This document shows, piece by piece, positions 1-64,000 of a stretch of 64,000 nt of DNA (positions are counted from its first letter, which is position 1; each line of letters starts with the position of its first letter). Origin of the DNA: Comamonas suwonensis. Lineage in GTDB: Bacteria; Pseudomonadota; Gammaproteobacteria; Burkholderiales; Burkholderiaceae_C. A program made the position numbers and the translations under genes. The stretch lies in assembly GCF_012844455.2 (NCBI RefSeq), contig NZ_JABBCQ020000011.1:1-64000 (forward strand). The letters are read 5' to 3'. Under the pieces are notes generated by a model. It saw only the letters and a program-made list of their open reading frames with translations. It was not told where the DNA came from and ran no database searches.

Positions 1-3000
1 AATAGAAAAATAGCTGAATCTCCAGACGTGCTGAATGGGCCGTTGGTAGATTCAGGACTGTAATTGTTGATGCCGCTACCCACGACAGCAAACCATCGAT
101 AAGTTGCAGGTGATGCAGTGCCACTGGTCTTGAATTTCAGTATCTGAGGCTGACCAATTACTTGTCCGAGGTCCGCATCGTCGGCGCGTGTGAATTCCCA
201 CATGACATTCGATGCTGTAAAGCTGCCGGGGGATGTAACGTCTAGGGCAAACACGCCCGACCCGCCGCCTCCTGTGCCGCCCACGAGTACTGTCTTCCAG
301 TCAGCGGCCACATCATTGTTGGCAACTTGCGCTTCGCTGATAGCGAGAGGTGCATCAACGTAGTTCTGATGGTTGTTGACATAGCTTGGGCTTGTCAGAG
401 CAGCCAGTTTGGGGCCAAGCCAGCTTGGAATATATCCGAATAGCTCATTTCCATTATTGGCATTGAACGCATGAAGCATGCCATCGTTGGCACCAGCAAA
501 AACACTCGGCGTGCGTGCGTTATATGCAGTGCGAAATGCTGCATAACCTACACCGCTGTATGCGGCTGAGGGAGCGCCTGAATACACCACATTGGAGTTG
601 ACAATATCACCCAGCAAAGTACTTCTGACTCGAAATGGATTGCCTTCAAGTGAGCGATCTCCTCTGATGAAATTCAAACGCTCCTGCCCGCGGCCATCCC
701 CAGTGGAGGTGGTTGTGAGTTTTCCTAAGTCAGTTCGCAACTGCGCGCTGATCGTATCCCAGGTGAAGTTGTTCGCTGTGGGGTTGGTATTTCCGCCACC
801 TGCTCCAACCACAATATTGCGATTAGTCGCCGGTGAAGTCATTGCTCCCAATTGATTTGATGCACTCCACAAGGGGCTAGAAATTGATACTTGATTATTG
901 GTGTCCACGGTCACAGGCTCTGCAACCACATCTCCGCTCCAGTTGCTAGTGTCAAATTTGGCGGAATAGGTGATGGCTCCATTGGCACTTGAAACCACGC
1001 TGGAAGGTGTGGCGACTCCTGCAATGCTTCGTGCAGACGTTGAAGCGCGGCTGAAAATTTCGTCAAATGCATTTAATACCGCGCGAGCATTACTTTGTAG
1101 GTAATAGCTGGAGGCTTCGCCAGGGGTTGCAGATTTTTGCCAAACATTATTATCATTGGTAGCATCCTGCTTCTTAAATGGATTTCCCCAGGTATTGTAG
1201 GGGCGTGAACCTTGATTGGAAGGATCGCTTTCAAAGCCTCCGTACTTTGCAGCCATGAAAAACTGGTTGGCATTTCGACGAGTAGTTTCATTGTTCATCG
1301 TGCCATTTTCATTGACGTCAAAAACATGGGTTTTAACGCGCAATCCCGGTCGTTTTTTAGTTCCGACATTCTGTGTCCAATCATTGCCGCGAATATCATG
1401 GGTGTGGGCCCAATATGCGTAGCCCATGATTTGGCTCGTCTGAGACGATGACGGAACACTATTGTTGGTGCCGTTGGGGTTTCCACTCGTTCTTGCCGCC
1501 CCTTGGCCGTCTACATAGTTGGTCGCACTATTCTTTTCGAAGTTTTGAACAAGGCTGTGCCATGTTCTAAAGTTAGGAACGTTGCTGGCTTTATTGTCTG
1601 TCGTCGGAATATTCCGCCAATTTCCATCATGGGTGTTGACATCGCCGATTACGACAATATTACTTTTAAGGCAGGAATAATCAGAGGAATCACTTCGAGT
1701 TCCTCCATATGGATCTTCATCCCAAGTGGTATAAACAGGGAAGCCATCACGCATGGTGTCATCAATGTTGTTAATTGCATCGGCAGTGGGGCCGAGCCCT
1801 TGTAAATACCTTAAGCTTTGATAATAAAGCTCACCCACAGGGTCATATTTTTTGTATTTGCCTGGTGTGGGGCCTGTACGCCCAAATTTATTGAGATAGT
1901 TGATCACGCCGCTGGTTTGCATGGCGTGATTTTCGGGGTTTTCAATAAATACGCCGGTATTGGAGTTCCATTCTGCTTTGCTGTTGCCGCCAGCAGGGGT
2001 GTTGTCTTGCCCATTTTCATTGTATGTCTTGTTGCCTACATACTTCATTGGGGCACGCAAAACACCACCATAGCGACCTGTATTGTTGTTGTCATAACTA
2101 GCAGTTTGATCCATCAAATAACCAAATGCAGACAGCCGTAATTGATCGCTATACTTCTGAATAACACCGGTTGGCTTGTAATTTCCATTTGGGTATTGTT
2201 GGCACAGTTTGTAATCTCTGGAGTCTTGGAGTGAGCCATTGCTCGAATTACAGACTTGCACTCTCGAATAGAAAAAACCATCGCTGTTTAAAGCGGTGGT
2301 GGCAGTCGGCGTCCAAGAACCGGTGTATGGGCGCACGTAGCAGCTTTTAGATGCCCCAGATAATGGGTCGCCCAAGTTCGTGTAAGAGCACAGGGCCCCG
2401 TTAAAAGCTGGGCCTTTGTTCCAGTAATTTCTACCATTTGTCCTTGTGCCAAACCAAACTTCCTGTACACCCGTAAAGCTGCATTGGCTTGTGGAGCCAT
2501 CTGCAGCACAGAGGATGGCATCGGAGGGAAGAGTCGCGGATGAGTTCTCTCTAGGTCCTAATTGTGAGCCTGCAGAGCTGAGTGTGTAGGAGCTGGTGTT
2601 TGTGCAGCTGCCGCCTGATGCCGTACCGAAGTAAATACGATTAAGCGTATTGGCAACAAAAATGTTGTTGCTGCCAGCAGCTGTTCTCATGGCCGTGGGG
2701 ACAGCGCCCAAGAAATCTCCGCCGTTTCGTGATAGTTGCTTTGACGGAAAATTTCCACTATTCCACATGCAAACAGGATCGCCGTTTGGGAGAGCTGCTC
2801 GCTGCAAAATTGTCAGGTTGGGCGTGTCTATATATCTGTCTCCGCCAGATAATGCCAAGCGAAGCATGTCAATGGCAGAGCTGGTAGACCAATTTAAAAA
2901 ATTTCCACTGAAGGCGTTGGTGCATTGTCGAGATGTCGCAGGCCCCGATCTGTCAAATCGTTTGTAATCAGTTAGCGTTTTTGGTGAAACTACAGTTTCT

Positions 3001-3380
3001 GTGGGGGAATCGTTATAGGTGTAACAGCTTTCTGCATCATAATATCCCAGATATTCATCTGTGTTGCTGTATGTGTTCACTGCATCACTGGAGTTGCGTG
3101 GAACATATTGTGCTCCTACTGTAGGATATTCAACAGATAATGCGAGCGCCATTGTTGGTTTGTCCACAGTAACTGCTGCGTACAAAGGCTCAGTGGCTAA
3201 ATTAATGGCAGGGATGCTGGGTGGAGTTCCTGTGCCATAAGCAACTAAAGATGTGATCGCTGCGATGGGTAATATTCCCCACGCTAGCCAGGAGCGAGGA
3301 GAGCTCGGGAGTAAGGGCTTCCAGTTTTTTTCTTCAGCGGGTTGCTGGTGACCAGTATTTGAGGATTTGCGTAACTGCAT
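1..3380 (-). CDS. pilY1: Type IV pilus tip/assembly protein PilY1 (partial, C-terminus beyond window)
   Basis: One reading frame stays open on the minus strand from the ATG at 3380 to the window edge, about 1,126 codons. It starts MQLRKSSNTG, has a hydrophobic stretch near residues 30-50 (WLAWGILPIAAITSLVAYG), then the conserved PilY1 opening (EPLYAAVTVDKPTMALAL) and a von Willebrand-A-like region containing VVIGDVNTHDG. Near the edge it reaches the start of the PilC/PilY1 beta-propeller (SVFAGANDGMLHAF, then VLVGGTGGGGSGVFALDV). PilY1 proteins sit at or near the pilus tip, support pilus assembly with the minor pilins and can act in adhesion and surface sensing. The start lies 7 bp after the pilX stop, so it is last or near last in the pilVWX operon. 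The calcium-binding loop expected in the propeller is outside the window. Confidence 0.93.
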   Translation of the reverse strand, partial: MQLRKSSNTGHQQPAEEKNWKPLLPSSPRSWLAWGILPIAAITSLVAYGTGTPPSIPAINLATEPLYAAVTVDKPTMALALSVEYPTVGAQYVPRNSSDAVNTYSNTDEYLGYYDAESCYTYNDSPTETVVSPKTLTDYKRFDRSGPATSRQCTNAFSGNFLNWSTSSAIDMLRLALSGGDRYIDTPNLTILQRAALPNGDPVCMWNSGNFPSKQLSRNGGDFLGAVPTAMRTAAGSNNIFVANTLNRIYFGTASGGSCTNTSSYTLSSAGSQLGPRENSSATLPSDAILCAADGSTSQCSFTGVQEVWFGTRTNGRNYWNKGPAFNGALCSYTNLGDPLSGASKSCYVRPYTGSWTPTATTALNSDGFFYSRVQVCNSSNGSLQDSRDYKLCQQYPNGNYKPTGVIQKYSDQLRLSAFGYLMDQTASYDNNNTGRYGGVLRAPMKYVGNKTYNENGQDNTPAGGNSKAEWNSNTGVFIENPENHAMQTSGVINYLNKFGRTGPTPGKYKKYDPVGELYYQSLRYLQGLGPTADAINNIDDTMRDGFPVYTTWDEDPYGGTRSDSSDYSCLKSNIVVIGDVNTHDGNWRNIPTTDNKASNVPNFRTWHSLVQNFEKNSATNYVDGQGAARTSGNPNGTNNSVPSSSQTSQIMGYAYWAHTHDIRGNDWTQNVGTKKRPGLRVKTHVFDVNENGTMNNETTRRNANQFFMAAKYGGFESDPSNQGSRPYNTWGNPFKKQDATNDNNVWQKSATPGEASSYYLQSNARAVLNAFDEIFSRASTSARSIAGVATPSSVVSSANGAITYSAKFDTSNWSGDVVAEPVTVDTNNQVSISSPLWSASNQLGAMTSPATNRNIVVGAGGGNTNPTANNFTWDTISAQLRTDLGKLTTTSTGDGRGQERLNFIRGDRSLEGNPFRVRSTLLGDIVNSNVVYSGAPSAAYSGVGYAAFRTAYNARTPSVFAGANDGMLHAFNANNGNELFGYIPSWLGPKLAALTSPSYVNNHQNYVDAPLAISEAQVANNDVAADWKTVLVGGTGGGGSGVFALDVTSPGSFTASNVMWEFTRADDADLGQVIGQPQILKFKTSGTASPATYRWFAVVGSGINNYSPESTNGPFSTSGDSAIFL

Positions 3381-3387
3381 ATTAATC

Positions 3388-4014
3388 TCAATTGCGGTAC
3401 AGCATTTGCACCACGGTTTGTGTTTCTGGGTTAGGGCCAAAACCCATGGCTGTTACGCGATAAATATATTTAATATCGGTGGGTTTGGTGGTTCGTGAAT
3501 TTTCCGGATCGGGTATGGCCTCTATAACGTATCGAGGTGGTTTTGATGGTTGAATTCCAGCACCACCGGCAGGAAAGGTGCGGCCCGTAAAAGTGCCGAA
3601 TGCAATGGTGTTCGCATTATTTCCGCTGTTGGTGAAATCCACAGCGAGCCATGCAGGTTTTCCGGTTTCATTCAATGAGCATAAGCCCGTTGAGGGGGAG
3701 CTTGCTCCGCAACCGGTGATGAATTTAGAAATATCGGTTTGGCCTAATTTGAATATGGAATTTCTTTTGTTGGTTGCTCCGGCGGGAAGTCCCTCAATGT
3801 CGAACTCAGCGTCAACAAGAGCAGCCTCGCTAGCTTGCCAAGCAATTTGATAATCTCGATCATTTCGTGAACTCTTTTCGGCCATCATCGATATTTGAAC
3901 GCCGCTAACACCCAGGATTGAAACTATTACTAATATTAGCAATACGACAATCAGGGAAACACCACGTTGGTAATTATTTTTCTTTAGATGGATCTGATTG
4001 AATAGTAAAGACAT
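3388..4014 (-). CDS. pilX: Type IV pilus minor pilin PilX
   Basis: A 208-residue protein with a class III prepilin-like N-terminus: a basic leader (QIHLKKNNYQRG) followed by VSLIVVLLILVIVSILGVSG, the hydrophobic helix that packs in the pilus core. The residue after the cleavage-site Gly is Val rather than Phe, and position +5 is Ile/Val rather than Glu, as is usual for PilX. The motif ASEAALVDAE after the helix is typical of PilX proteins. With PilV, PilW and PilY1 it is expected to form the priming/tip complex of type IV pili. The ATG is 2 bp after the pilW stop (TGAGCATG), which suggests translational coupling. Residues around 105-117 include paired cysteines. Confidence 0.9.
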   Translation of the reverse strand: MSLLFNQIHLKKNNYQRGVSLIVVLLILVIVSILGVSGVQISMMAEKSSRNDRDYQIAWQASEAALVDAEFDIEGLPAGATNKRNSIFKLGQTDISKFITGCGASSPSTGLCSLNETGKPAWLAVDFTNSGNNANTIAFGTFTGRTFPAGGAGIQPSKPPRYVIEAIPDPENSRTTKPTDIKYIYRVTAMGFGPNPETQTVVQMLYRN

Positions 4015-4016
4015 GC

Positions 4017-5039
4017 TCAGAGGTCCTCTTGATAATTTCGCAAGTGGATCGTAAAGGTAACAACTTGACGAAGTCGACCATCTGCCGTGGGGGTGAATGT
4101 GGTGCCGGGATCGGCACTGCTGGCAAATGCGCTGCCTTCGGCTCCTGTTGATGAGGCTTTGCTGGATCCCAGAGGGTAGAACGTCTGGCTGCTTCTGTCG
4201 AGTGCGCTGCCAGTTGCTCCTCGCAGAACCAATCCCACACGTATGCTTCTAACTCTTTGCCAATTGGCATTAGTGGCGGAATCATTTCCCGTCACCGTTA
4301 ATTGGTCCGCGCGCAGATAGCGTTCCGGCACAGAATCAGCTGTGTTTGTAGGTATTGGAACGACTGTATTTGCTGGGCCGATGCCATCAACTCCATAGAG
4401 AAATTGTAGATTCTCAACGCCTTGAATAATTGGTTGCGAGTCATAAGGTGCCATTCCCGTACTTGATCTAGAGCACATTAAAGATGGCTCGCCGTTGGCA
4501 CTTGCTCCGATATGAAGAATACTGACAATGCGATCATCGCGCGCACTAGGAATTACGGAAGGACTTATGCCCATGCAGTCAATAATCGTGCCATCAGAAG
4601 CTGTAGAGTTAACCGTTGATGCGCTGGCTTGATAACGTAGAACCAAAATATCGCTACCATAACCGACTGAACCTGAAGAGCGCGTTGTGCCTTGATCCCA
4701 TGTGTTGGTGGTGGTTCGGGATGCATTGTTTAATCCGAATACATTAGGTGCGGGAGTGTCCGAAATTCCATCGGTACTAACCGCCCTTTTTGTGGCTGCA
4801 TATTGAAGGCTTTTGTAGCCTGTTTGAACCCCAATGCGCTGAAGCATGTCTTGAATAAAGCGGCCGTTATCGCGTAATTGAGCGGCGGCATCGACATTGT
4901 TAAATCCTTGTCTTGCAAGCACCAGTGCACCCGCTGCGGCCATGGTGATTAATAAGGCTAAAACCATTGCGACCATGAGCTCGACCAAGGTCAATCCAGA
5001 TTGCAGCCTTCGGATGTGCGGAGAATTTTTAAAAGGCAT
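4017..5039 (-). CDS. pilW: Type IV pilus minor pilin PilW
   Basis: A 340-residue protein with a clear prepilin signal: leader MPFKNSPHIRRLQSG, then LTLVELMVAMVLALLITMAA with the conserved Glu at +5. It has the PilW features of a DNGRFIQDMLQRIG segment after the helix and a long C-terminal globular part. The gene lies between pilV (5 bp upstream) and pilX (2 bp downstream), an order conserved in Pseudomonas and Burkholderiales minor-pilin operons. It is expected to be processed by PilD and to help nucleate pilus assembly. The assignment rests on signal, length and operon position; the globular part alone would not be diagnostic. Confidence 0.9.
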   Translation of the reverse strand: MPFKNSPHIRRLQSGLTLVELMVAMVLALLITMAAAGALVLARQGFNNVDAAAQLRDNGRFIQDMLQRIGVQTGYKSLQYAATKRAVSTDGISDTPAPNVFGLNNASRTTTNTWDQGTTRSSGSVGYGSDILVLRYQASASTVNSTASDGTIIDCMGISPSVIPSARDDRIVSILHIGASANGEPSLMCSRSSTGMAPYDSQPIIQGVENLQFLYGVDGIGPANTVVPIPTNTADSVPERYLRADQLTVTGNDSATNANWQRVRSIRVGLVLRGATGSALDRSSQTFYPLGSSKASSTGAEGSAFASSADPGTTFTPTADGRLRQVVTFTIHLRNYQEDL

Positions 5040-5044
5040 TTTCT

Positions 5045-5707
5045 TTACGGTGTGCTTCCACTGGTGCTGTTTCCGCTTGTAACCGGGAACGTTAATCCGG
5101 GGCGCGAAGTGCTGTCTGTTGTTTGTTCAAACGCATTGGCGCCCGTGAGTGTTTTGTTGGTGCTCACTTGCGTCCAACCGATCTTGATGTAAATGATCTC
5201 GTCAGCGCCCGCTGCTGAACATGTCCACTGTGCGAGGCCGTCACTGGTGAAGGGTGATCCATCCAGGCAGACGGAAACACGTGCACCTGGGAGCGTTGTG
5301 TCAACTCTCGCTAGCCAGTCCGACATTTGTGCAGATGCGACTTGTGCTGTGGATGTGCAGCCGGTACTGGCATTGCTAACATTCAAGCAATATGAAGGGC
5401 TGCTCAGGGTCAGATTACTGGCGCTGAAGGTGCCTAAATAAGGATTTTCTGCGGAGGTGGTTTTGGCTGCTATCTGCAGATTGCCGCGCATCATCTCGGC
5501 CAGCTCTCTTGCAAGCGAGGTTGCTTGACTTTGAAGGCGCGCCTCTCGATTGGCTTGCAAAGCAAAAGCCTGCATTCCTACCATTCCAAGAAGTCCGAAC
5601 GAAAAAACGACAATGGCCACCAAGACTTCAATCAAGGTGAAACCTTTGGGATGGCGGCGCTTGAGGCGCGTGTGGCGTCGTTGAGGCTCAGGTCTGGTAA
5701 GTAGCAT
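5045..5707 (-). CDS. pilV: Type IV pilus minor pilin PilV
   Basis: A 220-residue prepilin. A very basic leader (RRHTRLKRRHPKG) precedes FTLIEVLVAIVVFSFGLLGM, with Phe at +1 and Glu at +5 as needed for cleavage and N-methylation by PilD. The segment after the helix (GMQAFALQANREARLQSQA) is characteristic of PilV. The C-terminal domain carries pairs of cysteines. This is the first gene of the visible pilVWX-Y1 cluster; fimT, which often precedes pilV, is not found here. The leader, at about 22 residues, is long for the family, so a shorter translation start is possible, but no better-placed ATG occurs before the cleavage site. Confidence 0.9.
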   Translation of the reverse strand: MLLTRPEPQRRHTRLKRRHPKGFTLIEVLVAIVVFSFGLLGMVGMQAFALQANREARLQSQATSLARELAEMMRGNLQIAAKTTSAENPYLGTFSASNLTLSSPSYCLNVSNASTGCTSTAQVASAQMSDWLARVDTTLPGARVSVCLDGSPFTSDGLAQWTCSAAGADEIIYIKIGWTQVSTNKTLTGANAFEQTTDSTSRPGLTFPVTSGNSTSGSTP

Positions 5708-5812
5708 GTAAGTATGCTAATCAGACCCCTTGATGAAAGGTGTACCGTTGATCGCTGGAAAACCCGCCGTCTGGCTGGAATTTCTAGCCATCACCCCCAT
5801 AGTTTCAAATAG

Positions 5813-6067
5813 TTAGCGTCTTGTGTATCCCGCACAAGCTCCCGCATTGGGCCTGCCTTGGCACTCGCGGTATAACCTGCGATCGCGTTCAGCGGTTGTT
5901 TCTTGTGATCCACTACGGATGTTCTCAATTTTGACGCGGCTGCTTTGACGCTTTTCAGTTTTGGACTTGCTCGACGCGTGCGAATAGGGCGCTTGCAGCG
6001 CAAGCCCCACCGTCAGCAAGAAAGCAGTGGCTGCGGCAAGAGAGAGCTTTGAATGTGGCAGTTGCAT
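5813..6067 (-). CDS. Small secreted hypothetical protein with Cys-containing C-terminal motif
   Basis: An 84-residue protein with a Sec-type signal (MQLPHSKLSLAAATAFLLTVGLALQ, then SHA). The mature part is short and charged and ends in RDRRLYRECQGRPNAGACAG, with two cysteines nine residues apart that could form a disulfide in the periplasm. I recognise this tail as recurring in unannotated Burkholderiales proteins but know no function. It is transcribed toward pilV and ends 105 bp before it, so it may be read into the pilus operon or be independent. An SD-like GAGGAAG stretch precedes the ATG. The 105-bp gap holds a short hairpin (near 5773-5790) and no gene. Confidence 0.6.
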   Translation of the reverse strand: MQLPHSKLSLAAATAFLLTVGLALQAPYSHASSKSKTEKRQSSRVKIENIRSGSQETTAERDRRLYRECQGRPNAGACAGYTRR

Positions 6068-6179
6068 GACATCTTCCTCTCGGGTTTAAAGCGCTTGCAT
6101 TGTGCGACTTGTGTAGCGCACGATTTGTCAGGGGTTGGCTTGATCTCGCTGTTCCAGATGCCGCAGTGTGGGTAGGTGC

Positions 6180-6209
6180 TTGAGATGGGTAAAAGGCTAT
6201 TGATATAAT
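6180..6209 (+). promoter_or_regulatory. Sigma-70-type promoter of rpsO
   Basis: TTGAGA at 6180-6185 and a perfect TATAAT at 6204-6209 are separated by 18 bp. They lie about 100 bp before the rpsO start and face the right way. This is the best match to a housekeeping promoter seen in the window. Confidence 0.7.
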
Positions 6210-6312
6210 CGATTGGTTTTGCATGGTGCAGAACGCACGCTGAGGCCTTTCCAGCCCTGGCGCAAGTAACCAAGGTGCTCCTTGCTGAGTGCCAAATCCT
6301 AAGGAAAACAAA

Positions 6313-6579
6313 ATGATCGCTGCCTCTATCAAGGCCGAAGTTGTCAAGGCTAACGCTCGTTCCGAAAACGACACTGGTAGCCCCGAAGTGCAAGTGGCTC
6401 TGCTGACCGCTCGCATCAACGAACTGACTCCTCACTTCAAGGCAAACGCCAAGGACCACCACGGTCGTCGCGGTCTGCTGCGCATGGTGAGCCGTCGTCG
6501 TAAGCTGCTGGACTACCTGAAGTCCAAGGACGCTGAGCGTTACACAGCTCTGATCGCCAAGCTGGGCCTGCGTAAGTAA
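6313..6579 (+). CDS. rpsO: 30S ribosomal protein S15
   Basis: S15 is a primary 16S rRNA-binding protein of the 30S platform. The chosen ATG gives 88 residues, the usual S15 length, beginning [20 protein letters not shown]; an upstream in-frame alternative start would add eight residues not found in the family. AAGGAAA sits 6-12 bp before the ATG. Conserved motifs [30 protein letters not shown] and RRRKLLDYL are intact. It is followed by a terminator and then pnp, the standard rpsO-pnp order. In E. coli S15 represses its own translation; whether a similar leader pseudoknot occurs here was not determined. Confidence 0.98.
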
Positions 6580-6598
6580 GCACGGTAAATGATCGAAA

Positions 6599-6632
6599 CG
6601 CCTGAGTTAGATTCCTAGCTCAGGCGTTTTTT
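6599..6632 (+). terminator. Intrinsic terminator after rpsO
   Basis: CGCCTGAG (6599-6606) pairs with CTCAGGCG (6619-6626) across a 12-nt loop and is followed directly by six T. It lies 20 bp after the rpsO stop. As in E. coli, partial read-through into pnp is plausible. Confidence 0.85.
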
Positions 6633-6666
6633 ACTTCGGAGTTCGCAAAACAGAGCGAAGCTGTGT

Positions 6667-6725
6667 CATTCCAGTACTGCATTAAATGCTGCATTATTGA
6701 TAGCGCCTAGCGCAGTGCTGGAATG
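6667..6725 (+). promoter_or_regulatory. Long stem-loop in the pnp leader
   Basis: CATTCCAGTACTGC (6667-6680) can pair over 14 uninterrupted positions, with one G-U pair, with GCAGTGCTGGAATG (6712-6725). The loop of about 31 nt includes a copy of the dispersed TGATAGCGCC repeat. It ends 70 bp before the pnp start. In enterobacteria a comparable double-stranded leader is cut by RNase III as the first step of PNPase autoregulation; a similar role here is inferred from position and structure only. Confidence 0.6.
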
Positions 6726-6795
6726 GCATCGTGTTCTGTTTGCACTCCAAATTTAAGCGGGATGTATGCATCCAGCTATACATAAAGGAGTCACT

Positions 6796-9030
6796 ATGAC
6801 CATGTTCAATAAAGTCACCAAGACTTTCCAGTGGGGCCAGCACACGGTCACCATGGAAACCGGCGAAATCGCCCGTCAAGCTTCCGGCGCCGTGCTGGTC
6901 AACATCGACGACACCGTAGTTCTGGCCACTGTCGTGGGTTCCAAGATTGCCAAGTCGGGTCAGGACTTTTTCCCTCTGACCGTTGACTACATTGAGAAGA
7001 CATACGCTGCCGGCAAGATCCCCGGCAGCTTCTTCAAGCGCGAAGCCAAGCCTTCGGAGCTGGAGACTCTGACCTCGCGTCTGATCGACCGTCCTATTCG
7101 CCCTCTGTTCCCCGAAGGCTTCTACAACGACGTGCACGTGGTCATCCACACCATTTCGTTGAACCCTGAAGTCGATGCTGACATTGCCGCCATGATTGCC
7201 GTGTCCGCCGCGCTGTCGGTGTCGGGCCTGCCTTTCAATGGCCCCATCGGTGCCGCCCGCGTGGGTTACATCAACGGCGAATACGTGCTGAACCCCGGTC
7301 AGACCCAGCGCAAGGATTCGCAGATGGATCTGGTTGTTGCTGGTACGGAATCTGCCGTGTTGATGGTCGAATCCGAAGCCCTGCAGTTGCCTGAAGAAGT
7401 GATGCTGGGCGCCGTGGTCTATGGCCACGAGCAAAGCCAGATCGCCATCAACGCCATTCACGACTTGGTGCGTGAAGGTGGCAAGCCCGCTTGGGACTGG
7501 ACTGCGCCTGCCAAGGACGAAGCCCTGATCGCCAAGGTGGCTGAGCTGGGTGAAGCCAAGCTGCGCGCTGCTTACCAAGAACGCAACAAGCAAGTGCGTA
7601 CGCACGCTTGCCGTCTGGCTTATGCCGACGTCAAGGCTGGCCTGACCGAGCAAGGCGTGGCGTTTGACGGCGTCAAGGTCGAAAGCATGCTGTTCGACAT
7701 CGAAGCCGGCATCGTGCGTTCGCAGATCCTGGCTGGTGAGCCCCGCATCGACGGCCGCGACACCCGCACCGTGCGTCCTATCGAAATTCGCAACTCCGTG
7801 CTGCCCCGCACCCACGGCTCGGCCCTGTTCACCCGTGGTGAAACTCAGGCTCTGGTGATTTCCACTCTGGGCACCGAGCGTGATGCACAGCGCATTGATG
7901 CGCTGGCTGGCGAATTCGAAGACACCTTCCTGTTCCACTACAACATGCCTCCCTTTGCCACTGGCGAAGTGGGTCGCATGGGTTCGACCAAGCGCCGCGA
8001 AATCGGCCACGGCCGTCTGGCCAAGCGTGCTCTGGCCGCTTGCCTGCCTTCCAAGGAAGAGTTCCCCTACACCATTCGCGTGGTGTCGGAAATCACCGAG
8101 TCCAACGGCTCTTCGTCCATGGCTTCGGTCTGCGGCGGCTGCCTGTCCATGATGGACGCTGGCGTTCCCATGAAGGCACATGTGGCAGGTATTGCCATGG
8201 GTCTGATCAAGGAAGACAACAAGTTTGCCGTGCTGACCGACATCCTGGGCGACGAAGATCACCTGGGTGACATGGACTTCAAGGTGGCCGGTACCACCAA
8301 CGGTATTACTGCGCTGCAGATGGACATCAAGATCCAGGGCATTACCAAGGAAATCATGCAAGTGGCACTGGCGCAAGCCAAGGAAGCGCGCATGCACATT
8401 CTGGGCAAGATGCAAGAAGCCATGGGCGAAGCCAAGACCGAAGTGTCGGACTTTGCTCCCAAGCTGTTCACCATGAAGATCAACCCCGAGAAGATCCGTG
8501 ACGTGATTGGCAAGGGCGGCGCTACCATTCGTGCGCTGACTGAAGAAACCGGTACCCAGATCAACATCTCGGAAGACGGCACCATCACCATCGCTGCGAC
8601 TGACGGTGCCAAGGCTGAAGCTGCCAAGCTGCGCATTGAGCAGATCACCGCTGAAGTCGAAATCGGCAAGATCTACGAAGGCCCGATCGTCAAGCTTCTG
8701 GAATTCGGTGCCCTGATCAACCTGCTGCCCGGCAAGGATGGCCTGCTGCACATCAGCCAGATCGCCCACGAGCGCGTGGAGAAGGTGACGGACTACCTGC
8801 AAGAAGGCCAAGTGGTCAAGGTTAAGGTTTTGGAAACCGATGACAAGGGCCGGGTCAAGCTGTCCATGAAGGCTCTGATTGAGCGTCCTGCTGGTATGCC
8901 CGAGCGTGAACCCCGCGAACAGCGCGAGTACCGCGACCGTGCTCCTCGTCAGAACCGCGATTCCCGCGACAACCGTGAGCCACGTGAAAATCGTGCTTTC
9001 GGCGACGACCAGCAGCAACAGCAGCAGTAA
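6796..9030 (+). CDS. pnp: Polyribonucleotide nucleotidyltransferase (PNPase)
   Basis: PNPase is a trimeric 3'-5' phosphorolytic exoribonuclease of the RNA degradosome. The ATG at 6796 is chosen because AAAGGAG ends 5 bp before it; a second ATG follows at 6802. The 744-residue product has RNase PH domain 1 (from about residue 10), the all-alpha linker, RNase PH domain 2 (from about residue 310), a KH domain with the GKGG loop ([15 protein letters not shown]) and an S1 domain (about 620-690). A C-terminal tail rich in Arg-Glu-Arg-Asp repeats and ending in six or seven Gln extends past the S1 domain, making the protein about 30 residues longer than the E. coli enzyme; such tails may bind partners or RNA. 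Confidence 0.98.
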
Positions 9031-9038
9031 TTGCTGAG

Positions 9039-9070
9039 CAGGAGTCCATCGCGAGATGGGCTCCTGTTTT
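9039..9070 (+). terminator. Intrinsic terminator after pnp
   Basis: CAGGAG and CCATC (9039-9050) pair with GATGG and CTCCTG (9055-9066) around a GCGA tetraloop, with one bulged position, and four T follow. It starts 8 bp after the pnp stop codon. Confidence 0.8.
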
Positions 9071-9090
9071 GTTGATGGCGAATTAATCCT

Positions 9091-9140
9091 GATTTGATAG
9101 CTGTTGGCGCTTATCTAATAAGAGCTAGCGCTTGATTTCA
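9091..9140. repeat. Dispersed intergenic repeat, type A
   Basis: This copy begins GATTTGATAGCTGTTGGCGC and ends AGAGCTAGCGCTTGATTTC. Related copies are at 6697-6713, 28856-28873 and 60987-61024. The two ends are partly inverted (GGCGCTT and AAG-AGCTAGCGC), so an RNA copy could fold. It separates the pnp terminator from the oxidoreductase gene. Confidence 0.55.
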
Positions 9141-9160
9141 TTGAAAAGCAAAGCCTGAAT

Positions 9161-10168
9161 ATGGAAATGAACACAATGCGAGCGGTGGAAATCACCAGCT
9201 ATGGCACGCCCGACGTGCTGCGCATGGGTGTGCGTCCCATGCCTGTGGTGGGCGAGGGTGAAGTACTGATTCGCGTTGCCGCGAGCGGTATCAATCGCCC
9301 CGATGTGCTGCAGCGCAAAGGTCATTACGCGCCGCCTCCGGGGGCTTCGGATCTTCCGGGGCTGGAGGTGGCAGGGGTGATCGTTGCGGGCGATGAGCCG
9401 GCCATGGCGAAAGCGGGCTTCAAGCTCGGCAATCGCGTCTGCGCGCTGGTGGCGGGTGGTGGTTATGCGCAGTTTTGCGTTGCACCACTGGCCCAATGCC
9501 TGCCAGTGCCGACAGGCCTCAGTGATGTACAGGCGGCAGCCTTGCCCGAGACCTTTTTTACGGTCTGGAGCAATGTGTTTGACCGGGGGGCTTTGCAGCC
9601 CGGTGAAACCTTGCTGGTGCAGGGCGGCAGCAGCGGTATTGGTGTCACGGCGATTCAACTGGCCAAGGCCAGAGGTGCGCAAGTGATTGTCACGGCTGGC
9701 AGCGATGCCAAATGTGATGACTGCCTCCAGCTCGGGGCGGATCACGCCATCAACTACAAGACGCAGGATTTTGCGGCTGAAGTGCAGCGCATTACGGCAG
9801 GTGAGGGTGTCAATGTCATTCTGGACATGGTTGCCGGCAGCTACGTAGCGCGTGAAGTGCAATGCCTGGCGCCTGACGGGCGACTGGTCATCATTGCGGT
9901 GCAAGGTGGCGTCAAGGCCGAGCTGGATGCAGGTCTGGTGCTGCGCAAGCGGCTGACTATTACTGGCTCAACGCTGCGTGCTCGGTCTGTGGCCTTTAAG
10001 GCGGCAATTGCCGAGGCGCTCAAGCGCAATGTCTGGCCCCTGCTGGAGTCCGGCAAGGTGCGCCCAGCCATTTATCGTGAATTCGATGCTGCTGACGCGG
10101 CGCAGGCTCATGCGCTGATGGAGTCCAGCCAGCACACCGGAAAAATCGTTTTGACTTGGGAAACATGA
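9161..10168 (+). CDS. NAD(P)H quinone oxidoreductase, zinc-independent MDR family (PIG3-like)
   Basis: A 335-residue medium-chain dehydrogenase/reductase with the quinone oxidoreductase layout. An N-terminal GroES-like domain ([16 protein letters not shown], residues about 42-57) is followed by a Rossmann domain whose NADPH loop reads [21 protein letters not shown]. It lacks the zinc-binding cysteine cluster of alcohol dehydrogenases. These enzymes reduce quinones or alpha,beta-unsaturated carbonyls with NADPH. Three ATGs (9161, 9167, 9176) compete and none has a strong ribosome site; the third matches the usual start MRAVEI best. The stop codon overlaps the tpiA start (ATGA), so the two are coupled. 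The physiological substrate cannot be read from the sequence. Confidence 0.85.
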
Positions 10169-10911
10169 AGCAAAAACTCATTGTTGGCAACTGGAAGATG
10201 AACGGCAGCCTGGCTGCCAATGCTGCTTTGCTGCAGGCCATCAAGCAGGGCTTGCCCGCCGATAACAAGGCCGGTGCTGCCGTGGCTGCACCTGCGTTAT
10301 ATCTCGCTCAAGTTCAGGCGGAACTTGCGGGTTCTGCTATCGGAGTGGGAGCGCAGGATGTCTCTCAGCACGAGCAGGGCGCCTTTACCGGCGAGATTTC
10401 AGCCACCATGCTCAAAGAGTTCGGCGTGCGCTATGCGCTGGTCGGACACTCCGAGCGTCGCCAGTACCATGGCGAAACCGATGTCATCGTGGCTGCAAAG
10501 GCGCAAGCTGCTTTGTCCAAGGGAATCACTCCCATCGTTTGCGTGGGTGAAACTCTGGCTGAACGCGAAACCGGTCAGACCGAAACCGTGGTCAAGCGTC
10601 AGCTGGCAGCCGTGATTCATCAAGTGGGTCAATGCGTGAGCGAGCTGGTGGTGGCCTATGAGCCTGTCTGGGCGATTGGCACCGGCAAGACGGCATCGCC
10701 TGAGCAGGCTCAGCAAGTGCATGCCGTGCTGCGTGCGCAGCTGGCGGCGGCTAGCGACAAGGCGGCTCGGGTTCCCTTGCTCTACGGTGGCAGCATGAAT
10801 GCGGCAAATGCCGAGCAATTGCTGGCACAAGCCGATATCGATGGTGGTTTGATCGGCGGAGCTGCGCTAAAGGCCCCTGATTTCCTCGCCATCATTGCGG
10901 CAGCGCAATAA
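10165..10911 (+). CDS. tpiA: Triosephosphate isomerase
   Basis: Interconverts dihydroxyacetone phosphate and glyceraldehyde 3-phosphate in glycolysis and gluconeogenesis. The ATG at 10165 gives a 248-residue protein starting [14 protein letters not shown], with Asn9 and catalytic Lys11 in the normal place; a TTG three codons upstream is unlikely. The catalytic His lies in VGHSERR and the catalytic Glu in [14 protein letters not shown]; the phosphate-binding segments LLYGGS and GLIGGAAL are also present. The start overlaps the oxidoreductase stop by 4 bp. SecG follows after 66 bp, the usual tpiA-secG pairing in proteobacteria. Confidence 0.98.
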
Positions 10912-10977
10912 TTCGTTTCTTCGTTAGCGCCATACCGCCGGTGTGGCGTGCAATGATTCAGATAACTAGGTTTTGAT

Positions 10978-11367
10978 ATGAACGTCTTTTCCAGCGTCAT
11001 TCTCGCGGTCCAGATGCTGGCCGCTCTGGGCATGATCGGCCTGATCCTTATGCAGCACGGCAAGGGGGCCGATATGGGGGCTTCCTTTGGTAGCGGCTCA
11101 TCGGGTAGCCTGTTTGGTGCATCCGGCAGTGCCAACTTCCTGTCACGCTCCACAGCGGCTCTGGCCACCGTGTTTTTCGTGGCGACTCTGGCTCTGGCCT
11201 ATATGAGCAACATCCGCCCCGCTAGCTCCGGCAGCGTGCTGGAAGGCGCTCCTGTGACCGCTCCCGCCCCCGCTTCGTCGGCTCCTGCAACTGGTGCTGA
11301 TGTGTCTGTGCCCTCAGCAACGCCTGCAGCCGGTGCTGAAGGCGCAGCGCAGATTCCTACGAAATAA
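10978..11367 (+). CDS. secG: Preprotein translocase subunit SecG
   Basis: A small inner-membrane subunit of the SecYEG channel. The 129-residue product has the two SecG membrane helices (about residues 4-24 and 58-76) joined by a Gly/Ser-rich loop with GADMGASFGSGSSGSLFG, the family hallmark. The last 45 residues are low-complexity Ala/Pro/Ser and cytoplasmic or disordered, which is common in Burkholderiales SecG. It sits between tpiA and a tRNA-Leu gene upstream of the nuo operon. Confidence 0.95.
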   Translation: MNVFSSVILAVQMLAALGMIGLILMQHGKGADMGASFGSGSSGSLFGASGSANFLSRSTAALATVFFVATLALAYMSNIRPASSGSVLEGAPVTAPAPASSAPATGADVSVPSATPAAGAEGAAQIPTK

Positions 11368-11376
11368 ATTAATAAA

Positions 11377-11413
11377 AGCTTGAAGAACTCCGGAATGCGG
11401 GGTTTTTCAAGCT
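11377..11413 (+). terminator. Stem-loop after secG (possible terminator)
   Basis: AGCTTGAAGAACTCCG pairs over 16 positions (two G-U) with CGGGGTTTTTCAAGCT around the loop GAATG. It starts 10 bp after the secG stop. No T-tract follows the stem, so termination may be weak or the hairpin may act in RNA processing ahead of the tRNA. Confidence 0.5.
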
Positions 11414-11486
11414 AGAATCTAGGGATTGTCTGGGGATCAGAATCTTTGCAACGAAGGTTCCTGTGGTTGCCAGACTTTGAGACGAT

Positions 11487-11571
11487 GCCGTCGTGGTGGA
11501 ATTGGTAGACACGCTATCTTGAGGGGGTAGTGGCGAAAGCTGTGCGAGTTCGAGTCTCGCCGACGGCACCA
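11487..11571 (+). tRNA. tRNA-Leu (anticodon GAG)
   Basis: An 85-nt cloverleaf with acceptor GCCGTCG/CGACGGC, discriminator A and an encoded CCA. The anticodon stem CTATC/GGTAG closes a 7-nt loop TTGAGGG, so the anticodon is GAG (reads CUC and CUU). A long variable arm, expected of a class II tRNA such as leucine, precedes the T arm GCGAG-TTCGAGT-CTCGC. It lies 119 bp after secG and 76 bp before nuoA. Confidence 0.95.
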
Positions 11572-11647
11572 ACACATAACTAAAAACCTGCCCTGCTGAT
11601 CAGGCAGTGATCGGTGAGGCATGTTTTAAAAAAACAAGGCCCACTCG

Positions 11648-12007
11648 ATGAATATCGATCAGTACCTTCCCGTTCTCCTGTTTATTCTCATTGGTATTGC
11701 CGTGGGCGTCGTGCCCTTGGTGCTCGGCTACGTGCTGGGTCCGAATCGTCCGGATGATGCCAAGAACTCCCCTTACGAATGCGGTTTCGAAGCGTTTGAA
11801 GACGCCCGAATGAAATTTGATGTGCGCTACTACTTGGTCGCCATCTTGTTCATTTTGTTCGACCTGGAAATTGCATTTCTGCTGCCCTGGGCTGTCGCAC
11901 TCAAAGATGTTGGCGGCGTGGGTTTTGTTGCTGTTCTGATCTTCTTGGCCATTCTGGTCGTGGGCTTTGCTTACGAGTGGAAAAAAGGCGCCCTGGATTG
12001 GGAATGA
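11648..12007 (+). CDS. nuoA: NADH-quinone oxidoreductase subunit A
   Basis: Membrane-arm subunit of complex I, 119 residues with three predicted helices. It carries the conserved cytoplasmic loop with the family signature NSPYECGF, whose Cys lies near the quinone entrance, and then [19 protein letters not shown]. It opens the 14-gene nuo operon. The start is ATG with a modest AAGG ribosome site. The 76 bp before it, after the tRNA, hold a small CCTG/CAGG hairpin and an A-rich stretch, but no promoter I would rely on. Confidence 0.97.
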
Positions 12008-12029
12008 GTAGCTTCACTGAGGAAACACG

Positions 12030-12509
12030 ATGATCGAAGGCGTGATGAAGGAAGGCTTCGTCACCACCAGTTATGACACGGTGGTGAACTGGGCCAAGAC
12101 GGGGTCGATCTGGCCCATGACATTTGGCCTTGCCTGTTGTGCGGTGGAGATGATGCATGCAGCTGCTGCGCGCTATGACATTGGTCGCTTCGGCTCCGAA
12201 GTCTTCCGTGCCAGCCCCCGCCACTCGGACCTGATGATTGTTGCCGGTACGCTGTGCAACAAGATGGCCCCAGCGATGCGCAAGGTATATGACCAGATGT
12301 CCGAGCCTCGTTGGGTCATCTCCATGGGCTCTTGTGCCAATGGTGGTGGTTACTATCACTACAGCTATTCGGTGGTGCGCGGTTGCGATCGCATCGTACC
12401 GGTGGATGTCTATGTACCTGGTTGCCCCCCGACAGCGGAAGCGCTGATCTACGGCATCATCCAGCTGCAGCAGAAGATCCGTCGTACTCATACCATCGCT
12501 CGCGTTTAA
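12030..12509 (+). CDS. nuoB: NADH-quinone oxidoreductase subunit B
   Basis: Carries the terminal 4Fe-4S cluster N2 that passes electrons to quinone. In the 159-residue protein the ligands are the tandem Cys36-Cys37 (LACCAVEM), Cys102 ([10 protein letters not shown]) and Cys132 (VPGCPPT). The [13 protein letters not shown] tail is normal. It starts 22 bp after nuoA and lies 9 bp before nuoC, consistent with one transcript. Confidence 0.98.
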
Positions 12510-12518
12510 AGGGCTGAG

Positions 12519-13130
12519 ATGACTGCAATTGCAATTCACCCCGAGAAGCTTCGGGACGTGGTTACTGCGGCTTTGGGTGACAAGGTTCGCTCCATTACTC
12601 TGGCTTATGGCGAAGTGACGGTGGAAGTTTCCGCTGACAAATATCTGGAAGTGATGCAGATCCTGCGCAATGCGCCTGACTGCCAATTCGAGATGTTGAT
12701 GGATTTGTGTGGTGTGGACTATTCCACGTATGCGGAAGTCGGCAAGGACGGTCCGCGTTTTGCCGTGGTGTCCCACCTGATGTCTCTGACGTTGAACCAG
12801 CGTCTGCGTGTGCGCGTGTTCTGCGCCGACGATGACTTCCCTGTTGTCGCATCGATCAACGACATCTGGAATGCGGCCAACTGGTTCGAGCGCGAAGCGT
12901 TTGACTTGTTCGGTATCGTGTTCGAAGGTCACGAAGATCTGCGTCGTATCCTGACCGACTATGGTTTCATCGGACACCCATTTCGCAAGGACTTTCCTGT
13001 GTCCGGCTATGTGGAAATGCGCTACGACGCCGAGCAGAAACGTGTGGTGTACCAGCCTGTCACGATCGAGCCGCGCGAAATCACTCCGCGCATCATTCGT
13101 GAAGAAAACTATGGCGGAGGCCTGCACTAA
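12519..13130 (+). CDS. nuoC: NADH-quinone oxidoreductase subunit C
   Basis: The 30-kDa type subunit of the peripheral arm, separate from NuoD as in most betaproteobacteria (the two are fused in E. coli). The 203-residue protein has the signature [15 protein letters not shown] followed by [10 protein letters not shown] and GHPFRKDFP, close to its C-terminus. It contacts NuoD and NuoB around the quinone cavity. No cofactor is bound. Confidence 0.97.
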
Positions 13131-13161
13131 AGGGCGCGCCAGCGCCTTTTGACGGAAGACC

Positions 13162-14415
13162 ATGGCTGAAATCAAGAACTACTCCCTGAACTTTGGTCCG
13201 CAGCACCCGGCAGCGCACGGTGTGCTGCGTCTGGTGCTGGAGCTCGACGGTGAGGTGGTGCAGCGCGCCGACCCTCATATCGGCCTGCTCCACCGTGCGA
13301 CCGAAAAGCTGGCCGAAAGCAAGACGTATATCCAGTCGCTGCCCTATATGGACCGCCTGGATTACTGCTCGATGATGAGCAACGAGCATGCTTACTGCCT
13401 GGCCATTGAAAAGCTGATGGGCATTGAAGTGCCTATCCGTGCCCAGTACATCCGCGTGATGTTCTCGGAAATCACCCGCATCATGAATCACCTGATGTGG
13501 CTGGGGTCCTCGGGTAACGATGCTGGCAGCTCCACCATTCTGATCTACAGCTTCCGTGAACGCGAAGCGCTGATGGACATGTATGAAGCCGTTTCGGGTG
13601 CACGTATGCACGCGGCTTACTTCCGTCCTGGTGGCGTGTACCGCGATCTGCCGGACAGCATGCCTCAGTACAAGGCCAGCAAGGTGCGCAATGTGCGCTC
13701 CATGGAAGCCATGAACGAAGACCGCAAGGGCTCGCTGCTGGACTTCATCGATGCCTTTACCCAGCGCTTCCCCAAGTGCGCCGACGAATACGAAACCCTG
13801 CTGACCGATAACCGTATCTGGAAGCAGCGTAACGTTGGTATCGGCGTGTTGACCGCGGAGCGTGCTATCAATCTGGGTCTGACTGGCCCCATGTTGCGCG
13901 CCTCCGGCCTGCCTTGGGATATGCGCAAGACGCAGCCCTACGAGGTCTATGACAAGATGGACTTCGATGTGCCCGTGGGTGCAACAGGCGATTGCTATGA
14001 CCGTTATCTGGTTCGCATGGCTGAAATGCGCGAATCGAACAAGATCATCAAGCAATGCGTGGACTGGCTGCGTGTCAATCCCGGCCCCGTGATTACGGAC
14101 AACCACAAGGTTGCACCCGCAAGCCGCGAAGCCATGAAGTCCAATATGGAAGAGCTGATTCACCATTTCAAGCTCTTTACCGAAGGCTTCAAGGTTCCCG
14201 AGGGCGAGGCCTATGCCTCTGTCGAGCATCCCAAGGGTGAGTTCGGCATTTACTTGATCAGCGATGGCGCTAACAAGCCTTATCGCCTGAAGATTCGTCC
14301 ACCAGGATTTGCGCACATGGCTGCTCTCGATGAAATGAGCCGTGGCCACATGCTGGCTGACGCCGTGATGGTGCTCAGTACCCTGGACATCGTGTTTGGA
14401 GACGTTGACCGATGA
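13162..14415 (+). CDS. nuoD: NADH-quinone oxidoreductase subunit D
   Basis: The 49-kDa subunit forming the quinone-binding cavity with NuoB. The 417-residue protein starts with [16 protein letters not shown], which contains the quinone-site His, and includes IMNHLMWLG and the end motif [26 protein letters not shown] precedes the ATG. It is full length and overlaps nuoE by 4 bp (ATGA). Confidence 0.98.
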
Positions 14416-14900
14416 TTACCGAAGCGACCAAAGAACGCTTTGCGCGTGAGGTGGCCAAGTACCCGGCTGAACAGAAGCAGTCGGCTGTCATGGCCTGTCT
14501 GAGCATCGTGCAGCAGGAGCAGGGCTGGGTCAGTGCGGAAAGTGAAGCCGTCATTGCCGATTATCTCGGCATGCCCGCTATTGCTGTGCACGAAGTTACT
14601 ACGTTCTACAACATGTACAACCAGCACCCCGTTGGCAAGTACAAGTTGAACGTGTGTACCAACCTGCCATGCCAGTTGCGTGATGGCTACAAGGCCTTGC
14701 ACCACCTGGAAAGCAAGCTGGGCATCAAGATGGGTGAGACCACTGCTGACGGCATGTTCACACTGCAGCAGTCCGAGTGCCAAGGCGCTTGCGCTGACTC
14801 TCCCGTGTTGCTGGTCAATGACCGCCACATGTGCAGTTTCATGACCAATGACAAGCTCGATGAGCTGGTTGACGGCCTGCGTGCCGCGGAGGGCAAGTAA
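14412..14900 (+). CDS. nuoE: NADH-quinone oxidoreductase subunit E
   Basis: The 24-kDa type, thioredoxin-fold subunit holding the 2Fe-2S cluster N1a. In the 162-residue product the four ligands occur as a pair in VCTNLPCQL and a pair in [11 protein letters not shown], the expected C-x4-C and C-x3-C arrangement. It belongs to the NADH-dehydrogenase module with NuoF and NuoG. The gene overlaps nuoD by 4 bp and nuoF by 1 bp (TAATG). Confidence 0.97.
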
Positions 14901-16249
14901 TGAGCTCCGCAGCACAAAACGTTCTGGCCAAGTTTGCCTCGACTGGTGAAGAAACCTGCTTTCATAACCGTCACATCAACCCGCAAATCTGCGCTGATCT
15001 GAATGGCAAGAATTGGTCCATCAAGGACTATGAAAGCCGTGGTGGTTACCAGGCTCTGCGCAAGCTGCTGGGTAAAGATGGCGGCGAAGGTCTGACGCAA
15101 GATCAGGTCATTGCTACCGTCAAGGAATCCGGTTTGCGCGGCCGTGGCGGCGCTGGCTTCCCTACGGGTTTGAAGTGGAGCTTCATGCCTCGCCAGTTCC
15201 CCGGTCAGAAGCACCTGGTGTGCAACTCCGACGAGGGTGAGCCGGGTACCTGCAAGGATCGCGAGATCCTCATGCATAACCCCCATATCGTGATCGAAGG
15301 CATGATCATTGCGGCCTACGCAATGGGTATCAGCATTGGTTACAACTACATCCACGGTGAAATCTTCGAAGTCTATGAGCGCTTCGAAGCCGCACTGGAA
15401 GAAGCCCGCGCTGCTGGCTTCTTGGGTGACAACATCATGGGCAGCAACTTCAGCTTCGAGCTGCACGCTCACCATGGTTTTGGCGCTTATATCTGCGGTG
15501 AAGAAACCGCGTTGCTGGAGTCGCTGGAAGGCAAGAAGGGTCAACCCCGCTTCAAGCCACCATTCCCCGCCAGCTTTGGTCTGTACGGCAAACCTACGAC
15601 CATCAACAACACCGAAACCTTTGCGGCAGTCCCATGGATTATTCGCAATGGTGGCCAGGCGTATCTGGAATGTGGCAAGCCCAATAACGGCGGCACGAAG
15701 ATCTATTCGGTCAGCGGTGACGTGAACCTGCCCGGCAACTACGAAGTGCCCATGGGCACGCCTTTCAGCAAGTTGCTGGAGCTGGCTGGCGGTGTGCGCA
15801 CCGGCCGCAAGCTCAAGGCCGTGATCCCTGGTGGTTCCTCGTCGCCTGTGCTGCCTGCAGACATCATGATGCAGTGCACGATGGACTATGACTCCATCTC
15901 CAAGGCCGGCTCCATGCTGGGTTCGGGCGCCGTGATCGTGATGGATGACTCGCGCGATATGGTTGAAAGCCTGCTGCGCCTGTCGTACTTCTATTCCCAC
16001 GAGTCCTGCGGCCAATGCACGCCTTGCCGTGAAGGCACAGGCTGGCTGTGGCGCGTGGTGAACCGTATTCAGCACGGCGAAGGCCGTCCGGAAGATATCG
16101 AGCTGTTGGACTCGGTATCCGTAAACATCATGGGACGCACAATCTGTGCGTTGGGCGATGCGGCAGCCATGCCGGTGCGCGCCATGATCAAGCACTTCCG
16201 CCACGAGTTTGAAGCGAAGATCCAGAACGCTTCCAAGCAGGCCGCATAA
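14900..16249 (+). CDS. nuoF: NADH-quinone oxidoreductase subunit F (NADH/FMN subunit)
   Basis: Binds NADH, FMN and the 4Fe-4S cluster N3 at the tip of the peripheral arm. The 449-residue protein contains the glycine-rich nucleotide segment [16 protein letters not shown], the acidic [14 protein letters not shown] stretch, and the cluster ligands in [15 protein letters not shown] plus a fourth Cys in [14 protein letters not shown]. It is full length with all motifs intact. Confidence 0.98.
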
Positions 16250-16273
16250 GCGGACTGATCGCGAGACAAGCAT

Positions 16274-18391
16274 ATGGTTGAAATTGAACTGGACGGAAAA
16301 AAGGTAGAGGTTCTGGAAGGCAGCATGGTCATGCATGCAGCCGAAAAGGCCGGCACCTATATTCCTCACTTCTGCTACCACAAGAAGCTCTCCATTGCGG
16401 CTAACTGCCGCATGTGCCTTGTGGATGTTGAAAAGGCTCCCAAGCCCATGCCTGCCTGCGCCACGCCAGTGACGCAAGGCATGATCGTGCGCACCAAGAG
16501 CGAAAAGGCCATCAAGGCCCAACAGTCGGTGATGGAGTTCTTGCTCATCAATCACCCACTGGATTGCCCCATCTGCGACCAGGGCGGCGAATGCCAGCTC
16601 CAGGACTTGGCAGTGGGCTACGGCAGCAGCTCTTCTCGTTACGAAGAAGAAAAGCGTGTTGTGCCCGTGAAGGATGTGGGGCCGCTGATTTCCATGCAGG
16701 AAATGAGCCGCTGCATTCACTGCACCCGTTGCGTGCGCTTTGGCCAGGAAGTGGCCGGCATCATGGAGCTGGGCATGGTCAACCGCGGCGAGCACGCTGA
16801 AATCACCACAGTCGTGGGCGATACAGTGGACTCCGAGCTGTCGGGCAACATGATCGACATCTGCCCCGTGGGCGCGTTGACCAGCAAGCCTTTCCGCTAC
16901 AGCGCCCGTACTTGGGAGCTGTCGCGACGCAAGTCGGTGGCCCCGCACGACTCCACGGGTTCCAACCTGATTGTTCAGGTCAAGAACCACAAGGTCATGC
17001 GCGTTGTACCCTTCGAAAACGAAGAGATCAACGAATGCTGGATTGCCGACCGTGACCGCTTCTCCTACGAAGCACTGAACAGCGATGAACGTCTCACCAA
17101 GCCCATGCTCAAGCAGGGCGGCGTGTGGAAGGAAGTTGACTGGCAGACCGCTCTGGAATACGTGGCTAACGGCCTGCAGCAGATCAAGAACGACCATGGC
17201 GCTAGCGCCATTGGTGCTCTGGTCAGCCCCCACAGCACTGTGGAAGAGCTGTACCTGGCTGGCAAGCTGGTGCGCGGTGTGGGCAGCGAGAACATCGACT
17301 ACCGCCTGCGCAATGCTGAGTTCACCGCCGCCCAAGGCGTGCAGTGGCTGGGTATGCCTATTGCCACTCTGAGCAATCTGCAGTCGGCTCTGGTCGTAGG
17401 CTCGAACCTGCGCAAGGATCACCCACTGTTTGCTCAGCGCATTCGTCAGGCGGCCAAGAAGGGCTGCAAGGTCTTCTCCATCAACGATCGCGTGTACGAC
17501 TGGGCTCTGCCTGTTGCCGCTTCGGTGGTCGCTGCAGGTGACTGGACTCAGGCGCTGGCTGATGTGGCTGCCGCTGTGGCTGAAGCCAAGGGTGTGACTG
17601 CACCTGTGGCAGGTCAGGCTCATGACGAAGCCAAGGCCATTGCTGCAGCGCTGCTGGCGGGCGAGCAAAAGGCTGTGCTGCTGGGTAATGCCGCAGCTCA
17701 CCACGCTCAAGCTACCACGCTGCTGGCTCTGGCTAACTGGATTGCTGAGCAAACCGGTGCGACTGTGGGTTACCTGACTGAAGCGGCCAACACCGTTGGC
17801 GCTCAATGGGTCAAGGCTGTACCGGCTGCTGGTGGCATGAACGCTGCTCAGATGATTTCTGGCAATGTCAAGGCTGCCATCTTGCTGAACGTCGAACCCG
17901 AGTTCGATAGCGCTGCTGGCAAGGCTGCCGTTGCGGGTCTGAACAAGGCCCAGATGGTTGTGACACTGAGCCCGTTCAAGGCGAACATGGAATTCAGCGA
18001 TGTACTGCTGCCCATTGCTCCGTTCACCGAAACATCGGGCAGCTTTGTGAACGCCGAAGGTCGTCTGCAAAGCTTCCACGCTGTGGTCAAGCCTCTGGCT
18101 GAAACCCGTCCCGCATGGAAGGTGCTGCGCGTTCTGTCCAACTTGATGGGCGTGAAGAGCGTGGACTACGAAACGTCGCAAGACGTGCTGGCCGCTGCTA
18201 CTGCTGGTGCCACGCAAGTGCCTGCCAGCGTGCTGAGCAATGCCGCTAAGGCAGTGAGCGCAGTGTCGGCTGGCAATGTGGCGGCTCCCGTGGTCGCAAG
18301 CATTTACCAGCTCGACAGCATTGTGCGCCGCGCTACGTCGCTGCAATTGACGGCAGACGCCCGTCAAGTTCGTGAGGGAGGCGCCGCATGA
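16274..18391 (+). CDS. nuoG: NADH-quinone oxidoreductase subunit G
   Basis: The 75-kDa type subunit. At the N-terminus of the 705-residue protein a 2Fe-2S ferredoxin domain ([20 protein letters not shown]) is followed by the His/Cys 4Fe-4S motif ([15 protein letters not shown]) and a further cluster in [14 protein letters not shown] and [11 protein letters not shown]. The molybdopterin-oxidoreductase-like domain follows. The length matches the short alpha/betaproteobacterial form (about 690-780 residues) rather than the roughly 900-residue E. coli form. The C-terminal 250 residues are Ala-rich. It overlaps nuoH by 4 bp. Confidence 0.97.
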
Positions 18392-19464
18392 TCGACGCAT
18401 TGAAAGCTTGGGGCCTCGGATTGTCCGCAGCCCCCTTCTGGACCGACATGGCCTGGCCTGTCATCTGGATTCTGCTGGGCATCGTAGCTATCGTGGCTCC
18501 GCTGATGGGCGCTGTGGCTTATCTCACACTGTGGGAGCGCAAGCTGCTGGGCTTCATGCAGATTCGTTTTGGCCCTAATCGCGTGGGTCCATTTGGTCTG
18601 CTGCAGCCTCTGGCTGACGGCTTGAAGCTGCTGACCAAGGAGCTGATTCAGCCTACGGCAGCTGCCAAGGGCCTGTTCTATGTGGGCCCTGTCATGGCCA
18701 TCATGCCGGCTCTGGCTGCATGGGTTGTGATCCCTTTCGCTCCCGAAGTGGCTCTGGCTAACGTGAATGCGGGTCTGCTGCTGATGATGGCCATTACTTC
18801 GATCGAAGTCTATGGCGTGATCATTGCGGGCTGGGCTTCGAACTCCAAGTACGCCTTCCTGGGCGCGCTGCGTGCTTCGGCTCAAATGGTGAGCTACGAA
18901 ATCGCGTTGGGCTTCTGTTTCCTGGTGGTCATCATGGTCACCGGCAGCATGAACCTGACAGATATCGTGATGAGCCAGGGCAAGGGGCAGTTCGCATCCA
19001 TGGGTGTGAGCGTTCTGTCGTGGAACTGGTTGCCTTTGCTGCCAATCTTCGTGGTCTACCTGATCTCGGTGGTTGCTGAAACCAACCGTCACCCGTTTGA
19101 CGTGGTGGAAGGTGAAGCGGAAATTGTGGCCGGTCACATGGTCGAGTACTCGGGTATGGGCTTCGCAGTCTTCTTCCTGGCTGAATACGCCAGCATGTGG
19201 CTGGTTTCCATTTTGGCCGTCATCATGTTTCTGGGTGGCTGGTTGCCTCCGGTTGACTTCCTGGGATTCATCCCCGGTTGGATCTGGCTGGCTATCAAGA
19301 CCTTCCTCGTGGTGTCGTGCTTCATCTGGATTCGCGCTACCTTCCCTCGCTTCCGTTATGACCAGATCATGCGTCTGGGCTGGAAGATCTTTATTCCCGT
19401 CACCCTCGTGTGGCTGGTGGTCGTGGGTGCTTGGCTGTACTCGCCTTGGAACATCTGGAAATAA
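18388..19464 (+). CDS. nuoH: NADH-quinone oxidoreductase subunit H
   Basis: Membrane subunit that links the peripheral arm to the proton-pumping arm and lines the quinone tunnel. The 358-residue protein has about eight or nine helices and the conserved loops [20 protein letters not shown] and [20 protein letters not shown], which carry the acidic residues of the E-channel. The gene starts inside the nuoG stop (ATGA) and is full length. Confidence 0.98.
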
Positions 19465-19475
19465 GCGGAGTACGT

Positions 19476-19988
19476 ATGTCTGCTGCAGTCGCTGCAACTC
19501 CTTTCTCCTTTAAGGATTTCCTCAAGAGCTTCATGCTCTGGGAACTGGTCAAGGGCATGGCCCTTACTGGCCGCTACACCTTCCGTCGCAAGATTACGGT
19601 GCAGTTCCCTGAGGAAAAAACCCCTCAGTCGCCACGCTTTCGTGGTCTGCACGCTCTGCGCCGTTATGACAACGGTGAAGAGCGCTGCATTGCCTGCAAG
19701 CTTTGCGAAGCCGTGTGCCCTGCCATGGCTATCACTATCGAGTCCGATGTGCGTGACGACGGCTCACGCCGCACCACGCGTTACGACATCGATTTGACCA
19801 AGTGCATCTTCTGTGGCTTCTGCGAAGAAAGCTGCCCGGTGGATTCCATCGTCGAGACGCACATCTTCGAATACCACGGCGAAAAGCGCGGTGACCTCTA
19901 CTTCACCAAGGACATGCTCCTGGCAGTGGGTGACCGTTATGAAGCCGAGATTGCTGCCAACAAGGCAGCAGACGCCAAGTACCGCTGA
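19476..19988 (+). CDS. nuoI: NADH-quinone oxidoreductase subunit I
   Basis: Carries clusters N6a and N6b, passing electrons from NuoG to NuoB. The ATG at 19476, 11 bp after nuoH and preceded by GCGGAG, gives 170 residues; upstream in-frame starts would lie inside nuoH. Two classic 4Fe-4S motifs are present, [13 protein letters not shown] and [13 protein letters not shown]. The N-terminal amphipathic region ([20 protein letters not shown]) is the expected membrane-anchoring segment. Confidence 0.97.
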
Positions 19989-20022
19989 AGCGGCTCCTTG
20001 ATCACTTGAAGAGATTCGATTC

Positions 20023-20697
20023 ATGGACGCCAAAACTGGTTTTTTCTATCTGTTCTCGGCAGTGCTGCTTTTTGCAGCCTTCCGGGTCGTCACGGCTCGC
20101 AACCCTGTGCATGCCGTGCTCAATCTGATTCTGGCTTTCTCGCAAGCAGCTGCTATCTGGCTGCTGTTGAAGGCTGAATTCCTTGGCATCGCTCTGGTGC
20201 TGGTCTATCTGGGCGCCGTGATGGTGCTGTTCCTGTTCGTGGTGATGATGCTCGATATCCGTATCGACGACATACGCCGCGGCTTCTGGAAGCATTTCTG
20301 GTATGCGGCTCCATTTGGGGTGCTGATTGCCGTTGAAATGGGCATGGTGCTGATGGGTGGTTTCGGTGATGTGGAGGACGTGAAGGCTGCAGGTGCGACC
20401 ATGGTCAACGCTGCGGGTCAGATCGTTCCTTACTCGAACACTCATGAGCTAGGCAAGCTGCTGTACACGGAGTACCTGTACCCCGTGGAAATCGCGGCGG
20501 TGATCTTGCTGGTGGCCATGATTGCCGCCATTGCTCTGACCCTGCGCAAGCGCAAGGACAGCAAGGCAATGAACCCAGCGGATCAAATTCGTGTGCGCGC
20601 TTCTGACCGTATCAAGCTGGTCAGGGTGGAGACAACCAAGCCTGCACAAAAACCTGACGCCGAAGCTGCGGCGCCTGCTGTGGAGACAAAAGCATGA
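20023..20697 (+). CDS. nuoJ: NADH-quinone oxidoreductase subunit J
   Basis: Membrane-arm subunit of 224 residues with five predicted helices. The N-terminal half contains [21 protein letters not shown] and [18 protein letters not shown], both strongly conserved. The last 40 residues after the fifth helix are a charged, Ala-rich cytoplasmic tail ([19 protein letters not shown]), longer than in E. coli. It overlaps nuoK by 4 bp. Confidence 0.96.
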
Positions 20698-21002
20698 CGC
20701 TGACTTTGGGCCACTTCCTGACGCTGGGTGCAATGCTGTTTGCAATCGCGGTGGTTGGCATCTTCCTGAACCGCAAGAACCTGATCGTCTTGCTCATGGC
20801 CATCGAGCTGATGCTCCTGGCCGTGAACACGAACTTTGTCGCGTTTTCCAGCTATCTGGGCGACATGCACGGGCAGGTGTTCGTGTTTTTCATCCTGACC
20901 GTAGCCGCTGCTGAAGCGGCAATCGGTCTGGCGATCTTGGTGCTGTTGTTCCGTAACAAGAGCAGCATCAACGCGGAAGACCTCAACACCCTCAAGGGTT
21001 GA
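20694..21002 (+). CDS. nuoK: NADH-quinone oxidoreductase subunit K
   Basis: The small MrpC-like membrane subunit, 102 residues and three helices. The two buried acidic residues needed for proton transfer are visible: Glu in helix 2 ([12 protein letters not shown]) and Glu in helix 3 ([14 protein letters not shown]). It starts within the nuoJ stop codon and is full length. Confidence 0.97.
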
Positions 21003-21032
21003 GTTCGCCGTTACTTGCAAGGTTCTCTAGAA

Positions 21033-23072
21033 ATGAGTCAAACCCTTTCTGCATCCCTGCTGCTTGCGGTGCCTCTGGCACCGCTGGTCGGCTCCCTACT
21101 CGCGGGTATTTGGGGCACGGCTTTCGGCGGCAACAAGATTGGTCGCACCGGCAGCAGCTCCCTGACGATTCTGGGCGTGCTCGCCGCCTTCATTCTGTCG
21201 GCACTCACGTTCAAGGCCGTCGTTTTTGACGGCGCCACGTTCAACGAGTCCATCTATACGTGGATGGTTGTCGGCGGCCTGAAGATGGAAATCGGTTTCC
21301 TGATCGATTCCATCACCGCCATGATGATGTGCGTGGTGACCTTTGTGTCGCTGATGGTGCACATCTACACCATGGGCTACATGGAAGAAGACGAAGGCTA
21401 CAACCGCTTCTTCTCCTATATCTCTCTGTTCACCTTCTCCATGTTGATGCTTGTCATGAGCAACAACCTGCTGCAGCTATTCTTCGGCTGGGAAGCCGTG
21501 GGTCTGGTGTCCTACCTGCTGATCGGTTTTTACTACAAGAAGTCCACAGCCATTTTCGCCAACATGAAGGCCTTCTTGGTCAACCGTGTGGGTGACTTTG
21601 GCTTCATCTTGGGTATTGGTCTGATCGCTGCCTACACCGGTACGCTGAACTACTCTGAAATCTTTGCCAAGCTGCCCGAGATTCAGAACACTCAGCTGCC
21701 CGGTACAGGCTGGATGCTGGTGACCGTGACGGCCATCTGTCTGTTTGTGGGCGCAATGGGCAAGTCGGCCCAGTTCCCTCTGCATGCATGGCTGCCAGAC
21801 TCCATGGAAGGCCCCACACCTATCTCCGCGCTGATTCACGCGGCGACCATGGTGACGGCGGGTATCTTCATGGTGTCCCGCATGTCTCCTCTGTTTGAGC
21901 TGTCGGATACGGCCCTGAACTTCATCCTCGTGATCGGTTCGATCACGGCGCTGTTCATGGGTATCCTGGGCATCATCCAGAACGACATCAAGCGCGTGAT
22001 TGCGTACTCCACGCTGTCTCAGCTGGGTTACATGACCATAGCCCTGGGCGTGTCGGCTTACTCTGTGTCCGTGTTCCACCTGATGACGCACGCCTTCTTC
22101 AAGGCTTTGCTGTTCCTCGGAGCGGGTTCCGTCATCATGGGTATGCACCACAACCAGGACATCCGCTGGATGGGTGGCGTGCGCAAGTACATGCCTATCA
22201 CCTGGATCACCTTCCTGCTGGGTAACCTCGCGTTGATCGGCACACCGTTCTTCTCGGGCTTCTACTCTAAGGACGCCATCATTGAAGCGGTTCACGCTTC
22301 TACCCTGCCTGCTGCTGGCTTTGCCAACTTCGCCGTGCTGGCTGGTGTGTTCATTACGGCCTTCTACTCGTTCCGCCTGTATTTCATCGTGTTCCACGGT
22401 AAAGAGCGCTACGACCAGAACCCCGATGCGCACCATGATGACCATCACGCACATGACGACCACCACGGCCATGGCCACGATGCCAAGCCGCATGAGTCGC
22501 CTCTGGTCGTGACCGGTCCTCTGATGCTGCTGGCCATCCCTTCGGTGGTGATCGGTGCGATTGCACTGATGCCCATGCTGTTTGGCGACTTCTTCAAGGG
22601 CGTGATCTACGTCGAGGGCTCCAAGCACGGCGCCATGGCTGAACTGGCCGAAAAGATTCACGGCTGGGTGCCTATGGCCCTGCACGGTTTCACGGCTGCA
22701 CCGTTCTGGCTGGCTCTGGCTGGTGTGGTGGTGTCCTATGTGTTCTACATGGTCAAGCCTGAGATCCCCACCGCCATCATGGCTGCTTCCAAGAAGGTTG
22801 GTCTGTACCAGGTTCTGGAAGGCAAGTACGGCGTGGACTGGGTGTATGAAAACATCTTTGCCCGTGGTGCCCGTGCCTTCGGTAGCTTCTTCTGGAAGGT
22901 TGGCGACCAGGCCATCATTGATGGCGCGATGGTGAACGGCTCCTGGAAGCTCATGGCCAAGTTTGGTCAGTGGATGCGTGGTCTGCAAACAGGCTATGTC
23001 TATCACTACGCGTTGGTCATGCTGCTGGGTATCGTTGCCCTCATGACGTACTTCGTGTGGCTCAACAAGTAG
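21033..23072 (+). CDS. nuoL: NADH-quinone oxidoreductase subunit L
   Basis: The distal antiporter-like proton-pumping subunit with the long lateral helix. The ATG at 21033 (MSQTLSASLLL) is preferred over an upstream TTG; it gives 679 residues. Conserved elements include the Glu of helix 5 (LLQLFFGWEAVGLVSYLLI), KSAQFPLHAWLPDSMEGPTP with a pumping Lys, and the later THAFFKALLFLGAGSV. A loop near residue 470 holds a dense histidine/aspartate tract, with about twelve His in some 25 residues, facing solution between helices; such inserts occur in relatives and might bind divalent metal. Confidence 0.97.
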   Translation: MSQTLSASLLLAVPLAPLVGSLLAGIWGTAFGGNKIGRTGSSSLTILGVLAAFILSALTFKAVVFDGATFNESIYTWMVVGGLKMEIGFLIDSITAMMMCVVTFVSLMVHIYTMGYMEEDEGYNRFFSYISLFTFSMLMLVMSNNLLQLFFGWEAVGLVSYLLIGFYYKKSTAIFANMKAFLVNRVGDFGFILGIGLIAAYTGTLNYSEIFAKLPEIQNTQLPGTGWMLVTVTAICLFVGAMGKSAQFPLHAWLPDSMEGPTPISALIHAATMVTAGIFMVSRMSPLFELSDTALNFILVIGSITALFMGILGIIQNDIKRVIAYSTLSQLGYMTIALGVSAYSVSVFHLMTHAFFKALLFLGAGSVIMGMHHNQDIRWMGGVRKYMPITWITFLLGNLALIGTPFFSGFYSKDAIIEAVHASTLPAAGFANFAVLAGVFITAFYSFRLYFIVFHGKERYDQNPDAHHDDHHAHDDHHGHGHDAKPHESPLVVTGPLMLLAIPSVVIGAIALMPMLFGDFFKGVIYVEGSKHGAMAELAEKIHGWVPMALHGFTAAPFWLALAGVVVSYVFYMVKPEIPTAIMAASKKVGLYQVLEGKYGVDWVYENIFARGARAFGSFFWKVGDQAIIDGAMVNGSWKLMAKFGQWMRGLQTGYVYHYALVMLLGIVALMTYFVWLNK

Positions 23073-23088
23073 TAGAGGAAGAACAAAA

Positions 23089-24564
23089 ATGGGTTTGTTG
23101 AGTCTTTCTATCTGGGTACCGATTGCATTCGGCGCCCTTCTGCTGGCCTTCAGCAAGGAAGGGCAGGCCAACGCAGTGCGCTGGCTGGCCCTGATCGGCG
23201 CGCTGATCGGCTTTGCGGTAACCATTCCTTTGGTTACCGGTTTTGACACCACTACTGCCAATATGCAGTTTGTGGAGAACGCGCTCTGGATTGAGCGCTT
23301 CAACATCCACTACCACCTCGGCGTGGATGGCATCTCCATGTGGTTCGTTCCACTGACTGCTTTCATCTCCGTCGTTGTGGTGATTGCCTCCTGGGCAAAC
23401 ATCACAGAGCGCGTGAACCAGTACATGGGCGCGTTCCTGATCCTGTCGGGTCTGATGATCGGCGTCTTCTCGGCGCTGGACGGCATGCTCTTCTACGTGT
23501 TCTTCGAAGCCACCCTGATTCCGATGTATCTGATCATCGGTATCTGGGGTGGTCCGAACCGTATCTACGCTGCCTTCAAGTTCTTCCTGTACACCTTGAT
23601 GGGCTCGCTGCTCACGCTGGTGGCGCTGATCTATCTGTACACCCAGTCGGGTGGCAGCTTCGAGATCCTGGACTGGCACAAGCTGCCACTGTCCGGCACC
23701 GCACAGACGCTGATCTTCTTTGCCTTCTTCGCCGCGTTTGCGGTGAAGGTGCCCATGTTCCCGTTCCACACATGGTTGCCAGACGTTCACGTGGAAGCGC
23801 CTACAGGCGGCTCCGCCGTGCTGGCTGCCATCATGCTGAAGCTGGGTGCTTACGGCTTCCTGCGCTTTTCGCTGCCCATTGCTCCTGATGCGGCACACGA
23901 GTGGTCGGGCCTGATGATCACGCTGTCGCTGATTGCCGTGATCTACGTGGGTGTGGTGGCTCTGGTGCAAAAGGACATGAAGAAGCTGGTGGCTTATTCT
24001 TCCGTAGCGCACATGGGCTTTGTGACTCTGGGCTTTTTCATGTTCAACAACCTCGGTATCTCCGGTGGTCTGGTGCAGATGATTGCCCACGGTTTCGTGT
24101 CTGGCGCCATGTTCCTGTGTATCGGCGTGCTGTATGACCGCGTTCACTCGCGTGAAATTGCTGCCTATGGTGGTGTGGTCAACACCATGCCCAAGTTTGC
24201 TGCCTTCGCACTGCTGTTCTCCATGGCCAACTGCGGTCTGCCTGCAACGGCCGGCTTCGTGGGTGAGTGGATGGTGATTCTGGGCGCTGTGCAATACAAC
24301 TTCTGGATTGGCATGGGCGCTGCAACAGCCCTGATCTTTGGCGCTGCCTACACCCTGTGGATGTACAAGCGCGTGTACCTGGGTCCTGTGGCCAATGACC
24401 ATGTGAAGGAACTCAAGGACATCAACTGCCGTGAATTCCTGGTTCTGGGCATTCTGGCTGCAGCCGTGATGGTCATGGGCCTGTATCCCAAGCCCTTCAC
24501 CGATGTGATGGATGTGTCTGTGGCAGAGCTCATCAAGCATGTGGCTGTGAGCAAGCTCAACTGA
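23089..24564 (+). CDS. nuoM: NADH-quinone oxidoreductase subunit M
   Basis: Second antiporter-like proton-pumping subunit, 491 residues and about 14 helices. The helix-5 Glu is in FYVFFEATLIPMYLIIGIWG, and a pumping Lys in FAVKVPMFPFHTWLPDVHVE; both are intact, as is KLGAYGFLRF. It follows nuoL by 16 bp and precedes nuoN by 24 bp. Confidence 0.98.
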   Translation: MGLLSLSIWVPIAFGALLLAFSKEGQANAVRWLALIGALIGFAVTIPLVTGFDTTTANMQFVENALWIERFNIHYHLGVDGISMWFVPLTAFISVVVVIASWANITERVNQYMGAFLILSGLMIGVFSALDGMLFYVFFEATLIPMYLIIGIWGGPNRIYAAFKFFLYTLMGSLLTLVALIYLYTQSGGSFEILDWHKLPLSGTAQTLIFFAFFAAFAVKVPMFPFHTWLPDVHVEAPTGGSAVLAAIMLKLGAYGFLRFSLPIAPDAAHEWSGLMITLSLIAVIYVGVVALVQKDMKKLVAYSSVAHMGFVTLGFFMFNNLGISGGLVQMIAHGFVSGAMFLCIGVLYDRVHSREIAAYGGVVNTMPKFAAFALLFSMANCGLPATAGFVGEWMVILGAVQYNFWIGMGAATALIFGAAYTLWMYKRVYLGPVANDHVKELKDINCREFLVLGILAAAVMVMGLYPKPFTDVMDVSVAELIKHVAVSKLN

Positions 24565-24588
24565 CCAGACTGAAACGAGAGACACGAG

Positions 24589-26082
24589 ATGATTGACAAC
24601 ATCAGCTGGCTGGCTATTTACCCGGAGATTGTTCTCCTGGTCATGGCCTGCATCATTGCCTTGGTGGACTTGGGCGTGACAAGCGCCCGCCGCACAGGCA
24701 CCTATGTTCTGACCATGCTCACCCTGCTTGTTGTAGCGGTGATGCAAGGCATGTATGCCTCTAGTGGCAATACCTTCTACGGCTGGGGCAACATGGTTGT
24801 CTCTGACGCCATGGGCAACTGGCTCAAGTGCTTTGCTACGATTGCCATGATGATCACCATGGTCTACGGCCGTCCCTACGCGGCCGAGCGTGACATGCTG
24901 CGCGGCGGTGAATTCTTCACCCTGTCCATGCTGTCGCTGCTGGGCATGTTCATCATGATCAGCGGCAACAACTTCCTGGTCCTGTATCTGGGGCTGGAGC
25001 TGCTGACCCTGTCCAGCTACGCGCTGGTGGCTCTGCGCCGTGACAATACTGCTGCTGTTGAAGCGGCCATGAAGTACTTCGTGCTGGGCGCCATGGCTTC
25101 GGGCTTCCTGCTGTACGGCATGTCCATGCTCTACGGTGCTACCGGTTCGCTGGATATCGGCCAAGTCTTCAAGGCCATTTACTCCGGTGAAATCAAGCAT
25201 CAGGTGCTGGTCTTCGGTCTGGTGTTCGTGGTTGCTGGTCTGGCCTTCAAGCTGGGTGTGGTTCCCTTCCACATGTGGGTGCCTGACGTTTATCAGGGCG
25301 CACCTACAGCCATCACCGCTTTGATCGGTGGCGCTCCCAAGCTGGCTGCTTTTGCCATGACTATCCGCCTGCTGGTGGATGGACTGCTGCCCCTGGCCGT
25401 TGACTGGCAACAGATGCTGATGGTTCTGGCTGTTTGCTCGCTGCTGGTGGGTAATCTGGCCGGTCTGCAGCAGACCAGCCTCAAGCGCATGCTGGCTTAC
25501 TCGACGATTTCCCAGATGGGCTTTGTCATGCTGGGCCTGATGTCGGGTGTGGTGGATGGCAAGGTTGATCCTGCGACCGTCGAAAACGCCTATAGCTCTG
25601 CGATGTTCTACGTGGTGACCTATGTGCTGACGGCTCTGGCATCCTTCGGTGTGATCTTGCTGCTGGCCCGCGAAGGCTTTGAAAGCGAAGAGATCGCTGA
25701 TCTGGCTGGCCTGAACCAGCGCAGCCCGCTGTACGCTGGCGTGATGGCGATCTGTCTGTTCTCCATGGCTGGTATTCCTCCACTGGTGGGCTTCTATGCC
25801 AAGCTGTCCGTGCTGCAAGCACTGATTGCTTCGGGCAGCAGCCTGTACATCGGTCTGGCCGTGTTTGCTGTGATCATGTCGCTGATCGGCGCTTTCTATT
25901 ACCTGCGCGTCGTCAAGGTCATGTACTTTGATGCTCCAATCACAGCTACCAGCGTGTCCGCTCCTCTGGATGTGCGCGTTGTGCTGACCATCAACGGTGC
26001 GCTGGTTCTGCTGCTGGGCATCTTGCCTGGTGGTCTGATGGCCTTGTGCGCTGACGCCGTGGTGCGTGCCCTGGCTTCCTGA
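24589..26082 (+). CDS. nuoN: NADH-quinone oxidoreductase subunit N
   Basis: Third antiporter-like subunit, 497 residues, last gene of the complex I operon. Family features are [21 protein letters not shown] (helix-5 Glu), [20 protein letters not shown] (Lys in helix 7) and [20 protein letters not shown] strong terminator begins 10 bp after its stop, marking the end of the main transcript. Confidence 0.98.
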
Positions 26083-26092
26083 TAAGACGAAT

Positions 26093-26124
26093 GCGATGAG
26101 GGCTTGATGCCCTCATCGCTTTTT
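26093..26124 (+). terminator. Intrinsic terminator closing the nuo operon
   Basis: An 11-bp perfect stem GCGATGAGGGC/GCCCTCATCGC with a TTGAT loop is followed by five T. It lies between nuoN and the DUF2818 gene, so the latter needs read-through or its own promoter. Confidence 0.9.
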
Positions 26125-26138
26125 CTAGGAATGGCTTA

Positions 26139-26444
26139 GTGTCTATTACCGCCTCTATCTGGCTCATCATCTTGGCTGCCCTTGTGGCAGCCAATTTGCC
26201 TTTTATCAACCAGCGTCTGGGCATCGTCGGCCCGGTCGTTACAGGTCGCAAGTCCTTGTGGGTTCGCCTGCTCGAAATGGTGATTCTCTATTTGCTGGTC
26301 GGCGGTTTCGGTCTGCTGCTTGAGCGCCGTGCCGGGCAGATATCACCACAAGGCTGGGAGTTTTATGCAGTGACTGCGACACTGTTTCTGACGCTGGCAT
26401 TCCCCGGCTTCGTGTATCGCTATCTTGTCCATCGCAAGGGTTGA
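26139..26444 (+). CDS. DUF2818 family small membrane protein
   Basis: A 101-residue protein with three predicted membrane segments (about residues 5-22, 43-60 and 74-93). It starts at a GTG with AGGA eight bases upstream. The family regularly follows nuoN in Burkholderiales, which suggests a link with complex I assembly or membrane energetics, but no function is established to my knowledge. It lies immediately after the operon terminator and runs into the DUF1178 gene with 8 bp between them. Confidence 0.8.
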   Translation: MSITASIWLIILAALVAANLPFINQRLGIVGPVVTGRKSLWVRLLEMVILYLLVGGFGLLLERRAGQISPQGWEFYAVTATLFLTLAFPGFVYRYLVHRKG

Positions 26445-26452
26445 ATGCAGCT

Positions 26453-26965
26453 ATGAAAGTGCTTGATCTTCACTGCCCTGCAGGCCATGTCTTTGAAGGC
26501 TGGTTTGCATCGGAAGATGATTTTCAGAATCAGCTGCAACGCCAATTGGTGCAATGCCCCATGTGCGGCGACAGCGATGTGACCAAGCGCTTGAGTGCCC
26601 CTCGCCTGAATCTGGGTGCCCAGCCACCCAAGACACCTCAAGTCTCCACACCGGCTACAGCATCCGCCCCTGCGGTTCCGGCCGTCACGCCGGAGATCAG
26701 TGCGGAGGCGCGCGCACATCTTCAGTCCATGCAGGTCGCGTGGATGCAGTGGTCGCGCAAGGTGGCAGAAAACACCGAAGACGTAGGTCAGAAGTTTGCT
26801 GAAGAAGCGCGTCGCATTCACTATGGTGAAACCGAAGAACGTGCCATTCGCGGCCAGACCAGCCCCAAAGAAGCGATTGAACTGATGGAAGAAGGTATTG
26901 GCATTTTGCCACTGGCCTTGCCTGAAGCCGTCGGTGGCGAAGGTGGCAGCGGCAGCTTGCAATAG
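26453..26965 (+). CDS. DUF1178 family protein with N-terminal zinc ribbon
   Basis: A 170-residue protein. The N-terminus has the DUF1178 pattern MKVLDLHCPAGHVFEGWFAS followed by VQCPMCG, where Cys8, His12 and the CPMC pair could hold one zinc ion. The middle is Pro/Ala-rich and the C-terminal third (FAEEARRIHYGETEERAIRG, then EAIELMEEGIGILPLP-like) is conserved in the family. The ATG at 26453 is used rather than an upstream TTG. Its role is unknown; it is a frequent neighbour of nuo genes in this order. Confidence 0.82.
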   Translation: MKVLDLHCPAGHVFEGWFASEDDFQNQLQRQLVQCPMCGDSDVTKRLSAPRLNLGAQPPKTPQVSTPATASAPAVPAVTPEISAEARAHLQSMQVAWMQWSRKVAENTEDVGQKFAEEARRIHYGETEERAIRGQTSPKEAIELMEEGIGILPLALPEAVGGEGGSGSLQ

Positions 26966-27011
26966 GCGCTGCTGATACTTTGCTGGCGAATTCGCACAGT
27001 GCAAAGATCAA

Positions 27012-27812
27012 TCAATCAAGCTGGCAATAGATCGCATCGGCCAGAACTTGCAAACTCTCGCGCGGCAAGTCGGCACTCAGGGCGTAACCCTGCTGGCCAT
27101 CAATCCAGTAAAAGCCATGTGTTGTGCCATTACGTGACCACTGAAAAGCGGCCGGTGCCGATGCTGTCGTAGTCTGCTGATCCAAGACAGAGACATAGAG
27201 CGTGAGACGCTCGCCGGCCATGTCTTCATACATGAACTGTGCTCGCGCCTGCCCTGTTTCGCCTGGCAGCAACCTTCCCCCCATGAGCTGAAAGCCTTGT
27301 GCCTCCAACACAGGTGTTTTCAGTGGCACGCCTAACCGTTTGGACAGCCACTGCACCAGATGCGCCTGCTGCTGCGCCACGACCTCTACCGGGTGGCGCT
27401 TCTCTGGCACATAGACCGCATGGGCCGCTGCGGCCTCGCGCACAAAGCCCGGCAACTGCTTTGTTAGGCCGGTTTGCGCGACTGCCATTTTTTGCTGACT
27501 TGCACCATAGCCAAGACCAAACCCCGCGCTGATACCCAGACTCAGCATCAGACCGGCAGCCAGTGCATGCTGCCAGCGCCATTGGATTGGCGGTTGACGC
27601 AGCGCCCGGGTGAGTTGAGGCGGAACTGGCTCATCCAGCACCTGAGTGTGCAGAGCTTGCAGGCTCGCAGTCTGGGCTTGAATGGCGGCCATACGCGCAG
27701 CTTCATCGGGGTGATCAGCTAGCCACTGCGCAACGGCTGCGGCACTTTCGGGCTGCAACTCTCCATCGACCCAGGCGTGCAGCGTGGTTTCATCAGGTCG
27801 CTGGTTGCTCAT
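27012..27812 (-). CDS. Transmembrane anti-sigma factor (RsiW/COG5662-like)
   Basis: A 266-residue protein read from the ATG at 27812, with AAGGA about six bases upstream; a GTG at 27827 is less likely. The N-terminal part (TTLHAWVDGELQPESAAAVAQWLADHPDEAARM) matches anti-sigma domains that bind ECF sigma factors, but the HxxxCxxC zinc ligands are absent. One membrane helix (about residues 80-103) separates it from a periplasmic domain. The start is 11 bp downstream of the ECF sigma gene stop. It most likely holds that sigma factor inactive until an envelope or redox signal is sensed; the signal is unknown. Confidence 0.8.
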   Translation of the reverse strand: MSNQRPDETTLHAWVDGELQPESAAAVAQWLADHPDEAARMAAIQAQTASLQALHTQVLDEPVPPQLTRALRQPPIQWRWQHALAAGLMLSLGISAGFGLGYGASQQKMAVAQTGLTKQLPGFVREAAAAHAVYVPEKRHPVEVVAQQQAHLVQWLSKRLGVPLKTPVLEAQGFQLMGGRLLPGETGQARAQFMYEDMAGERLTLYVSVLDQQTTTASAPAAFQWSRNGTTHGFYWIDGQQGYALSADLPRESLQVLADAIYCQLD

Positions 27813-27823
27813 CTCACTTTCCT

Positions 27824-28351
27824 TCACTTCACAGCCCTCAGCACAGCACTTGCAGGCCGCTCGCCATCCATCAGGCGTCGCAGTTGCTCGCGTGCGCGGG
27901 ACAGACGTGACATCACCGTACCCACTGGCACGCCCAGCATTTGCGCCGCTTCGCTGTAGCTGAATTGCTCCATGCCAATCAGCAACAGTACCTCCCGCGC
28001 CTGAGGGGAGAGCAGGCCCAGTGCCCGCTCCAGATCCAGCTGCAATGCCAGCTTGGGCATGGGGTCGTGGCTGGGGTCTTGCGCGTCATCGAGCTCCACG
28101 GTGCGATGCCGCGCCGCCTGCTGCCACTGGTTGGCGTAGAGGTTGTGCATCACCGTCAGCAGCCAGCTGAGCAAGGCTTTTTGCGCTTCTTCAGCTGTGG
28201 CAGCAGCGGGTGGATGCCATAGCGCCCATTTCTGGCAGGCCCGCTCCAGCGTATCTTGAACCAGATCATCAGCCAGCGCTGCATCACCCGCCAGCGCACG
28301 GGCATAGCGGCGCAGGCGGGGAATGTGGGCGAGGGCTGAGTTGATGTTCAC
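27824..28351 (-). CDS. ECF-type RNA polymerase sigma factor
   Basis: A 175-residue sigma-70 family protein lacking region 1. Region 2 is seen in LADDLVQDTLERACQKW and the -10-recognition segment up to about residue 80 (LLSWLLTVMHNLYANQWR-like). Region 4 includes LLLIGMEQFSYSEAAQMLGVPVGTVMSRLSRAREQL, a helix-turn-helix for the -35 element. Translation starts at a GTG with only a weak ribosome site, 19 bp after the stop of the upstream lipoprotein gene, suggesting coupling. The anti-sigma gene follows directly. Target promoters are not identifiable, though autoregulation is common for this arrangement. Confidence 0.88.
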   Translation of the reverse strand: MNINSALAHIPRLRRYARALAGDAALADDLVQDTLERACQKWALWHPPAAATAEEAQKALLSWLLTVMHNLYANQWQQAARHRTVELDDAQDPSHDPMPKLALQLDLERALGLLSPQAREVLLLIGMEQFSYSEAAQMLGVPVGTVMSRLSRAREQLRRLMDGERPASAVLRAVK

Positions 28352-28370
28352 TCGATACGCTCAAACAGGC

Positions 28371-28754
28371 TCAGGGCTTGGCAACATGCCAGCTGTTGTT
28401 GAGGAGGCCGTCGCCGGTCATGTCGCCGGGTTTGGTGTCCTTGGCCCAGTGGTAGAGCGGACGGCCTTTATAAGCCCACTGTTTGCTGCCGTCGTCGCGC
28501 ATTACCACGCTCCAGTCGCCAATAGGGGTGGCATTGGCGAGGGCCATCAGCGGCGGCCAGTTGGTGGCGCAGCCGCCGTTGCACATGCTTTTGCCGGCAG
28601 CGTCTTTGTCAAAGACATAAAGCGTCATTTGCGTAGGGCCGACCAGCATGCCGTTCATGGTTGTCGCCGGAGACTTTGCCGGGGTGGCTGTGCCGGTGGC
28701 GCAGCCCGCTAGCAGGGCGGCAGAAAGAATCGTCAGGGATGCGATGCGAAGCAT
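28371..28754 (-). CDS. Lipoprotein with secreted-repeat domain (Lipoprotein_15, COG4315)
   Basis: A 127-residue lipoprotein: signal MLRIASLTILSAALLAGC with lipobox LAGC. The mature part matches the family repeat of unknown function: MTLYVFDKDAAGKSMCNGGCATNWPPL, then GDWSVVMRDDGSKQWAYKGRPLYHWAKDTKPGDMTGDG. The Cys pair CNGGC is conserved. AAGGAG precedes the ATG. It is first in an apparent three-gene unit with the ECF sigma and anti-sigma genes, so it may be a target or a sensor component of that system. Members of this family are abundant near ECF sigma genes in proteobacteria, in my experience, but their ligand is not known. Confidence 0.82.
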   Translation of the reverse strand: MLRIASLTILSAALLAGCATGTATPAKSPATTMNGMLVGPTQMTLYVFDKDAAGKSMCNGGCATNWPPLMALANATPIGDWSVVMRDDGSKQWAYKGRPLYHWAKDTKPGDMTGDGLLNNSWHVAKP

Positions 28755-28818
28755 GGGAACTCTCCTTGTGGTTGACCTGCGGTAAACAGTTCAGGGGGGC
28801 GTTTTATTCCATGCTTTT

Positions 28819-28856
28819 TCAACAATGCATGCAAGCGTTGTTGATTTAATTTTTTT
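28819..28856 (+). terminator. Terminator-like hairpin with T-tract, no gene upstream on this strand
   Basis: TCAACAATGC pairs with GCGTTGTTGA (one T-G pair) around ATGCAA, followed by TTTAATTTTTTT. It points rightward although the neighbouring lipoprotein gene is on the other strand. Confidence 0.55.
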
Positions 28857-28962
28857 GATAGCGCCTACCGCTTGTTAAAAATGGATTTCATGAATAAAAC
28901 AAGCTGGAACTTATGAATAAAAAGAGCAAGCAGCTTTGAAATGAATAGCGACTCCTGATGTC

Positions 28963-28995
28963 ATTTGTCGCCATGGGTTTTCATGGGCGACAAAT
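28963..28995. repeat. 10-bp inverted repeat
   Basis: ATTTGTCGCC (28963-28972) and GGCGACAAAT (28986-28995) are perfect inverted copies 13 bp apart, extendable by CATG with a one-base bulge. It could be an operator or an RNA hairpin; there is no T-tract. Confidence 0.5.
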
Positions 28996-29439
28996 AGCAA
29001 GCATATTTGCGGCGCTTGGGATAGTAACCAAGTTACCTGCGTGGGAATTTTCAGGCACAGGGTTTACGGCAACTTTGCTGCTGCCTACACAGCTTGTCGG
29101 CGTTTGATCGACAGGCTGTTGTTATGAATATTGATAGCGCGACAGCTATGCCCATCATGAGGTTTGCGAGTACTGAAGTGGACGCTGACATCTGTGCGAG
29201 CTACTTTCTGCCGAATGCTTTGAGTCTTGCTCTTGCCGTTTGAAGTTTGCGATTACTCCTTTTGAGACCACCTATTTTTGGAGTACCTAGGGAAAGCATA
29301 AGTGGCTGCCTGCCACTCCCCTAGGAGTTTCCCGCTGCGGCAGCGCCGCCGGGCAGCCCAAGATGCCAAGCAAGTAGAGGGTGCATTACAAGGTGCACCT
29401 GTCTTTTGTTTTCCAGCACTCAGGATTGACGGCCAGCGC

Positions 29440-30210
29440 ATGAGCGACCTAATTCTCGAAACCAAGCAACTCACCAAAGAGTTCAAAGGCTTTACCGCCG
29501 TCAGCAAGGTGGATCTGGCCGTGCAGCGTGGCTCCATTCATGCATTGATCGGGCCTAACGGTGCGGGCAAGACCACTTGCTTCAATTTGCTGACCAAGTT
29601 TCTGGAACCTACTTCCGGAAGCATTCAATTCAACGGCGTAGACATTACCCGCGAAGCCCCGGCGCAGATTGCGCGGCGCGGCGTGATTCGCTCGTTCCAG
29701 ATATCGGCCGTATTCCCGCACAGCACTTTGCTGGAGAACGTGCGCATTGGCCTGCAGCGCAAGCTGGGTACGGCCTACCAGTTCTGGACCAGCGAGAAGA
29801 CGCTGAATCAGCTCAATGACCGTGCCATGGAACTGTTGACCGAAGTCGGCCTGCAGGACCTGGCCGATGAACTGACCGTGAACCTGCCTTATGGCCGCAA
29901 GCGTGCATTGGAGATCGCCACCACGCTGGCCATGGAGCCCGAGTTGATGCTGCTGGATGAGCCCACGCAGGGCATGGGCCACGAGGACGTGGACCGCGTC
30001 ACGCAGCTCATCAAGAAAGTCTCGGCTGGCCGCACCATCTTGATGGTGGAGCACAACATGAAAGTGATTGCGACGATTGCAGATCGCATCACCGTGCTGC
30101 AACGCGGCGCTGTGCTGGCCGAAGGGCACTACGAAGAAGTTTCAAAAAATCCGCAGGTGATGGAAGCCTATATGGGGACCACGGATGGGCAGTTGCAAGG
30201 TGCGCATTGA
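29440..30210 (+). CDS. livG: Branched-chain-type ABC transporter ATP-binding protein (LivG family)
   Basis: A 256-residue cytoplasmic ATPase of the HAAT/branched-chain amino acid importer class. The ATG at 29440 (MSDLILETKQL) gives the normal N-terminus; an in-frame start 46 codons upstream would add unrelated sequence. Walker A is GPNGAGKTTC, the Q-loop region FQISAVFPHSTLLENVRIG is typical of LivG, the signature area is the divergent NLPYGRKRALEIATTLAM, and Walker B is LMLLDEPTQGM. It is the first gene of livG-livF-SBP-livH-livM. The LSGGQ motif is replaced by LPYGRKR, which is the normal LivG variant. Confidence 0.92.
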   Translation: MSDLILETKQLTKEFKGFTAVSKVDLAVQRGSIHALIGPNGAGKTTCFNLLTKFLEPTSGSIQFNGVDITREAPAQIARRGVIRSFQISAVFPHSTLLENVRIGLQRKLGTAYQFWTSEKTLNQLNDRAMELLTEVGLQDLADELTVNLPYGRKRALEIATTLAMEPELMLLDEPTQGMGHEDVDRVTQLIKKVSAGRTILMVEHNMKVIATIADRITVLQRGAVLAEGHYEEVSKNPQVMEAYMGTTDGQLQGAH

Positions 30211-30225
30211 ATGCTCCTCCCTGTG

Positions 30226-30301
30226 CCGTTCACGCGGCTTCCCCCTGAGGGGGACAGCACCATCGCTGCGGGGCGGCCCTTGCTTGGTGTTTTTGACTTG
30301 G
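30226..30301 (+). repeat. Dispersed intergenic repeat, type B (copy 1)
   Basis: Between livG and livF. It has a CCCCCTGAGGGGG palindrome, then CGGCCCTTGCTTG (30274-30286) and TGACTTGG (30294-30301). The same ordered words recur downstream of livM at 34244-34342. Confidence 0.55.
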
Positions 30302-30331
30302 GTTCGTGCCAGTTTTGAGATCAGATGAACA

Positions 30332-31051
30332 ATGAATAAGACAAGTACTCCGGCGCTGGAAATTTCGGGACTCAATGCCTGGTATGGCGAGTCTCATGTG
30401 CTGCATGGCATGGACCTAGTGGTTAACCCTGGCGAGGTGGTGACATTGCTGGGCCGAAATGGTGCGGGCCGCACCTCCACGCTGCGCGCCATCATGGGCC
30501 TGACAGGATCGCGCAAGGGCTCCATCAAGATCAATGGGGTGGAAACCATTCAGTGGCCTACGCACAAGATTGCACATCTGGGCGTGGGCTACTGTCCCGA
30601 AGAGCGCGGCATTTTTTCCAGTCTCTCCTGCGAAGAAAACCTGATGCTGCCGCCGCCGCTCAAAACCGGCCAGCCCGGTATGAGCGTGGACGAGATCTAC
30701 CAGATGTTCCCCAACCTCTACGAGCGCCGCAATAGCCAGGGCACGCGCCTGTCGGGTGGCGAGCAGCAGATGCTGGCCGTGGCGCGCATTCTGCGCACGG
30801 GCGCACGTCTGCTGCTGCTGGATGAAATTTCTGAAGGCTTGGCGCCCGTCATCGTTCAGACCCTGGCCCGCATGATTAAAACGCTGCGCGAAAAGGGCTA
30901 CACCGTGGTGATGGTGGAGCAGAACTTCCGCTTTGCCGCGCCTCTGGCTGATCGATTCTATGTGGTCGAGCACGGCCATGTTGCGCTGCGTTTTGGCGCT
31001 GATGAGCTGGACGCAAAGATGTCTGTGCTTAATGAGCTGCTGGGCGTTTGA
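30332..31051 (+). CDS. livF: Branched-chain-type ABC transporter ATP-binding protein (LivF family), Walker A Arg variant
   Basis: A 239-residue LivF-type ATPase partnering LivG. The signature RLSGGEQQMLAVARIL and Walker B LLLLDEISEGLAP are intact, as is the switch His/Gln region MVEQNFRFA. The Walker A loop reads GRNGAGRTST: the nearly invariant Lys that contacts the ATP phosphates is Arg here (codon CGC near 30469). The gene is otherwise full length, in frame and in its operon, so decay is unlikely. Either Arg substitutes for Lys or this subunit hydrolyses ATP poorly and LivG carries the work. I have an impression that related betaproteobacterial LivF proteins share this change, which I could not check. 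Confidence 0.92.
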   Translation: MNKTSTPALEISGLNAWYGESHVLHGMDLVVNPGEVVTLLGRNGAGRTSTLRAIMGLTGSRKGSIKINGVETIQWPTHKIAHLGVGYCPEERGIFSSLSCEENLMLPPPLKTGQPGMSVDEIYQMFPNLYERRNSQGTRLSGGEQQMLAVARILRTGARLLLLDEISEGLAPVIVQTLARMIKTLREKGYTVVMVEQNFRFAAPLADRFYVVEHGHVALRFGADELDAKMSVLNELLGV

Positions 31052-31106
31052 CGCACTGAATTTCTCTTTTCTTTTTCATAACAAAGACCTAACCCTGGAG
31101 ATCAAG

Positions 31107-32303
31107 ATGAAAGCAAAACTGAGCGTTCTCTCGTGCATGCTGGCTGTTGCTGGTTTGACCAGCCCTCTGGTGCAAGCCCAGGAAAAAGTGAAGATCGGCT
31201 TTGTGACCGATATGTCCAGCCTGTATGCCGACGTGGAAGGCAAAAACGGCGCTCTGGCCATGCAAATGGCAATTGACGACTTTGGTGGCAAGGCGCTGGG
31301 TCAGCCCATTGAGCTGATGAGCGCAGACCACCAGAACAAGGCCGATATTGCTGCATCCAAGATGCGCGAGTGGATTGATACGCAGAACATCTCGCTGGTC
31401 TTCAGCGGCACCAACTCCGGTACAGCGCTGGCGGTCTCGCAAGTGGCGAATGAGAAGAAGCGCGTGCACATCAACAGCGGTGCAGGCTCTTCTGCTTTGA
31501 CCAATGAGCAGTGCAACCCCTACACCGTGCACTACGCTTATGACACCGTGGCGCTTGCCAAGGGCACGGGTGGCGCGGTGGTCGATCGCGGTGGCAAGGA
31601 CTGGTTCTTTTTGACGGCTGACTACGCCTTCGGTCAGGCGTTGGAGAGCGATACCACCAAGGTCATTCAAGCCAAGGGTGGCAAGGTGTTGGGCTCGGTC
31701 AGGCACCCTCTGAATGCGTCGGACTTCTCGTCCTTCCTGCTGCAGGCGCAAAGCTCCAAGGCCCATATTCTGGGCCTGGCCAATGCGGGTGGCGACACCA
31801 TCAACGCCATCAAGGCAGCCAAAGAGTTCGGTATCAACAAGACCATGAAGACCGCCGGCCTGCTGGTCTTTCTGACCGATATTCATAGCCTGGGTCTGAA
31901 GAACACAGAAGGTCTGCTGCACACCACCAGTTGGTACTGGGACATGAATGACGAATCGCGCAAATTCGCCAACAAGTTCTTTGCCAAGACCAAGCGTATG
32001 CCTACCGATGTGCAGGCCGCGGACTACTCGGCTGTCATGAACTATCTGAAGGCCGTCGAAGCCGTCAAGACCACCAATGCGGACAAGGTGATGGCCCACC
32101 TGAAGAGCACGCCCATCAATGACTTTTATGGCAAGGGCGTGATCCGTCCGGATGGCACGTTTGCCCATGATATGTACCTGGTCGAAGCCAAGAAGCCCAG
32201 CGAATCCACCAAGCCCTGGGACTACCTCAAGGTCCTGACCAAGCTGCCTGCTGACACGGTCTGGACGACCAAGGCCGAGACCAAGTGCGCGCTCTGGAAG
32301 TAA
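31107..32303 (+). CDS. Periplasmic substrate-binding protein of the LivGFHM-type importer (CouP-like)
   Basis: A 398-residue type I periplasmic binding protein. The ATG at 31107 has CTGGAG six bases upstream and begins a Sec signal (MKAKLSVLSCMLAVAGLTSPLVQAQ). Mature features include IGFVTDMSSLYADVEGKNGALAMQMAIDDFGG, ADHQNKADIAASKMREWID, GTNSGTALAV and LTADYAFGQALE. These words resemble the RPA1789/CouP group, which binds p-coumarate and related aromatic acids, more than LivJ/LivK. The ligand may therefore be an aromatic acid rather than a branched-chain amino acid; this is inference from remembered sequence. Only one SBP is in the operon. Confidence 0.88.
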   Translation: MKAKLSVLSCMLAVAGLTSPLVQAQEKVKIGFVTDMSSLYADVEGKNGALAMQMAIDDFGGKALGQPIELMSADHQNKADIAASKMREWIDTQNISLVFSGTNSGTALAVSQVANEKKRVHINSGAGSSALTNEQCNPYTVHYAYDTVALAKGTGGAVVDRGGKDWFFLTADYAFGQALESDTTKVIQAKGGKVLGSVRHPLNASDFSSFLLQAQSSKAHILGLANAGGDTINAIKAAKEFGINKTMKTAGLLVFLTDIHSLGLKNTEGLLHTTSWYWDMNDESRKFANKFFAKTKRMPTDVQAADYSAVMNYLKAVEAVKTTNADKVMAHLKSTPINDFYGKGVIRPDGTFAHDMYLVEAKKPSESTKPWDYLKVLTKLPADTVWTTKAETKCALWK

Positions 32304-32351
32304 TCGCGACCTTGGACTGATGCACACCTAATACCCACCAGCGTATCTCTC

Positions 32352-33236
32352 ATGGAAATCTTCGGCGTTTCATTGCCCGGCCTGATGAGCCAGCTCCTTC
32401 TGGGGCTGGTCAACGGTTCGTTCTACGCAATTCTGAGTCTGGGTCTGGCCGTGATTTTCGGCCTGCTCAATGTCATCAACTTTGCGCATGGCGCACTGTT
32501 CATGCTGGGCGCCATGTGCACCTGGATGGCCATGAGCTACTTTGGCATCAACTACTGGGTGATGCTGATTCTGTCGCCCGTGCTGGTGGGTATTCTGGGT
32601 GTGCTGATAGAGCGCTTTTTACTGCGCTGGATCTACAAGCTCGATCACCTCTACGGCCTGCTGCTCACGCTGGGACTGTCGCTGCTGATCGAAGGCGTGT
32701 TTCGCTCCGTCTACGGCGTCTCGGGTCTGGGCTATGACACGCCCGAGTTGCTGGAAGGTGCGACCAATCTGGGCTTCATGATTTTGCCCAACTACCGGGC
32801 GTGGGTGGTTGTGGCCTCCATTGTGGTCTGTGTGGCCACCTGGTTTGTGATCGAGAAGACGCGTATCGGTGCCTATCTGCGTGCTGGTACCGAGAACCCG
32901 CGTCTGGTTGAAGCCTTTGGCGTCAACGTGCCCGTCATGATCACGCTGACCTATGCCTTTGGTGCCGCACTGGCGGCTTTCGCTGGTGTGTTGGCTGCGC
33001 CGGTCTACCAAGTCACGCCGCTGATGGGGCAGAACCTCATCATCGTCGTATTTGCCGTGGTGGTGATTGGCGGCATGGGCTCCATCATGGGCTCCATCCT
33101 GACGGGGCTGGGGCTGGGTGTCATCGAAGGGCTGACCAAAGTGTTCTGGCCTGAAGCATCGTCCACCGTCGTGTTTTTTATCATGGTCATTGTTTTGCTG
33201 ATTCGCCCCGCTGGCCTGTTCGGTAAAGAAAAATAA
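32352..33236 (+). CDS. livH: Branched-chain-type ABC transporter permease (LivH family)
   Basis: A 294-residue permease with about eight membrane helices. Typical words are LGLVNGSFYAILSLGLAVIFGLLNVINFAHGALFMLGA near the N-terminus and VVIGGMGSIMGSILTGLGLGVIEGL near the C-terminus, the latter containing the EAA-like coupling loop. It follows the SBP by 48 bp and precedes livM by 12 bp. Confidence 0.93.
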   Translation: MEIFGVSLPGLMSQLLLGLVNGSFYAILSLGLAVIFGLLNVINFAHGALFMLGAMCTWMAMSYFGINYWVMLILSPVLVGILGVLIERFLLRWIYKLDHLYGLLLTLGLSLLIEGVFRSVYGVSGLGYDTPELLEGATNLGFMILPNYRAWVVVASIVVCVATWFVIEKTRIGAYLRAGTENPRLVEAFGVNVPVMITLTYAFGAALAAFAGVLAAPVYQVTPLMGQNLIIVVFAVVVIGGMGSIMGSILTGLGLGVIEGLTKVFWPEASSTVVFFIMVIVLLIRPAGLFGKEK

Positions 33237-33248
33237 GAGGGGCACGAC

Positions 33249-34241
33249 ATGAAATCCAAGACGCTTGTTCAACGCATTGCCCCCGTGGGCTACGGCCTGC
33301 TGTTACTGGGCCTGATTGCAGCGCCGTTTCTCGGTGCCTATCCCGTCTTTGTGATGAAGCTCATGTGCTTCGCACTGTTTGCTTCTGCCTTTAACCTGCT
33401 GCTGGGCTATACGGGTCTGCTGTCCTTTGGTCATGCAGCCTTCCTAGGTGGCGCAGCCTATGTGGCGGGCTACAGCATCAAGGCCTGGGGCTTTACGCCA
33501 GAAATTGGCATGCTGCTGGGCACCGTGGTCGGCGGACTGCTGGGCTTGATCTTTGGCTGGCTGGCCATTCGCCGCCAGGGCATCTACTTCTCGATGATTA
33601 CGCTGGCGCTGGCGCAGATGCTGTTTTTTGTCGCGCTGCAAGCCAAGTTCACCGGCGGTGAAGACGGCCTGCAAGGTGTGCCACGTGGCAAGCTGTTCGG
33701 CGTGATTGATCTGAGCAGTGATCTGACGATGTACTACGTGGCATTGGTGGTGGTGACACTCGCCTTCCTGCTCATCGTGCGCACCATTCACTCGCCTTTT
33801 GGTCAGGTGCTCAAGGCCATCAAGGAAAACGAGCCACGCGCGATCTCGCTGGGCTATGACGTGAACCGCTTCAAGCTGCTGGCCTTTGTGATCTCTGCTG
33901 CGCTCACCGGTCTGGCGGGCTCACTCAAGACGCTGGTATTGGGCTTTGCCACCTTGTCCGATGTGCACTGGACCACCTCTGGTCACGTGATTTTGATGAC
34001 GCTGATGGGTGGCCTGGGCACGCTCTCCGGCCCGTTGCTGGGCTCGGCTGTGGTCGTGGCGCTGGAAAACAAGATTGGCGACTTCGGCACCTTCCTCGCT
34101 CACACCACGGGTGTTGAATGGTTTGGCACGCTGGGTGAGTCCGTTACCATCGTCACCGGCCTGATCTTTGTGCTGTGCGTGCTGATGTTCCGCAAGGGCA
34201 TCATGGGCGAGCTAATTGCTTTTCTGGAAAAGAAAAGGTAG
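33249..34241 (+). CDS. livM: Branched-chain-type ABC transporter permease (LivM family)
   Basis: A 330-residue permease forming the channel with LivH. It shows FNLLLGYTGLLSFGHAAFLGGAAYVAG, the cytoplasmic loop IVRTIHSPFGQVLKAIKENEPRAISLGYDV and MGGLGTLSGPLLGSAVVVALEN, all typical of LivM. It is last in the operon; a long hairpin within the type B repeat follows at once and may terminate transcription. Confidence 0.93.
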   Translation: MKSKTLVQRIAPVGYGLLLLGLIAAPFLGAYPVFVMKLMCFALFASAFNLLLGYTGLLSFGHAAFLGGAAYVAGYSIKAWGFTPEIGMLLGTVVGGLLGLIFGWLAIRRQGIYFSMITLALAQMLFFVALQAKFTGGEDGLQGVPRGKLFGVIDLSSDLTMYYVALVVVTLAFLLIVRTIHSPFGQVLKAIKENEPRAISLGYDVNRFKLLAFVISAALTGLAGSLKTLVLGFATLSDVHWTTSGHVILMTLMGGLGTLSGPLLGSAVVVALENKIGDFGTFLAHTTGVEWFGTLGESVTIVTGLIFVLCVLMFRKGIMGELIAFLEKKR

Positions 34242-34243
34242 AC

Positions 34244-34342
34244 AACCCCTGAGCGGCTTGGCCGCTTCCCCTTCTCTCGCTACGCGGGAGAGGGGCGATA
34301 GCCTCGGTGCGGGACGGCCCTTGCTTGCTGTCTCTGACTTGG
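34244..34342 (+). repeat. Dispersed intergenic repeat, type B (copy 2) with strong hairpin
   Basis: Between livM and the convergent AttH-like gene. CGGCTTGGCCG is followed by a long hairpin, CCCCTTCTCTCGC against GCGGGAGAGGGG, then CGGCCCTTGCTTG (34315-34327) and TGACTTGG (34335-34342). The hairpin may end both converging transcripts. Confidence 0.6.
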
Positions 34343-34379
34343 CGTGTTACGAATCCTCTTACTGGTGCTTGTTGTGACG

Positions 34380-35564
34380 CTATAGCTTCATCGCTGAAAC
34401 ATAGCCGGTCATTTCAAGATAGCCACGGCCCACCGGGCTGCTACGGCCATCGGATGCAATGCGGCGCAGCTCACATAAACCTTCCCAGTAAATCGCGCCA
34501 GTGCTGGCGCGGCTGTCCAGTTCTTGGTCATCCACCAGTGCATACACTTCAAAGCGTCCGGCGGGCGTCTGCACACGCCATGCAACCGGATAGCGCGCCT
34601 TGCTGTGAGGACTGATCCAGTAGCGCAGCGGCTTAAATTGCACTTGATTGGCACTAAAGATTTGCGCATTTTCCCCGGCTTGGCGAAACGAGCCGCCAGC
34701 CCAGAGTGCGGAGCCGTCCGGGTGCCGTAGATGAAAGGCCGTCAGGGCGCTTCCGTCATCCAGATTCATACCAATCCAGTCCCAGCCCTGTGCCTCTTTA
34801 TCCATGATGGCGGCGCTGCATTCATGGTCTAACCATGCGCGGTTGTGGGGGCTGGCTTGCACTGGCAGGCGTTGCTTGCCCAAGGTGATGAAGCCGTTGA
34901 CTCTGAGCTGAGGCTGGCTGTAGTAATAGCTGGCCTGTTCTACTTGCGGGCCTTTGCGTGAAAGACCGTTGGAGCCCTGTAACAGCAAGTGCTGCGTGCT
35001 ATCAAATTCAAGATCAAGAGTGAAGTCTTTGGCGGCAAGCTTGGCGCTGTAGCGGCTGGCCTGCGCCGCATCTTTCCCGGGGACAGTCTGGCGCTTCAGA
35101 TACCAGTCGTTGATGTAGACATGGGTGTCGCTTTCACTGGCATCGGCCAGCCCCAGGCCTGCGCGCGCCATGCGCTGGTCGTGATGCAGTTTCTGGCCCT
35201 GAACATCGCATAGTGCGGCGTGGGCAAAGATCAGTTGTTTGGCGGCCAGCGGTGATTGCAGGCCTTGCGCAGCCGCAATGCGCGAGCGAAAAAAAGTCAG
35301 TTGAAAGCCCCACGGCTTTCCGTCTGCCTGCAACTGCCCGGTGATGTACCACCACTCGGTTTGCAGATCTGGATGGCTGCCAAAATCACGCGGAAATTGC
35401 AGCGATTTAATGGGCAATGCTCTGACTGAAGGCGCAAGCATCCAACTGCTCAAACCCAGGCCTGCTGCAGCCAGTGCATGCAGAGACATCCGGCGTGAGA
35501 TGGCTGCGTCGGTGGGTGCGAAATGAGGTGCGAATTCGGATGGCATCAGGGGCAGTTGGCGCAT
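34380..35564 (-). CDS. AttH/CrtC-like lipocalin-domain protein, exported
   Basis: A 394-residue protein. The N-terminus has RRMSLHALAAAGLGLSSWML, a Tat-like or long Sec signal. The mature part matches the AttH / carotenoid 1,2-hydratase-like fold (two lipocalin-like barrels): FPRDFGSHPDLQTEWWYITGQL, FQLTFFRSR, HNRAWLDHECSAAI and GWDWIGMNLDDGSALTAFHLR. Despite the CrtC similarity, no carotenoid genes are nearby. Such proteins are usually encoded with an FtsX-type permease and ATPase, as here, and probably work in an export or envelope-lipid process. Function and ligand are unproven. Confidence 0.8.
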   Translation of the reverse strand: MRQLPLMPSEFAPHFAPTDAAISRRMSLHALAAAGLGLSSWMLAPSVRALPIKSLQFPRDFGSHPDLQTEWWYITGQLQADGKPWGFQLTFFRSRIAAAQGLQSPLAAKQLIFAHAALCDVQGQKLHHDQRMARAGLGLADASESDTHVYINDWYLKRQTVPGKDAAQASRYSAKLAAKDFTLDLEFDSTQHLLLQGSNGLSRKGPQVEQASYYYSQPQLRVNGFITLGKQRLPVQASPHNRAWLDHECSAAIMDKEAQGWDWIGMNLDDGSALTAFHLRHPDGSALWAGGSFRQAGENAQIFSANQVQFKPLRYWISPHSKARYPVAWRVQTPAGRFEVYALVDDQELDSRASTGAIYWEGLCELRRIASDGRSSPVGRGYLEMTGYVSAMKL

Positions 35565-35617
35565 GCCCCATTGTTACCGCTCAGCGTGTAGCGATGCTCT
35601 TTCAGAATTGCTGTGCA

Positions 35618-36058
35618 TTAGCCAATATCAAGCAGCGGAACAATCACCATCCAGCTAATGCCAAAGCGATCCGTCACCATGCCAAAGCTGCGGGCAAAAA
35701 AGGTCTCGCCCAACGGCATCTGTACCTGACCTCCTTCGCCGATGGCGGCAAAGATGCGGTGAGCCTCATTTTCATTCGGGGCGGTGATAGAGAGGGCAAA
35801 GCCTTTGAAGTCAGGCTTGCCGCCATTCATGCCGTCCGAGGCCATGATCTGTGTCTCGCCAATCTGCATATTGGCGTGCATGATTTTTTCCGGGTCCATC
35901 TGACCAGGACCGCAGCCTTGCTCGGCGGCTGGTTCGGGCTGGGGCGGAGCGTCCTTGTAGCGCATCAGCGCCGTGACTTCTGCGCCGAGGGCCGCTTGAT
36001 AGAACTCCAGAGCCTCTTCGCAGCGGCCATCAAAAAACAGATAGGACTGGACTTGCAT
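35618..36058 (-). CDS. VOC superfamily protein (PhnB-like)
   Basis: A 146-residue vicinal-oxygen-chelate protein read from the ATG at 36058. The PhnB-type pattern is clear: MQVQSYLFFDGRCEEALEFYQAALGAEVTALMRY, IMHANMQIGETQIMASD, and FFARSFGMVTDRFGISWMVI. Homologues are single-domain and form dimers; several bind no known metal and their substrates are unknown. It lies 101 bp after the permease gene and 53 bp before the AttH-like gene, on the same strand, splitting an otherwise common permease/lipocalin pair. Confidence 0.85.
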   Translation of the reverse strand: MQVQSYLFFDGRCEEALEFYQAALGAEVTALMRYKDAPPQPEPAAEQGCGPGQMDPEKIMHANMQIGETQIMASDGMNGGKPDFKGFALSITAPNENEAHRIFAAIGEGGQVQMPLGETFFARSFGMVTDRFGISWMVIVPLLDIG

Positions 36059-36159
36059 ACGAACTCCCCAGAGCTGAGTCAGAGCATTGATTGTGCGCTG
36101 CCCTTGTTTGCCGTTGTATGAAAAACGCTGCTGAGATTGCAGGTATAGCGATTGGGTAT

Positions 36160-38826
36160 TTACCAGTCTTCTTTGACGGCCAGCACGGCATCTGCGCTGG
36201 CGGCTTTTCGTCCGGCCAGCCAGGCGGTGACGACTCCGGCGAGTATCACGGCTGCAGCAAGGCTCAGCAGGCGCAGTGCGGGCAGGCGCAGCTCCATCGT
36301 CCAGTGAAAGCTTTGCGGGTTGACCACGTGTACCAGAATCACCGACACCCCCAAGCCCAGCAGCGTGCCAGCCATGGCACCCAGCGTGGTCCACGCAAGC
36401 CCTTCTGCCGCGACCACGCTGAGCACATTGCGGCGTGTGAGGCCAAGGTGGGCCAGCAGTCCGAACTCTTTGCGCCGCGCCAGCACCTGGGCGCTGAAGC
36501 TGGCGGCAATGCCGAACAGGCCAATGCCAATGGCTACGGCCTGTAGCCAGTAGGTGACGGCAAAGCTGCGATCAAATATGCGCAGCGATCGCTCGCGCAA
36601 GGAGGTACTGCTGACAAATTCCAGAGCCACCGCAGGCTGGCCTGGTGTGGTGATGGCTTGCTCTATGGCGGCTTGCAAATCGGCGGGTGTGAGAGCGCCA
36701 TCAGGCCGGGGCCAGATGGCCACTTCGCTGATCTGGGCGGCATTGCCGGCATCACCCGTCAGAGCCAGATAGTCCTGCCAGTCCAGTGCCACAGCGCCAA
36801 ACTGGCGCACATAGTCGCGCCAGATGGATGCTATGTAAAACGTAGCTTCTTGCGCTTTATGGTCATGGGTTTGAAGGCTAAAAGCCTTTGAAAGCAGCGG
36901 CCACTCATCGCCGGGCTTCAAGCCATATAGCTGGGCCACGGCTTCGCTGATGTGTACGGGAATGCCACTGCGCGTTGAGGCGATCGGCCCGTCGACCCAT
37001 GGCAGTTGCATGGCCTGATCACCTTTTAGCGGGCGAATCAACAGGCTGATGGCGGGGCGATCAGGGCTGAGCAGCAACTGGCTGCTGCGCATGGCTTGTG
37101 CGCGCTCTATCGCCGGCAACTGGCTGATGCTCTGTGCGGCGTCGGTGGGAAGCAAGGCTGCATCGACACGGCTTGAGCCACCGGCGGCACGTACATACAG
37201 AGGCGCAGGCAGCACGGCGTCCAGCCACTCCATCATGCTGCCGCGAAAGCTGGTGACCATTACCGTCAGCGCCACGGCCAGACTCAGGCTGGCCACCACG
37301 CCGCCCACGGCCACCGTGGTTGCGTGGCGCATACGGCGTGCGCGCTCAAGCGCCAGCATGGCCAGTGGCTGGCGTGACAGTTTGGCGGGCACCATTCCCA
37401 GCACCGTACCCAGCAGCCACGGCAGCGCCGCCATGCCGCCCAGTAGCAGCAAGCCCACCGCGATGTACGCGGCCAGCGGAATACCGGCGATGGGGGGCAT
37501 GAAGGCCAGCGCCACGCTGGCTGACAGAAGTAGCAGCGCAGGCCACAGGTGCGGCGTTTTTTCATGCGTGCTGCCCAGGCCTTTGAGGGTGGCAGCGGGC
37601 GGTAAATCCATGGCGGCGCGTGCAGGCCACCATGCGCCAGCCAGCGTGGCGGCAATGCCGAGCAGGCCAAAAACCAGAGCAGCGACAGGGCTCCAGTGCA
37701 GCGTGGGCTGCACGCCGGCAAAAAAGCCGCCGCCCAGATCACCGCCCAGTATTTGCAGCGCCAGCCAAGCCAGTGCGCTGCCGAGTGCAATACCGGCCAG
37801 ACTGCCTAGAACGCCCAGCGCCAGGGCCTCAAGCAGCACCAGAGCCATGCGCTGACGCGGCGTGGCACCCAGCACGGCCAGCAGCGCAAACTGCGGCGCA
37901 CGTTGCGCCACGCTGAGTGCCAGTACCGAGAACACCAGAAATGCCCCGGTAAACAAAGCCACCAGCGCCAGCACCGTGAGATTGACGCGGTAGGCGCGCG
38001 ACATCTCGCCCACGCGCTGCTGGTCGTCGCTGGGTTGTTGAATCAGCACCTGGCTCTGCCATGCGGGCAGGGCGTGTAAAGCGGCCGTGATCTGGCTGCG
38101 ATCCGTGCTGTCGGCCAGCAAAAGGTCGATGCGATCAATACGGTCAAAGCGCTGCAGTTTTTGCTGCAACGCGGCAATGTCCATGATGGCAACGGGTGCG
38201 CCCGTAGCCGCCACCGTGCCTGCAATACGCAGTTGTTGGGGCTGGACATTGAGCAGCCATTGCAAGGGGGCGTTGATGGCTTGCGCGGGGCTGAGATGCA
38301 AAGCCTGCAAGGCGGCGGCGTTGAGAAACACCGCATCGGGCGCAAACAGATCGAGCCGGTTGCCGCCTTCAAAAAAATGCGGCATCAGCGCGGGGGCGAC
38401 GGGGGCCAGCTTCAGCGCATCGCTGCCCAGCACGCGCAGCGCGGTGCCTTGAGTCGCGCCTTGCACCGCGCTTTTTGTGCGGCTGCGGGTGCTGGTATCG
38501 CCGGGATTGTGCGTGGGCAGCAGCACGGTGGTCTCCAGCCAGGGCACGGCAGTGGCAATGCCTTGGGTCTTGGCGACTTGCGGGTACAGCGCCAGCGGCA
38601 AACCACCTTGCATGGCGTGCAACTGCAAATCGGGCTGGCCGTTGACGCTGCGCACGGCGCGCGAGAATTCATCAAGCGCCGACTGGTTGATGACATGTAC
38701 TGCAAAGCCCAGCGCCACGCCCAGCATGATGGCGAGCAGCGCCGTGGCCGTACGCCAGGGGTGCTGGCGCAGCTCTTGCCAGGAAAAGCTGGTCAGCAGC
38801 AGAAAGATGGGGGAGCGTGACATCAC
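36160..38826 (-). CDS. ABC transporter permease with two FtsX domains (YbbP/MacB-like)
   Basis: An 888-residue inner-membrane protein. One helix near residues 25-47 is followed by a large periplasmic domain, three helices (about 275-405) forming the first FtsX domain, a pair of helices (about 430-490), a second periplasmic domain, and the final three helices (about 765-880) of a second FtsX domain. This is the ten-helix YbbP-type plan that works with a YbbA/LolD-like ATPase, here the 4-bp-overlapping gene upstream. Such systems move or extract lipids or proteins rather than importing nutrients. Around 36825-36895 the coding strand contains a run resembling the dispersed type A repeat. Confidence 0.85.
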   Translation of the reverse strand: MMSRSPIFLLLTSFSWQELRQHPWRTATALLAIMLGVALGFAVHVINQSALDEFSRAVRSVNGQPDLQLHAMQGGLPLALYPQVAKTQGIATAVPWLETTVLLPTHNPGDTSTRSRTKSAVQGATQGTALRVLGSDALKLAPVAPALMPHFFEGGNRLDLFAPDAVFLNAAALQALHLSPAQAINAPLQWLLNVQPQQLRIAGTVAATGAPVAIMDIAALQQKLQRFDRIDRIDLLLADSTDRSQITAALHALPAWQSQVLIQQPSDDQQRVGEMSRAYRVNLTVLALVALFTGAFLVFSVLALSVAQRAPQFALLAVLGATPRQRMALVLLEALALGVLGSLAGIALGSALAWLALQILGGDLGGGFFAGVQPTLHWSPVAALVFGLLGIAATLAGAWWPARAAMDLPPAATLKGLGSTHEKTPHLWPALLLLSASVALAFMPPIAGIPLAAYIAVGLLLLGGMAALPWLLGTVLGMVPAKLSRQPLAMLALERARRMRHATTVAVGGVVASLSLAVALTVMVTSFRGSMMEWLDAVLPAPLYVRAAGGSSRVDAALLPTDAAQSISQLPAIERAQAMRSSQLLLSPDRPAISLLIRPLKGDQAMQLPWVDGPIASTRSGIPVHISEAVAQLYGLKPGDEWPLLSKAFSLQTHDHKAQEATFYIASIWRDYVRQFGAVALDWQDYLALTGDAGNAAQISEVAIWPRPDGALTPADLQAAIEQAITTPGQPAVALEFVSSTSLRERSLRIFDRSFAVTYWLQAVAIGIGLFGIAASFSAQVLARRKEFGLLAHLGLTRRNVLSVVAAEGLAWTTLGAMAGTLLGLGVSVILVHVVNPQSFHWTMELRLPALRLLSLAAAVILAGVVTAWLAGRKAASADAVLAVKEDW

Positions 38827-39539
38827 AGCGCGGGCTCGGTCTGCATGCCGCTGGCCGTCAGCCGCAGCACGCGATCGGCACGTTTTGCTGCATCGGCGGA
38901 ATGGGTGACAAGGATGAGCGCCGTGCCGTTGTCGCGGGTTTGCTGCAGCAGCAAGTCCATGACCTGCTGGGCGGTGCAGGGGTCCAGGTTGCCCGTGGGC
39001 TCATCGGCCAGTAGCAGCTGCGGCGAATGGACCAGTGCGCGGGCAATGGCCACGCGCTGCAGCTGGCCGCCGCTGAGCTGCTGCGGCAGGCGCTGGCCCA
39101 GTCCATCCAGTCCCACGGCCTTGAGCACCTGCTGCACGCGTTGCTCACCTTGTGTATTCATGCGGCCCAGCAGCATCAGCGGCAGGGCGATGTTCTGCGC
39201 CACATCGAGATGCGGCAGCACATGAAAGGCCTGAAACACAAAGCCCAGATGTGCGCGGCGCCAGATGGCACGCGCTGTTTCGTCCAGCGTGGAAAGGTCT
39301 GTACCCTGATGCAGCACCTGGCCTTGCTGCCAGCTGTCCAGCCCGGCAAGGCAGTTGAGGAAGGTGGACTTGCCTACGCCAGAGTTTCCGACGATGGCGA
39401 CAAACTCACCGACCTGAACCTCACAGCTGATTTGCTCGAAAACAGTGCTCTGGGCTTGCGCCTGTCCATAGCGTTTGGCCAGGTCTTGAACTTGCAGCAG
39501 TGGCTGAGATGAGATCGGGTTTGATGCGTTGGCTGCCAT
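38823..39539 (-). CDS. ABC transporter ATP-binding protein (LolD/YbbA-like)
   Basis: A 238-residue ATPase of the MacB/LolD class. Walker A is GNSGVGKST, the signature is LSGGQLQRVAIARAL, and Walker B is LLLADEPTGNLD followed by the D-loop; the H-loop His is in LILVTHSADAAK. It overlaps the permease start by 4 bp, so the two make one transporter. The gene begins 40 bp after miaA ends on the same strand, and may be cotranscribed with it. Confidence 0.92.
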   Translation of the reverse strand: MAANASNPISSQPLLQVQDLAKRYGQAQAQSTVFEQISCEVQVGEFVAIVGNSGVGKSTFLNCLAGLDSWQQGQVLHQGTDLSTLDETARAIWRRAHLGFVFQAFHVLPHLDVAQNIALPLMLLGRMNTQGEQRVQQVLKAVGLDGLGQRLPQQLSGGQLQRVAIARALVHSPQLLLADEPTGNLDPCTAQQVMDLLLQQTRDNGTALILVTHSADAAKRADRVLRLTASGMQTEPAL

Positions 39540-39579
39540 GAAGGCATCTTAACCAGCGCAGGCTGGGCGTTGACCTCGC

Positions 39580-40587
39580 TCAGCGAGCGGCTTGCTGCGC
39601 TGCGTCAATAACGGCCATGGCCGCATCCAGCAGTTGCTGCTGGGCATCTGCTGCATCGCAGGCAATGGCACGGCGCTGGGGCATGGAGCGCAGCCAGGTG
39701 ATCTGGCGCTTGGCCAGCTGGCGGGTGGCAGCAATGCCTTTTTCGCGCAGCAGTTGGAGGTTGATTTCGGACTGGTTGTGTTGCTCTTGCCAGTCCAGTT
39801 CTTCCCAGGCCTGACGGTAGCCCACGCAGCGCATTGATGGCAGATCCAGATGCAGATCGCCGCGTGTGCGCAGCTGGCGCACCTCATCCAGAAAGCCTTG
39901 CTGCAGCATCAGATCAAAGCGCTGTGCAATGCGCTGATGCAGCCACTTACGGTCTTCGGGTTCCAGGGAGAAAAGGGCTGTAAGCCCCATCTGCACTGCG
40001 GGACCTGCTTTGTTTTTGGTAGTGTGAAAGCTCGACAGCGGTTTACCGGAAACATGCCACACCTCCAGCGCACGCTGAATGCGCTGGCTGTCGCCGGGTG
40101 CCAGGCGCGCAGCGGTCACGGGGTCGACTTCAGCCAGCTTGGCATGCATGGCGGGCCAACCCCGCTCGGCGGCTTGCGCATCCAGCATGGTGCGCACTTC
40201 GGGGTCTGCAGCGGGCATGTCGTCCAGCCCGTCCATTAGCGCCTTGAAATACAGCATGGTGCCGCCCACTAGCAGTGGTATGGCGTTGCGACTGCGGATG
40301 TCATCGACCCGCGTTTGCGTGTCGCGCACAAACTCTGCGGCGCTGTAGGACTGCAGCGGGTCGATGATGTCGATGAGATGATGCGGCACGGCGGCCAGCT
40401 CTGCGGCTGTCGGTTTGGCCGTGCCAATGTCCATGCTTTTGTAGACCAGGGCCGAGTCCACGCTGATGATCTCCGTCTTCTGCCAGCGCTGCGCCAGTCG
40501 TTCAGACAGCGCCAGTGCCGCAGCAGTTTTGCCCGAGGCGGTGGGACCAGCGATGGCGATACAGGGCAGGGGATGAGAAGCAGTCAT
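39580..40587 (-). CDS. miaA: tRNA dimethylallyltransferase
   Basis: Transfers an isopentenyl group from dimethylallyl diphosphate to A37 of tRNAs that read UNN codons. The ATG at 40587 ([21 protein letters not shown]) gives 335 residues, close to the family norm; an upstream start would add 18 unsupported residues. The P-loop [37 protein letters not shown] and the zinc-free insertion around [11 protein letters not shown] are all present. MutL, a common neighbour of miaA in other bacteria, lies 17 kb away here. Confidence 0.97.
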
Positions 40588-40707
40588 GGCGCAGAAATCA
40601 TTACAGGGCTGGGAGCCAAAAACAAATGGCCCGTGAGGCACGGACCATTGGCGTTTGCAGGCTGCGAAGGATAACGCACCCTATGCCCTTCCCTGTAGCA
40701 GCGGGGC

Positions 40708-42030
40708 TTAACCCTGTTTCAGGCTGGCAGGCACATAACGGTCTGCCTGAATGTCGGGCGACAGGCCGTGGCTGTAGCTTTCGGCGGTAATCGGCAGCAA
40801 CTGCTCATTCCACTCTTCCCATTGCCTGCGCAGGCTCGTGAAGATTTCGGGCTGATGGTCTTTGAGGTTGGCGCGCTCGCGGGCATCGTCCTCGACGTTG
40901 AACAGAAACTCGTTGTCATTGATCTTGAGGTATTTCCACGGCCCTTGTCGCACGGCGCGCTGGGCTTGGGATTTGTAGCGCCAGAACAGAGTGCGCTCTT
41001 CGCTTGGCACATCGCCTTCCAAAACAGGCAGGATGTTCTGACCATCGCTAGGGTAGTTGGGGTCTTGCTGGGCTCCCGCGGCTGTCAGCAGTGTGGGCAG
41101 CCAGTCAAAAGTGGCGGTGACCTGTTCCTGCACCTGGGGCTGAATGCGAGCGCTCCAGCGCAGCAGCGTGGGTACGCGGATGCCGCCTTCCAGAAGCTCG
41201 GTCTTCTGGCCCGTGAACGGCCAAGTCTTGGAAAAGCGCTCGCCGCCGTTGTCGCTGGTGAAGATGACGATGGTGTTGTCGGCCTGACCGCTATCGTCTA
41301 GCGCCTGCAGCACCTGGCCCACGGCCTTGTCCAGCGCTTCGACGATTTCGCCGTATTTCTTCAGGCTGCCGCCGTCGTAGTGAAACAGGTTCTTGATGCT
41401 GTGAGCGACATGCTCGTCATCCGGCCCCTCCCAGGGCCAGTGTGGTGCTGTGAAATGCAGCGAGAGGAAAAAAGGCTTGGCGATGTTCTTGCGCTCCTGC
41501 ACATAGCGCGTGGCTTCGTCGCCAAGGATATAGGTGTAGTAGCCCGAGCGCTCCACAGGCTCGCTGCCCTGCCAGAGATCGCGGTCGAATTGTTCGCCCA
41601 CACCGGGCTTGTGTGTGAAGTAGTCGATGGCTCCGTGGTGGTTGCCAAAGAAATAGTCGTAGCCGCTGCGCTGCGGCCCATAGGCCGGGGGCTGGCCCAG
41701 ATGCCACTTGCCGATGAGTGCGGTGTCGTAGCCTGCCTTCTTGAGCAGCGATGGCAGCGTAGGATGATCGGGCGGTAGGCCCAGCTGGCCGCCATAGCGC
41801 GCCAGCGGCTCTTCAAGTCCTGCACGCAAACGGTATTGGTAGCGTCCGGTAATCAATGCGATGCGGGTGGCCGAGCAGACGGCGGAGTTGGCATAGGCCT
41901 GATTGAAGCGCACGCCTTGGGCGGCAAGGCGGTCCAGATGCGGCGTCTTGAAGTCGGTTGCGCCATAGACGCCAAGGTCGGCCCAGCCCAGATCGTCGGC
42001 CAGGATGAAAACAATATTCGGAGCAGTCAT
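40708..42030 (-). CDS. Sulfatase family hydrolase with CSATR active-site motif
   Basis: A 440-residue member of the type I sulfatase/alkaline phosphatase superfamily. Metal ligands are visible in FILADDLGW (Asp12, Asp13) and in FTSDNGG. The residue converted to formylglycine is Cys52, in the motif C-S-A-T-R followed by IALITGRY; the canonical motif is C-x-P-x-R, so the Pro is Ala here. No signal peptide is seen (MTAPNIVFIL), so it is probably cytosolic. It sits 16 bp after a Bug-type binding protein gene, suggesting uptake and desulfation of an organic sulfate ester. The substrate is unknown. Confidence 0.88.
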   Translation of the reverse strand: MTAPNIVFILADDLGWADLGVYGATDFKTPHLDRLAAQGVRFNQAYANSAVCSATRIALITGRYQYRLRAGLEEPLARYGGQLGLPPDHPTLPSLLKKAGYDTALIGKWHLGQPPAYGPQRSGYDYFFGNHHGAIDYFTHKPGVGEQFDRDLWQGSEPVERSGYYTYILGDEATRYVQERKNIAKPFFLSLHFTAPHWPWEGPDDEHVAHSIKNLFHYDGGSLKKYGEIVEALDKAVGQVLQALDDSGQADNTIVIFTSDNGGERFSKTWPFTGQKTELLEGGIRVPTLLRWSARIQPQVQEQVTATFDWLPTLLTAAGAQQDPNYPSDGQNILPVLEGDVPSEERTLFWRYKSQAQRAVRQGPWKYLKINDNEFLFNVEDDARERANLKDHQPEIFTSLRRQWEEWNEQLLPITAESYSHGLSPDIQADRYVPASLKQG

Positions 42031-42046
42031 GAGTCAGTTGCAGTGA

Positions 42047-43045
42047 TTATTCGATGGAGAAACCCGAGGCCGTGATGACGGGACGCCACTTGGCGATCTC
42101 GGCCACACGCAGTTGCTCCAGCGCCTGCGGCGTGCGCGGGTCGGGTTGCAGAGAAAGTTCGGCCCATTTGGGTTGCAGCTTGGGGTCGATCAGGGCCTGG
42201 TTGACTGCGTGGTTGACGGTTTGAATCGCCTCGGCCGATGTGCCCTTACGCGCCCACAGGCTGTACCAGCCGCTGCCCATGGCCTTGGGATAGCCGGCTT
42301 CGGCAAAGGTCGGCACCTTGGGCAGTTCGCGGCTGCGCTGGTTGCCGAAGGTGCCCAGAATGCGCACCTTGCCTTCCTTGTGCAAGGGGCCGAGCTCGCT
42401 GGTGGTCTGAATCGCGGACGCCAGCTGGCCGCTGATCAGGTCGGTCATCATGGCTGGGCCGCCCTTGTAGGGCACATGTACGATGTTGACTCCTGCGGCT
42501 TCACCCAGCAGCAGGCCGAAGAAATGGGGCAGGCTGCCCACGGCCGGGCTGCCGAAATTGGCTTGCTGTGGGTGGGCCTTGAGCCAGGCCACATATTCCT
42601 GAATATTGCGCGCCGGGTGCTTGGCCGGAACGGCCAGACCGAACTGGAAATGCGCGAGCAGGCTGACCGGGGAAAAGTCGCGGGCCGGGTCGTAGCCAGG
42701 CTTTTTGTAGACGATCTGTGAGAGTACCGGGGTGATCAGCGGCGCAATCAGATAAGTGCCGCCGTCGCTGGGCGCATTGAGCAGAATCTGCGCTGCAATC
42801 TGCCCGTTGGCACCGGGCTTGTTGTCCACCACGACATAGTGGCTCTTGCCCAGTTGTGTGGCGATGTTTTCGGCCAGCACGCGTGCCAGCAGGTCAATGC
42901 CGCCGCCAGCACCAAAGCCCACCAGAATTCGGCTGGCCTGGGGTACGGAAGCCGCTTCAGCCGCCTTGGCCAAGGAGTTCAAAGAGAAGCTTGCGGCGCT
43001 GGCGGCAAGCAGCGAGTGCTGCAGAAAAGAACGACGGGAATGCAT
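42047..43045 (-). CDS. Tripartite-tricarboxylate-type periplasmic binding protein (Bug/TctC family)
   Basis: A 332-residue protein of the family greatly expanded in Burkholderiales. The N-terminus RRSFLQHSLLAASAASFS looks like a Tat or Sec signal. Typical words are ILVGFGAGGGIDLLARVLAENI, VVVDNKPGANGQIAAQ, HVPYKGGPAMMTDLISGQL and TFAEAGYP. Bug proteins deliver carboxylates or other small anions, often with orphan status; no TctAB membrane genes are adjacent. It is first in a two-gene unit with the sulfatase. A very AT-rich stretch (about 43083-43145) just upstream is a plausible promoter region. Confidence 0.92.
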   Translation of the reverse strand: MHSRRSFLQHSLLAASAASFSLNSLAKAAEAASVPQASRILVGFGAGGGIDLLARVLAENIATQLGKSHYVVVDNKPGANGQIAAQILLNAPSDGGTYLIAPLITPVLSQIVYKKPGYDPARDFSPVSLLAHFQFGLAVPAKHPARNIQEYVAWLKAHPQQANFGSPAVGSLPHFFGLLLGEAAGVNIVHVPYKGGPAMMTDLISGQLASAIQTTSELGPLHKEGKVRILGTFGNQRSRELPKVPTFAEAGYPKAMGSGWYSLWARKGTSAEAIQTVNHAVNQALIDPKLQPKWAELSLQPDPRTPQALEQLRVAEIAKWRPVITASGFSIE

Positions 43046-43192
43046 GGCTGTAGATCACAAAAGTGCGGCGCGTGGGCCAGTCCATGCATTCTGAAAAAAT
43101 CTCTATAAAAAGAAAAATAATAAAAATTGGTTTTTAAATAGCTGAAACATCTTATGGGTTGGTGTTTTTGGCTTTGACGGTGTGGCACCAGC

Positions 43193-44062
43193 CTATTGCG
43201 CGTCAGCCTTCATGCCGAACAGCTCCTGCAGGGCCGCGCGGTACTGCTTGAGCGCCTTGCTCTGGGTGTTGTGGTGCGTGGCACCATCCACCAGCAAAAA
43301 GCGTTTGGGTTGCTGGGCCGCGTCAAACAGCTGTTGGCCCAGCCGAGCGGGAATCAGCGGGTCTGCCGAGCCATGCACAACCAGCAGTGGCGAGCCAATG
43401 CGGGCCACCTTGTCCACGGAGTCAAAGCGCTGCGTAATCAGCCAGCCAACGGGCAGCCAGCCCCAGCGCATGGAGTCAAGCACATCGGGGATGCTGGTGA
43501 AGGTGGATTCGACGATCACGCCCTGTTCATCATTCACGGCGCTGGCCAGGTCGATTGCTATAGCTCCGCCCAGAGAGTGGCCAAAGATATAGCGCGGCTT
43601 GCCCCCCGCCTTCTGGCCCAGCCAGCGCCATGCGGCGCGGGCGTCTTCGGCGGCGGATGCTTCAGAGGGCAGGGCCTTGCTGCTCTGGCCAAAACCCCGG
43701 TAGTCCACGGCCAGCACCGAAAAACCCATGGCGTGCAGCCGCCTGATACGGGGCGATGAACCCGTCACATTCCAGCGCGCACCGTGCAGAAACAGCAGCA
43801 GTGGCGCCTTGGTGTTGCTGGATGGCATCCACAGCGCATGCAGTTTTGCGGCGCTGCCGTCGCGGCTGCGAAAGTCAATCCACTGCTCCTGCATGCCTGC
43901 GGTGTTGGCGCCGGGCCAGCTGCGGTCGCTGGGCTGAAAAATCCACAGGCGCTGTCGGGCATCCAGCTCGTTCAAGCCCCAGCTGGCAAGGCCTGCAAGC
44001 ATGGCCAGCCCCAGCGCAACCATGGCGCGGCGCAGACTCCAGAAGCGTGAGAGGAAAGGCAT
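43193..44062 (-). CDS. Alpha/beta hydrolase, membrane-anchored (BAAT/YtpA-like)
   Basis: A 289-residue protein read from the ATG at 44062; a TTG at 44095 would add eleven residues. A hydrophobic N-terminal helix (AMVALGLAMLAGLASWGLN) probably anchors it to the inner membrane facing the periplasm. The catalytic triad is intact: Ser in GHSLGGAIAI, Asp in VHGSADPLIP and His in GATHHNT. The family covers esterases, thioesterases and lysophospholipase-like enzymes, so the substrate cannot be set from sequence. It stands alone, leftward, between the Bug gene and the divergent methylglyoxal synthase. Confidence 0.85.
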   Translation of the reverse strand: MPFLSRFWSLRRAMVALGLAMLAGLASWGLNELDARQRLWIFQPSDRSWPGANTAGMQEQWIDFRSRDGSAAKLHALWMPSSNTKAPLLLFLHGARWNVTGSSPRIRRLHAMGFSVLAVDYRGFGQSSKALPSEASAAEDARAAWRWLGQKAGGKPRYIFGHSLGGAIAIDLASAVNDEQGVIVESTFTSIPDVLDSMRWGWLPVGWLITQRFDSVDKVARIGSPLLVVHGSADPLIPARLGQQLFDAAQQPKRFLLVDGATHHNTQSKALKQYRAALQELFGMKADAQ

Positions 44063-44245
44063 GGTTGAGTGAGGTGCAGAGAAGGCGGCTGTCAAGTGCT
44101 GCGCAAGTATGGCTGTCTCAACCTGCCCGATTCATTTGCAGGACATGAATTGGCGATATTCTTGAGGGGTGTTTCAACGCACAAATCGATAGCTGGTTGT
44201 GCAGCATCTGTGAGCGCTTGAAGCCTGTTTGAGGATTAGTTCAAT

Positions 44246-45121
44246 ATGTCGATCTGCCTGGGCCTTGCGGCCAACAAACTTCATCACCAGACCGAGGATG
44301 CCGCGCTGTTTTCCTTGCTGCGCGCCTGTGAGGCGGGGATTCGTGAGCTCAAGCTCGGCTTTCACACCGTGGGCCGAACCTACGATGCCATCACGGCCGC
44401 CAGCATGCTGCAGGGCTATAAAGGTCTGGTGCGCTATCCCTATGGCCGCGAAGGCGGGCTGATGAAGCTGGTCGCCGAAGTGGTGGGCATGGAAGGCGAC
44501 GAGCGCGCGCTGGATGGTGCCATCTACCTGATGGACCCGGTCGATCCTTCCTCCATCTTCCCGGAAGCGCTGGCCATGAAGCGCCAGTGCGTGATTCACG
44601 GCAAGCCGTTTCTGTCGACTGTGGCATCCGCGCGTGACTGGATTGAGATGGAGCGCATTCACGCCGGTTTTGCGCGTGACCGCAATGCAGACCGTTTTTA
44701 TGACTATGAAAACCAGACGCTGGCGCTGATCGCCCACGATGCGATGAAGCCCACGATGATGGACTTTGCCGAGCGCAACTTTGACCTGCTCAGCCGCTAC
44801 CGCCGTCGCGTGGGCACGGGCACCACGGGCCAGAAGCTCAACGAGATGGCCTGGAGCAAGGGCTGGCCTACCGACAAGCCATGGGTGGACCGCTACAACA
44901 GCGGCCCGCTGGGGGGCGATGCACAGATTGCCGACCTGGTACTGGAAAAGCGCTGCCACCGTGCTATCTTTTTTGAAGACCCGCATGTGGCCCGCCAGCA
45001 CGAAGCCGACATTCAGCTGCTGGAGCGAGCCGTCACGACTGTCACGCATGATGCGGTGTGCAGCACGTCGCCCAAGGTGGCGCAGCGCTGGTGCGATGCG
45101 GCGGTACAGCGCGGCACCTGA
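44246..45121 (+). CDS. mgsA: Methylglyoxal synthase with an extra degenerate N-terminal MGS-like domain
   Basis: A 291-residue protein, about twice the usual methylglyoxal synthase length (about 150). Residues 158-291 carry the active enzyme motifs: ALIAHDAMK (His164, Asp165, Lys168), VGTGTTGQ (190-196), SGPLGGD with catalytic Asp225, and FFEDP (Asp245). These convert dihydroxyacetone phosphate to methylglyoxal and phosphate. Residues 1-135 align with the same fold: LGLAANK replaces ALIAHD, LGFHTVGRT replaces VGTGTTGQ, RYPYGREGG replaces RYNSGPLGG and AIYLMDP replaces AIFFEDP, so phosphate-binding and catalytic residues are lost. The half is best read as a decayed duplicate, perhaps regulatory. 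GAGGA lies ten bases before the ATG. Confidence 0.85.
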   Translation: MSICLGLAANKLHHQTEDAALFSLLRACEAGIRELKLGFHTVGRTYDAITAASMLQGYKGLVRYPYGREGGLMKLVAEVVGMEGDERALDGAIYLMDPVDPSSIFPEALAMKRQCVIHGKPFLSTVASARDWIEMERIHAGFARDRNADRFYDYENQTLALIAHDAMKPTMMDFAERNFDLLSRYRRRVGTGTTGQKLNEMAWSKGWPTDKPWVDRYNSGPLGGDAQIADLVLEKRCHRAIFFEDPHVARQHEADIQLLERAVTTVTHDAVCSTSPKVAQRWCDAAVQRGT

Positions 45122-45148
45122 GCGCCCGGCGAGCTGTTTTAACGGCTG

Positions 45149-45514
45149 TTACCTGGCGCGATAGCGCATCAGTTCGGCCTTCAGCCAGGCCGCGCTGGGC
45201 TCGGCCTCCTTGCCTGCGCAGCGCACCTGGTAGGGCTTATGGCTCATGCTGCTTTCGCTGGCGGCGCGGGCGATGAAGTCTTCAGACGTGAGCACCCAGC
45301 CCTTTTTGAGCAGGTAGTCGTATTTGCCGCGCAGGTGGTCTGCCGCCTTGGCGCTGTCATACCAGCTGCCATTGCGCTGAAATTCGCAGCCTGAATTTTT
45401 AAGGTGGCTGATCAAATGCTCAATCTCCTGCGTGGCCGCAGGTGTGGGCTTTTCGGCCAGAGCGGCGCTGGTGGCTGCGCACAGCAGCAGGGCAGTAATG
45501 AGGTGCTTCTTCAT
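45149..45514 (-). CDS. DUF5329 (YfeK-like) periplasmic protein
   Basis: A 121-residue protein from the ATG at 45514. A signal peptide (MKKHLITALLLCAATSAALA) is followed by the family pattern: IEHLISHLKNSGCEFQRNGSWYDSAKAADHLRGKYDYL, then FIARAASESSMSHKPYQVRCAGK. The two cysteines are conserved and probably form a disulfide. E. coli YfeK belongs here; its function is unknown. It converges with the methylglyoxal synthase gene, with 27 bp between the stops. Confidence 0.82.
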   Translation of the reverse strand: MKKHLITALLLCAATSAALAEKPTPAATQEIEHLISHLKNSGCEFQRNGSWYDSAKAADHLRGKYDYLLKKGWVLTSEDFIARAASESSMSHKPYQVRCAGKEAEPSAAWLKAELMRYRAR

Positions 45515-45541
45515 GGTGCGTTGATCGTACAAAGACAAAAG

Positions 45542-45566
45542 CCGCAGCGATGAACTGCGGTTTTTT
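45542..45566. terminator. Bidirectional terminator hairpin
   Basis: CCGCAG (45542-45547) pairs with CTGCGG (45555-45560), with six T on the plus strand and four T on the minus strand after the stem. On the minus strand it would end the cupin transcript before the DUF5329 gene. Confidence 0.65.
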
Positions 45567-45606
45567 GACAGCACTTGTGTGGGTCAGCAGAGGTTTTTTT
45601 AAACGT

Positions 45607-46008
45607 TCAAGGCGCAGGCGTGGCCAGCGGCTTACCCTTTTCCACCACATACACGCCAATCAGTTTGACCGTGCCGCTGCTGGCGTTGTGCGCGTCATGC
45701 ACGACGCCGGCGGGCACCACAAACGATTCACCAGCCTTGAGGGTGCGGGGCGGCTGGCCGTCGATAAGCAGCTCCACTTCGCCTTCGCTGATGTAGCTGA
45801 TTTCATCGCCGGGGTGGGTGTGGCGACCGGCGCGTGCACCCGGTGCTACCTCAACCTTGGCCACAACCGCCTCGCGGCCCGGCACCGAGACATCGGCCTT
45901 GCCCACCATGGTGCGCGACAGGCCGCTGGCCTGCGCCATGGCGCTGCCGCTGATGAGAAACAGGGCGCTGGTGCAAAGCAGGGCAGCGGGTTTGAGCAAG
46001 TGGCGCAT
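45607..46008 (-). CDS. Secreted cupin-domain protein
   Basis: A 133-residue protein from the ATG at 46008, with signal MRHLLKPAALLCTSALFLISGSAMAQ. The single cupin barrel has the metal motif HTHPGDEISYISEGEVEL and then VPAGVVHDAHN, where the three His and a Glu/Asp could bind one metal ion. Small periplasmic cupins of this type are widespread and mostly uncharacterised; some act on catechols or organic acids. It is transcribed with the same polarity as the porin upstream but 111 bp away. Confidence 0.82.
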   Translation of the reverse strand: MRHLLKPAALLCTSALFLISGSAMAQASGLSRTMVGKADVSVPGREAVVAKVEVAPGARAGRHTHPGDEISYISEGEVELLIDGQPPRTLKAGESFVVPAGVVHDAHNASSGTVKLIGVYVVEKGKPLATPAP

Positions 46009-46119
46009 GGCAGTCCTTGGGGGTGAAACGTCAAAGAAACTTTTGTACCCGCTGCGCGCAAGCGGTGCATGAGGGCTTGCCCGCTTATGCACAGCGCTTT
46101 CTGATGGGCGGCAGATTTT

Positions 46120-47139
46120 CTAGAAGTAGTGCCGTATGCCCATGGCCACAGAACGGGCACCCACGCCCGCCTCGCCCGTCAGATAGCTGGCGCGCTCGTG
46201 GTTGTTGACGCGGGTGTAGAGCGCGTAGAGCTTGGTGCGGGAAGTGACGTTGTAGTTATAGGCCAGCGTCCATTGCATGGCCTGCGTACCGGCCTCGCCG
46301 CCTACCGCGCTGGCATAGCCTGCGTTCAGGTGATACTCGCTGGGGCCGTCTTCATACTGAATAGCCACGCGACCCATATTGCGTGTTCGCTGGCTGCTAT
46401 CAACCTTGTAGTGAGCCTGATCCCAGCCACGGCTGTTCTGGATCAAACCTGCTAGTGTCCACGCACCCGTGGTGTAGGTGGCGCGCAGGGTGGCTTGTTC
46501 GGCCGCGCCCCAGCGGTTGTAGCCCATGCCCAGCGTCAAGTCGCCCAGTGCGTAATTGGCTGCCAGGTCCCATGCGTTATTGCGAGGCTCGGCCTGCTTT
46601 TTATGCAGGCTGGTGCCCAGCTCCACGGTCAGGCCCTGATATTCAGGCAGGCGCCAGGACACATGGTTGCCTCCGTTGGAGACCCATGCATACAGTGCAT
46701 CGGATGAGATGCCGGTGTCAAAGTTATGCATGCTCACCACATCGGCAGTGGCGTAGTAGGCCTCGCTGAACATATGGCCCATGCGCAGCATGCCGAAGCT
46801 GCCGCTCAGGTTCACCTCGTTCTTGCGGTTGAAGTAGTTGCCACCGCTGTTCGCGCCAGTGTCCAGCTCAAAGCCGTGCTCCAGAATGAACCCGGCCTGC
46901 ATGCCGCCGCCCAGATCTTCCTGTCCACGCAGACCCCAGAAGGATTCATTGCTGCGCAGGCCCTGCACGGCGGCTTGGCCTTCGGTCCAAGAGCTTTCGA
47001 CTGAAGTGTTGATGCGGCCATAGATTTGTAGCGTGCCATTGGGCGCTTGCTGGGCATGGGCGGAAGCTGCGGAAATCAGCGCGGTCAAAGCAGCGGTGCT
47101 GGCAAAAAAAGCCAGACGCCTGCGGGGTAAAGCGGTCAC
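46120..47139 (-). CDS. Gram-negative general porin (OmpC/Omp32-like)
   Basis: A trimeric outer-membrane beta-barrel of about 339 residues. After a signal (LAFFASTAALTALISAASAHAQ) the mature start TLQIYGRINTSVESS and the strands, the loop-3 region and the C-terminal strand ending in aromatic Phe (RSVAMGIRHYF) match the betaproteobacterial porin family. There is no ATG in frame: candidate starts are the GTG at 47139 (used here) and a run of TTG codons up to 47157, none with a good ribosome site. A hairpin, CGCCCGG/CCGGGCG (47161-47179), lies just upstream and would sit in the mRNA leader. Confidence 0.88.
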   Translation of the reverse strand: MTALPRRRLAFFASTAALTALISAASAHAQQAPNGTLQIYGRINTSVESSWTEGQAAVQGLRSNESFWGLRGQEDLGGGMQAGFILEHGFELDTGANSGGNYFNRKNEVNLSGSFGMLRMGHMFSEAYYATADVVSMHNFDTGISSDALYAWVSNGGNHVSWRLPEYQGLTVELGTSLHKKQAEPRNNAWDLAANYALGDLTLGMGYNRWGAAEQATLRATYTTGAWTLAGLIQNSRGWDQAHYKVDSSQRTRNMGRVAIQYEDGPSEYHLNAGYASAVGGEAGTQAMQWTLAYNYNVTSRTKLYALYTRVNNHERASYLTGEAGVGARSVAMGIRHYF

Positions 47140-47335
47140 GGGCAACAACAAATGCAAAGCGCCCGGCGGTACCGGGCGTTGTCAGAGGGCAGAAGGCGCG
47201 AGGCCCAATGCAGGAAGAGGGGCAATCCTAGGGGAAGCCCTTTGTTTGTGCAGGGCTGCGACTAGATACCGGCGTGTGGTGAGCTGTTTTTGCGAGCCTT
47301 GAGAGGCCTCCAAGGAGCACTCTCAGCAGCCATGA

Positions 47336-47359
47336 AAAAAGGCCCCGTAGGGCCTTTTT
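47336..47359. terminator. Bidirectional terminator after gdhA
   Basis: AAAAAGGCCC (47336-47345) and GGGCCTTTTT (47350-47359) flank a CGTA loop. It lies 24 bp after the gdhA stop on the minus strand and separates it from the porin gene. Confidence 0.85.
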
Positions 47360-47382
47360 GCGAGCAGGTCAAGCGGTAAAGC

Positions 47383-48729
47383 TTAGATCACGCCTTGTGC
47401 CAGCATGGCGTCAGCCACCTTCACAAAGCCAGCGATGTTGGCGCCGTCGATGTAGCTCACAGTACCGTCTTCGCGCTTGCCGTGCTTCACGCAAGCAGCG
47501 TGGATGCTTTGCATGATCTGCAGCAGACGAGCATCCACTTCTTCAGCAGGCCAGGACAGGCGGGCCGAGTTTTGCGACATTTCCAGACCCGAAGTGGCCA
47601 CGCCACCGGCGTTGGATGCCTTGCCGGGGGCGTACAGCACGCCAGCTGCTTCGAAGGCACGGGCGGCTTCGTTGGTGGAAGGCATGTTGGCGCCTTCAGC
47701 TACACACAGCACGCCGTTGGCGATCAGGGTCTTGGCATCGGCTTCGTTCAGTTCGTTCTGAGTGGCGCAAGGCAGGGCCACGTCCACCTTGATAGACCAG
47801 GGGCTCTTGCCGGCCAGGAATTCCACGCCGGAAACCAGCTTGGCGTAGTCGCTGACACGGCCATACTTGTGGTTCTTCACATCCATCAGGATGGCCAGCT
47901 TCTCGGTGGTGAAGCCGGCAGCGTCGTACACGGTGCCCGAGGAATCAGACACGCTGACAACCTTGGCACCCAGTTCCATGGCCTTTTCCACGGCGTATTG
48001 CGCCACATTACCGGAACCCGACACGGACACGGTCTTGCCTTCAAACGACTGGCCGCGAGTGGCCAGCATTTCACGAGCGAAGTACACGGTGCCGTAGCCG
48101 GTGGCTTCAGGACGGATCAGCGAGCCGCCGAAGGCCAGGCCCTTGCCGGTGAACACGGAAGCTGCGGTGTTCGACAGTTTCTTGTACATGCCTGCCATAT
48201 AGCCCACTTCGCGGCCACCCACGCCGATGTCACCAGCCGGCACATCGGTGTCAGGACCCACGTGGCGGTACAGCTCGGTCACGAAGGCCTGGCAGAAGCG
48301 CATGACTTCGGCAGGGCTCTTGCCCTTGGGGTCGAAGTCGGAGCCGCCCTTGCCGCCGCCCATGGGCAGTGTGGTCAGTGCATTTTTGAAGGTTTGCTCG
48401 AAAGCCAGGAACTTCAGCACGGACTGGTTGACCGAGGGGTGGAAGCGCAGACCACCCTTGAAAGGACCGATGGCCATGCTGTGCTGAATGCGGAAGCCGC
48501 GGTTCACTTGCACATGGCCCTTGTCGTCAGTCCAGCTCACGCGGAACTGGATGATGCGCTCGGGCTCGACCAGACGCTCCAGCAGAGCATGTTCAGCGTA
48601 CTTGGGGTTGTTCTCGATGAAGGGCCACAGGCTTTCCATCACTTCGGTGACGGCTTGCAGGAATTCGGGCTGGCCAGGGTTGCGTTGTGCGACTTCTTCC
48701 AGAAACTGGCCTACGGACTCGTACTTCAT
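47383..48729 (-). CDS. gdhA: NADP-specific glutamate dehydrogenase
   Basis: Makes glutamate from 2-oxoglutarate and ammonium with NADPH. The ATG at 48729 (MKYESVGQFLEEV) gives 448 residues, as in E. coli GdhA. The substrate site is seen in GPFKGGLRFHPSVNQSVLKFLAFEQTFKNALTTLPMGGGKGG, with the catalytic Lys in PMGGGKGG, and DVPAGDIGVGGREVGYM. The Rossmann loop is VSGSGNVAQY. It stands alone between terminators. Upstream, four TTGGTG repeats on the helical face of a candidate promoter suggest activator or repressor control. Confidence 0.97.
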   Translation of the reverse strand: MKYESVGQFLEEVAQRNPGQPEFLQAVTEVMESLWPFIENNPKYAEHALLERLVEPERIIQFRVSWTDDKGHVQVNRGFRIQHSMAIGPFKGGLRFHPSVNQSVLKFLAFEQTFKNALTTLPMGGGKGGSDFDPKGKSPAEVMRFCQAFVTELYRHVGPDTDVPAGDIGVGGREVGYMAGMYKKLSNTAASVFTGKGLAFGGSLIRPEATGYGTVYFAREMLATRGQSFEGKTVSVSGSGNVAQYAVEKAMELGAKVVSVSDSSGTVYDAAGFTTEKLAILMDVKNHKYGRVSDYAKLVSGVEFLAGKSPWSIKVDVALPCATQNELNEADAKTLIANGVLCVAEGANMPSTNEAARAFEAAGVLYAPGKASNAGGVATSGLEMSQNSARLSWPAEEVDARLLQIMQSIHAACVKHGKREDGTVSYIDGANIAGFVKVADAMLAQGVI

Positions 48730-48778
48730 AAAGAGCTTTCTGACTAAACAAGGGAGCGTGCAAACTTGCGGAACCAAG

Positions 48779-48890
48779 ATTATGCCAAAAAGTTATGCCT
48801 CTATGCATTATTTTGGTGAGTGAGTGCCCAAATTTGGTGCTGAGAGGCTGTTTGTTGGTGCATTTCCAGGGAGCTTGGCTAGATTTGGTG
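48779..48890 (-). promoter_or_regulatory. gdhA promoter region with four phased TTGGTG repeats
   Basis: TTGGTG occurs on the plus strand at 48813-48818, 48834-48839, 48855-48860 and 48885-48890, spaced 21, 21 and 30 bp, close to two and three helical turns. On the gdhA strand they read CACCAA, three as GCACCAA. A possible -10 (CATAAT, complement of 48779-48784) with a weak -35 17 bp upstream puts the nearest repeat beside the -35. The rest of the 323-bp gap to the LysR gene holds only the terminator at 49003-49038. Confidence 0.55.
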
Positions 48891-49002
48891 CACGGTCGAG
48901 CCTTGCTGCCGTGCATAAGCGTGGAATGTATGGCCTGCATTTTTTGCGTGCATAGGCCTCAATTTCCTGACACAAGGGCTGTACGGTTGCGACTTTCAGG
49001 CC

Positions 49003-49038
49003 AAAAAAAACGGCCATGTCGATGGACTATGGCCGTTT
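49003..49038 (-). terminator. Terminator of the LysR-family gene
   Basis: On the minus strand AAACGGCCAT (complement of 49029-49038) pairs with ATGGCCGTTT (complement of 49008-49017) and runs into eight T. It starts 15 bp after the LysR stop. Confidence 0.85.
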
Positions 49039-49052
49039 CAAGGTGGGTCTGC

Positions 49053-49973
49053 CTAGGTTGACCCGCGGTGCAGCAGAGGGTGTTTGGCAAACAAGTCTGC
49101 GGCCCAGTCCACAAAGGCCCGCACCTTGGCACTGAGGTGGCGGTTGGGGGGATAAACCACGTGAACAGGCAGAGGCGGTTGTTTCCAGTCGGGCAGGATT
49201 TCAACCAGTGCACCGCTGTCTAGCAAGGGCTGAGCGATGACCGTGACAAGCTGGGCAATGCCGAAACCGGACAGCACTGCTGCGGTGTAGGCATTGCTGT
49301 CGTTGGTCGCAAGCCGGTAGTTGCCGGGCACATCGATGGATTCCTCGCCTTGCTGGAATTCAAGCGGGTACATGCGACGCGTGTGACCAGAGAAAAACCC
49401 CACGATCTGATGGGAGGAATGGAGATCGTTTGGATGTTGAGGCATGCCGTAGCGCGCTATATAGGCCGGCGAGGCGACCGTGATCCAGTTCAGGCTGCCG
49501 ATGCGCCTTGCCACCAGTGACTGATCGCTGAGTTCTCCGCCGCGGATCACGCAGTCCACATTGTCCCCAATCAGATCGACAAGACGGTCGCCCACGCCCA
49601 GGTCGATCTGGATGTCCGGATAGCGCTCGCAGAAATCAGATAGCGCGGGGATGATGACCATTTTTGCCATGGAACTGCCCACATCCAGCCTCAGTCTGCC
49701 GCTGGGGGCCGTCTGGGTATTGGCCATGCTCGCATCGAGATCGTCGAAATCATTGAGCAGGCGCGCGGCGCGTTCGTAATAGGCCGCGCCGTCGGGCGTA
49801 ACAGTGACACGACGTGTTGTGCGATTGAGCAGTTTGACGCGCACACGCGCTTCCAGCGCCTGTATCTGTTTGGTGACCGTGCCCTTGGGCAGGTCTAGCG
49901 AGTCTGCGGCACGCGTGAAGTTGCCAGCTTCCACCACGCGAACAAAGACTCGCATGGCTTGGATTTGGTCCAT
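49053..49973 (-). CDS. LysR-family transcriptional regulator
   Basis: A 306-residue LTTR from the ATG at 49973, with AGGAG eleven bases upstream; longer in-frame versions are not family-like. The N-terminal winged helix-turn-helix is MDQIQAMRVFVRVVEAGNFTRAADSLDLPKGTVTKQIQALEAR, and the C-terminal ligand-binding domain runs from about residue 90. It belongs to the CrgA/DmlR-like subgroup by the TxAADxLxLxKxTVTxxIxxLE pattern. It is divergent from the hydrolase-like gene that heads the RND efflux cluster, across 175 bp, so it is the likely regulator of that cluster. Confidence 0.92.
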   Translation of the reverse strand: MDQIQAMRVFVRVVEAGNFTRAADSLDLPKGTVTKQIQALEARVRVKLLNRTTRRVTVTPDGAAYYERAARLLNDFDDLDASMANTQTAPSGRLRLDVGSSMAKMVIIPALSDFCERYPDIQIDLGVGDRLVDLIGDNVDCVIRGGELSDQSLVARRIGSLNWITVASPAYIARYGMPQHPNDLHSSHQIVGFFSGHTRRMYPLEFQQGEESIDVPGNYRLATNDSNAYTAAVLSGFGIAQLVTVIAQPLLDSGALVEILPDWKQPPLPVHVVYPPNRHLSAKVRAFVDWAADLFAKHPLLHRGST

Positions 49974-50148
49974 GAGATGTTGCTCCTGCAACGCACGGCA
50001 AGGAGGTGCCGGCTGCGGAGAATTCTCACACAGGCCAGATCGGCTGATTGTTAGCCAAAACGAAACAGAGCAATGGTCGAGAGGCGGTTTTTCGCATGCA
50101 CAAGCTTGCTTATAGTCCAGCCATCGACCATTGCCGCAGGTTCGCGCC

Positions 50149-51018
50149 ATGTCCACACATTCATCGCTTCCGTCGGGTTCGCCCACTGAAGTGCATATCG
50201 CAGAAACAGATATCTCCATCGAGTTGCCCGAGCGCGAGCCAGTGGCTGCGCGCACCTATGGAAAACGCAACCCCGGCGTTGCGTCGCCTTTGGTGCTGCA
50301 CTTTCATGGCGGGACGTTTGACTGTGGCTCGCTCGATAGCGGCGGTCATATCAGCCGTTTGCTGGCCGCAGCGGGTGCGGTCGTGGTGTCTCTGGCCTAT
50401 CCGCTTGCGCCCAAGTATCCGTTTCCTCAGCCGATTGAAGTGGGCTACGCGGTGCTGCAGTGGCTCTACAAACATCGTGTGCGGCTGGCAGGTAAGGGGG
50501 CTGCGCTGTTTCTTGCCGGTGAAGAGGCTGGCGGTAATCTGGCCGCAGCCGTAGCGGTGGTCGCGCGTGACCGGGGCCTGCCGCCCTTGGCGGGGCAGAT
50601 TCTTGTGTCGCCCATGCTCGATCCTTGTACGGGCACGGCCTCCCAGCGAGAAGCCACGACCAGCGACAGCGAATGCCGCTGGGCCAAAGGCTGGCGAGAG
50701 TATCTGAGCTGTCCTCTGGACGCCATGCACCCCTATGCCGTGCCAGGTTCTTCTCTGAGGCTGACTCAGCTGCCGCCAGCACTGGTGCTGGTAGGAGGAG
50801 ATGACCCGCTGCGCGATGAAGCCCAGGCCTACGCCGGGCGTATGCGTGCCGCAGGCGTCACGGTCAGCCACTACGTGCTGCCGGGTGCTTCCAACTGGCC
50901 CCAGGCCTTGTCTGAAGCCGAGGTGTGCGCCGCTTGCAGCTCGACAGTGCAGCAGCACTTCGCGCGCTTTTTTGAGGCCTCCGTGACAAAGCCTGTCACA
51001 TCCGGCGAGTCAGGCTAG
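50149..51018 (+). CDS. HSL-type alpha/beta hydrolase homologue lacking nucleophile and histidine (probable pseudoenzyme)
   Basis: A 289-residue protein of the hormone-sensitive-lipase family. The oxyanion-hole motif HFHGGTFDCGS is present and the fold runs normally through VVVSLAYPLAPKYPFP. The nucleophile elbow, usually GDSAGGNLA, reads GEEAGGNLAAA, so Ser is Glu. The acid is kept in LVGGDDPLRDEA, but the His position (usually PGxxHxF) reads LPGASNWPQ, giving Asn. Two of three triad residues are therefore missing while the gene is otherwise intact. It lies between a divergent LysR gene and the RND adaptor, 150 bp upstream of the latter. A binding or regulatory role in efflux is conceivable; nothing shows it. 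Confidence 0.82.
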   Translation: MSTHSSLPSGSPTEVHIAETDISIELPEREPVAARTYGKRNPGVASPLVLHFHGGTFDCGSLDSGGHISRLLAAAGAVVVSLAYPLAPKYPFPQPIEVGYAVLQWLYKHRVRLAGKGAALFLAGEEAGGNLAAAVAVVARDRGLPPLAGQILVSPMLDPCTGTASQREATTSDSECRWAKGWREYLSCPLDAMHPYAVPGSSLRLTQLPPALVLVGGDDPLRDEAQAYAGRMRAAGVTVSHYVLPGASNWPQALSEAEVCAACSSTVQQHFARFFEASVTKPVTSGESG

Positions 51019-51035
51019 TTTTTAAGCCATAGACA

Positions 51036-51072
51036 ACTGCCGCTGCCAGCTTGCCGGTGAGAAAGCGGCAGT
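51036..51072 (+). promoter_or_regulatory. Hairpin between the hydrolase-like gene and the RND adaptor
   Basis: ACTGCCGCT (51036-51044) and AGCGGCAGT (51064-51072) are perfect inverted repeats with a 19-nt loop, followed by CGTTTGCTTT. It could attenuate or terminate transcription into the efflux genes. Confidence 0.45.
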
Positions 51073-51168
51073 CGTTTGCTTTCCCAAGTTCGCCTTCTCG
51101 GTGCTTTCAGGCACCGGGCGGGCATCGTGTTCCCCGAAATACCGTTGTTGATCCTGAGGACGACTGCC

Positions 51169-52413
51169 ATGAATACCGAATCTTCCACTCCCGCACCGCG
51201 TAAACGCTGGGCAATTCCTGCGACCTTTGCCGCTATTTTGGCGGTCAGCGCGGGCCTGTTTGGCCTGCATGGGCTCGATGCCAAAGCCGATGCAGCCCCT
51301 GCCCAGCCAGCCGCGACTTCTGTGTCCGTGGCGACTGTCGCCAAAAGCGATGTCACCGTCTGGGACGAGTTCTCGGGCCGTCTTGAAGCCGTGGAGCGTG
51401 TGGACATCCGCTCTCGTGTGGCCGGTGCCGTGCAGGCTGTGCATTTTCGCGAAGGTGCATTGGTCAAGCAGGGGGAGTTGCTGATCACGATTGACCCTGC
51501 ACCCTATGTCGCTGAAGTGGAGCGGGCTGAAGCACAGGTTGCATCGGCCCGTGCGCGTCAGTCCTATGCACGCAGCGAGCAGGAACGTGCACGTCGCCTG
51601 TGGGATGAACGTGCGATTGCCCAGCGCGAGCTGGATGAGCGCGTCAACGCGGGCAGCGAGGCGGAAGCCAATCTGCGTGCCGCCCAGGCCTCGCTGCAGT
51701 CGGCTCGGCTGAATCTGGGCTATACCCAGGTACGCGCTCCGGTATCGGGCCGCATCGGCAAGCGAGAGATCACGGTGGGCAATTTGGTAGCTGCAGGTCC
51801 GGGTGCTCCGGTGCTGAGCACACTGGTTTCAGTTAGTCCTATTTATGCGAGCTTTGATGCGGACGAACAAGTCATTGTGCGGGCCCTCAAGGACTTGGGA
51901 CGCAGCGCAGCGAACCGCTCAAGCATCGACAGCATTCCAGTACAGATGGGTACAGCCACGGTTGGCAGCACGCCTTTCGAAGGTCACTTGCAACTGATCG
52001 ACAACCAGGTGGATGCCAGGAGCGGGACGGTGCGCGTACGTGCAGCCTTTGACAACAAGGATGGCGTATTGATCCCGGGCCAGTTTGCCCGCATCCGCAT
52101 GGGACAGGCGCAGACCAGCAACATGCTGCTGGTCAGTGAGCGCGCCATTGGCACCGACCAGAGCAAAAAGTTCGTGATGGTGGTGGATGGCAACAACAAG
52201 GTCAACTACCGCGAGGTGGCGCTGGGGGCCTCGATCAACGGCCTGCGTGCCGTCACTCAGGGTCTGCAAGCGGGAGAGCGCGTGGTCGTCAATGGCCTGC
52301 AGCACATTCGCCCCGGTGCGCTGGTGGAGCCCAGGGAGATGGCCATGGACGCTGTGGGAGATGCTACGCAAAAGTCCGTGGAATCCGTCGAAAAAGTCGC
52401 AGCCAAGTCCTGA
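51169..52413 (+). CDS. RND efflux periplasmic adaptor (MexE/AcrA family)
   Basis: A 414-residue membrane-fusion protein. The ATG at 51169 has GAGGA eight bases upstream. An N-terminal hydrophobic segment (AIPATFAAILAVSAGLFGL) acts as signal or anchor; no lipobox Cys is present. The lipoyl half-motifs (VDIRSRVAGAVQAVHFREGALVKQGELLITIDP and GYTQVRAPVSGRIGKREITVGNLV) flank an alpha-hairpin (about 105-175), followed by the beta-barrel and membrane-proximal domains. It links the RND pump to the outer-membrane factor encoded two genes on. Confidence 0.94.
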   Translation: MNTESSTPAPRKRWAIPATFAAILAVSAGLFGLHGLDAKADAAPAQPAATSVSVATVAKSDVTVWDEFSGRLEAVERVDIRSRVAGAVQAVHFREGALVKQGELLITIDPAPYVAEVERAEAQVASARARQSYARSEQERARRLWDERAIAQRELDERVNAGSEAEANLRAAQASLQSARLNLGYTQVRAPVSGRIGKREITVGNLVAAGPGAPVLSTLVSVSPIYASFDADEQVIVRALKDLGRSAANRSSIDSIPVQMGTATVGSTPFEGHLQLIDNQVDARSGTVRVRAAFDNKDGVLIPGQFARIRMGQAQTSNMLLVSERAIGTDQSKKFVMVVDGNNKVNYREVALGASINGLRAVTQGLQAGERVVVNGLQHIRPGALVEPREMAMDAVGDATQKSVESVEKVAAKS

Positions 52414-52520
52414 GTCGCACATTGAATAACACGCCTTAGCCGTACCCCTCCAAGCCTCAAAAAATGCCGCTTCTCAGCAGGCGGTATGGGCCGCGCTTTG
52501 CCGCGGTAAAGCAAAAAATC

Positions 52521-55500
52521 ATGAATCTTTCAAAATTCTTCATAGACAGACCGATCTTTGCGGGTGTGCTGTCGCTATTGATGCTGATTGCCGGCTTGAT
52601 AGCGATGGGCGGTCTGCCGATCTCCGAGTACCCCGAGGTCGCGCCGCCGTCCGTGGTGGTGCGGGCCCAGTACCCGGGTGCCAATCCCAAAGTCATTGCC
52701 GAAACCGTAGCCACGCCGCTGGAGGAGCAGATCAATGGTGTGGAAGGCATGCTCTACATGGGCAGCCAGGCCACCAGCGACGGCGTCATGACGCTGACGG
52801 TGACTTTCCGCCTGGGCACCGACCCCGACAAGGCCCAGCAAATGGTGCAAAACCGGGTCTCGCAGGCCGAGCCGCGTCTGCCTGAGGAAGTGCGCCGCCT
52901 GGGCATCACCACGGTGAAAAGTGCCCCCGACCTGACCATGGTGGTGCACTTGGTATCGCCCAACAAACGCTATGACATCAATTACCTGCGCAACTACGCG
53001 GTGCTGAACGTCAAGGATCCACTGGCACGCATCGAAGGCGTGGGTCAGATTCAGATTTTCGGCGGTGGCGATTACGCCATGCGCGTGTGGTTGGATCCAC
53101 AGAAAGTGGCGCAGCGTGGTCTGTCGGCCAGCGATGTGGTGGCAGCGATTCGTGGCCAGAATGTGCAGGCTGCGGCCGGTGTGGTCGGTGCTTCGCCGGG
53201 TCTGCCGGGTGTGGACATGCAGTTGTCCATCAATGCCCAGGGGCGTTTGCAGACCGAGGAAGACTTTGGCGACATCATCGTAAAAAGCGGCGCTGATGGC
53301 GCGGTAACACGACTGCGCGATATCGGCCGATTGGAAATGGGCGCGGCAGACTATTCGCTGCGCTCGCTGCTCAACAACGATCCGGCTGTGGGCATGGGCG
53401 TGTTTCAGGCGCCTGGTTCGAATGCGCTGGAGATCTCGGCCAATGTGCGCAAGACCATGGACGAGCTCAACAAGAACATGCCGGAGGGGCTGGAGTATCG
53501 CATTGCCTATGACCCGACGCAGTTCGTGCGGGCATCGATTGAATCGGTGATTCACACACTGCTTGAAGCGATTGCTCTGGTGGTGATTGTGGTGATCTTG
53601 TTTCTGCAGACCTGGCGCGCCTCCATCATTCCGCTGCTGGCCGTGCCGGTGTCGGTGGTGGGCACTTTTGCCGTGCTGCATCTGCTGGGTTTTTCCATCA
53701 ATGCACTGAGCTTGTTCGGACTGGTACTGGCCATCGGTATCGTGGTTGATGACGCTATCGTGGTGGTGGAGAACGTGGAGCGCAATATCGAGGCCGGGCT
53801 TTCGCCCCGTGATGCCACGTACCGCGCCATGCGCGAGGTGTCTGGTCCCATCATCGCCATTGCGCTGGTGCTGGTGGCGGTGTTTGTGCCGCTGGCCTTC
53901 ATCAGCGGCCTGACAGGCCAGTTCTACAAGCAGTTCGCGGTGACGATTGCGATCTCCACTGTGATCTCGGCGATTAACTCGCTGACCCTCTCGCCCGCAC
54001 TGGCCGCGTTGCTGCTGCGCAGCCACGATGCGCCCAAGGATGCGCTGACGCGTGGCATGGATAGCGCTTTCGGCTGGCTGTTCCGTGGTTTCAATCGCCT
54101 GTTTCATCGTGGCTCCGAGGCTTACAGCGCTGGCGTGGGTCGCGTTATCTCACGCAAGGCGCTGATGCTGGTCATCTATGTGGCGTTGATTGCCGTGACC
54201 TTCGGTCTGTTCAAGGCCGTGCCTGCGGGCTTTGTACCAGCACAGGACAAGCAGTATCTGATCGGTTTTGCGCAACTGCCTGATGGCGCCACACTGGATC
54301 GCACAGACGAGGTGGTCCGCCGCATGGGCGACATCATGAAACAGAACCCCCATGTGGAAGACACCATTGCCTTCCCGGGTCTGTCCATTAACGGCTTCAC
54401 CAACAGCTCCAATTCCGGCATCGTCTTCGCCACACTCAAGCCCTTTGACGAGCGCAAGCGCGCCGACCAGAGCGGCGGTGCCGTAGCCGGTCAGCTCAAC
54501 CAGGCTTTTGGCAGCATTCAGGACGCGTTCATCGTGATGTTCCCGCCACCACCCGTGGCCGGTCTGGGGACGACCGGCGGCTTCAAGCTGCAGCTGGAAG
54601 ACCGCGCATCGTTGGGCTATGACCAGATGGATGCCGCCGTGAAGGCCTTCATGGCCAAGGCCTACGAGACGCCTGAACTCATGGGCATGTTCACGAGCTG
54701 GCAAGTCAATGTGCCGCAGTTGTATGCCGATATCGACCGGACCAAGGCGCGCCAGCTGGGCGTGCCGGTGACGGATATTTTCGAGACCATGCAGATTTAT
54801 CTGGGCAGCCTGTATGCCAACGATTTCAACAAGTTTGGTCGTACCTACAGCGTGCGCGTGCAGGCCGATGCGCCTTACCGTGCGCGTGCCGAGGATATCG
54901 GCATGCTCAAGGTGCGTTCCACCTCTGGTGAAATGATTCCGCTTTCTGCGCTGATGAAGGTGGATTCCACCTTTGGGCCTGAACGCGCCATGCGCTACAA
55001 CGGCTATCTCACGGCAGACATCAACGGCGGTCCAGCCCCCGGCTATTCGTCGGGGCAGGCCCAGGACGCCATCAAACGGATTGCTGCGGAGACATTGCCT
55101 CAGGGCATATCGTTTGAATGGACCGATCTGACCTATCAGGAAATTCTGGCCGGCAACTCTGCGATGCTGGTGTTCCCGCTGGCCATCTTGCTGGTGTTTC
55201 TGGTGCTGGCTGCGCAGTACGAAAGTCTGACGCTGCCCATCGCCATCATCCTGATTGTGCCCATGGGCTTGCTGGCGGCAATGGCCGGTGTCTGGCTCTC
55301 GGGCGGCGACAGCAATGTCTTCACACAGATTGGCCTGATTGTGCTTGTTGGCTTGAGTGCGAAGAACGCGATTCTGATCGTGGAGTTTGCCCGCGAGCTG
55401 GAGTTCGAGGGCCGCACCCCGGTGCAGGCCGCCATTGAAGCCAGTCGTTTGCGTCTGCGTCCCATCCTGATGACTTCGCTGGCCTTTGTGATGGGGGTTC

Positions 55501-55757
55501 TGCCACTGGTGGTGTCTAGCGGGGCGGGCTCTGAAATGCGCCGTGCCATGGGTGTTGCCGTGTTTTCCGGAATGATTGGGGTGACGGCCTTCGGCCTGTT
55601 CCTCACGCCCGTGTTTTATGTGTTGCTGCGCCGAATGGCAGGCAACCGCCCGCTCAAACAGCATGGTGACGTGCATGCGGATGTGCCTCAGCTGCACTCT
55701 GCTGGAGCAAGCCAAACACAGCACATGCCCGCCGCACCACGGGGTGAGCACGAATGA
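52521..55757 (+). CDS. RND multidrug efflux transporter (MexF/BpeF-like)
   Basis: A 1,078-residue inner-membrane proton antiporter. The N-terminus MNLSKFFIDRPIFAGVLSLLMLIAGLIAMGGLPISEYPEVAPP is typical of the HAE1 family and closest, by eye, to MexF and BpeF. The proton-relay pair is in TM4 (IGIVVDDAIVVVENVERN) and the TM10 Lys in GLSAKNAILIVEFA. Two large periplasmic pore/docking domains lie between TM1-2 and TM7-8. MexF-type pumps export chloramphenicol, trimethoprim and fluoroquinolones; the range here is unknown. The start codon lacks a good ribosome site. The stop overlaps the first ATG of the outer-membrane gene. Confidence 0.95.
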   Translation: MNLSKFFIDRPIFAGVLSLLMLIAGLIAMGGLPISEYPEVAPPSVVVRAQYPGANPKVIAETVATPLEEQINGVEGMLYMGSQATSDGVMTLTVTFRLGTDPDKAQQMVQNRVSQAEPRLPEEVRRLGITTVKSAPDLTMVVHLVSPNKRYDINYLRNYAVLNVKDPLARIEGVGQIQIFGGGDYAMRVWLDPQKVAQRGLSASDVVAAIRGQNVQAAAGVVGASPGLPGVDMQLSINAQGRLQTEEDFGDIIVKSGADGAVTRLRDIGRLEMGAADYSLRSLLNNDPAVGMGVFQAPGSNALEISANVRKTMDELNKNMPEGLEYRIAYDPTQFVRASIESVIHTLLEAIALVVIVVILFLQTWRASIIPLLAVPVSVVGTFAVLHLLGFSINALSLFGLVLAIGIVVDDAIVVVENVERNIEAGLSPRDATYRAMREVSGPIIAIALVLVAVFVPLAFISGLTGQFYKQFAVTIAISTVISAINSLTLSPALAALLLRSHDAPKDALTRGMDSAFGWLFRGFNRLFHRGSEAYSAGVGRVISRKALMLVIYVALIAVTFGLFKAVPAGFVPAQDKQYLIGFAQLPDGATLDRTDEVVRRMGDIMKQNPHVEDTIAFPGLSINGFTNSSNSGIVFATLKPFDERKRADQSGGAVAGQLNQAFGSIQDAFIVMFPPPPVAGLGTTGGFKLQLEDRASLGYDQMDAAVKAFMAKAYETPELMGMFTSWQVNVPQLYADIDRTKARQLGVPVTDIFETMQIYLGSLYANDFNKFGRTYSVRVQADAPYRARAEDIGMLKVRSTSGEMIPLSALMKVDSTFGPERAMRYNGYLTADINGGPAPGYSSGQAQDAIKRIAAETLPQGISFEWTDLTYQEILAGNSAMLVFPLAILLVFLVLAAQYESLTLPIAIILIVPMGLLAAMAGVWLSGGDSNVFTQIGLIVLVGLSAKNAILIVEFARELEFEGRTPVQAAIEASRLRLRPILMTSLAFVMGVLPLVVSSGAGSEMRRAMGVAVFSGMIGVTAFGLFLTPVFYVLLRRMAGNRPLKQHGDVHADVPQLHSAGASQTQHMPAAPRGEHE

Positions 55758-55789
55758 GCATCGAACGAACCCCAAAACAGGAGCCGATC

Positions 55790-57238
55790 ATGAAGAACTC
55801 TATGCTTTCGAGCCGCCTGCTGCCACTGGTCATGGCGCTGGTACTTGTCGGTTGTGCCAGCGTGCCCCAGAGCCTGCCAGAACTGGCTGAGGCTCCGGTC
55901 TTCAAGGAGCATGGCGTCACACCTCCCGCAGGATGGACGCAGGCCTTGCCTGCAGAAGCCCAGCAGCGTGGTCAGTGGTGGTTGGTATTTGCGGATCCGG
56001 TGCTTGATACGCTGGTGGAAAAAGCCAGCGTGGATAACCAAAGTATTCAGGCTGCGGCGGCTCGCCTGGCCGAGGCCCGTGCACTGGCGCGCAGCGCCAA
56101 TGCCCAGCGGCTGCCGCAGGTGGGCCTGGGTGGCGGCGTCAGCCGCGCTGCGGGTGCGGACAGAGCTACCGGTACCCAGCCTGCAACTTTGGGCAATGCC
56201 GGATTGAATGTGGCCTATGAGGTTGACCTGTTTGGCCGCATTTCTCAAGGTGTCGATGCGGCCCGGCTGGATGCGGAAGGACGCGAGGCCCTGCTGCAAA
56301 GCACACGCCTGGCCGTGCAGGCAGAAGTGGCTCAAACCTATCTGCAGCTGCGAGCCCTGGATGATGAGCGTGCGCTGATGCGCAAGACGGTCGATGCTTA
56401 CCGCGATACGCTGCGCCTGTCGCAGCGCCGCGAGCAAGCGGGCGATATTGCCGAGCTGGACGTGGCGCGCATACAGGCCGAGCTGTCGGCCACCGAGTCT
56501 GATGCGCTGGCGCTGGATCGTCAGCGTTCCCAGATGGAGCATGCGCTGGCGGTGCTGGTGGGTGATTCCGCATCGCGCTTTGACTTGCCAGGCAGCGAAT
56601 GGTTGACAGCCCTGCCCAGCATTCCGGCGGGCGTGCCATCAACGGTGCTGACGCGCAGGCCTGATATTTCTGCCGCTCAGCGTGCCGTGTTTGCGGCGCA
56701 GTTGCGAGTGGGCGTGGCCAAGACGGCCTGGTTTCCCAATATCTCGCTCACTAGTGCGGCGGGCTTTGCAGCACCGGATCTTGGCGATCTCTTCAAGTGG
56801 TCGGCGCGCTCCTGGGGCGTGGGTGCACTGCTGTCGCTTCCGGTCTTTGATGGCGGGCGGCGCGAGGCCGGTGTGCAGTCGGCCAGTGCGCAGCTGGATG
56901 CGGCTTTGGCAGCCTATCGTCAGCAGGCCCTGGTGGCATTTCAGGAAGTGGAGGATCAGCTGTCGTCCATCCGCATTCTGCAGGAACAGTCCACGGTACA
57001 GGCCCAGGCGGTAGTGGCCGCGCAGCGTGCGACCAGCCTATCGGATACGCGCTATCGCAATGGCTATGTCAGTCAGCTGGATTTGCTGGATGCGCGTCGC
57101 AGCGAGCTGCGCAACCGGCGCCAGGCCTTGCAGGTGAAATCTGCCCAGTACCAGGCAGCCGTGGGCCTGATTCGCTCGATTGGTGGGGCCTGGGACGTAC
57201 CGGGTAACGAAGTGCTGACGCAGGCCGCTTTGCGTTGA
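55790..57238 (+). CDS. Outer-membrane efflux lipoprotein (OprM/NodT family)
   Basis: A 482-residue TolC-like channel. The ATG at 55790 has AGGAG six bases upstream and starts a lipoprotein signal MKNSMLSSRLLPLVMALVLVGC; an ATG at 55754 that overlaps the RND stop would place 12 charged residues before it. The duplicated OEP domains are seen, including WWLVFADPVLDTLVEKASVDNQSIQAAAARL, LNVAYEVDLFGRI and LTRRPDISAAQRAVFAAQ. It completes a tripartite efflux pump. A bidirectional terminator follows. Confidence 0.94.
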   Translation: MKNSMLSSRLLPLVMALVLVGCASVPQSLPELAEAPVFKEHGVTPPAGWTQALPAEAQQRGQWWLVFADPVLDTLVEKASVDNQSIQAAAARLAEARALARSANAQRLPQVGLGGGVSRAAGADRATGTQPATLGNAGLNVAYEVDLFGRISQGVDAARLDAEGREALLQSTRLAVQAEVAQTYLQLRALDDERALMRKTVDAYRDTLRLSQRREQAGDIAELDVARIQAELSATESDALALDRQRSQMEHALAVLVGDSASRFDLPGSEWLTALPSIPAGVPSTVLTRRPDISAAQRAVFAAQLRVGVAKTAWFPNISLTSAAGFAAPDLGDLFKWSARSWGVGALLSLPVFDGGRREAGVQSASAQLDAALAAYRQQALVAFQEVEDQLSSIRILQEQSTVQAQAVVAAQRATSLSDTRYRNGYVSQLDLLDARRSELRNRRQALQVKSAQYQAAVGLIRSIGGAWDVPGNEVLTQAALR

Positions 57239-57254
57239 TGGACTGACGCGATGA

Positions 57255-57278
57255 AAAAGGCCCCTGCGGGGGCCTTTT
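57255..57278. terminator. Bidirectional terminator between efflux operon and mutL
   Basis: AAAAGGCCCC (57255-57264) pairs with GGGGCCTTTT (57269-57278) around TGCG. It serves the efflux operon and the converging mutL gene, whose stop is at 57283. Confidence 0.88.
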
Positions 57279-57282
57279 CTTA

Positions 57283-59574
57283 TTAGCGGCCGCGCAAAAA
57301 CAGCGCGTCCAGCTCTTTCATGGTCAGCTGGCGCCAGGTGGGGCGGCCATGGTTGCACTGGTCAGAGCGCTCGGTGACTTCCATCTGGCGCAGCAGTGCG
57401 TTCATCTCGTCCAGCGTGAGCTTGCGGTTGGCACGCACGGCACCGTGGCAGGCCATGGTGGCCAGAATTTCATTGCGTGCACGCTGTACCACGGTGCTGG
57501 CATCGTGCTGGGCCAGTTCTGCCAGTACGCTGCGGGCCAGCTCCACCGCATCACCCTGCGCCAGCGTGGCAGGCACGGCGCGCACAGCCAAGGTCTTGGG
57601 CGAGAAGGGCGAGACCTCCATGCCCAGCGCCAGCAAGGTGTCGGCATGGGCCTCGGCGGTGGCCACTTCTTCACGTGTGGCGGCGAAGGTCGCCGGAATC
57701 AGCAAGGGCTGGCTGGGAATGTTCTCTTCGCCATTTTCCGTATTCACCGCGTTCTTGAGCTGCTCATAGACGATGCGCTCGTGGGCGGCATGCATGTCTA
57801 CGATGATCATGCCTTGACTGTTCTCGGCCAGGATGTAGACGCCATGCAGCTGCGCCACGGCACGGCCCAGCGGCCAGACGGGGGCGGTGTCTGCGCTGGC
57901 TGGGGATGCGGTGGTGGCTGCTGCTGGTGTTGCGGCAACGGGTGCTGCAGCTGGTGCGGGTTGTGCCGCCACTTTTACTACCGATTCAATAGCTGCAGGC
58001 GCTTCTTGCACCTGCGCTACAGCCGCTTTTCGCTGAAAGTAGCTGGACTGGCCCGATGGACGCAGCTTGATGCCGTTGTCTTGCTCTACTGGGGCAGGAA
58101 CAGGGATAGGGGCTGGCACGGGCGCCGCAAAAGGCTTGGCCGAAGTGACAGGGGTAGCGACAGGCGCAGCCGGTGATTCCGCCACAGGGGCTTGCGCTGG
58201 CATGACTGGCGCGGTTACCGCTTCGGCTTCTGCTGCTGTCGTTGGCACTGTTTGCGCGATGGGTGCTGCTGGCGTTTCAGCCTCAACCACTGGCGTCTGC
58301 TCGCGCATGGGCTCCCAGAGCTTGGCCAGATCGCTGACCGGGTTGCCGATTACGGACTCACCAAAACTCATGCGCGTTTGCGGCCAGGCGGGGGCGGCGG
58401 CAGCTGCGGGCTTGGTCGCTGTGGCTGCAGGTTCGTCGCTCAGGCCGGGCTGGCGTGCGGCTTCTTGCGCAGCGGCTTCCACCATGGCCGCAGCGCGGGG
58501 TGCGGCCAGGGCATTCTCAATGGCGTGGCGCACGGCCTGATGCACTTCGCGGCTTTCGCGAAAGCGCACTTCGATCTTGGTGGGGTGTACGTTCACATCC
58601 ACGCGCGATGGGTCGATCTCGATGTACAGCGCGTAAATGGGCTGTTTGTTGCCGTGAAGAATGTCTTCATAAGCAGCGCGTGCGGCATGTGTCAATACCT
58701 TGTCGCGCACAAAGCGGCCATTGACGTAGCAGAACTGATGGTCGGGCTTGGAGCGCGAAGCGTCGGGCACGCCTGCGCGGCCGGTGACATGCACGGGGCC
58801 GGACCAGTGATCGACGATGACGGAGTTGGCGACAAATTTCTCGTTCAGCACATCGGCCAGTCGGCTGGCGATGGCTTCCTCGGGCGTGCCGGTGGCGGCG
58901 CGCCATTGCTCGACCAGCTTGCCTTCATGCCAGATGGCAAAGCCCACATCGGGGCGGGCCAGCGCGTGGCGGCGCACAGATTCAACGCAATGCGCCAGCT
59001 CGGTCGCATCGGTCTTGAGGAATTTGCGGCGGGCCGGGGTCGAGAAGAACAGCTCTTTGACTTCGACCGTGGTGCCTTGATTGCGGGCGGCAGGACGCAG
59101 CTCGCCACTGCGGGCGTCCAGCAGATAAGCGGTGTCTTGCCCGGCCGGGCGCGAGAAGATAGAGGTTTCAGACACCGAGGCAATGGCGGCCAGCGCCTCA
59201 CCCCGGAAACCCATGGTGGCTACGGTTTCCAGATCATGCAGATCGGTAATTTTGCTGGTGGCATGGCGGCGCAGGGCTACGGGCAGCTCGTCACGCGGAA
59301 TGCCGCAGCCGTCGTCTTCCACCGCAATCAGGCGCACACCACCGGCCAGAAGGCGCAAGGTGATCTGGCTGGCGCCGGAGTCCAGGGCGTTATCGACCAG
59401 CTCGCGCACCACGGATGCGGGGCGCTCCACCACCTCGCCGGCGGCGATCTGGCTGATCAGCTCATCGGGCAGGTCGCGAATAGGCCGACGCGGAGACTCC
59501 GCGGCCGTGGCCTGTGCAATGGTTTCGGAAGGGGTGGAAGAGAGTTCAGGGCTGGATGCGTTCACATCAATCAT
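57283..59574 (-). CDS. mutL: DNA mismatch repair protein MutL
   Basis: A 763-residue MutL, longer than the 615-residue E. coli protein because of a Pro/Ala-rich linker (about residues 370-580). The ATG at 59574 (MIDVNASSPEL) is used. GHKL ATPase motifs are intact: RELVDNALDSGA, VEDDGCGIP, ATSKI and TMGFRGEALAAIASV. The C-terminal domain contains DMHAAHERIVYE, matching the endonuclease motif DxHA(x)2E(x)4E, so it should nick DNA itself, unlike E. coli MutL. Part of the linker (57983-58030) resembles the dispersed type A repeat. Confidence 0.97.
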   Translation of the reverse strand: MIDVNASSPELSSTPSETIAQATAAESPRRPIRDLPDELISQIAAGEVVERPASVVRELVDNALDSGASQITLRLLAGGVRLIAVEDDGCGIPRDELPVALRRHATSKITDLHDLETVATMGFRGEALAAIASVSETSIFSRPAGQDTAYLLDARSGELRPAARNQGTTVEVKELFFSTPARRKFLKTDATELAHCVESVRRHALARPDVGFAIWHEGKLVEQWRAATGTPEEAIASRLADVLNEKFVANSVIVDHWSGPVHVTGRAGVPDASRSKPDHQFCYVNGRFVRDKVLTHAARAAYEDILHGNKQPIYALYIEIDPSRVDVNVHPTKIEVRFRESREVHQAVRHAIENALAAPRAAAMVEAAAQEAARQPGLSDEPAATATKPAAAAAPAWPQTRMSFGESVIGNPVSDLAKLWEPMREQTPVVEAETPAAPIAQTVPTTAAEAEAVTAPVMPAQAPVAESPAAPVATPVTSAKPFAAPVPAPIPVPAPVEQDNGIKLRPSGQSSYFQRKAAVAQVQEAPAAIESVVKVAAQPAPAAAPVAATPAAATTASPASADTAPVWPLGRAVAQLHGVYILAENSQGMIIVDMHAAHERIVYEQLKNAVNTENGEENIPSQPLLIPATFAATREEVATAEAHADTLLALGMEVSPFSPKTLAVRAVPATLAQGDAVELARSVLAELAQHDASTVVQRARNEILATMACHGAVRANRKLTLDEMNALLRQMEVTERSDQCNHGRPTWRQLTMKELDALFLRGR

Positions 59575-59643
59575 TCTAGGCTGGTGCGCAAGCCGGCTGG
59601 CGAGTGAGTTTTTGTGTGCGTGTTTTTGGCCAGCCAAAAACAA

Positions 59644-59668
59644 AAAGAGCTGCCATGAGCAGCTCTTT
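59644..59668 (-). terminator. Terminator of the glycine-zipper lipoprotein gene, beside a second palindrome
   Basis: AAAGAGCTGC and GCAGCTCTTT form a 10-bp stem with a 5-nt loop and a T-rich tail on the minus strand. Immediately left, GTTTTTGGC/GCCAAAAAC (59622-59641) is another near-perfect palindrome in the mutL leader. Confidence 0.75.
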
Positions 59669-59688
59669 ATCAGCCTCTGAAAGAGGGC

Positions 59689-59937
59689 TTAGTGGCGGTG
59701 ACCGCGGCCACCCTTGGTCAATTCATTGCCGACCAGCGCGCCGGCGGCAGCGCCACCGATGGTGCCGATAGGGCCGCCAAACAGCACATTGCCGACAGCG
59801 CCGCCCGCAACAGCGCCAGCGCCGATGCCCACTTGTTGACGGCTGGGGCCATGTGCGCAGCCACCCAGTGCCAGAGCGCCAGTGAGTGCGACTGCCAGAG
59901 TCAGGGCCTTGCCGTAGCGCGTAGTGATCTTGTTCAT
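59689..59937 (-). CDS. Glycine-zipper 2TM lipoprotein (OsmB-like)
   Basis: An 82-residue lipoprotein with signal MNKITTRYGKALTLAVALTGALALGGC. The rest is a glycine zipper: VGIGAGAVAGGAVGNVLFGG and IGTIGGAAAGALVGNELTKGG, ending in RGHRH. GAGAGGAA precedes the ATG. Glycine-zipper lipoproteins of the outer membrane are often stress-induced, but function is not established. A close paralogue is encoded at 61125-61340, on the other side of the DedA gene. Confidence 0.82.
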   Translation of the reverse strand: MNKITTRYGKALTLAVALTGALALGGCAHGPSRQQVGIGAGAVAGGAVGNVLFGGPIGTIGGAAAGALVGNELTKGGRGHRH

Positions 59938-60313
59938 GCTCGTATTCCTCTCGTCGTGCTAGTTGTGGGGAAGCGGTCCGGTCTTGCAGGCTCCCCAGAA
60001 TTGGGGACGTGCCAGACGCGGGACTTGCGGGCCTTGGGCCGTGTTCTGGACAGCAATGCACGGCTTGCTGTCTGACATCTCTACTGTGCCAGCAGAAAGG
60101 GCAAGCTGACGTATTGTTGACGTATAGATTTATCAAAACTTGTAACAAACACCGTTTTGATGCCTGTGATTGTTGCAAGGGGAAAGCAACTGTGCCCGGA
60201 ACATCAAAATCGCTAGCAGATCAGCGGCTCAGGTACAGGGGCTTCTGCCAGTCGAAGTACATTACGTGCCGGCATGCGCTGGTATGCCTCTTCTTAATTT
60301 TGAGGACTGTGTT
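59938..60313. other. 376-bp non-coding interval upstream of the DedA gene
   Basis: No gene is supported. It must contain the leftward lipoprotein promoter and the rightward DedA promoter. The most striking element is a pair of TGACGTAT direct repeats at 60107-60114 and 60118-60125, 11 bp apart (one helical turn). The second overlaps a possible -35 (TTGACG, 60117-60122), but no matching -10 is convincing. Confidence 0.5.
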
Positions 60314-60976
60314 TTGGAAATCATTCAGTTTCTGATCGACTTCATCCTGCATATCGACAAGCACCTGGAAGCATTTGTCGTCGCCTACGGCCCCTGGGTG
60401 TATGCCTTGCTGTTCATCATCGTGTTTGTGGAAACCGGCGTGGTGGTCATGCCCTTCCTGCCCGGTGATTCGCTGATGTTCATCGTGGGGGCGCTGTGCG
60501 GTGCCGGTTATATGAACTATCCGCTGGCCGTGGTCGTGCTGCTTGCGGCCGCCATTCTGGGCGACCAGAGCAATTACACGATTGGCCGCTACCTGGGGCC
60601 CAAGGTTTTCCAGTGGGAAGACTCGCGCTGGTTCAACCGCAAGGCCTTTGATCAGGCTCACAGCTTTTATGAGCGCTACGGCGGTGTGACCATCATCCTG
60701 GCGCGCTTCATGCCGTTTATTCGCACCTTTGCACCCTTTGTGGCCGGTGTGGCGCACATGGACCGTGGGCGTTTCAGCATGTTCAACGTGGTGGGTGCGA
60801 TTCTGTGGGTGGTGGGTATCAGCGCCGCAGGCTATTTCTTCGGGAATATGGAATGGGTGAAGAACAACCTGGAAAAAATCATCTGGGGTCTGATTCTGGT
60901 GCCCGGGCTGATTGCCATCATCGGCGCATGGCGTGCGGGCAAGGCAGAGAAGGCGGACAAGCCCAAGGCCGTTTGA
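60314..60976 (+). CDS. DedA family inner-membrane protein
   Basis: A 220-residue membrane protein. Translation starts at a TTG at 60314, supported by GAGGA at 60302-60306; the in-frame sequence upstream does not look coding. Family motifs are FVETGVVVMPFLPGDSLMFIVGAL, LGDQSNYTIGRYLG and RFMPFIRTFAPFVAGVAHMDRGRF, with the acidic and arginine residues needed for function in E. coli DedA members. The family acts in lipid (undecaprenyl phosphate or phospholipid) flipping and membrane homeostasis. Its exact substrate is not clear. Confidence 0.9.
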   Translation: MEIIQFLIDFILHIDKHLEAFVVAYGPWVYALLFIIVFVETGVVVMPFLPGDSLMFIVGALCGAGYMNYPLAVVVLLAAAILGDQSNYTIGRYLGPKVFQWEDSRWFNRKAFDQAHSFYERYGGVTIILARFMPFIRTFAPFVAGVAHMDRGRFSMFNVVGAILWVVGISAAGYFFGNMEWVKNNLEKIIWGLILVPGLIAIIGAWRAGKAEKADKPKAV

Positions 60977-60986
60977 TCTGCCGTTT

Positions 60987-61024
60987 TAATAGCGCCTAGC
61001 GCTTGTCGAATAAGCGCTAGAGCC
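60987..61024. repeat. Dispersed intergenic repeat, type A, with internal palindrome
   Basis: Starts TAATAGCGCCTAGCGCTT. TAGCGCTT (60997-61004) and AAGCGCTA (61012-61019) form a perfect 8-bp stem around a 7-nt loop, showing the inverted-repeat nature of the element most clearly. Confidence 0.6.
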
Positions 61025-61042
61025 TTGTTTGATGCACAAGAA

Positions 61043-61062
61043 AGCCCCGGCATGCCGGGGCT
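61043..61062. terminator. Palindromic terminator between convergent genes
   Basis: AGCCCCGGCA (61043-61052) is followed directly by its inverse TGCCGGGGCT (61053-61062), then TCTTT. It lies between the DedA gene and the convergent lipoprotein gene. Confidence 0.7.
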
Positions 61063-61124
61063 TCTTTAATGGGTGAGTGGTTGTGAAGGGTCGGCTGACG
61101 TCTCGAGGCTGGTGCTCGCGGAGC

Positions 61125-61340
61125 TTATTGGCGCTTGCCCACTTCGTTGCCAATCAGTGCACCAGCGGCTGCGCCGCCCACGGTACCCAGTGTGCCGCCA
61201 AACACGGCATTGCCCACCACGCCGCCAGCCACGGCACCCACACCGGTGCCAACTTGTGCATTGGTGGGAGAGGTAGAGCAGCCGGCCATGAAGAGGCTGA
61301 GGGCTGCAGAGATGGTTAACGCCAAGGTTCGCAGTTTCAT
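61125..61340 (-). CDS. Glycine-zipper 2TM lipoprotein, paralogue of 59689-59937
   Basis: A 71-residue lipoprotein, signal MKLRTLALTISAALSLFMAGC (lipobox MAGC), followed by VGTGVGAVAGGVVGNAVFGG and LGTVGGAAAGALIGNEVGKRQ. The mature part is nearly superimposable on the lipoprotein encoded at 59689-59937, so the two arose by duplication. AGGAGAG precedes the ATG. Expected location is the outer-membrane inner leaflet. Confidence 0.82.
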   Translation of the reverse strand: MKLRTLALTISAALSLFMAGCSTSPTNAQVGTGVGAVAGGVVGNAVFGGTLGTVGGAAAGALIGNEVGKRQ

Positions 61341-61433
61341 GAGGTCTCTCCTGTATCGCTGCCGCGAGGACAGCTTTTTGAAAACAGGCTTTGATAGTGA
61401 ACCTTGACGCGCGCTCTTTTAGTAGGAGATGGG

Positions 61434-61493
61434 GCCAAGCTCATGTCATTTGAGCTTGGCAGCTGTCATCGTTTTGGCCATAAAGCTGACAGC
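61434..61493. repeat. Two tandem inverted repeats downstream of amiC
   Basis: GCCAAGCTCA/TGAGCTTGGC (61434-61460, 7-nt loop, perfect 10-bp stem) is followed by GCTGTCA/TGACAGC (61462-61493). On the minus strand they lie about 40-100 bp after the amiC stop. No T-tract follows, so they may protect the 3' end rather than terminate. Confidence 0.55.
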
Positions 61494-61530
61494 AGTGACT
61501 AATGGTTTATGGCAAGCGCGGCGGATTTGT

Positions 61531-63030
61531 TCAAACCGAGCGGCTGCGCGCCAGCGGCGGGTTGTGCGCAAAGTAGTTGCGAATGCCGCGCATCAGCGCA
61601 TCAGCCAGTTGATCGCGGTAGGCGGCAGATGCCAGCTTGGCCTCTTCTTCAGGGTTGCTGATAAAGGCGGTTTCGACCAGCACGCTGGGAATGTCTGGTG
61701 CTTTGAGTACGGCGAAACCGGCTTGCTCTACACGCGCCTTGTGCAGCTTGGCCATACCGCCAATCTCGCCCAGCAGCGAAGTACCGAGCTTGAGGCTGTC
61801 CTTGATTTGCGCCGTGGTACTCATGTCCAGCAGCATGCGCTGCACATGCCGGTCTTGCATGCCGCCCACATTCAGGCCACCCACCAGGTCAGCCTGATTT
61901 TCCTTGTTGGCCAGCCAGCGCGCCGCCGTGCTGGAGGCACCGCGTTCGCTGAGTGCAAACACGCTGGCACCGCGAGCGGCGGGTGTGGTGAAGGCATCGG
62001 CATGAATGCTGATGAACAGGTCAGCCTGCACGCGGCGGGCTTTTTCCACGCGGGTGGCAAGGGGGACGAAGAAATCGGCATCGCGGGTCATCACGGCGCG
62101 CATGGGGCTGCCGCCAATGCGGGAGTTGTTGATGCGCTCGCGCAGCAGGTGCGCCACCTTGAGCACCACATCTTTCTCGCGCAGACCGCTGGGGCCGGTG
62201 GCACCGGGGTCTTCACCGCCGTGGCCGGGGTCCAGCACCACGATGATGATGCGGTCCGTGCTTTGCGAGGTGGCAATGTTGGGCGCAGGCCGTGGCGCGG
62301 GTGCTGGTGCGGGCGCAGGCCTTGGGGCCGGAGCGGGCGCTTGAGCAATCACGGCGGGTGCTGCGGCGACCGGGGCAGGCGAGGGTGCAGGCACGCGCTG
62401 ATTGCGCTGGGCAATCAGGTCGCCCAGCGGGTCAGCCTGCGGCGCGGCGGCAATGACGGCTGGTGGCGGTGTGGTGATCAGGCCGCTGTGAGGGGTGGGT
62501 GCGGCGGCGATAGCACCGGTGCTGCCCACGCTGCTGGCATCTCGCAGGCGTTCGCTGATCAGTGCTTCCAGCGGATCCACCGCCTTGGCGGGGTACAGAT
62601 CCAGTACCAGGCGGTGCTTATAGGGGGCAATCGGCTGCAGCGTGAAGACCTGGGGGCGGGCTTCTTGTTTGAGGTCGATGACCAGTCGTACCACACCCGG
62701 TGCGAACTGGCCCACGCGGATGCTGGCGATATTCGGATCGTCGGGGCGAACCTTGGCCACCAGCTCTTTCAGGGCCGGGTTCAGATCCAGCCCTTCCACA
62801 TCGACGGCCAGGCGCGGTGGGGAGGAGACGAAGACGGGCTTGGCTGTCAGCGGAATATCGGATTCCAGTGTGACACGTGAATAATCGGGGGCGGGCCAGA
62901 TGCGCACGGCCACAATACTGGCCCCTTGCGCAATATGCTGGCGACCCAGCAGCAAGACGATGCTGCCTGCCTGCAGCAGGTTGCGCCGGGACAGACCGAA
63001 TGGAGCAGGGGTGGGGTAAGTTTTGCTCAT
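61531..63030 (-). CDS. amiC: N-acetylmuramoyl-L-alanine amidase (AmiC/AmiA type) with AMIN domain
   Basis: A 499-residue periplasmic zinc amidase that cleaves septal peptidoglycan during daughter-cell separation. The N-terminus has a Tat motif (LSRRNLLQAGSIVLLL), as in E. coli AmiC. An AMIN domain (about residues 40-150) targets the septum; a Pro/Ala-rich linker (about 190-265) follows. The Amidase_3 domain carries VVLDPGHGGEDPGA (zinc His), the Glu in GLREKDVVL, ISIHADAF (zinc His) and VLVETAFISNPEEE (catalytic Glu). It overlaps tsaE by 4 bp, the usual tsaE-ami pairing. Confidence 0.96.
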   Translation of the reverse strand: MSKTYPTPAPFGLSRRNLLQAGSIVLLLGRQHIAQGASIVAVRIWPAPDYSRVTLESDIPLTAKPVFVSSPPRLAVDVEGLDLNPALKELVAKVRPDDPNIASIRVGQFAPGVVRLVIDLKQEARPQVFTLQPIAPYKHRLVLDLYPAKAVDPLEALISERLRDASSVGSTGAIAAAPTPHSGLITTPPPAVIAAAPQADPLGDLIAQRNQRVPAPSPAPVAAAPAVIAQAPAPAPRPAPAPAPAPRPAPNIATSQSTDRIIIVVLDPGHGGEDPGATGPSGLREKDVVLKVAHLLRERINNSRIGGSPMRAVMTRDADFFVPLATRVEKARRVQADLFISIHADAFTTPAARGASVFALSERGASSTAARWLANKENQADLVGGLNVGGMQDRHVQRMLLDMSTTAQIKDSLKLGTSLLGEIGGMAKLHKARVEQAGFAVLKAPDIPSVLVETAFISNPEEEAKLASAAYRDQLADALMRGIRNYFAHNPPLARSRSV

Positions 63031-63548
63031 GCCGTAAATGCTTCAAGCACCGTGCAGCCTGCGGGGGTGCCTGCTTTGAGCGTCACCTGCCGTTGCACAT
63101 CGTCAATTGCTTCAATATGGATAGCGATGTCCGCAACAGGTGTAACCGCTGCAGCCTTTTCGGGCCATTCTGCCAGCTTGAGCCCGGGGCTTGCAAAAAT
63201 GTCGCGAAAACCCGCATCTTCCCATTCCCGTGGGTCGTCAAAGCGGTAGAAGTCAAAGTGCCAGATGGACAGGTCGCCCGCCTCATGCGGCTCCACCACG
63301 GCATAGGTGGGGCTTTTGATGCGGCCTTGCACGCCCAGAGCGCGCAGCCAGTGGCGCACCAGCGTGGTCTTGCCCGCGCCCAGGTCACCGTGCAGAGTGG
63401 CATAGGCGTTGCGCAACTGGGGCAGGGCCGCCAGTTGTTGTGCAAAACGCTGAGTATCTTGTTCGTCGCGCCAGACTATCTGTAGCTGCGCCAGCGCGGG
63501 TGCAGGATCGCTTCCTACAATTCGGGGAGTATGTTGAGCAGCAGTCAA
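63027..63548 (-). CDS. tsaE: tRNA threonylcarbamoyladenosine biosynthesis ATPase TsaE
   Basis: TsaE works with TsaB and TsaD in making t6A37 of ANN-decoding tRNAs. No in-frame ATG lies close; a TTG at 63548 with AAAGGA five bases upstream is the best start and gives 173 residues. Walker A is GDLGAGKTTLVRHWL, followed by SPTYAVVEPHE, WHFDFYRFDDPREW and LAEWPEKA. With this start its first six codons overlap the first bases of the divergent queG gene (ATG at 63531), and its ribosome site lies inside queG. A CTG start nearer the P-loop is a weaker alternative. Confidence 0.88.
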   Translation of the reverse strand: MTAAQHTPRIVGSDPAPALAQLQIVWRDEQDTQRFAQQLAALPQLRNAYATLHGDLGAGKTTLVRHWLRALGVQGRIKSPTYAVVEPHEAGDLSIWHFDFYRFDDPREWEDAGFRDIFASPGLKLAEWPEKAAAVTPVADIAIHIEAIDDVQRQVTLKAGTPAGCTVLEAFTA

Positions 63549-64000
63549 TTGATTCCTTTGATGCAAGCCTGGGCTCGCGAGCTGGGATTTTCCCAAATCG
63601 GCGTGGCGGGCGTAGATTTGTCTTCGGCAGAGCCCGGCTTGCTGCAATGGTTGGCGCAAGGGTTTCATGGCGAGATGCACTATATGCAGACCCATGGTTT
63701 AAAACGAGCGCGCCCCGCGGAATTAGTTCCCGGAACCGTGAGCGTGATTACCGTGCGCATGGATTATCTGCCCCAAGCCACGGCGGATGGTTGGCAGGCC
63801 GTGGAATGGGATCGCTTGAAGAACCCCGCCGAAGGCATTGTCTCCATCTATGCCCGGGGGCGGGATTATCACAAGGTGCTGCGCAACCGCCTGCAAAAGC
63901 TGGCCGAGCGCATTGCGCAGGAAATGGGCCCGTTTGGCCACCGCGCCTTTACTGATTCGGCCCCCGTGCTGGAGGCCGAGCTGGCCAGTCGCAGCGGCCA
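63531..64000 (+). CDS. queG: Epoxyqueuosine reductase QueG (partial, cut by window end)
   Basis: The first 156 codons are visible. GGGGAG lies just before the ATG. Typical N-terminal words are ARELGFSQIGVAGVDL, FHGEMHYMQTHGLKRARPAELVPGTVSVI and SIYARGRDYHKVLRNRLQKLAE, followed by FTDSAPVLE. QueG reduces epoxyqueuosine to queuosine in tRNA using cobalamin and two 4Fe-4S clusters; the cluster-binding cysteines are past the edge. Divergent from tsaE with overlapping 5' ends. Confidence 0.94.
   Translation, partial: MLSSSQLIPLMQAWARELGFSQIGVAGVDLSSAEPGLLQWLAQGFHGEMHYMQTHGLKRARPAELVPGTVSVITVRMDYLPQATADGWQAVEWDRLKNPAEGIVSIYARGRDYHKVLRNRLQKLAERIAQEMGPFGHRAFTDSAPVLEAELASRSG

Follow-up and report, generated by a model that had tools for sequence, protein, structure and literature searches.

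The window analyzed here, a 64,000-nucleotide stretch of Comamonas suwonensis DNA, encodes a predicted methylglyoxal synthase (MGS) with two MGS-like domains in one chain, of which only the second carries the known active-site residues. Methylglyoxal is toxic, and the locus raises the question of what the first, silent domain contributes to an enzyme that would make it. To our knowledge, bacterial control of methylglyoxal production has been worked out only for single-domain MgsA. We find that the two-domain protein is a well-spread variant of this known family, under an annotation that does not set it apart from ordinary MGS: a large proteobacterial group named plain methylglyoxal synthase has a pseudo-enzyme half that is strictly conserved and lies outside any Pfam family.

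A predicted methylglyoxal synthase of double length

The open reading frame (44246..45121; all features of the window gene lie on the + strand) was assigned from the ORF list, a profile match and the predicted structure, and GAGGA, a possible ribosome-binding site read from the sequence, lies 10 nt 5' of its ATG (44231..44235). Its product of 291 amino acids is about twice as long as single-domain MgsA (EC 4.2.3.3; E. coli 1b93, B. subtilis 6f2c, Thermus 2x8w and 1wo8); frame, coordinates and length had been given correctly in a first-pass annotation. The closest named relatives are Comamonas proteins of 95-96% identity, called 'methylglyoxal synthase' at NCBI. Against the NCBIfam methylglyoxal synthase model PRK05234 (cut-off 84), the full-length protein scored 96.1 bits and its C-terminal half (C-half) alone 86.1 bits, while scores against TIGR00160 stayed below the cut-off of 146.9 (79.6 bits for the whole protein, 76 bits for the C-half). 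AlphaFold2 modeled the full chain with a pLDDT of 90.7 and a pTM of 0.90, a whole-chain value at which the packing of the N-terminal half (N-half) on the C-half is confidently predicted to be well defined.

The C-half carries the complete known active-site set

The C-half (aa 157-291; 44714..45118) was delimited by profiles, PDB matches and residue conservation. It matches 11 MGS sequences in the PDB (best E 1.6e-17), scores 16.7 bits against Pfam PF02142, under the cut-off of 24.1, and, like the whole protein, is predicted to have the MGS fold. Conservation was read from a 233-row alignment (14 + 79 + 20 + 120 proteins) in which some species are counted repeatedly (L002 and L033 are the identical protein) and from which L045, which ends at a contig edge, the two-domain proteins L165 and L167, and the divergent L116 and L123 are excluded. 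All E. coli active-site residues, namely D71, H19, K23, T45-G49, S65 and H98, are found in the window C-half and in 233/233 rows, except G195 (231). Their roles in MGS are described in PMC7843640 (section 9). The residues fall in four segments: H164, D165 and K168, equivalent to E. coli H19, D20 and K23 (44735..44749; 233/233 rows); the phosphate loop TGTTG, aa 191-195, equivalent to T45-G49 (44816..44830), with T191, T193 and T194 in all 233 rows and G195 in 231/233; SGPLGGD, aa 219-225, with catalytic D225 in the place of D71 (44900..44920), where S219, G220, P221 and D225 are each found in 233/233; and DPHVARQHEAD, aa 245-255, in which H252 and D255 correspond to H98 and D101 (44978..45010; both 233/233, D245 230/233). 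The expectation that the second half keeps its recognizable active-site residues was thus borne out for the full known set, and this half would produce methylglyoxal from dihydroxyacetone phosphate. It differs from single-domain MgsA in a constant segment of its own, EDPHVARQHEADIQLLERA, and in an extra stretch before SGPLGGD.

The N-half is an MGS-like domain without the catalytic residues

The N-half (aa 1-141; 44246..44668) was defined by profile-profile alignment, conservation and predicted fold, and is joined to the C-half by a variable linker (aa 142-156; 44669..44713; column entropy 1.5-3.0 bits). Pfam, including PF02142, gave no match at E<=1 for the N-halves of 12/12 family members, and PRK05234 on the N-half by itself gave no better than E 0.035. 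A 12-row N-half profile, however, found the MGS 1wo8 at E 0.0021, recovered single-domain MgsA in whole-genome searches at E 3.5e-8 to 1e-4 (fetched matches read), and aligned by hhalign nearly end-to-end with 12 single-domain MGS (96.2%, E 2.2e-9; 97.3% once four divergent rows were added). The fold predicted for the N-half alone is likewise that of MGS. The likeness of the N-half to MGS exceeds chance, and profile homology together with predicted fold places it in the MGS-like superfamily, as had been proposed; neither a different fold nor a profile match to an unrelated family emerged, and searches with Pfam and NCBIfam profiles gave no match of the N-half to any other enzyme family.

By contrast with single-domain MgsA, the N-half has neither the catalytic Asp nor H98 and has lost most of the phosphate site. 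In the hhalign register, for which the GG of SGPLGGD served as anchor, catalytic D71 is replaced by L72 in 233/233 rows, the H98 position is occupied by I, V, N, T, A or L (residue 104) in 233/233, S65 by Y66 in 218/233, and T47 by R44 in 229/233. The N-half still has E. coli T48 (its T45; 232/233), G66 (its G67), both glycines of SGPLGGD, and D91 (its D97). The substitutions lie in VGRTYDA (aa 42-48; 44369..44389), which stands in place of the TGTTG phosphate loop and carries R44, and in RYPYGREGGLM (aa 63-73; 44432..44464), which stands in place of SGPLGGD and carries L72. The earlier reading that this half had lost its catalytic set is upheld by these changes at L72, R44, Y66 and position 104: catalytic Asp71 and the phosphate-binding set are missing from it.

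In their place the N-half has a constant set of its own. H13, D100, E107 and R113 are present in 233/233 rows and C115 in 232/233; H13 lies with N10 and R11 in the loop after strand 1 (aa 9-18; 44270..44299; from conservation and DSSP), and the most constant N-half stretch is the segment DPVDPSSIFPEALAMKRQ (aa 96-114; 44531..44587; from alignment conservation), which the C-half segment EDPHVARQHEADIQLLERA equals in constancy. R44 is G or A in divergent family members, the aligned place is G in two distant relatives, G500 and G933 (by eye), and R68 also varies among divergent relatives; the differences at R44 show that the N-half pocket is not constant. A divergent N-half subfamily (L162-L167, from genomes of the window's family; P0169, P0182, P0192, P0211) includes many members with G or A for R44 and an altered PYGREGG loop; its C-half is intact wherever the locus is complete, and P0169 and P0192 may be without a C-half.

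Distribution of the two-domain form

A survey of 300 genomes of the order gave matches in 41, one each, of which 14 are two-domain and 27 are to the C-half only; the 12 of these 27 that were read as proteins are all single-domain MGS. In 250 genomes of the family, the N-half profile matched 58, again one each. The 21 strong matches comprise 3 already-known and 18 further two-domain genes, and all 9 proteins fetched from the 37 weak matches are single-domain MGS. Class and phylum surveys, which contain genomes already counted, gave 6 matches in 369 genomes and 10 in 299, two of the phylum matches being single-domain. Scanning one genome per species across 84,980 species revealed 382 loci encoding an N-half relative. 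Eighty were fetched, from Comamonas, Delftia, Acidovorax, Diaphorobacter, Lampropedia, Pseudoxanthomonas, Xanthomonas, Lysobacter, Rhodanobacter and others, and the C-half is present in 79/79 complete ones; this genome-scale scan for N-half relatives found no confirmed stand-alone N-half. The two-domain form also occurs in the Oxalobacteraceae (Undibacterium, Herbaspirillum, Herminiimonas, Glaciimonas and Noviherbaspirillum, going by source names).

The window genome (4.72 Mb, 67 contigs) has one such gene and gave no second MgsA match. Genomes with both a two-domain and a single-domain gene numbered 0 against a chance expectation of 1.3 in the order survey and 3.1 in the family survey, counts taken over genomes related to each other and, for the family, from a search with the N-half profile; they are modest evidence that no second MgsA accompanies the two-domain gene. 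One two-domain MGS is carried on a plasmid of Acidovorax sp. DW039 (NZ_AP029020.1, 168465-169322), where 97% of the query aligns at 50.4% identity; 18 plasmid records matched, and no other covers at least 80% of the query.

Both halves are under comparable constraint

The first-pass annotation had called the N-half a decayed copy. Taken literally, as a spare internal copy in the course of decay, this is very unlikely: the loss or change of the main catalytic residues speaks for it, but mean column entropy over the 233 rows is 1.00 bits in the N-half and 0.96 in the C-half, 12 diverse proteins share 50 invariant columns in each half, and no complete locus fetched has parted with either half. 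The window gene was compared with 12 genes from Comamonas, Delftia, Acidovorax and Diaphorobacter: N-half dN/dS values span 0.023-0.162 and C-half values 0.038-0.235. The N-half has the lower value in 11/12 pairs, and in one the two are equal; the window sequence is common to all 12. By these comparisons the N-half is under purifying selection as strong as that on the C-half, and its conservation, with its own residue set, contradicts decay unless selection acts on folding alone.

The constraint is unevenly placed. In the 46 of 233 rows left by an 80% identity cut, entropy is 0.62 bits in the N-half loops of the MGS active-site edge, 1.26 in the rest and 1.66 at the opposite edge; the C-half likewise has 0.35 bits in its active-site loops against 1.24. 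A shuffle test of the loop conservation gave 2/10000, a figure that is too favorable, with residues drawn singly and bounds chosen after the invariant columns had been seen.

Origin of the two-domain form

The proposal of an internal duplication stands as far as the homology of the two domains goes, and is doubtful as a simple duplication: hhalign finds next to no match between the N-half profile and the C-half profile (2%, E 0.023), yet each matches single-domain MGS, and in two-domain genomes the N-half profile missed the C-half of the same gene while reporting single-domain MgsA elsewhere. In a phylogenetic tree the N-halves form one group and the C-halves another (bootstrap/SH-aLRT 100/100 and 99/100), and close pairs are identical in both groups. 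A very long stem leads to the N-half group. Branching order inside the two groups is mostly but not entirely shared: the C-tree joins the window protein and L003 with L007 and L008 (85/87), whereas the N-tree holds L004, L006, L007 and L008 together (98/95). The trees fit a single joining event, after which the two halves were inherited together. Both a tandem duplication in the distant past, followed by rapid change, and the fusion of an older MGS paralogue are compatible with the data; a recent duplication is not.

Distant relatives with long tails

Two distant two-domain relatives with a long additional C-terminal tail, G933 (L143, 4646-6667, - strand) and G500 (L142, 8605-10233, + strand), were found in 2/54 genomes of their order. 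The G933 tail matches the sugar-binding domain PF04198 at 37.5 bits (cut-off 27), over model positions 178-256 of 257, the last third, and gives weak matches to the regulator chains 4r9n and 2gnp (E 0.03-0.04). PF04198, of SorC/CggR type, is usually part of a transcription factor; the likeness is to the C-terminal part of the model, and this partial match occurs in one genome only, that of G933, with none in the window protein or the G500 tail.

The G933 gene lies 3' of glpD, whose product makes dihydroxyacetone phosphate, and of a DJ-1/PfpI gene, in the same orientation; GlpR-like and glpK genes are close by. The DJ-1/PfpI family takes its name from deglycases, proteases and a glyoxalase III, and the neighbor did not pass the glyoxalase III model. 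The G500 gene lies 3' of edd and eda, and its start codon overlaps the stop codon of eda (ATGA); zwf is divergent beside edd/eda, and another DJ-1/PfpI gene lies ~6 kb off. We read both contexts, which are more informative than those of the other loci, as tying methylglyoxal synthesis to triose-phosphate supply.

What the N-half might do

We favor, at about even chances, a regulatory N-half whose altered pocket would bind a metabolite and so tune the methylglyoxal output of the fused MGS C-half. The ligand would probably be a sugar metabolite, phosphorylated or otherwise anionic, and would sit in the rebuilt pocket; its binding would change C-half activity. We lean this way because constant polar residues lie on the ligand edge, because the MGS-like domain of carbamoyl-phosphate synthetase is a known allosteric module, and because G933 carries an extra effector-type domain; the putative role is plausible and has indirect support in distant relatives. 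Like the domain of carbamoyl-phosphate synthetase, the N-half is fused, in one ORF, to an enzyme domain predicted to be active; aligned with the carbamoyl-phosphate synthetase domain it shows 8% identity, and it lies nearer MGS. Counting against a metabolite sensor, R44 and R68 are not constant among divergent relatives, the most constant segment (aa 97-115) could be an interface, and the PF04198 match is partial and confined to G933.

That same segment bears on a second reading, which we regard as somewhat less likely. MGS is a hexamer, and the N-half might be a structural partner that replaces half of its subunits, for example where three two-domain chains assemble into a trimer that has three live sites and three silent ones; the conserved edge would then be the interface keeping the C-half active. 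The confident packing of the halves, the constant segments in both of them and the variable pocket positions all agree with this. The concentration of N-half conservation on the active-site edge, not the opposite one, speaks against it (though that edge might itself be the interface), as do the many constant polar residues. H13, D100, E107, R113 and C115, constant on the active-site edge, are candidate catalytic residues; a bifunctional protein whose N-half would convert, for example, a related phosphorylated substrate or methylglyoxal nevertheless seems improbable with Leu for the catalytic Asp in every row, no match to another enzyme family in the Pfam and NCBIfam searches and no confirmed free-standing N-half among the loci scanned.

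If the N-half is indeed a sensor, the two-domain proteins might, as a more tentative proposal, be a widespread beta- and gammaproteobacterial class in which an MGS domain has come to serve as a metabolite receptor for the MGS it is fused to, with a live and a silent site per chain in a half-and-half assembly, a sugar-binding module added in a distant relative, and methylglyoxal production gated by metabolite sensing within the enzyme, not by phosphate alone. The two-domain MGS offers a clean test case for how a dead enzyme domain might turn into a regulator.

Gene context

The window gene is flanked by genes for an alpha/beta hydrolase, a DUF5329 protein, a cupin, a porin and a TctC-type receptor, and among 23 loci compared no neighbor recurs across clades as a likely partner; the neighbors found in the window's own clade are uninformative. 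The window genome also encodes glyoxalase I, a PFK-family gene and a KDPG/KHG aldolase-family gene. The DUF5329 gene (45149-45574, - strand) is the convergent downstream neighbor. In five genomes of one family (f4, L131-L135), the two-domain gene lies 3' of iron-sulfur isc genes in 5/5 loci compared, identified by name in L131 (iscS, iscU, hscB, hscA, fdx) and L134 (iscS, iscA) and by similarity in the other three.
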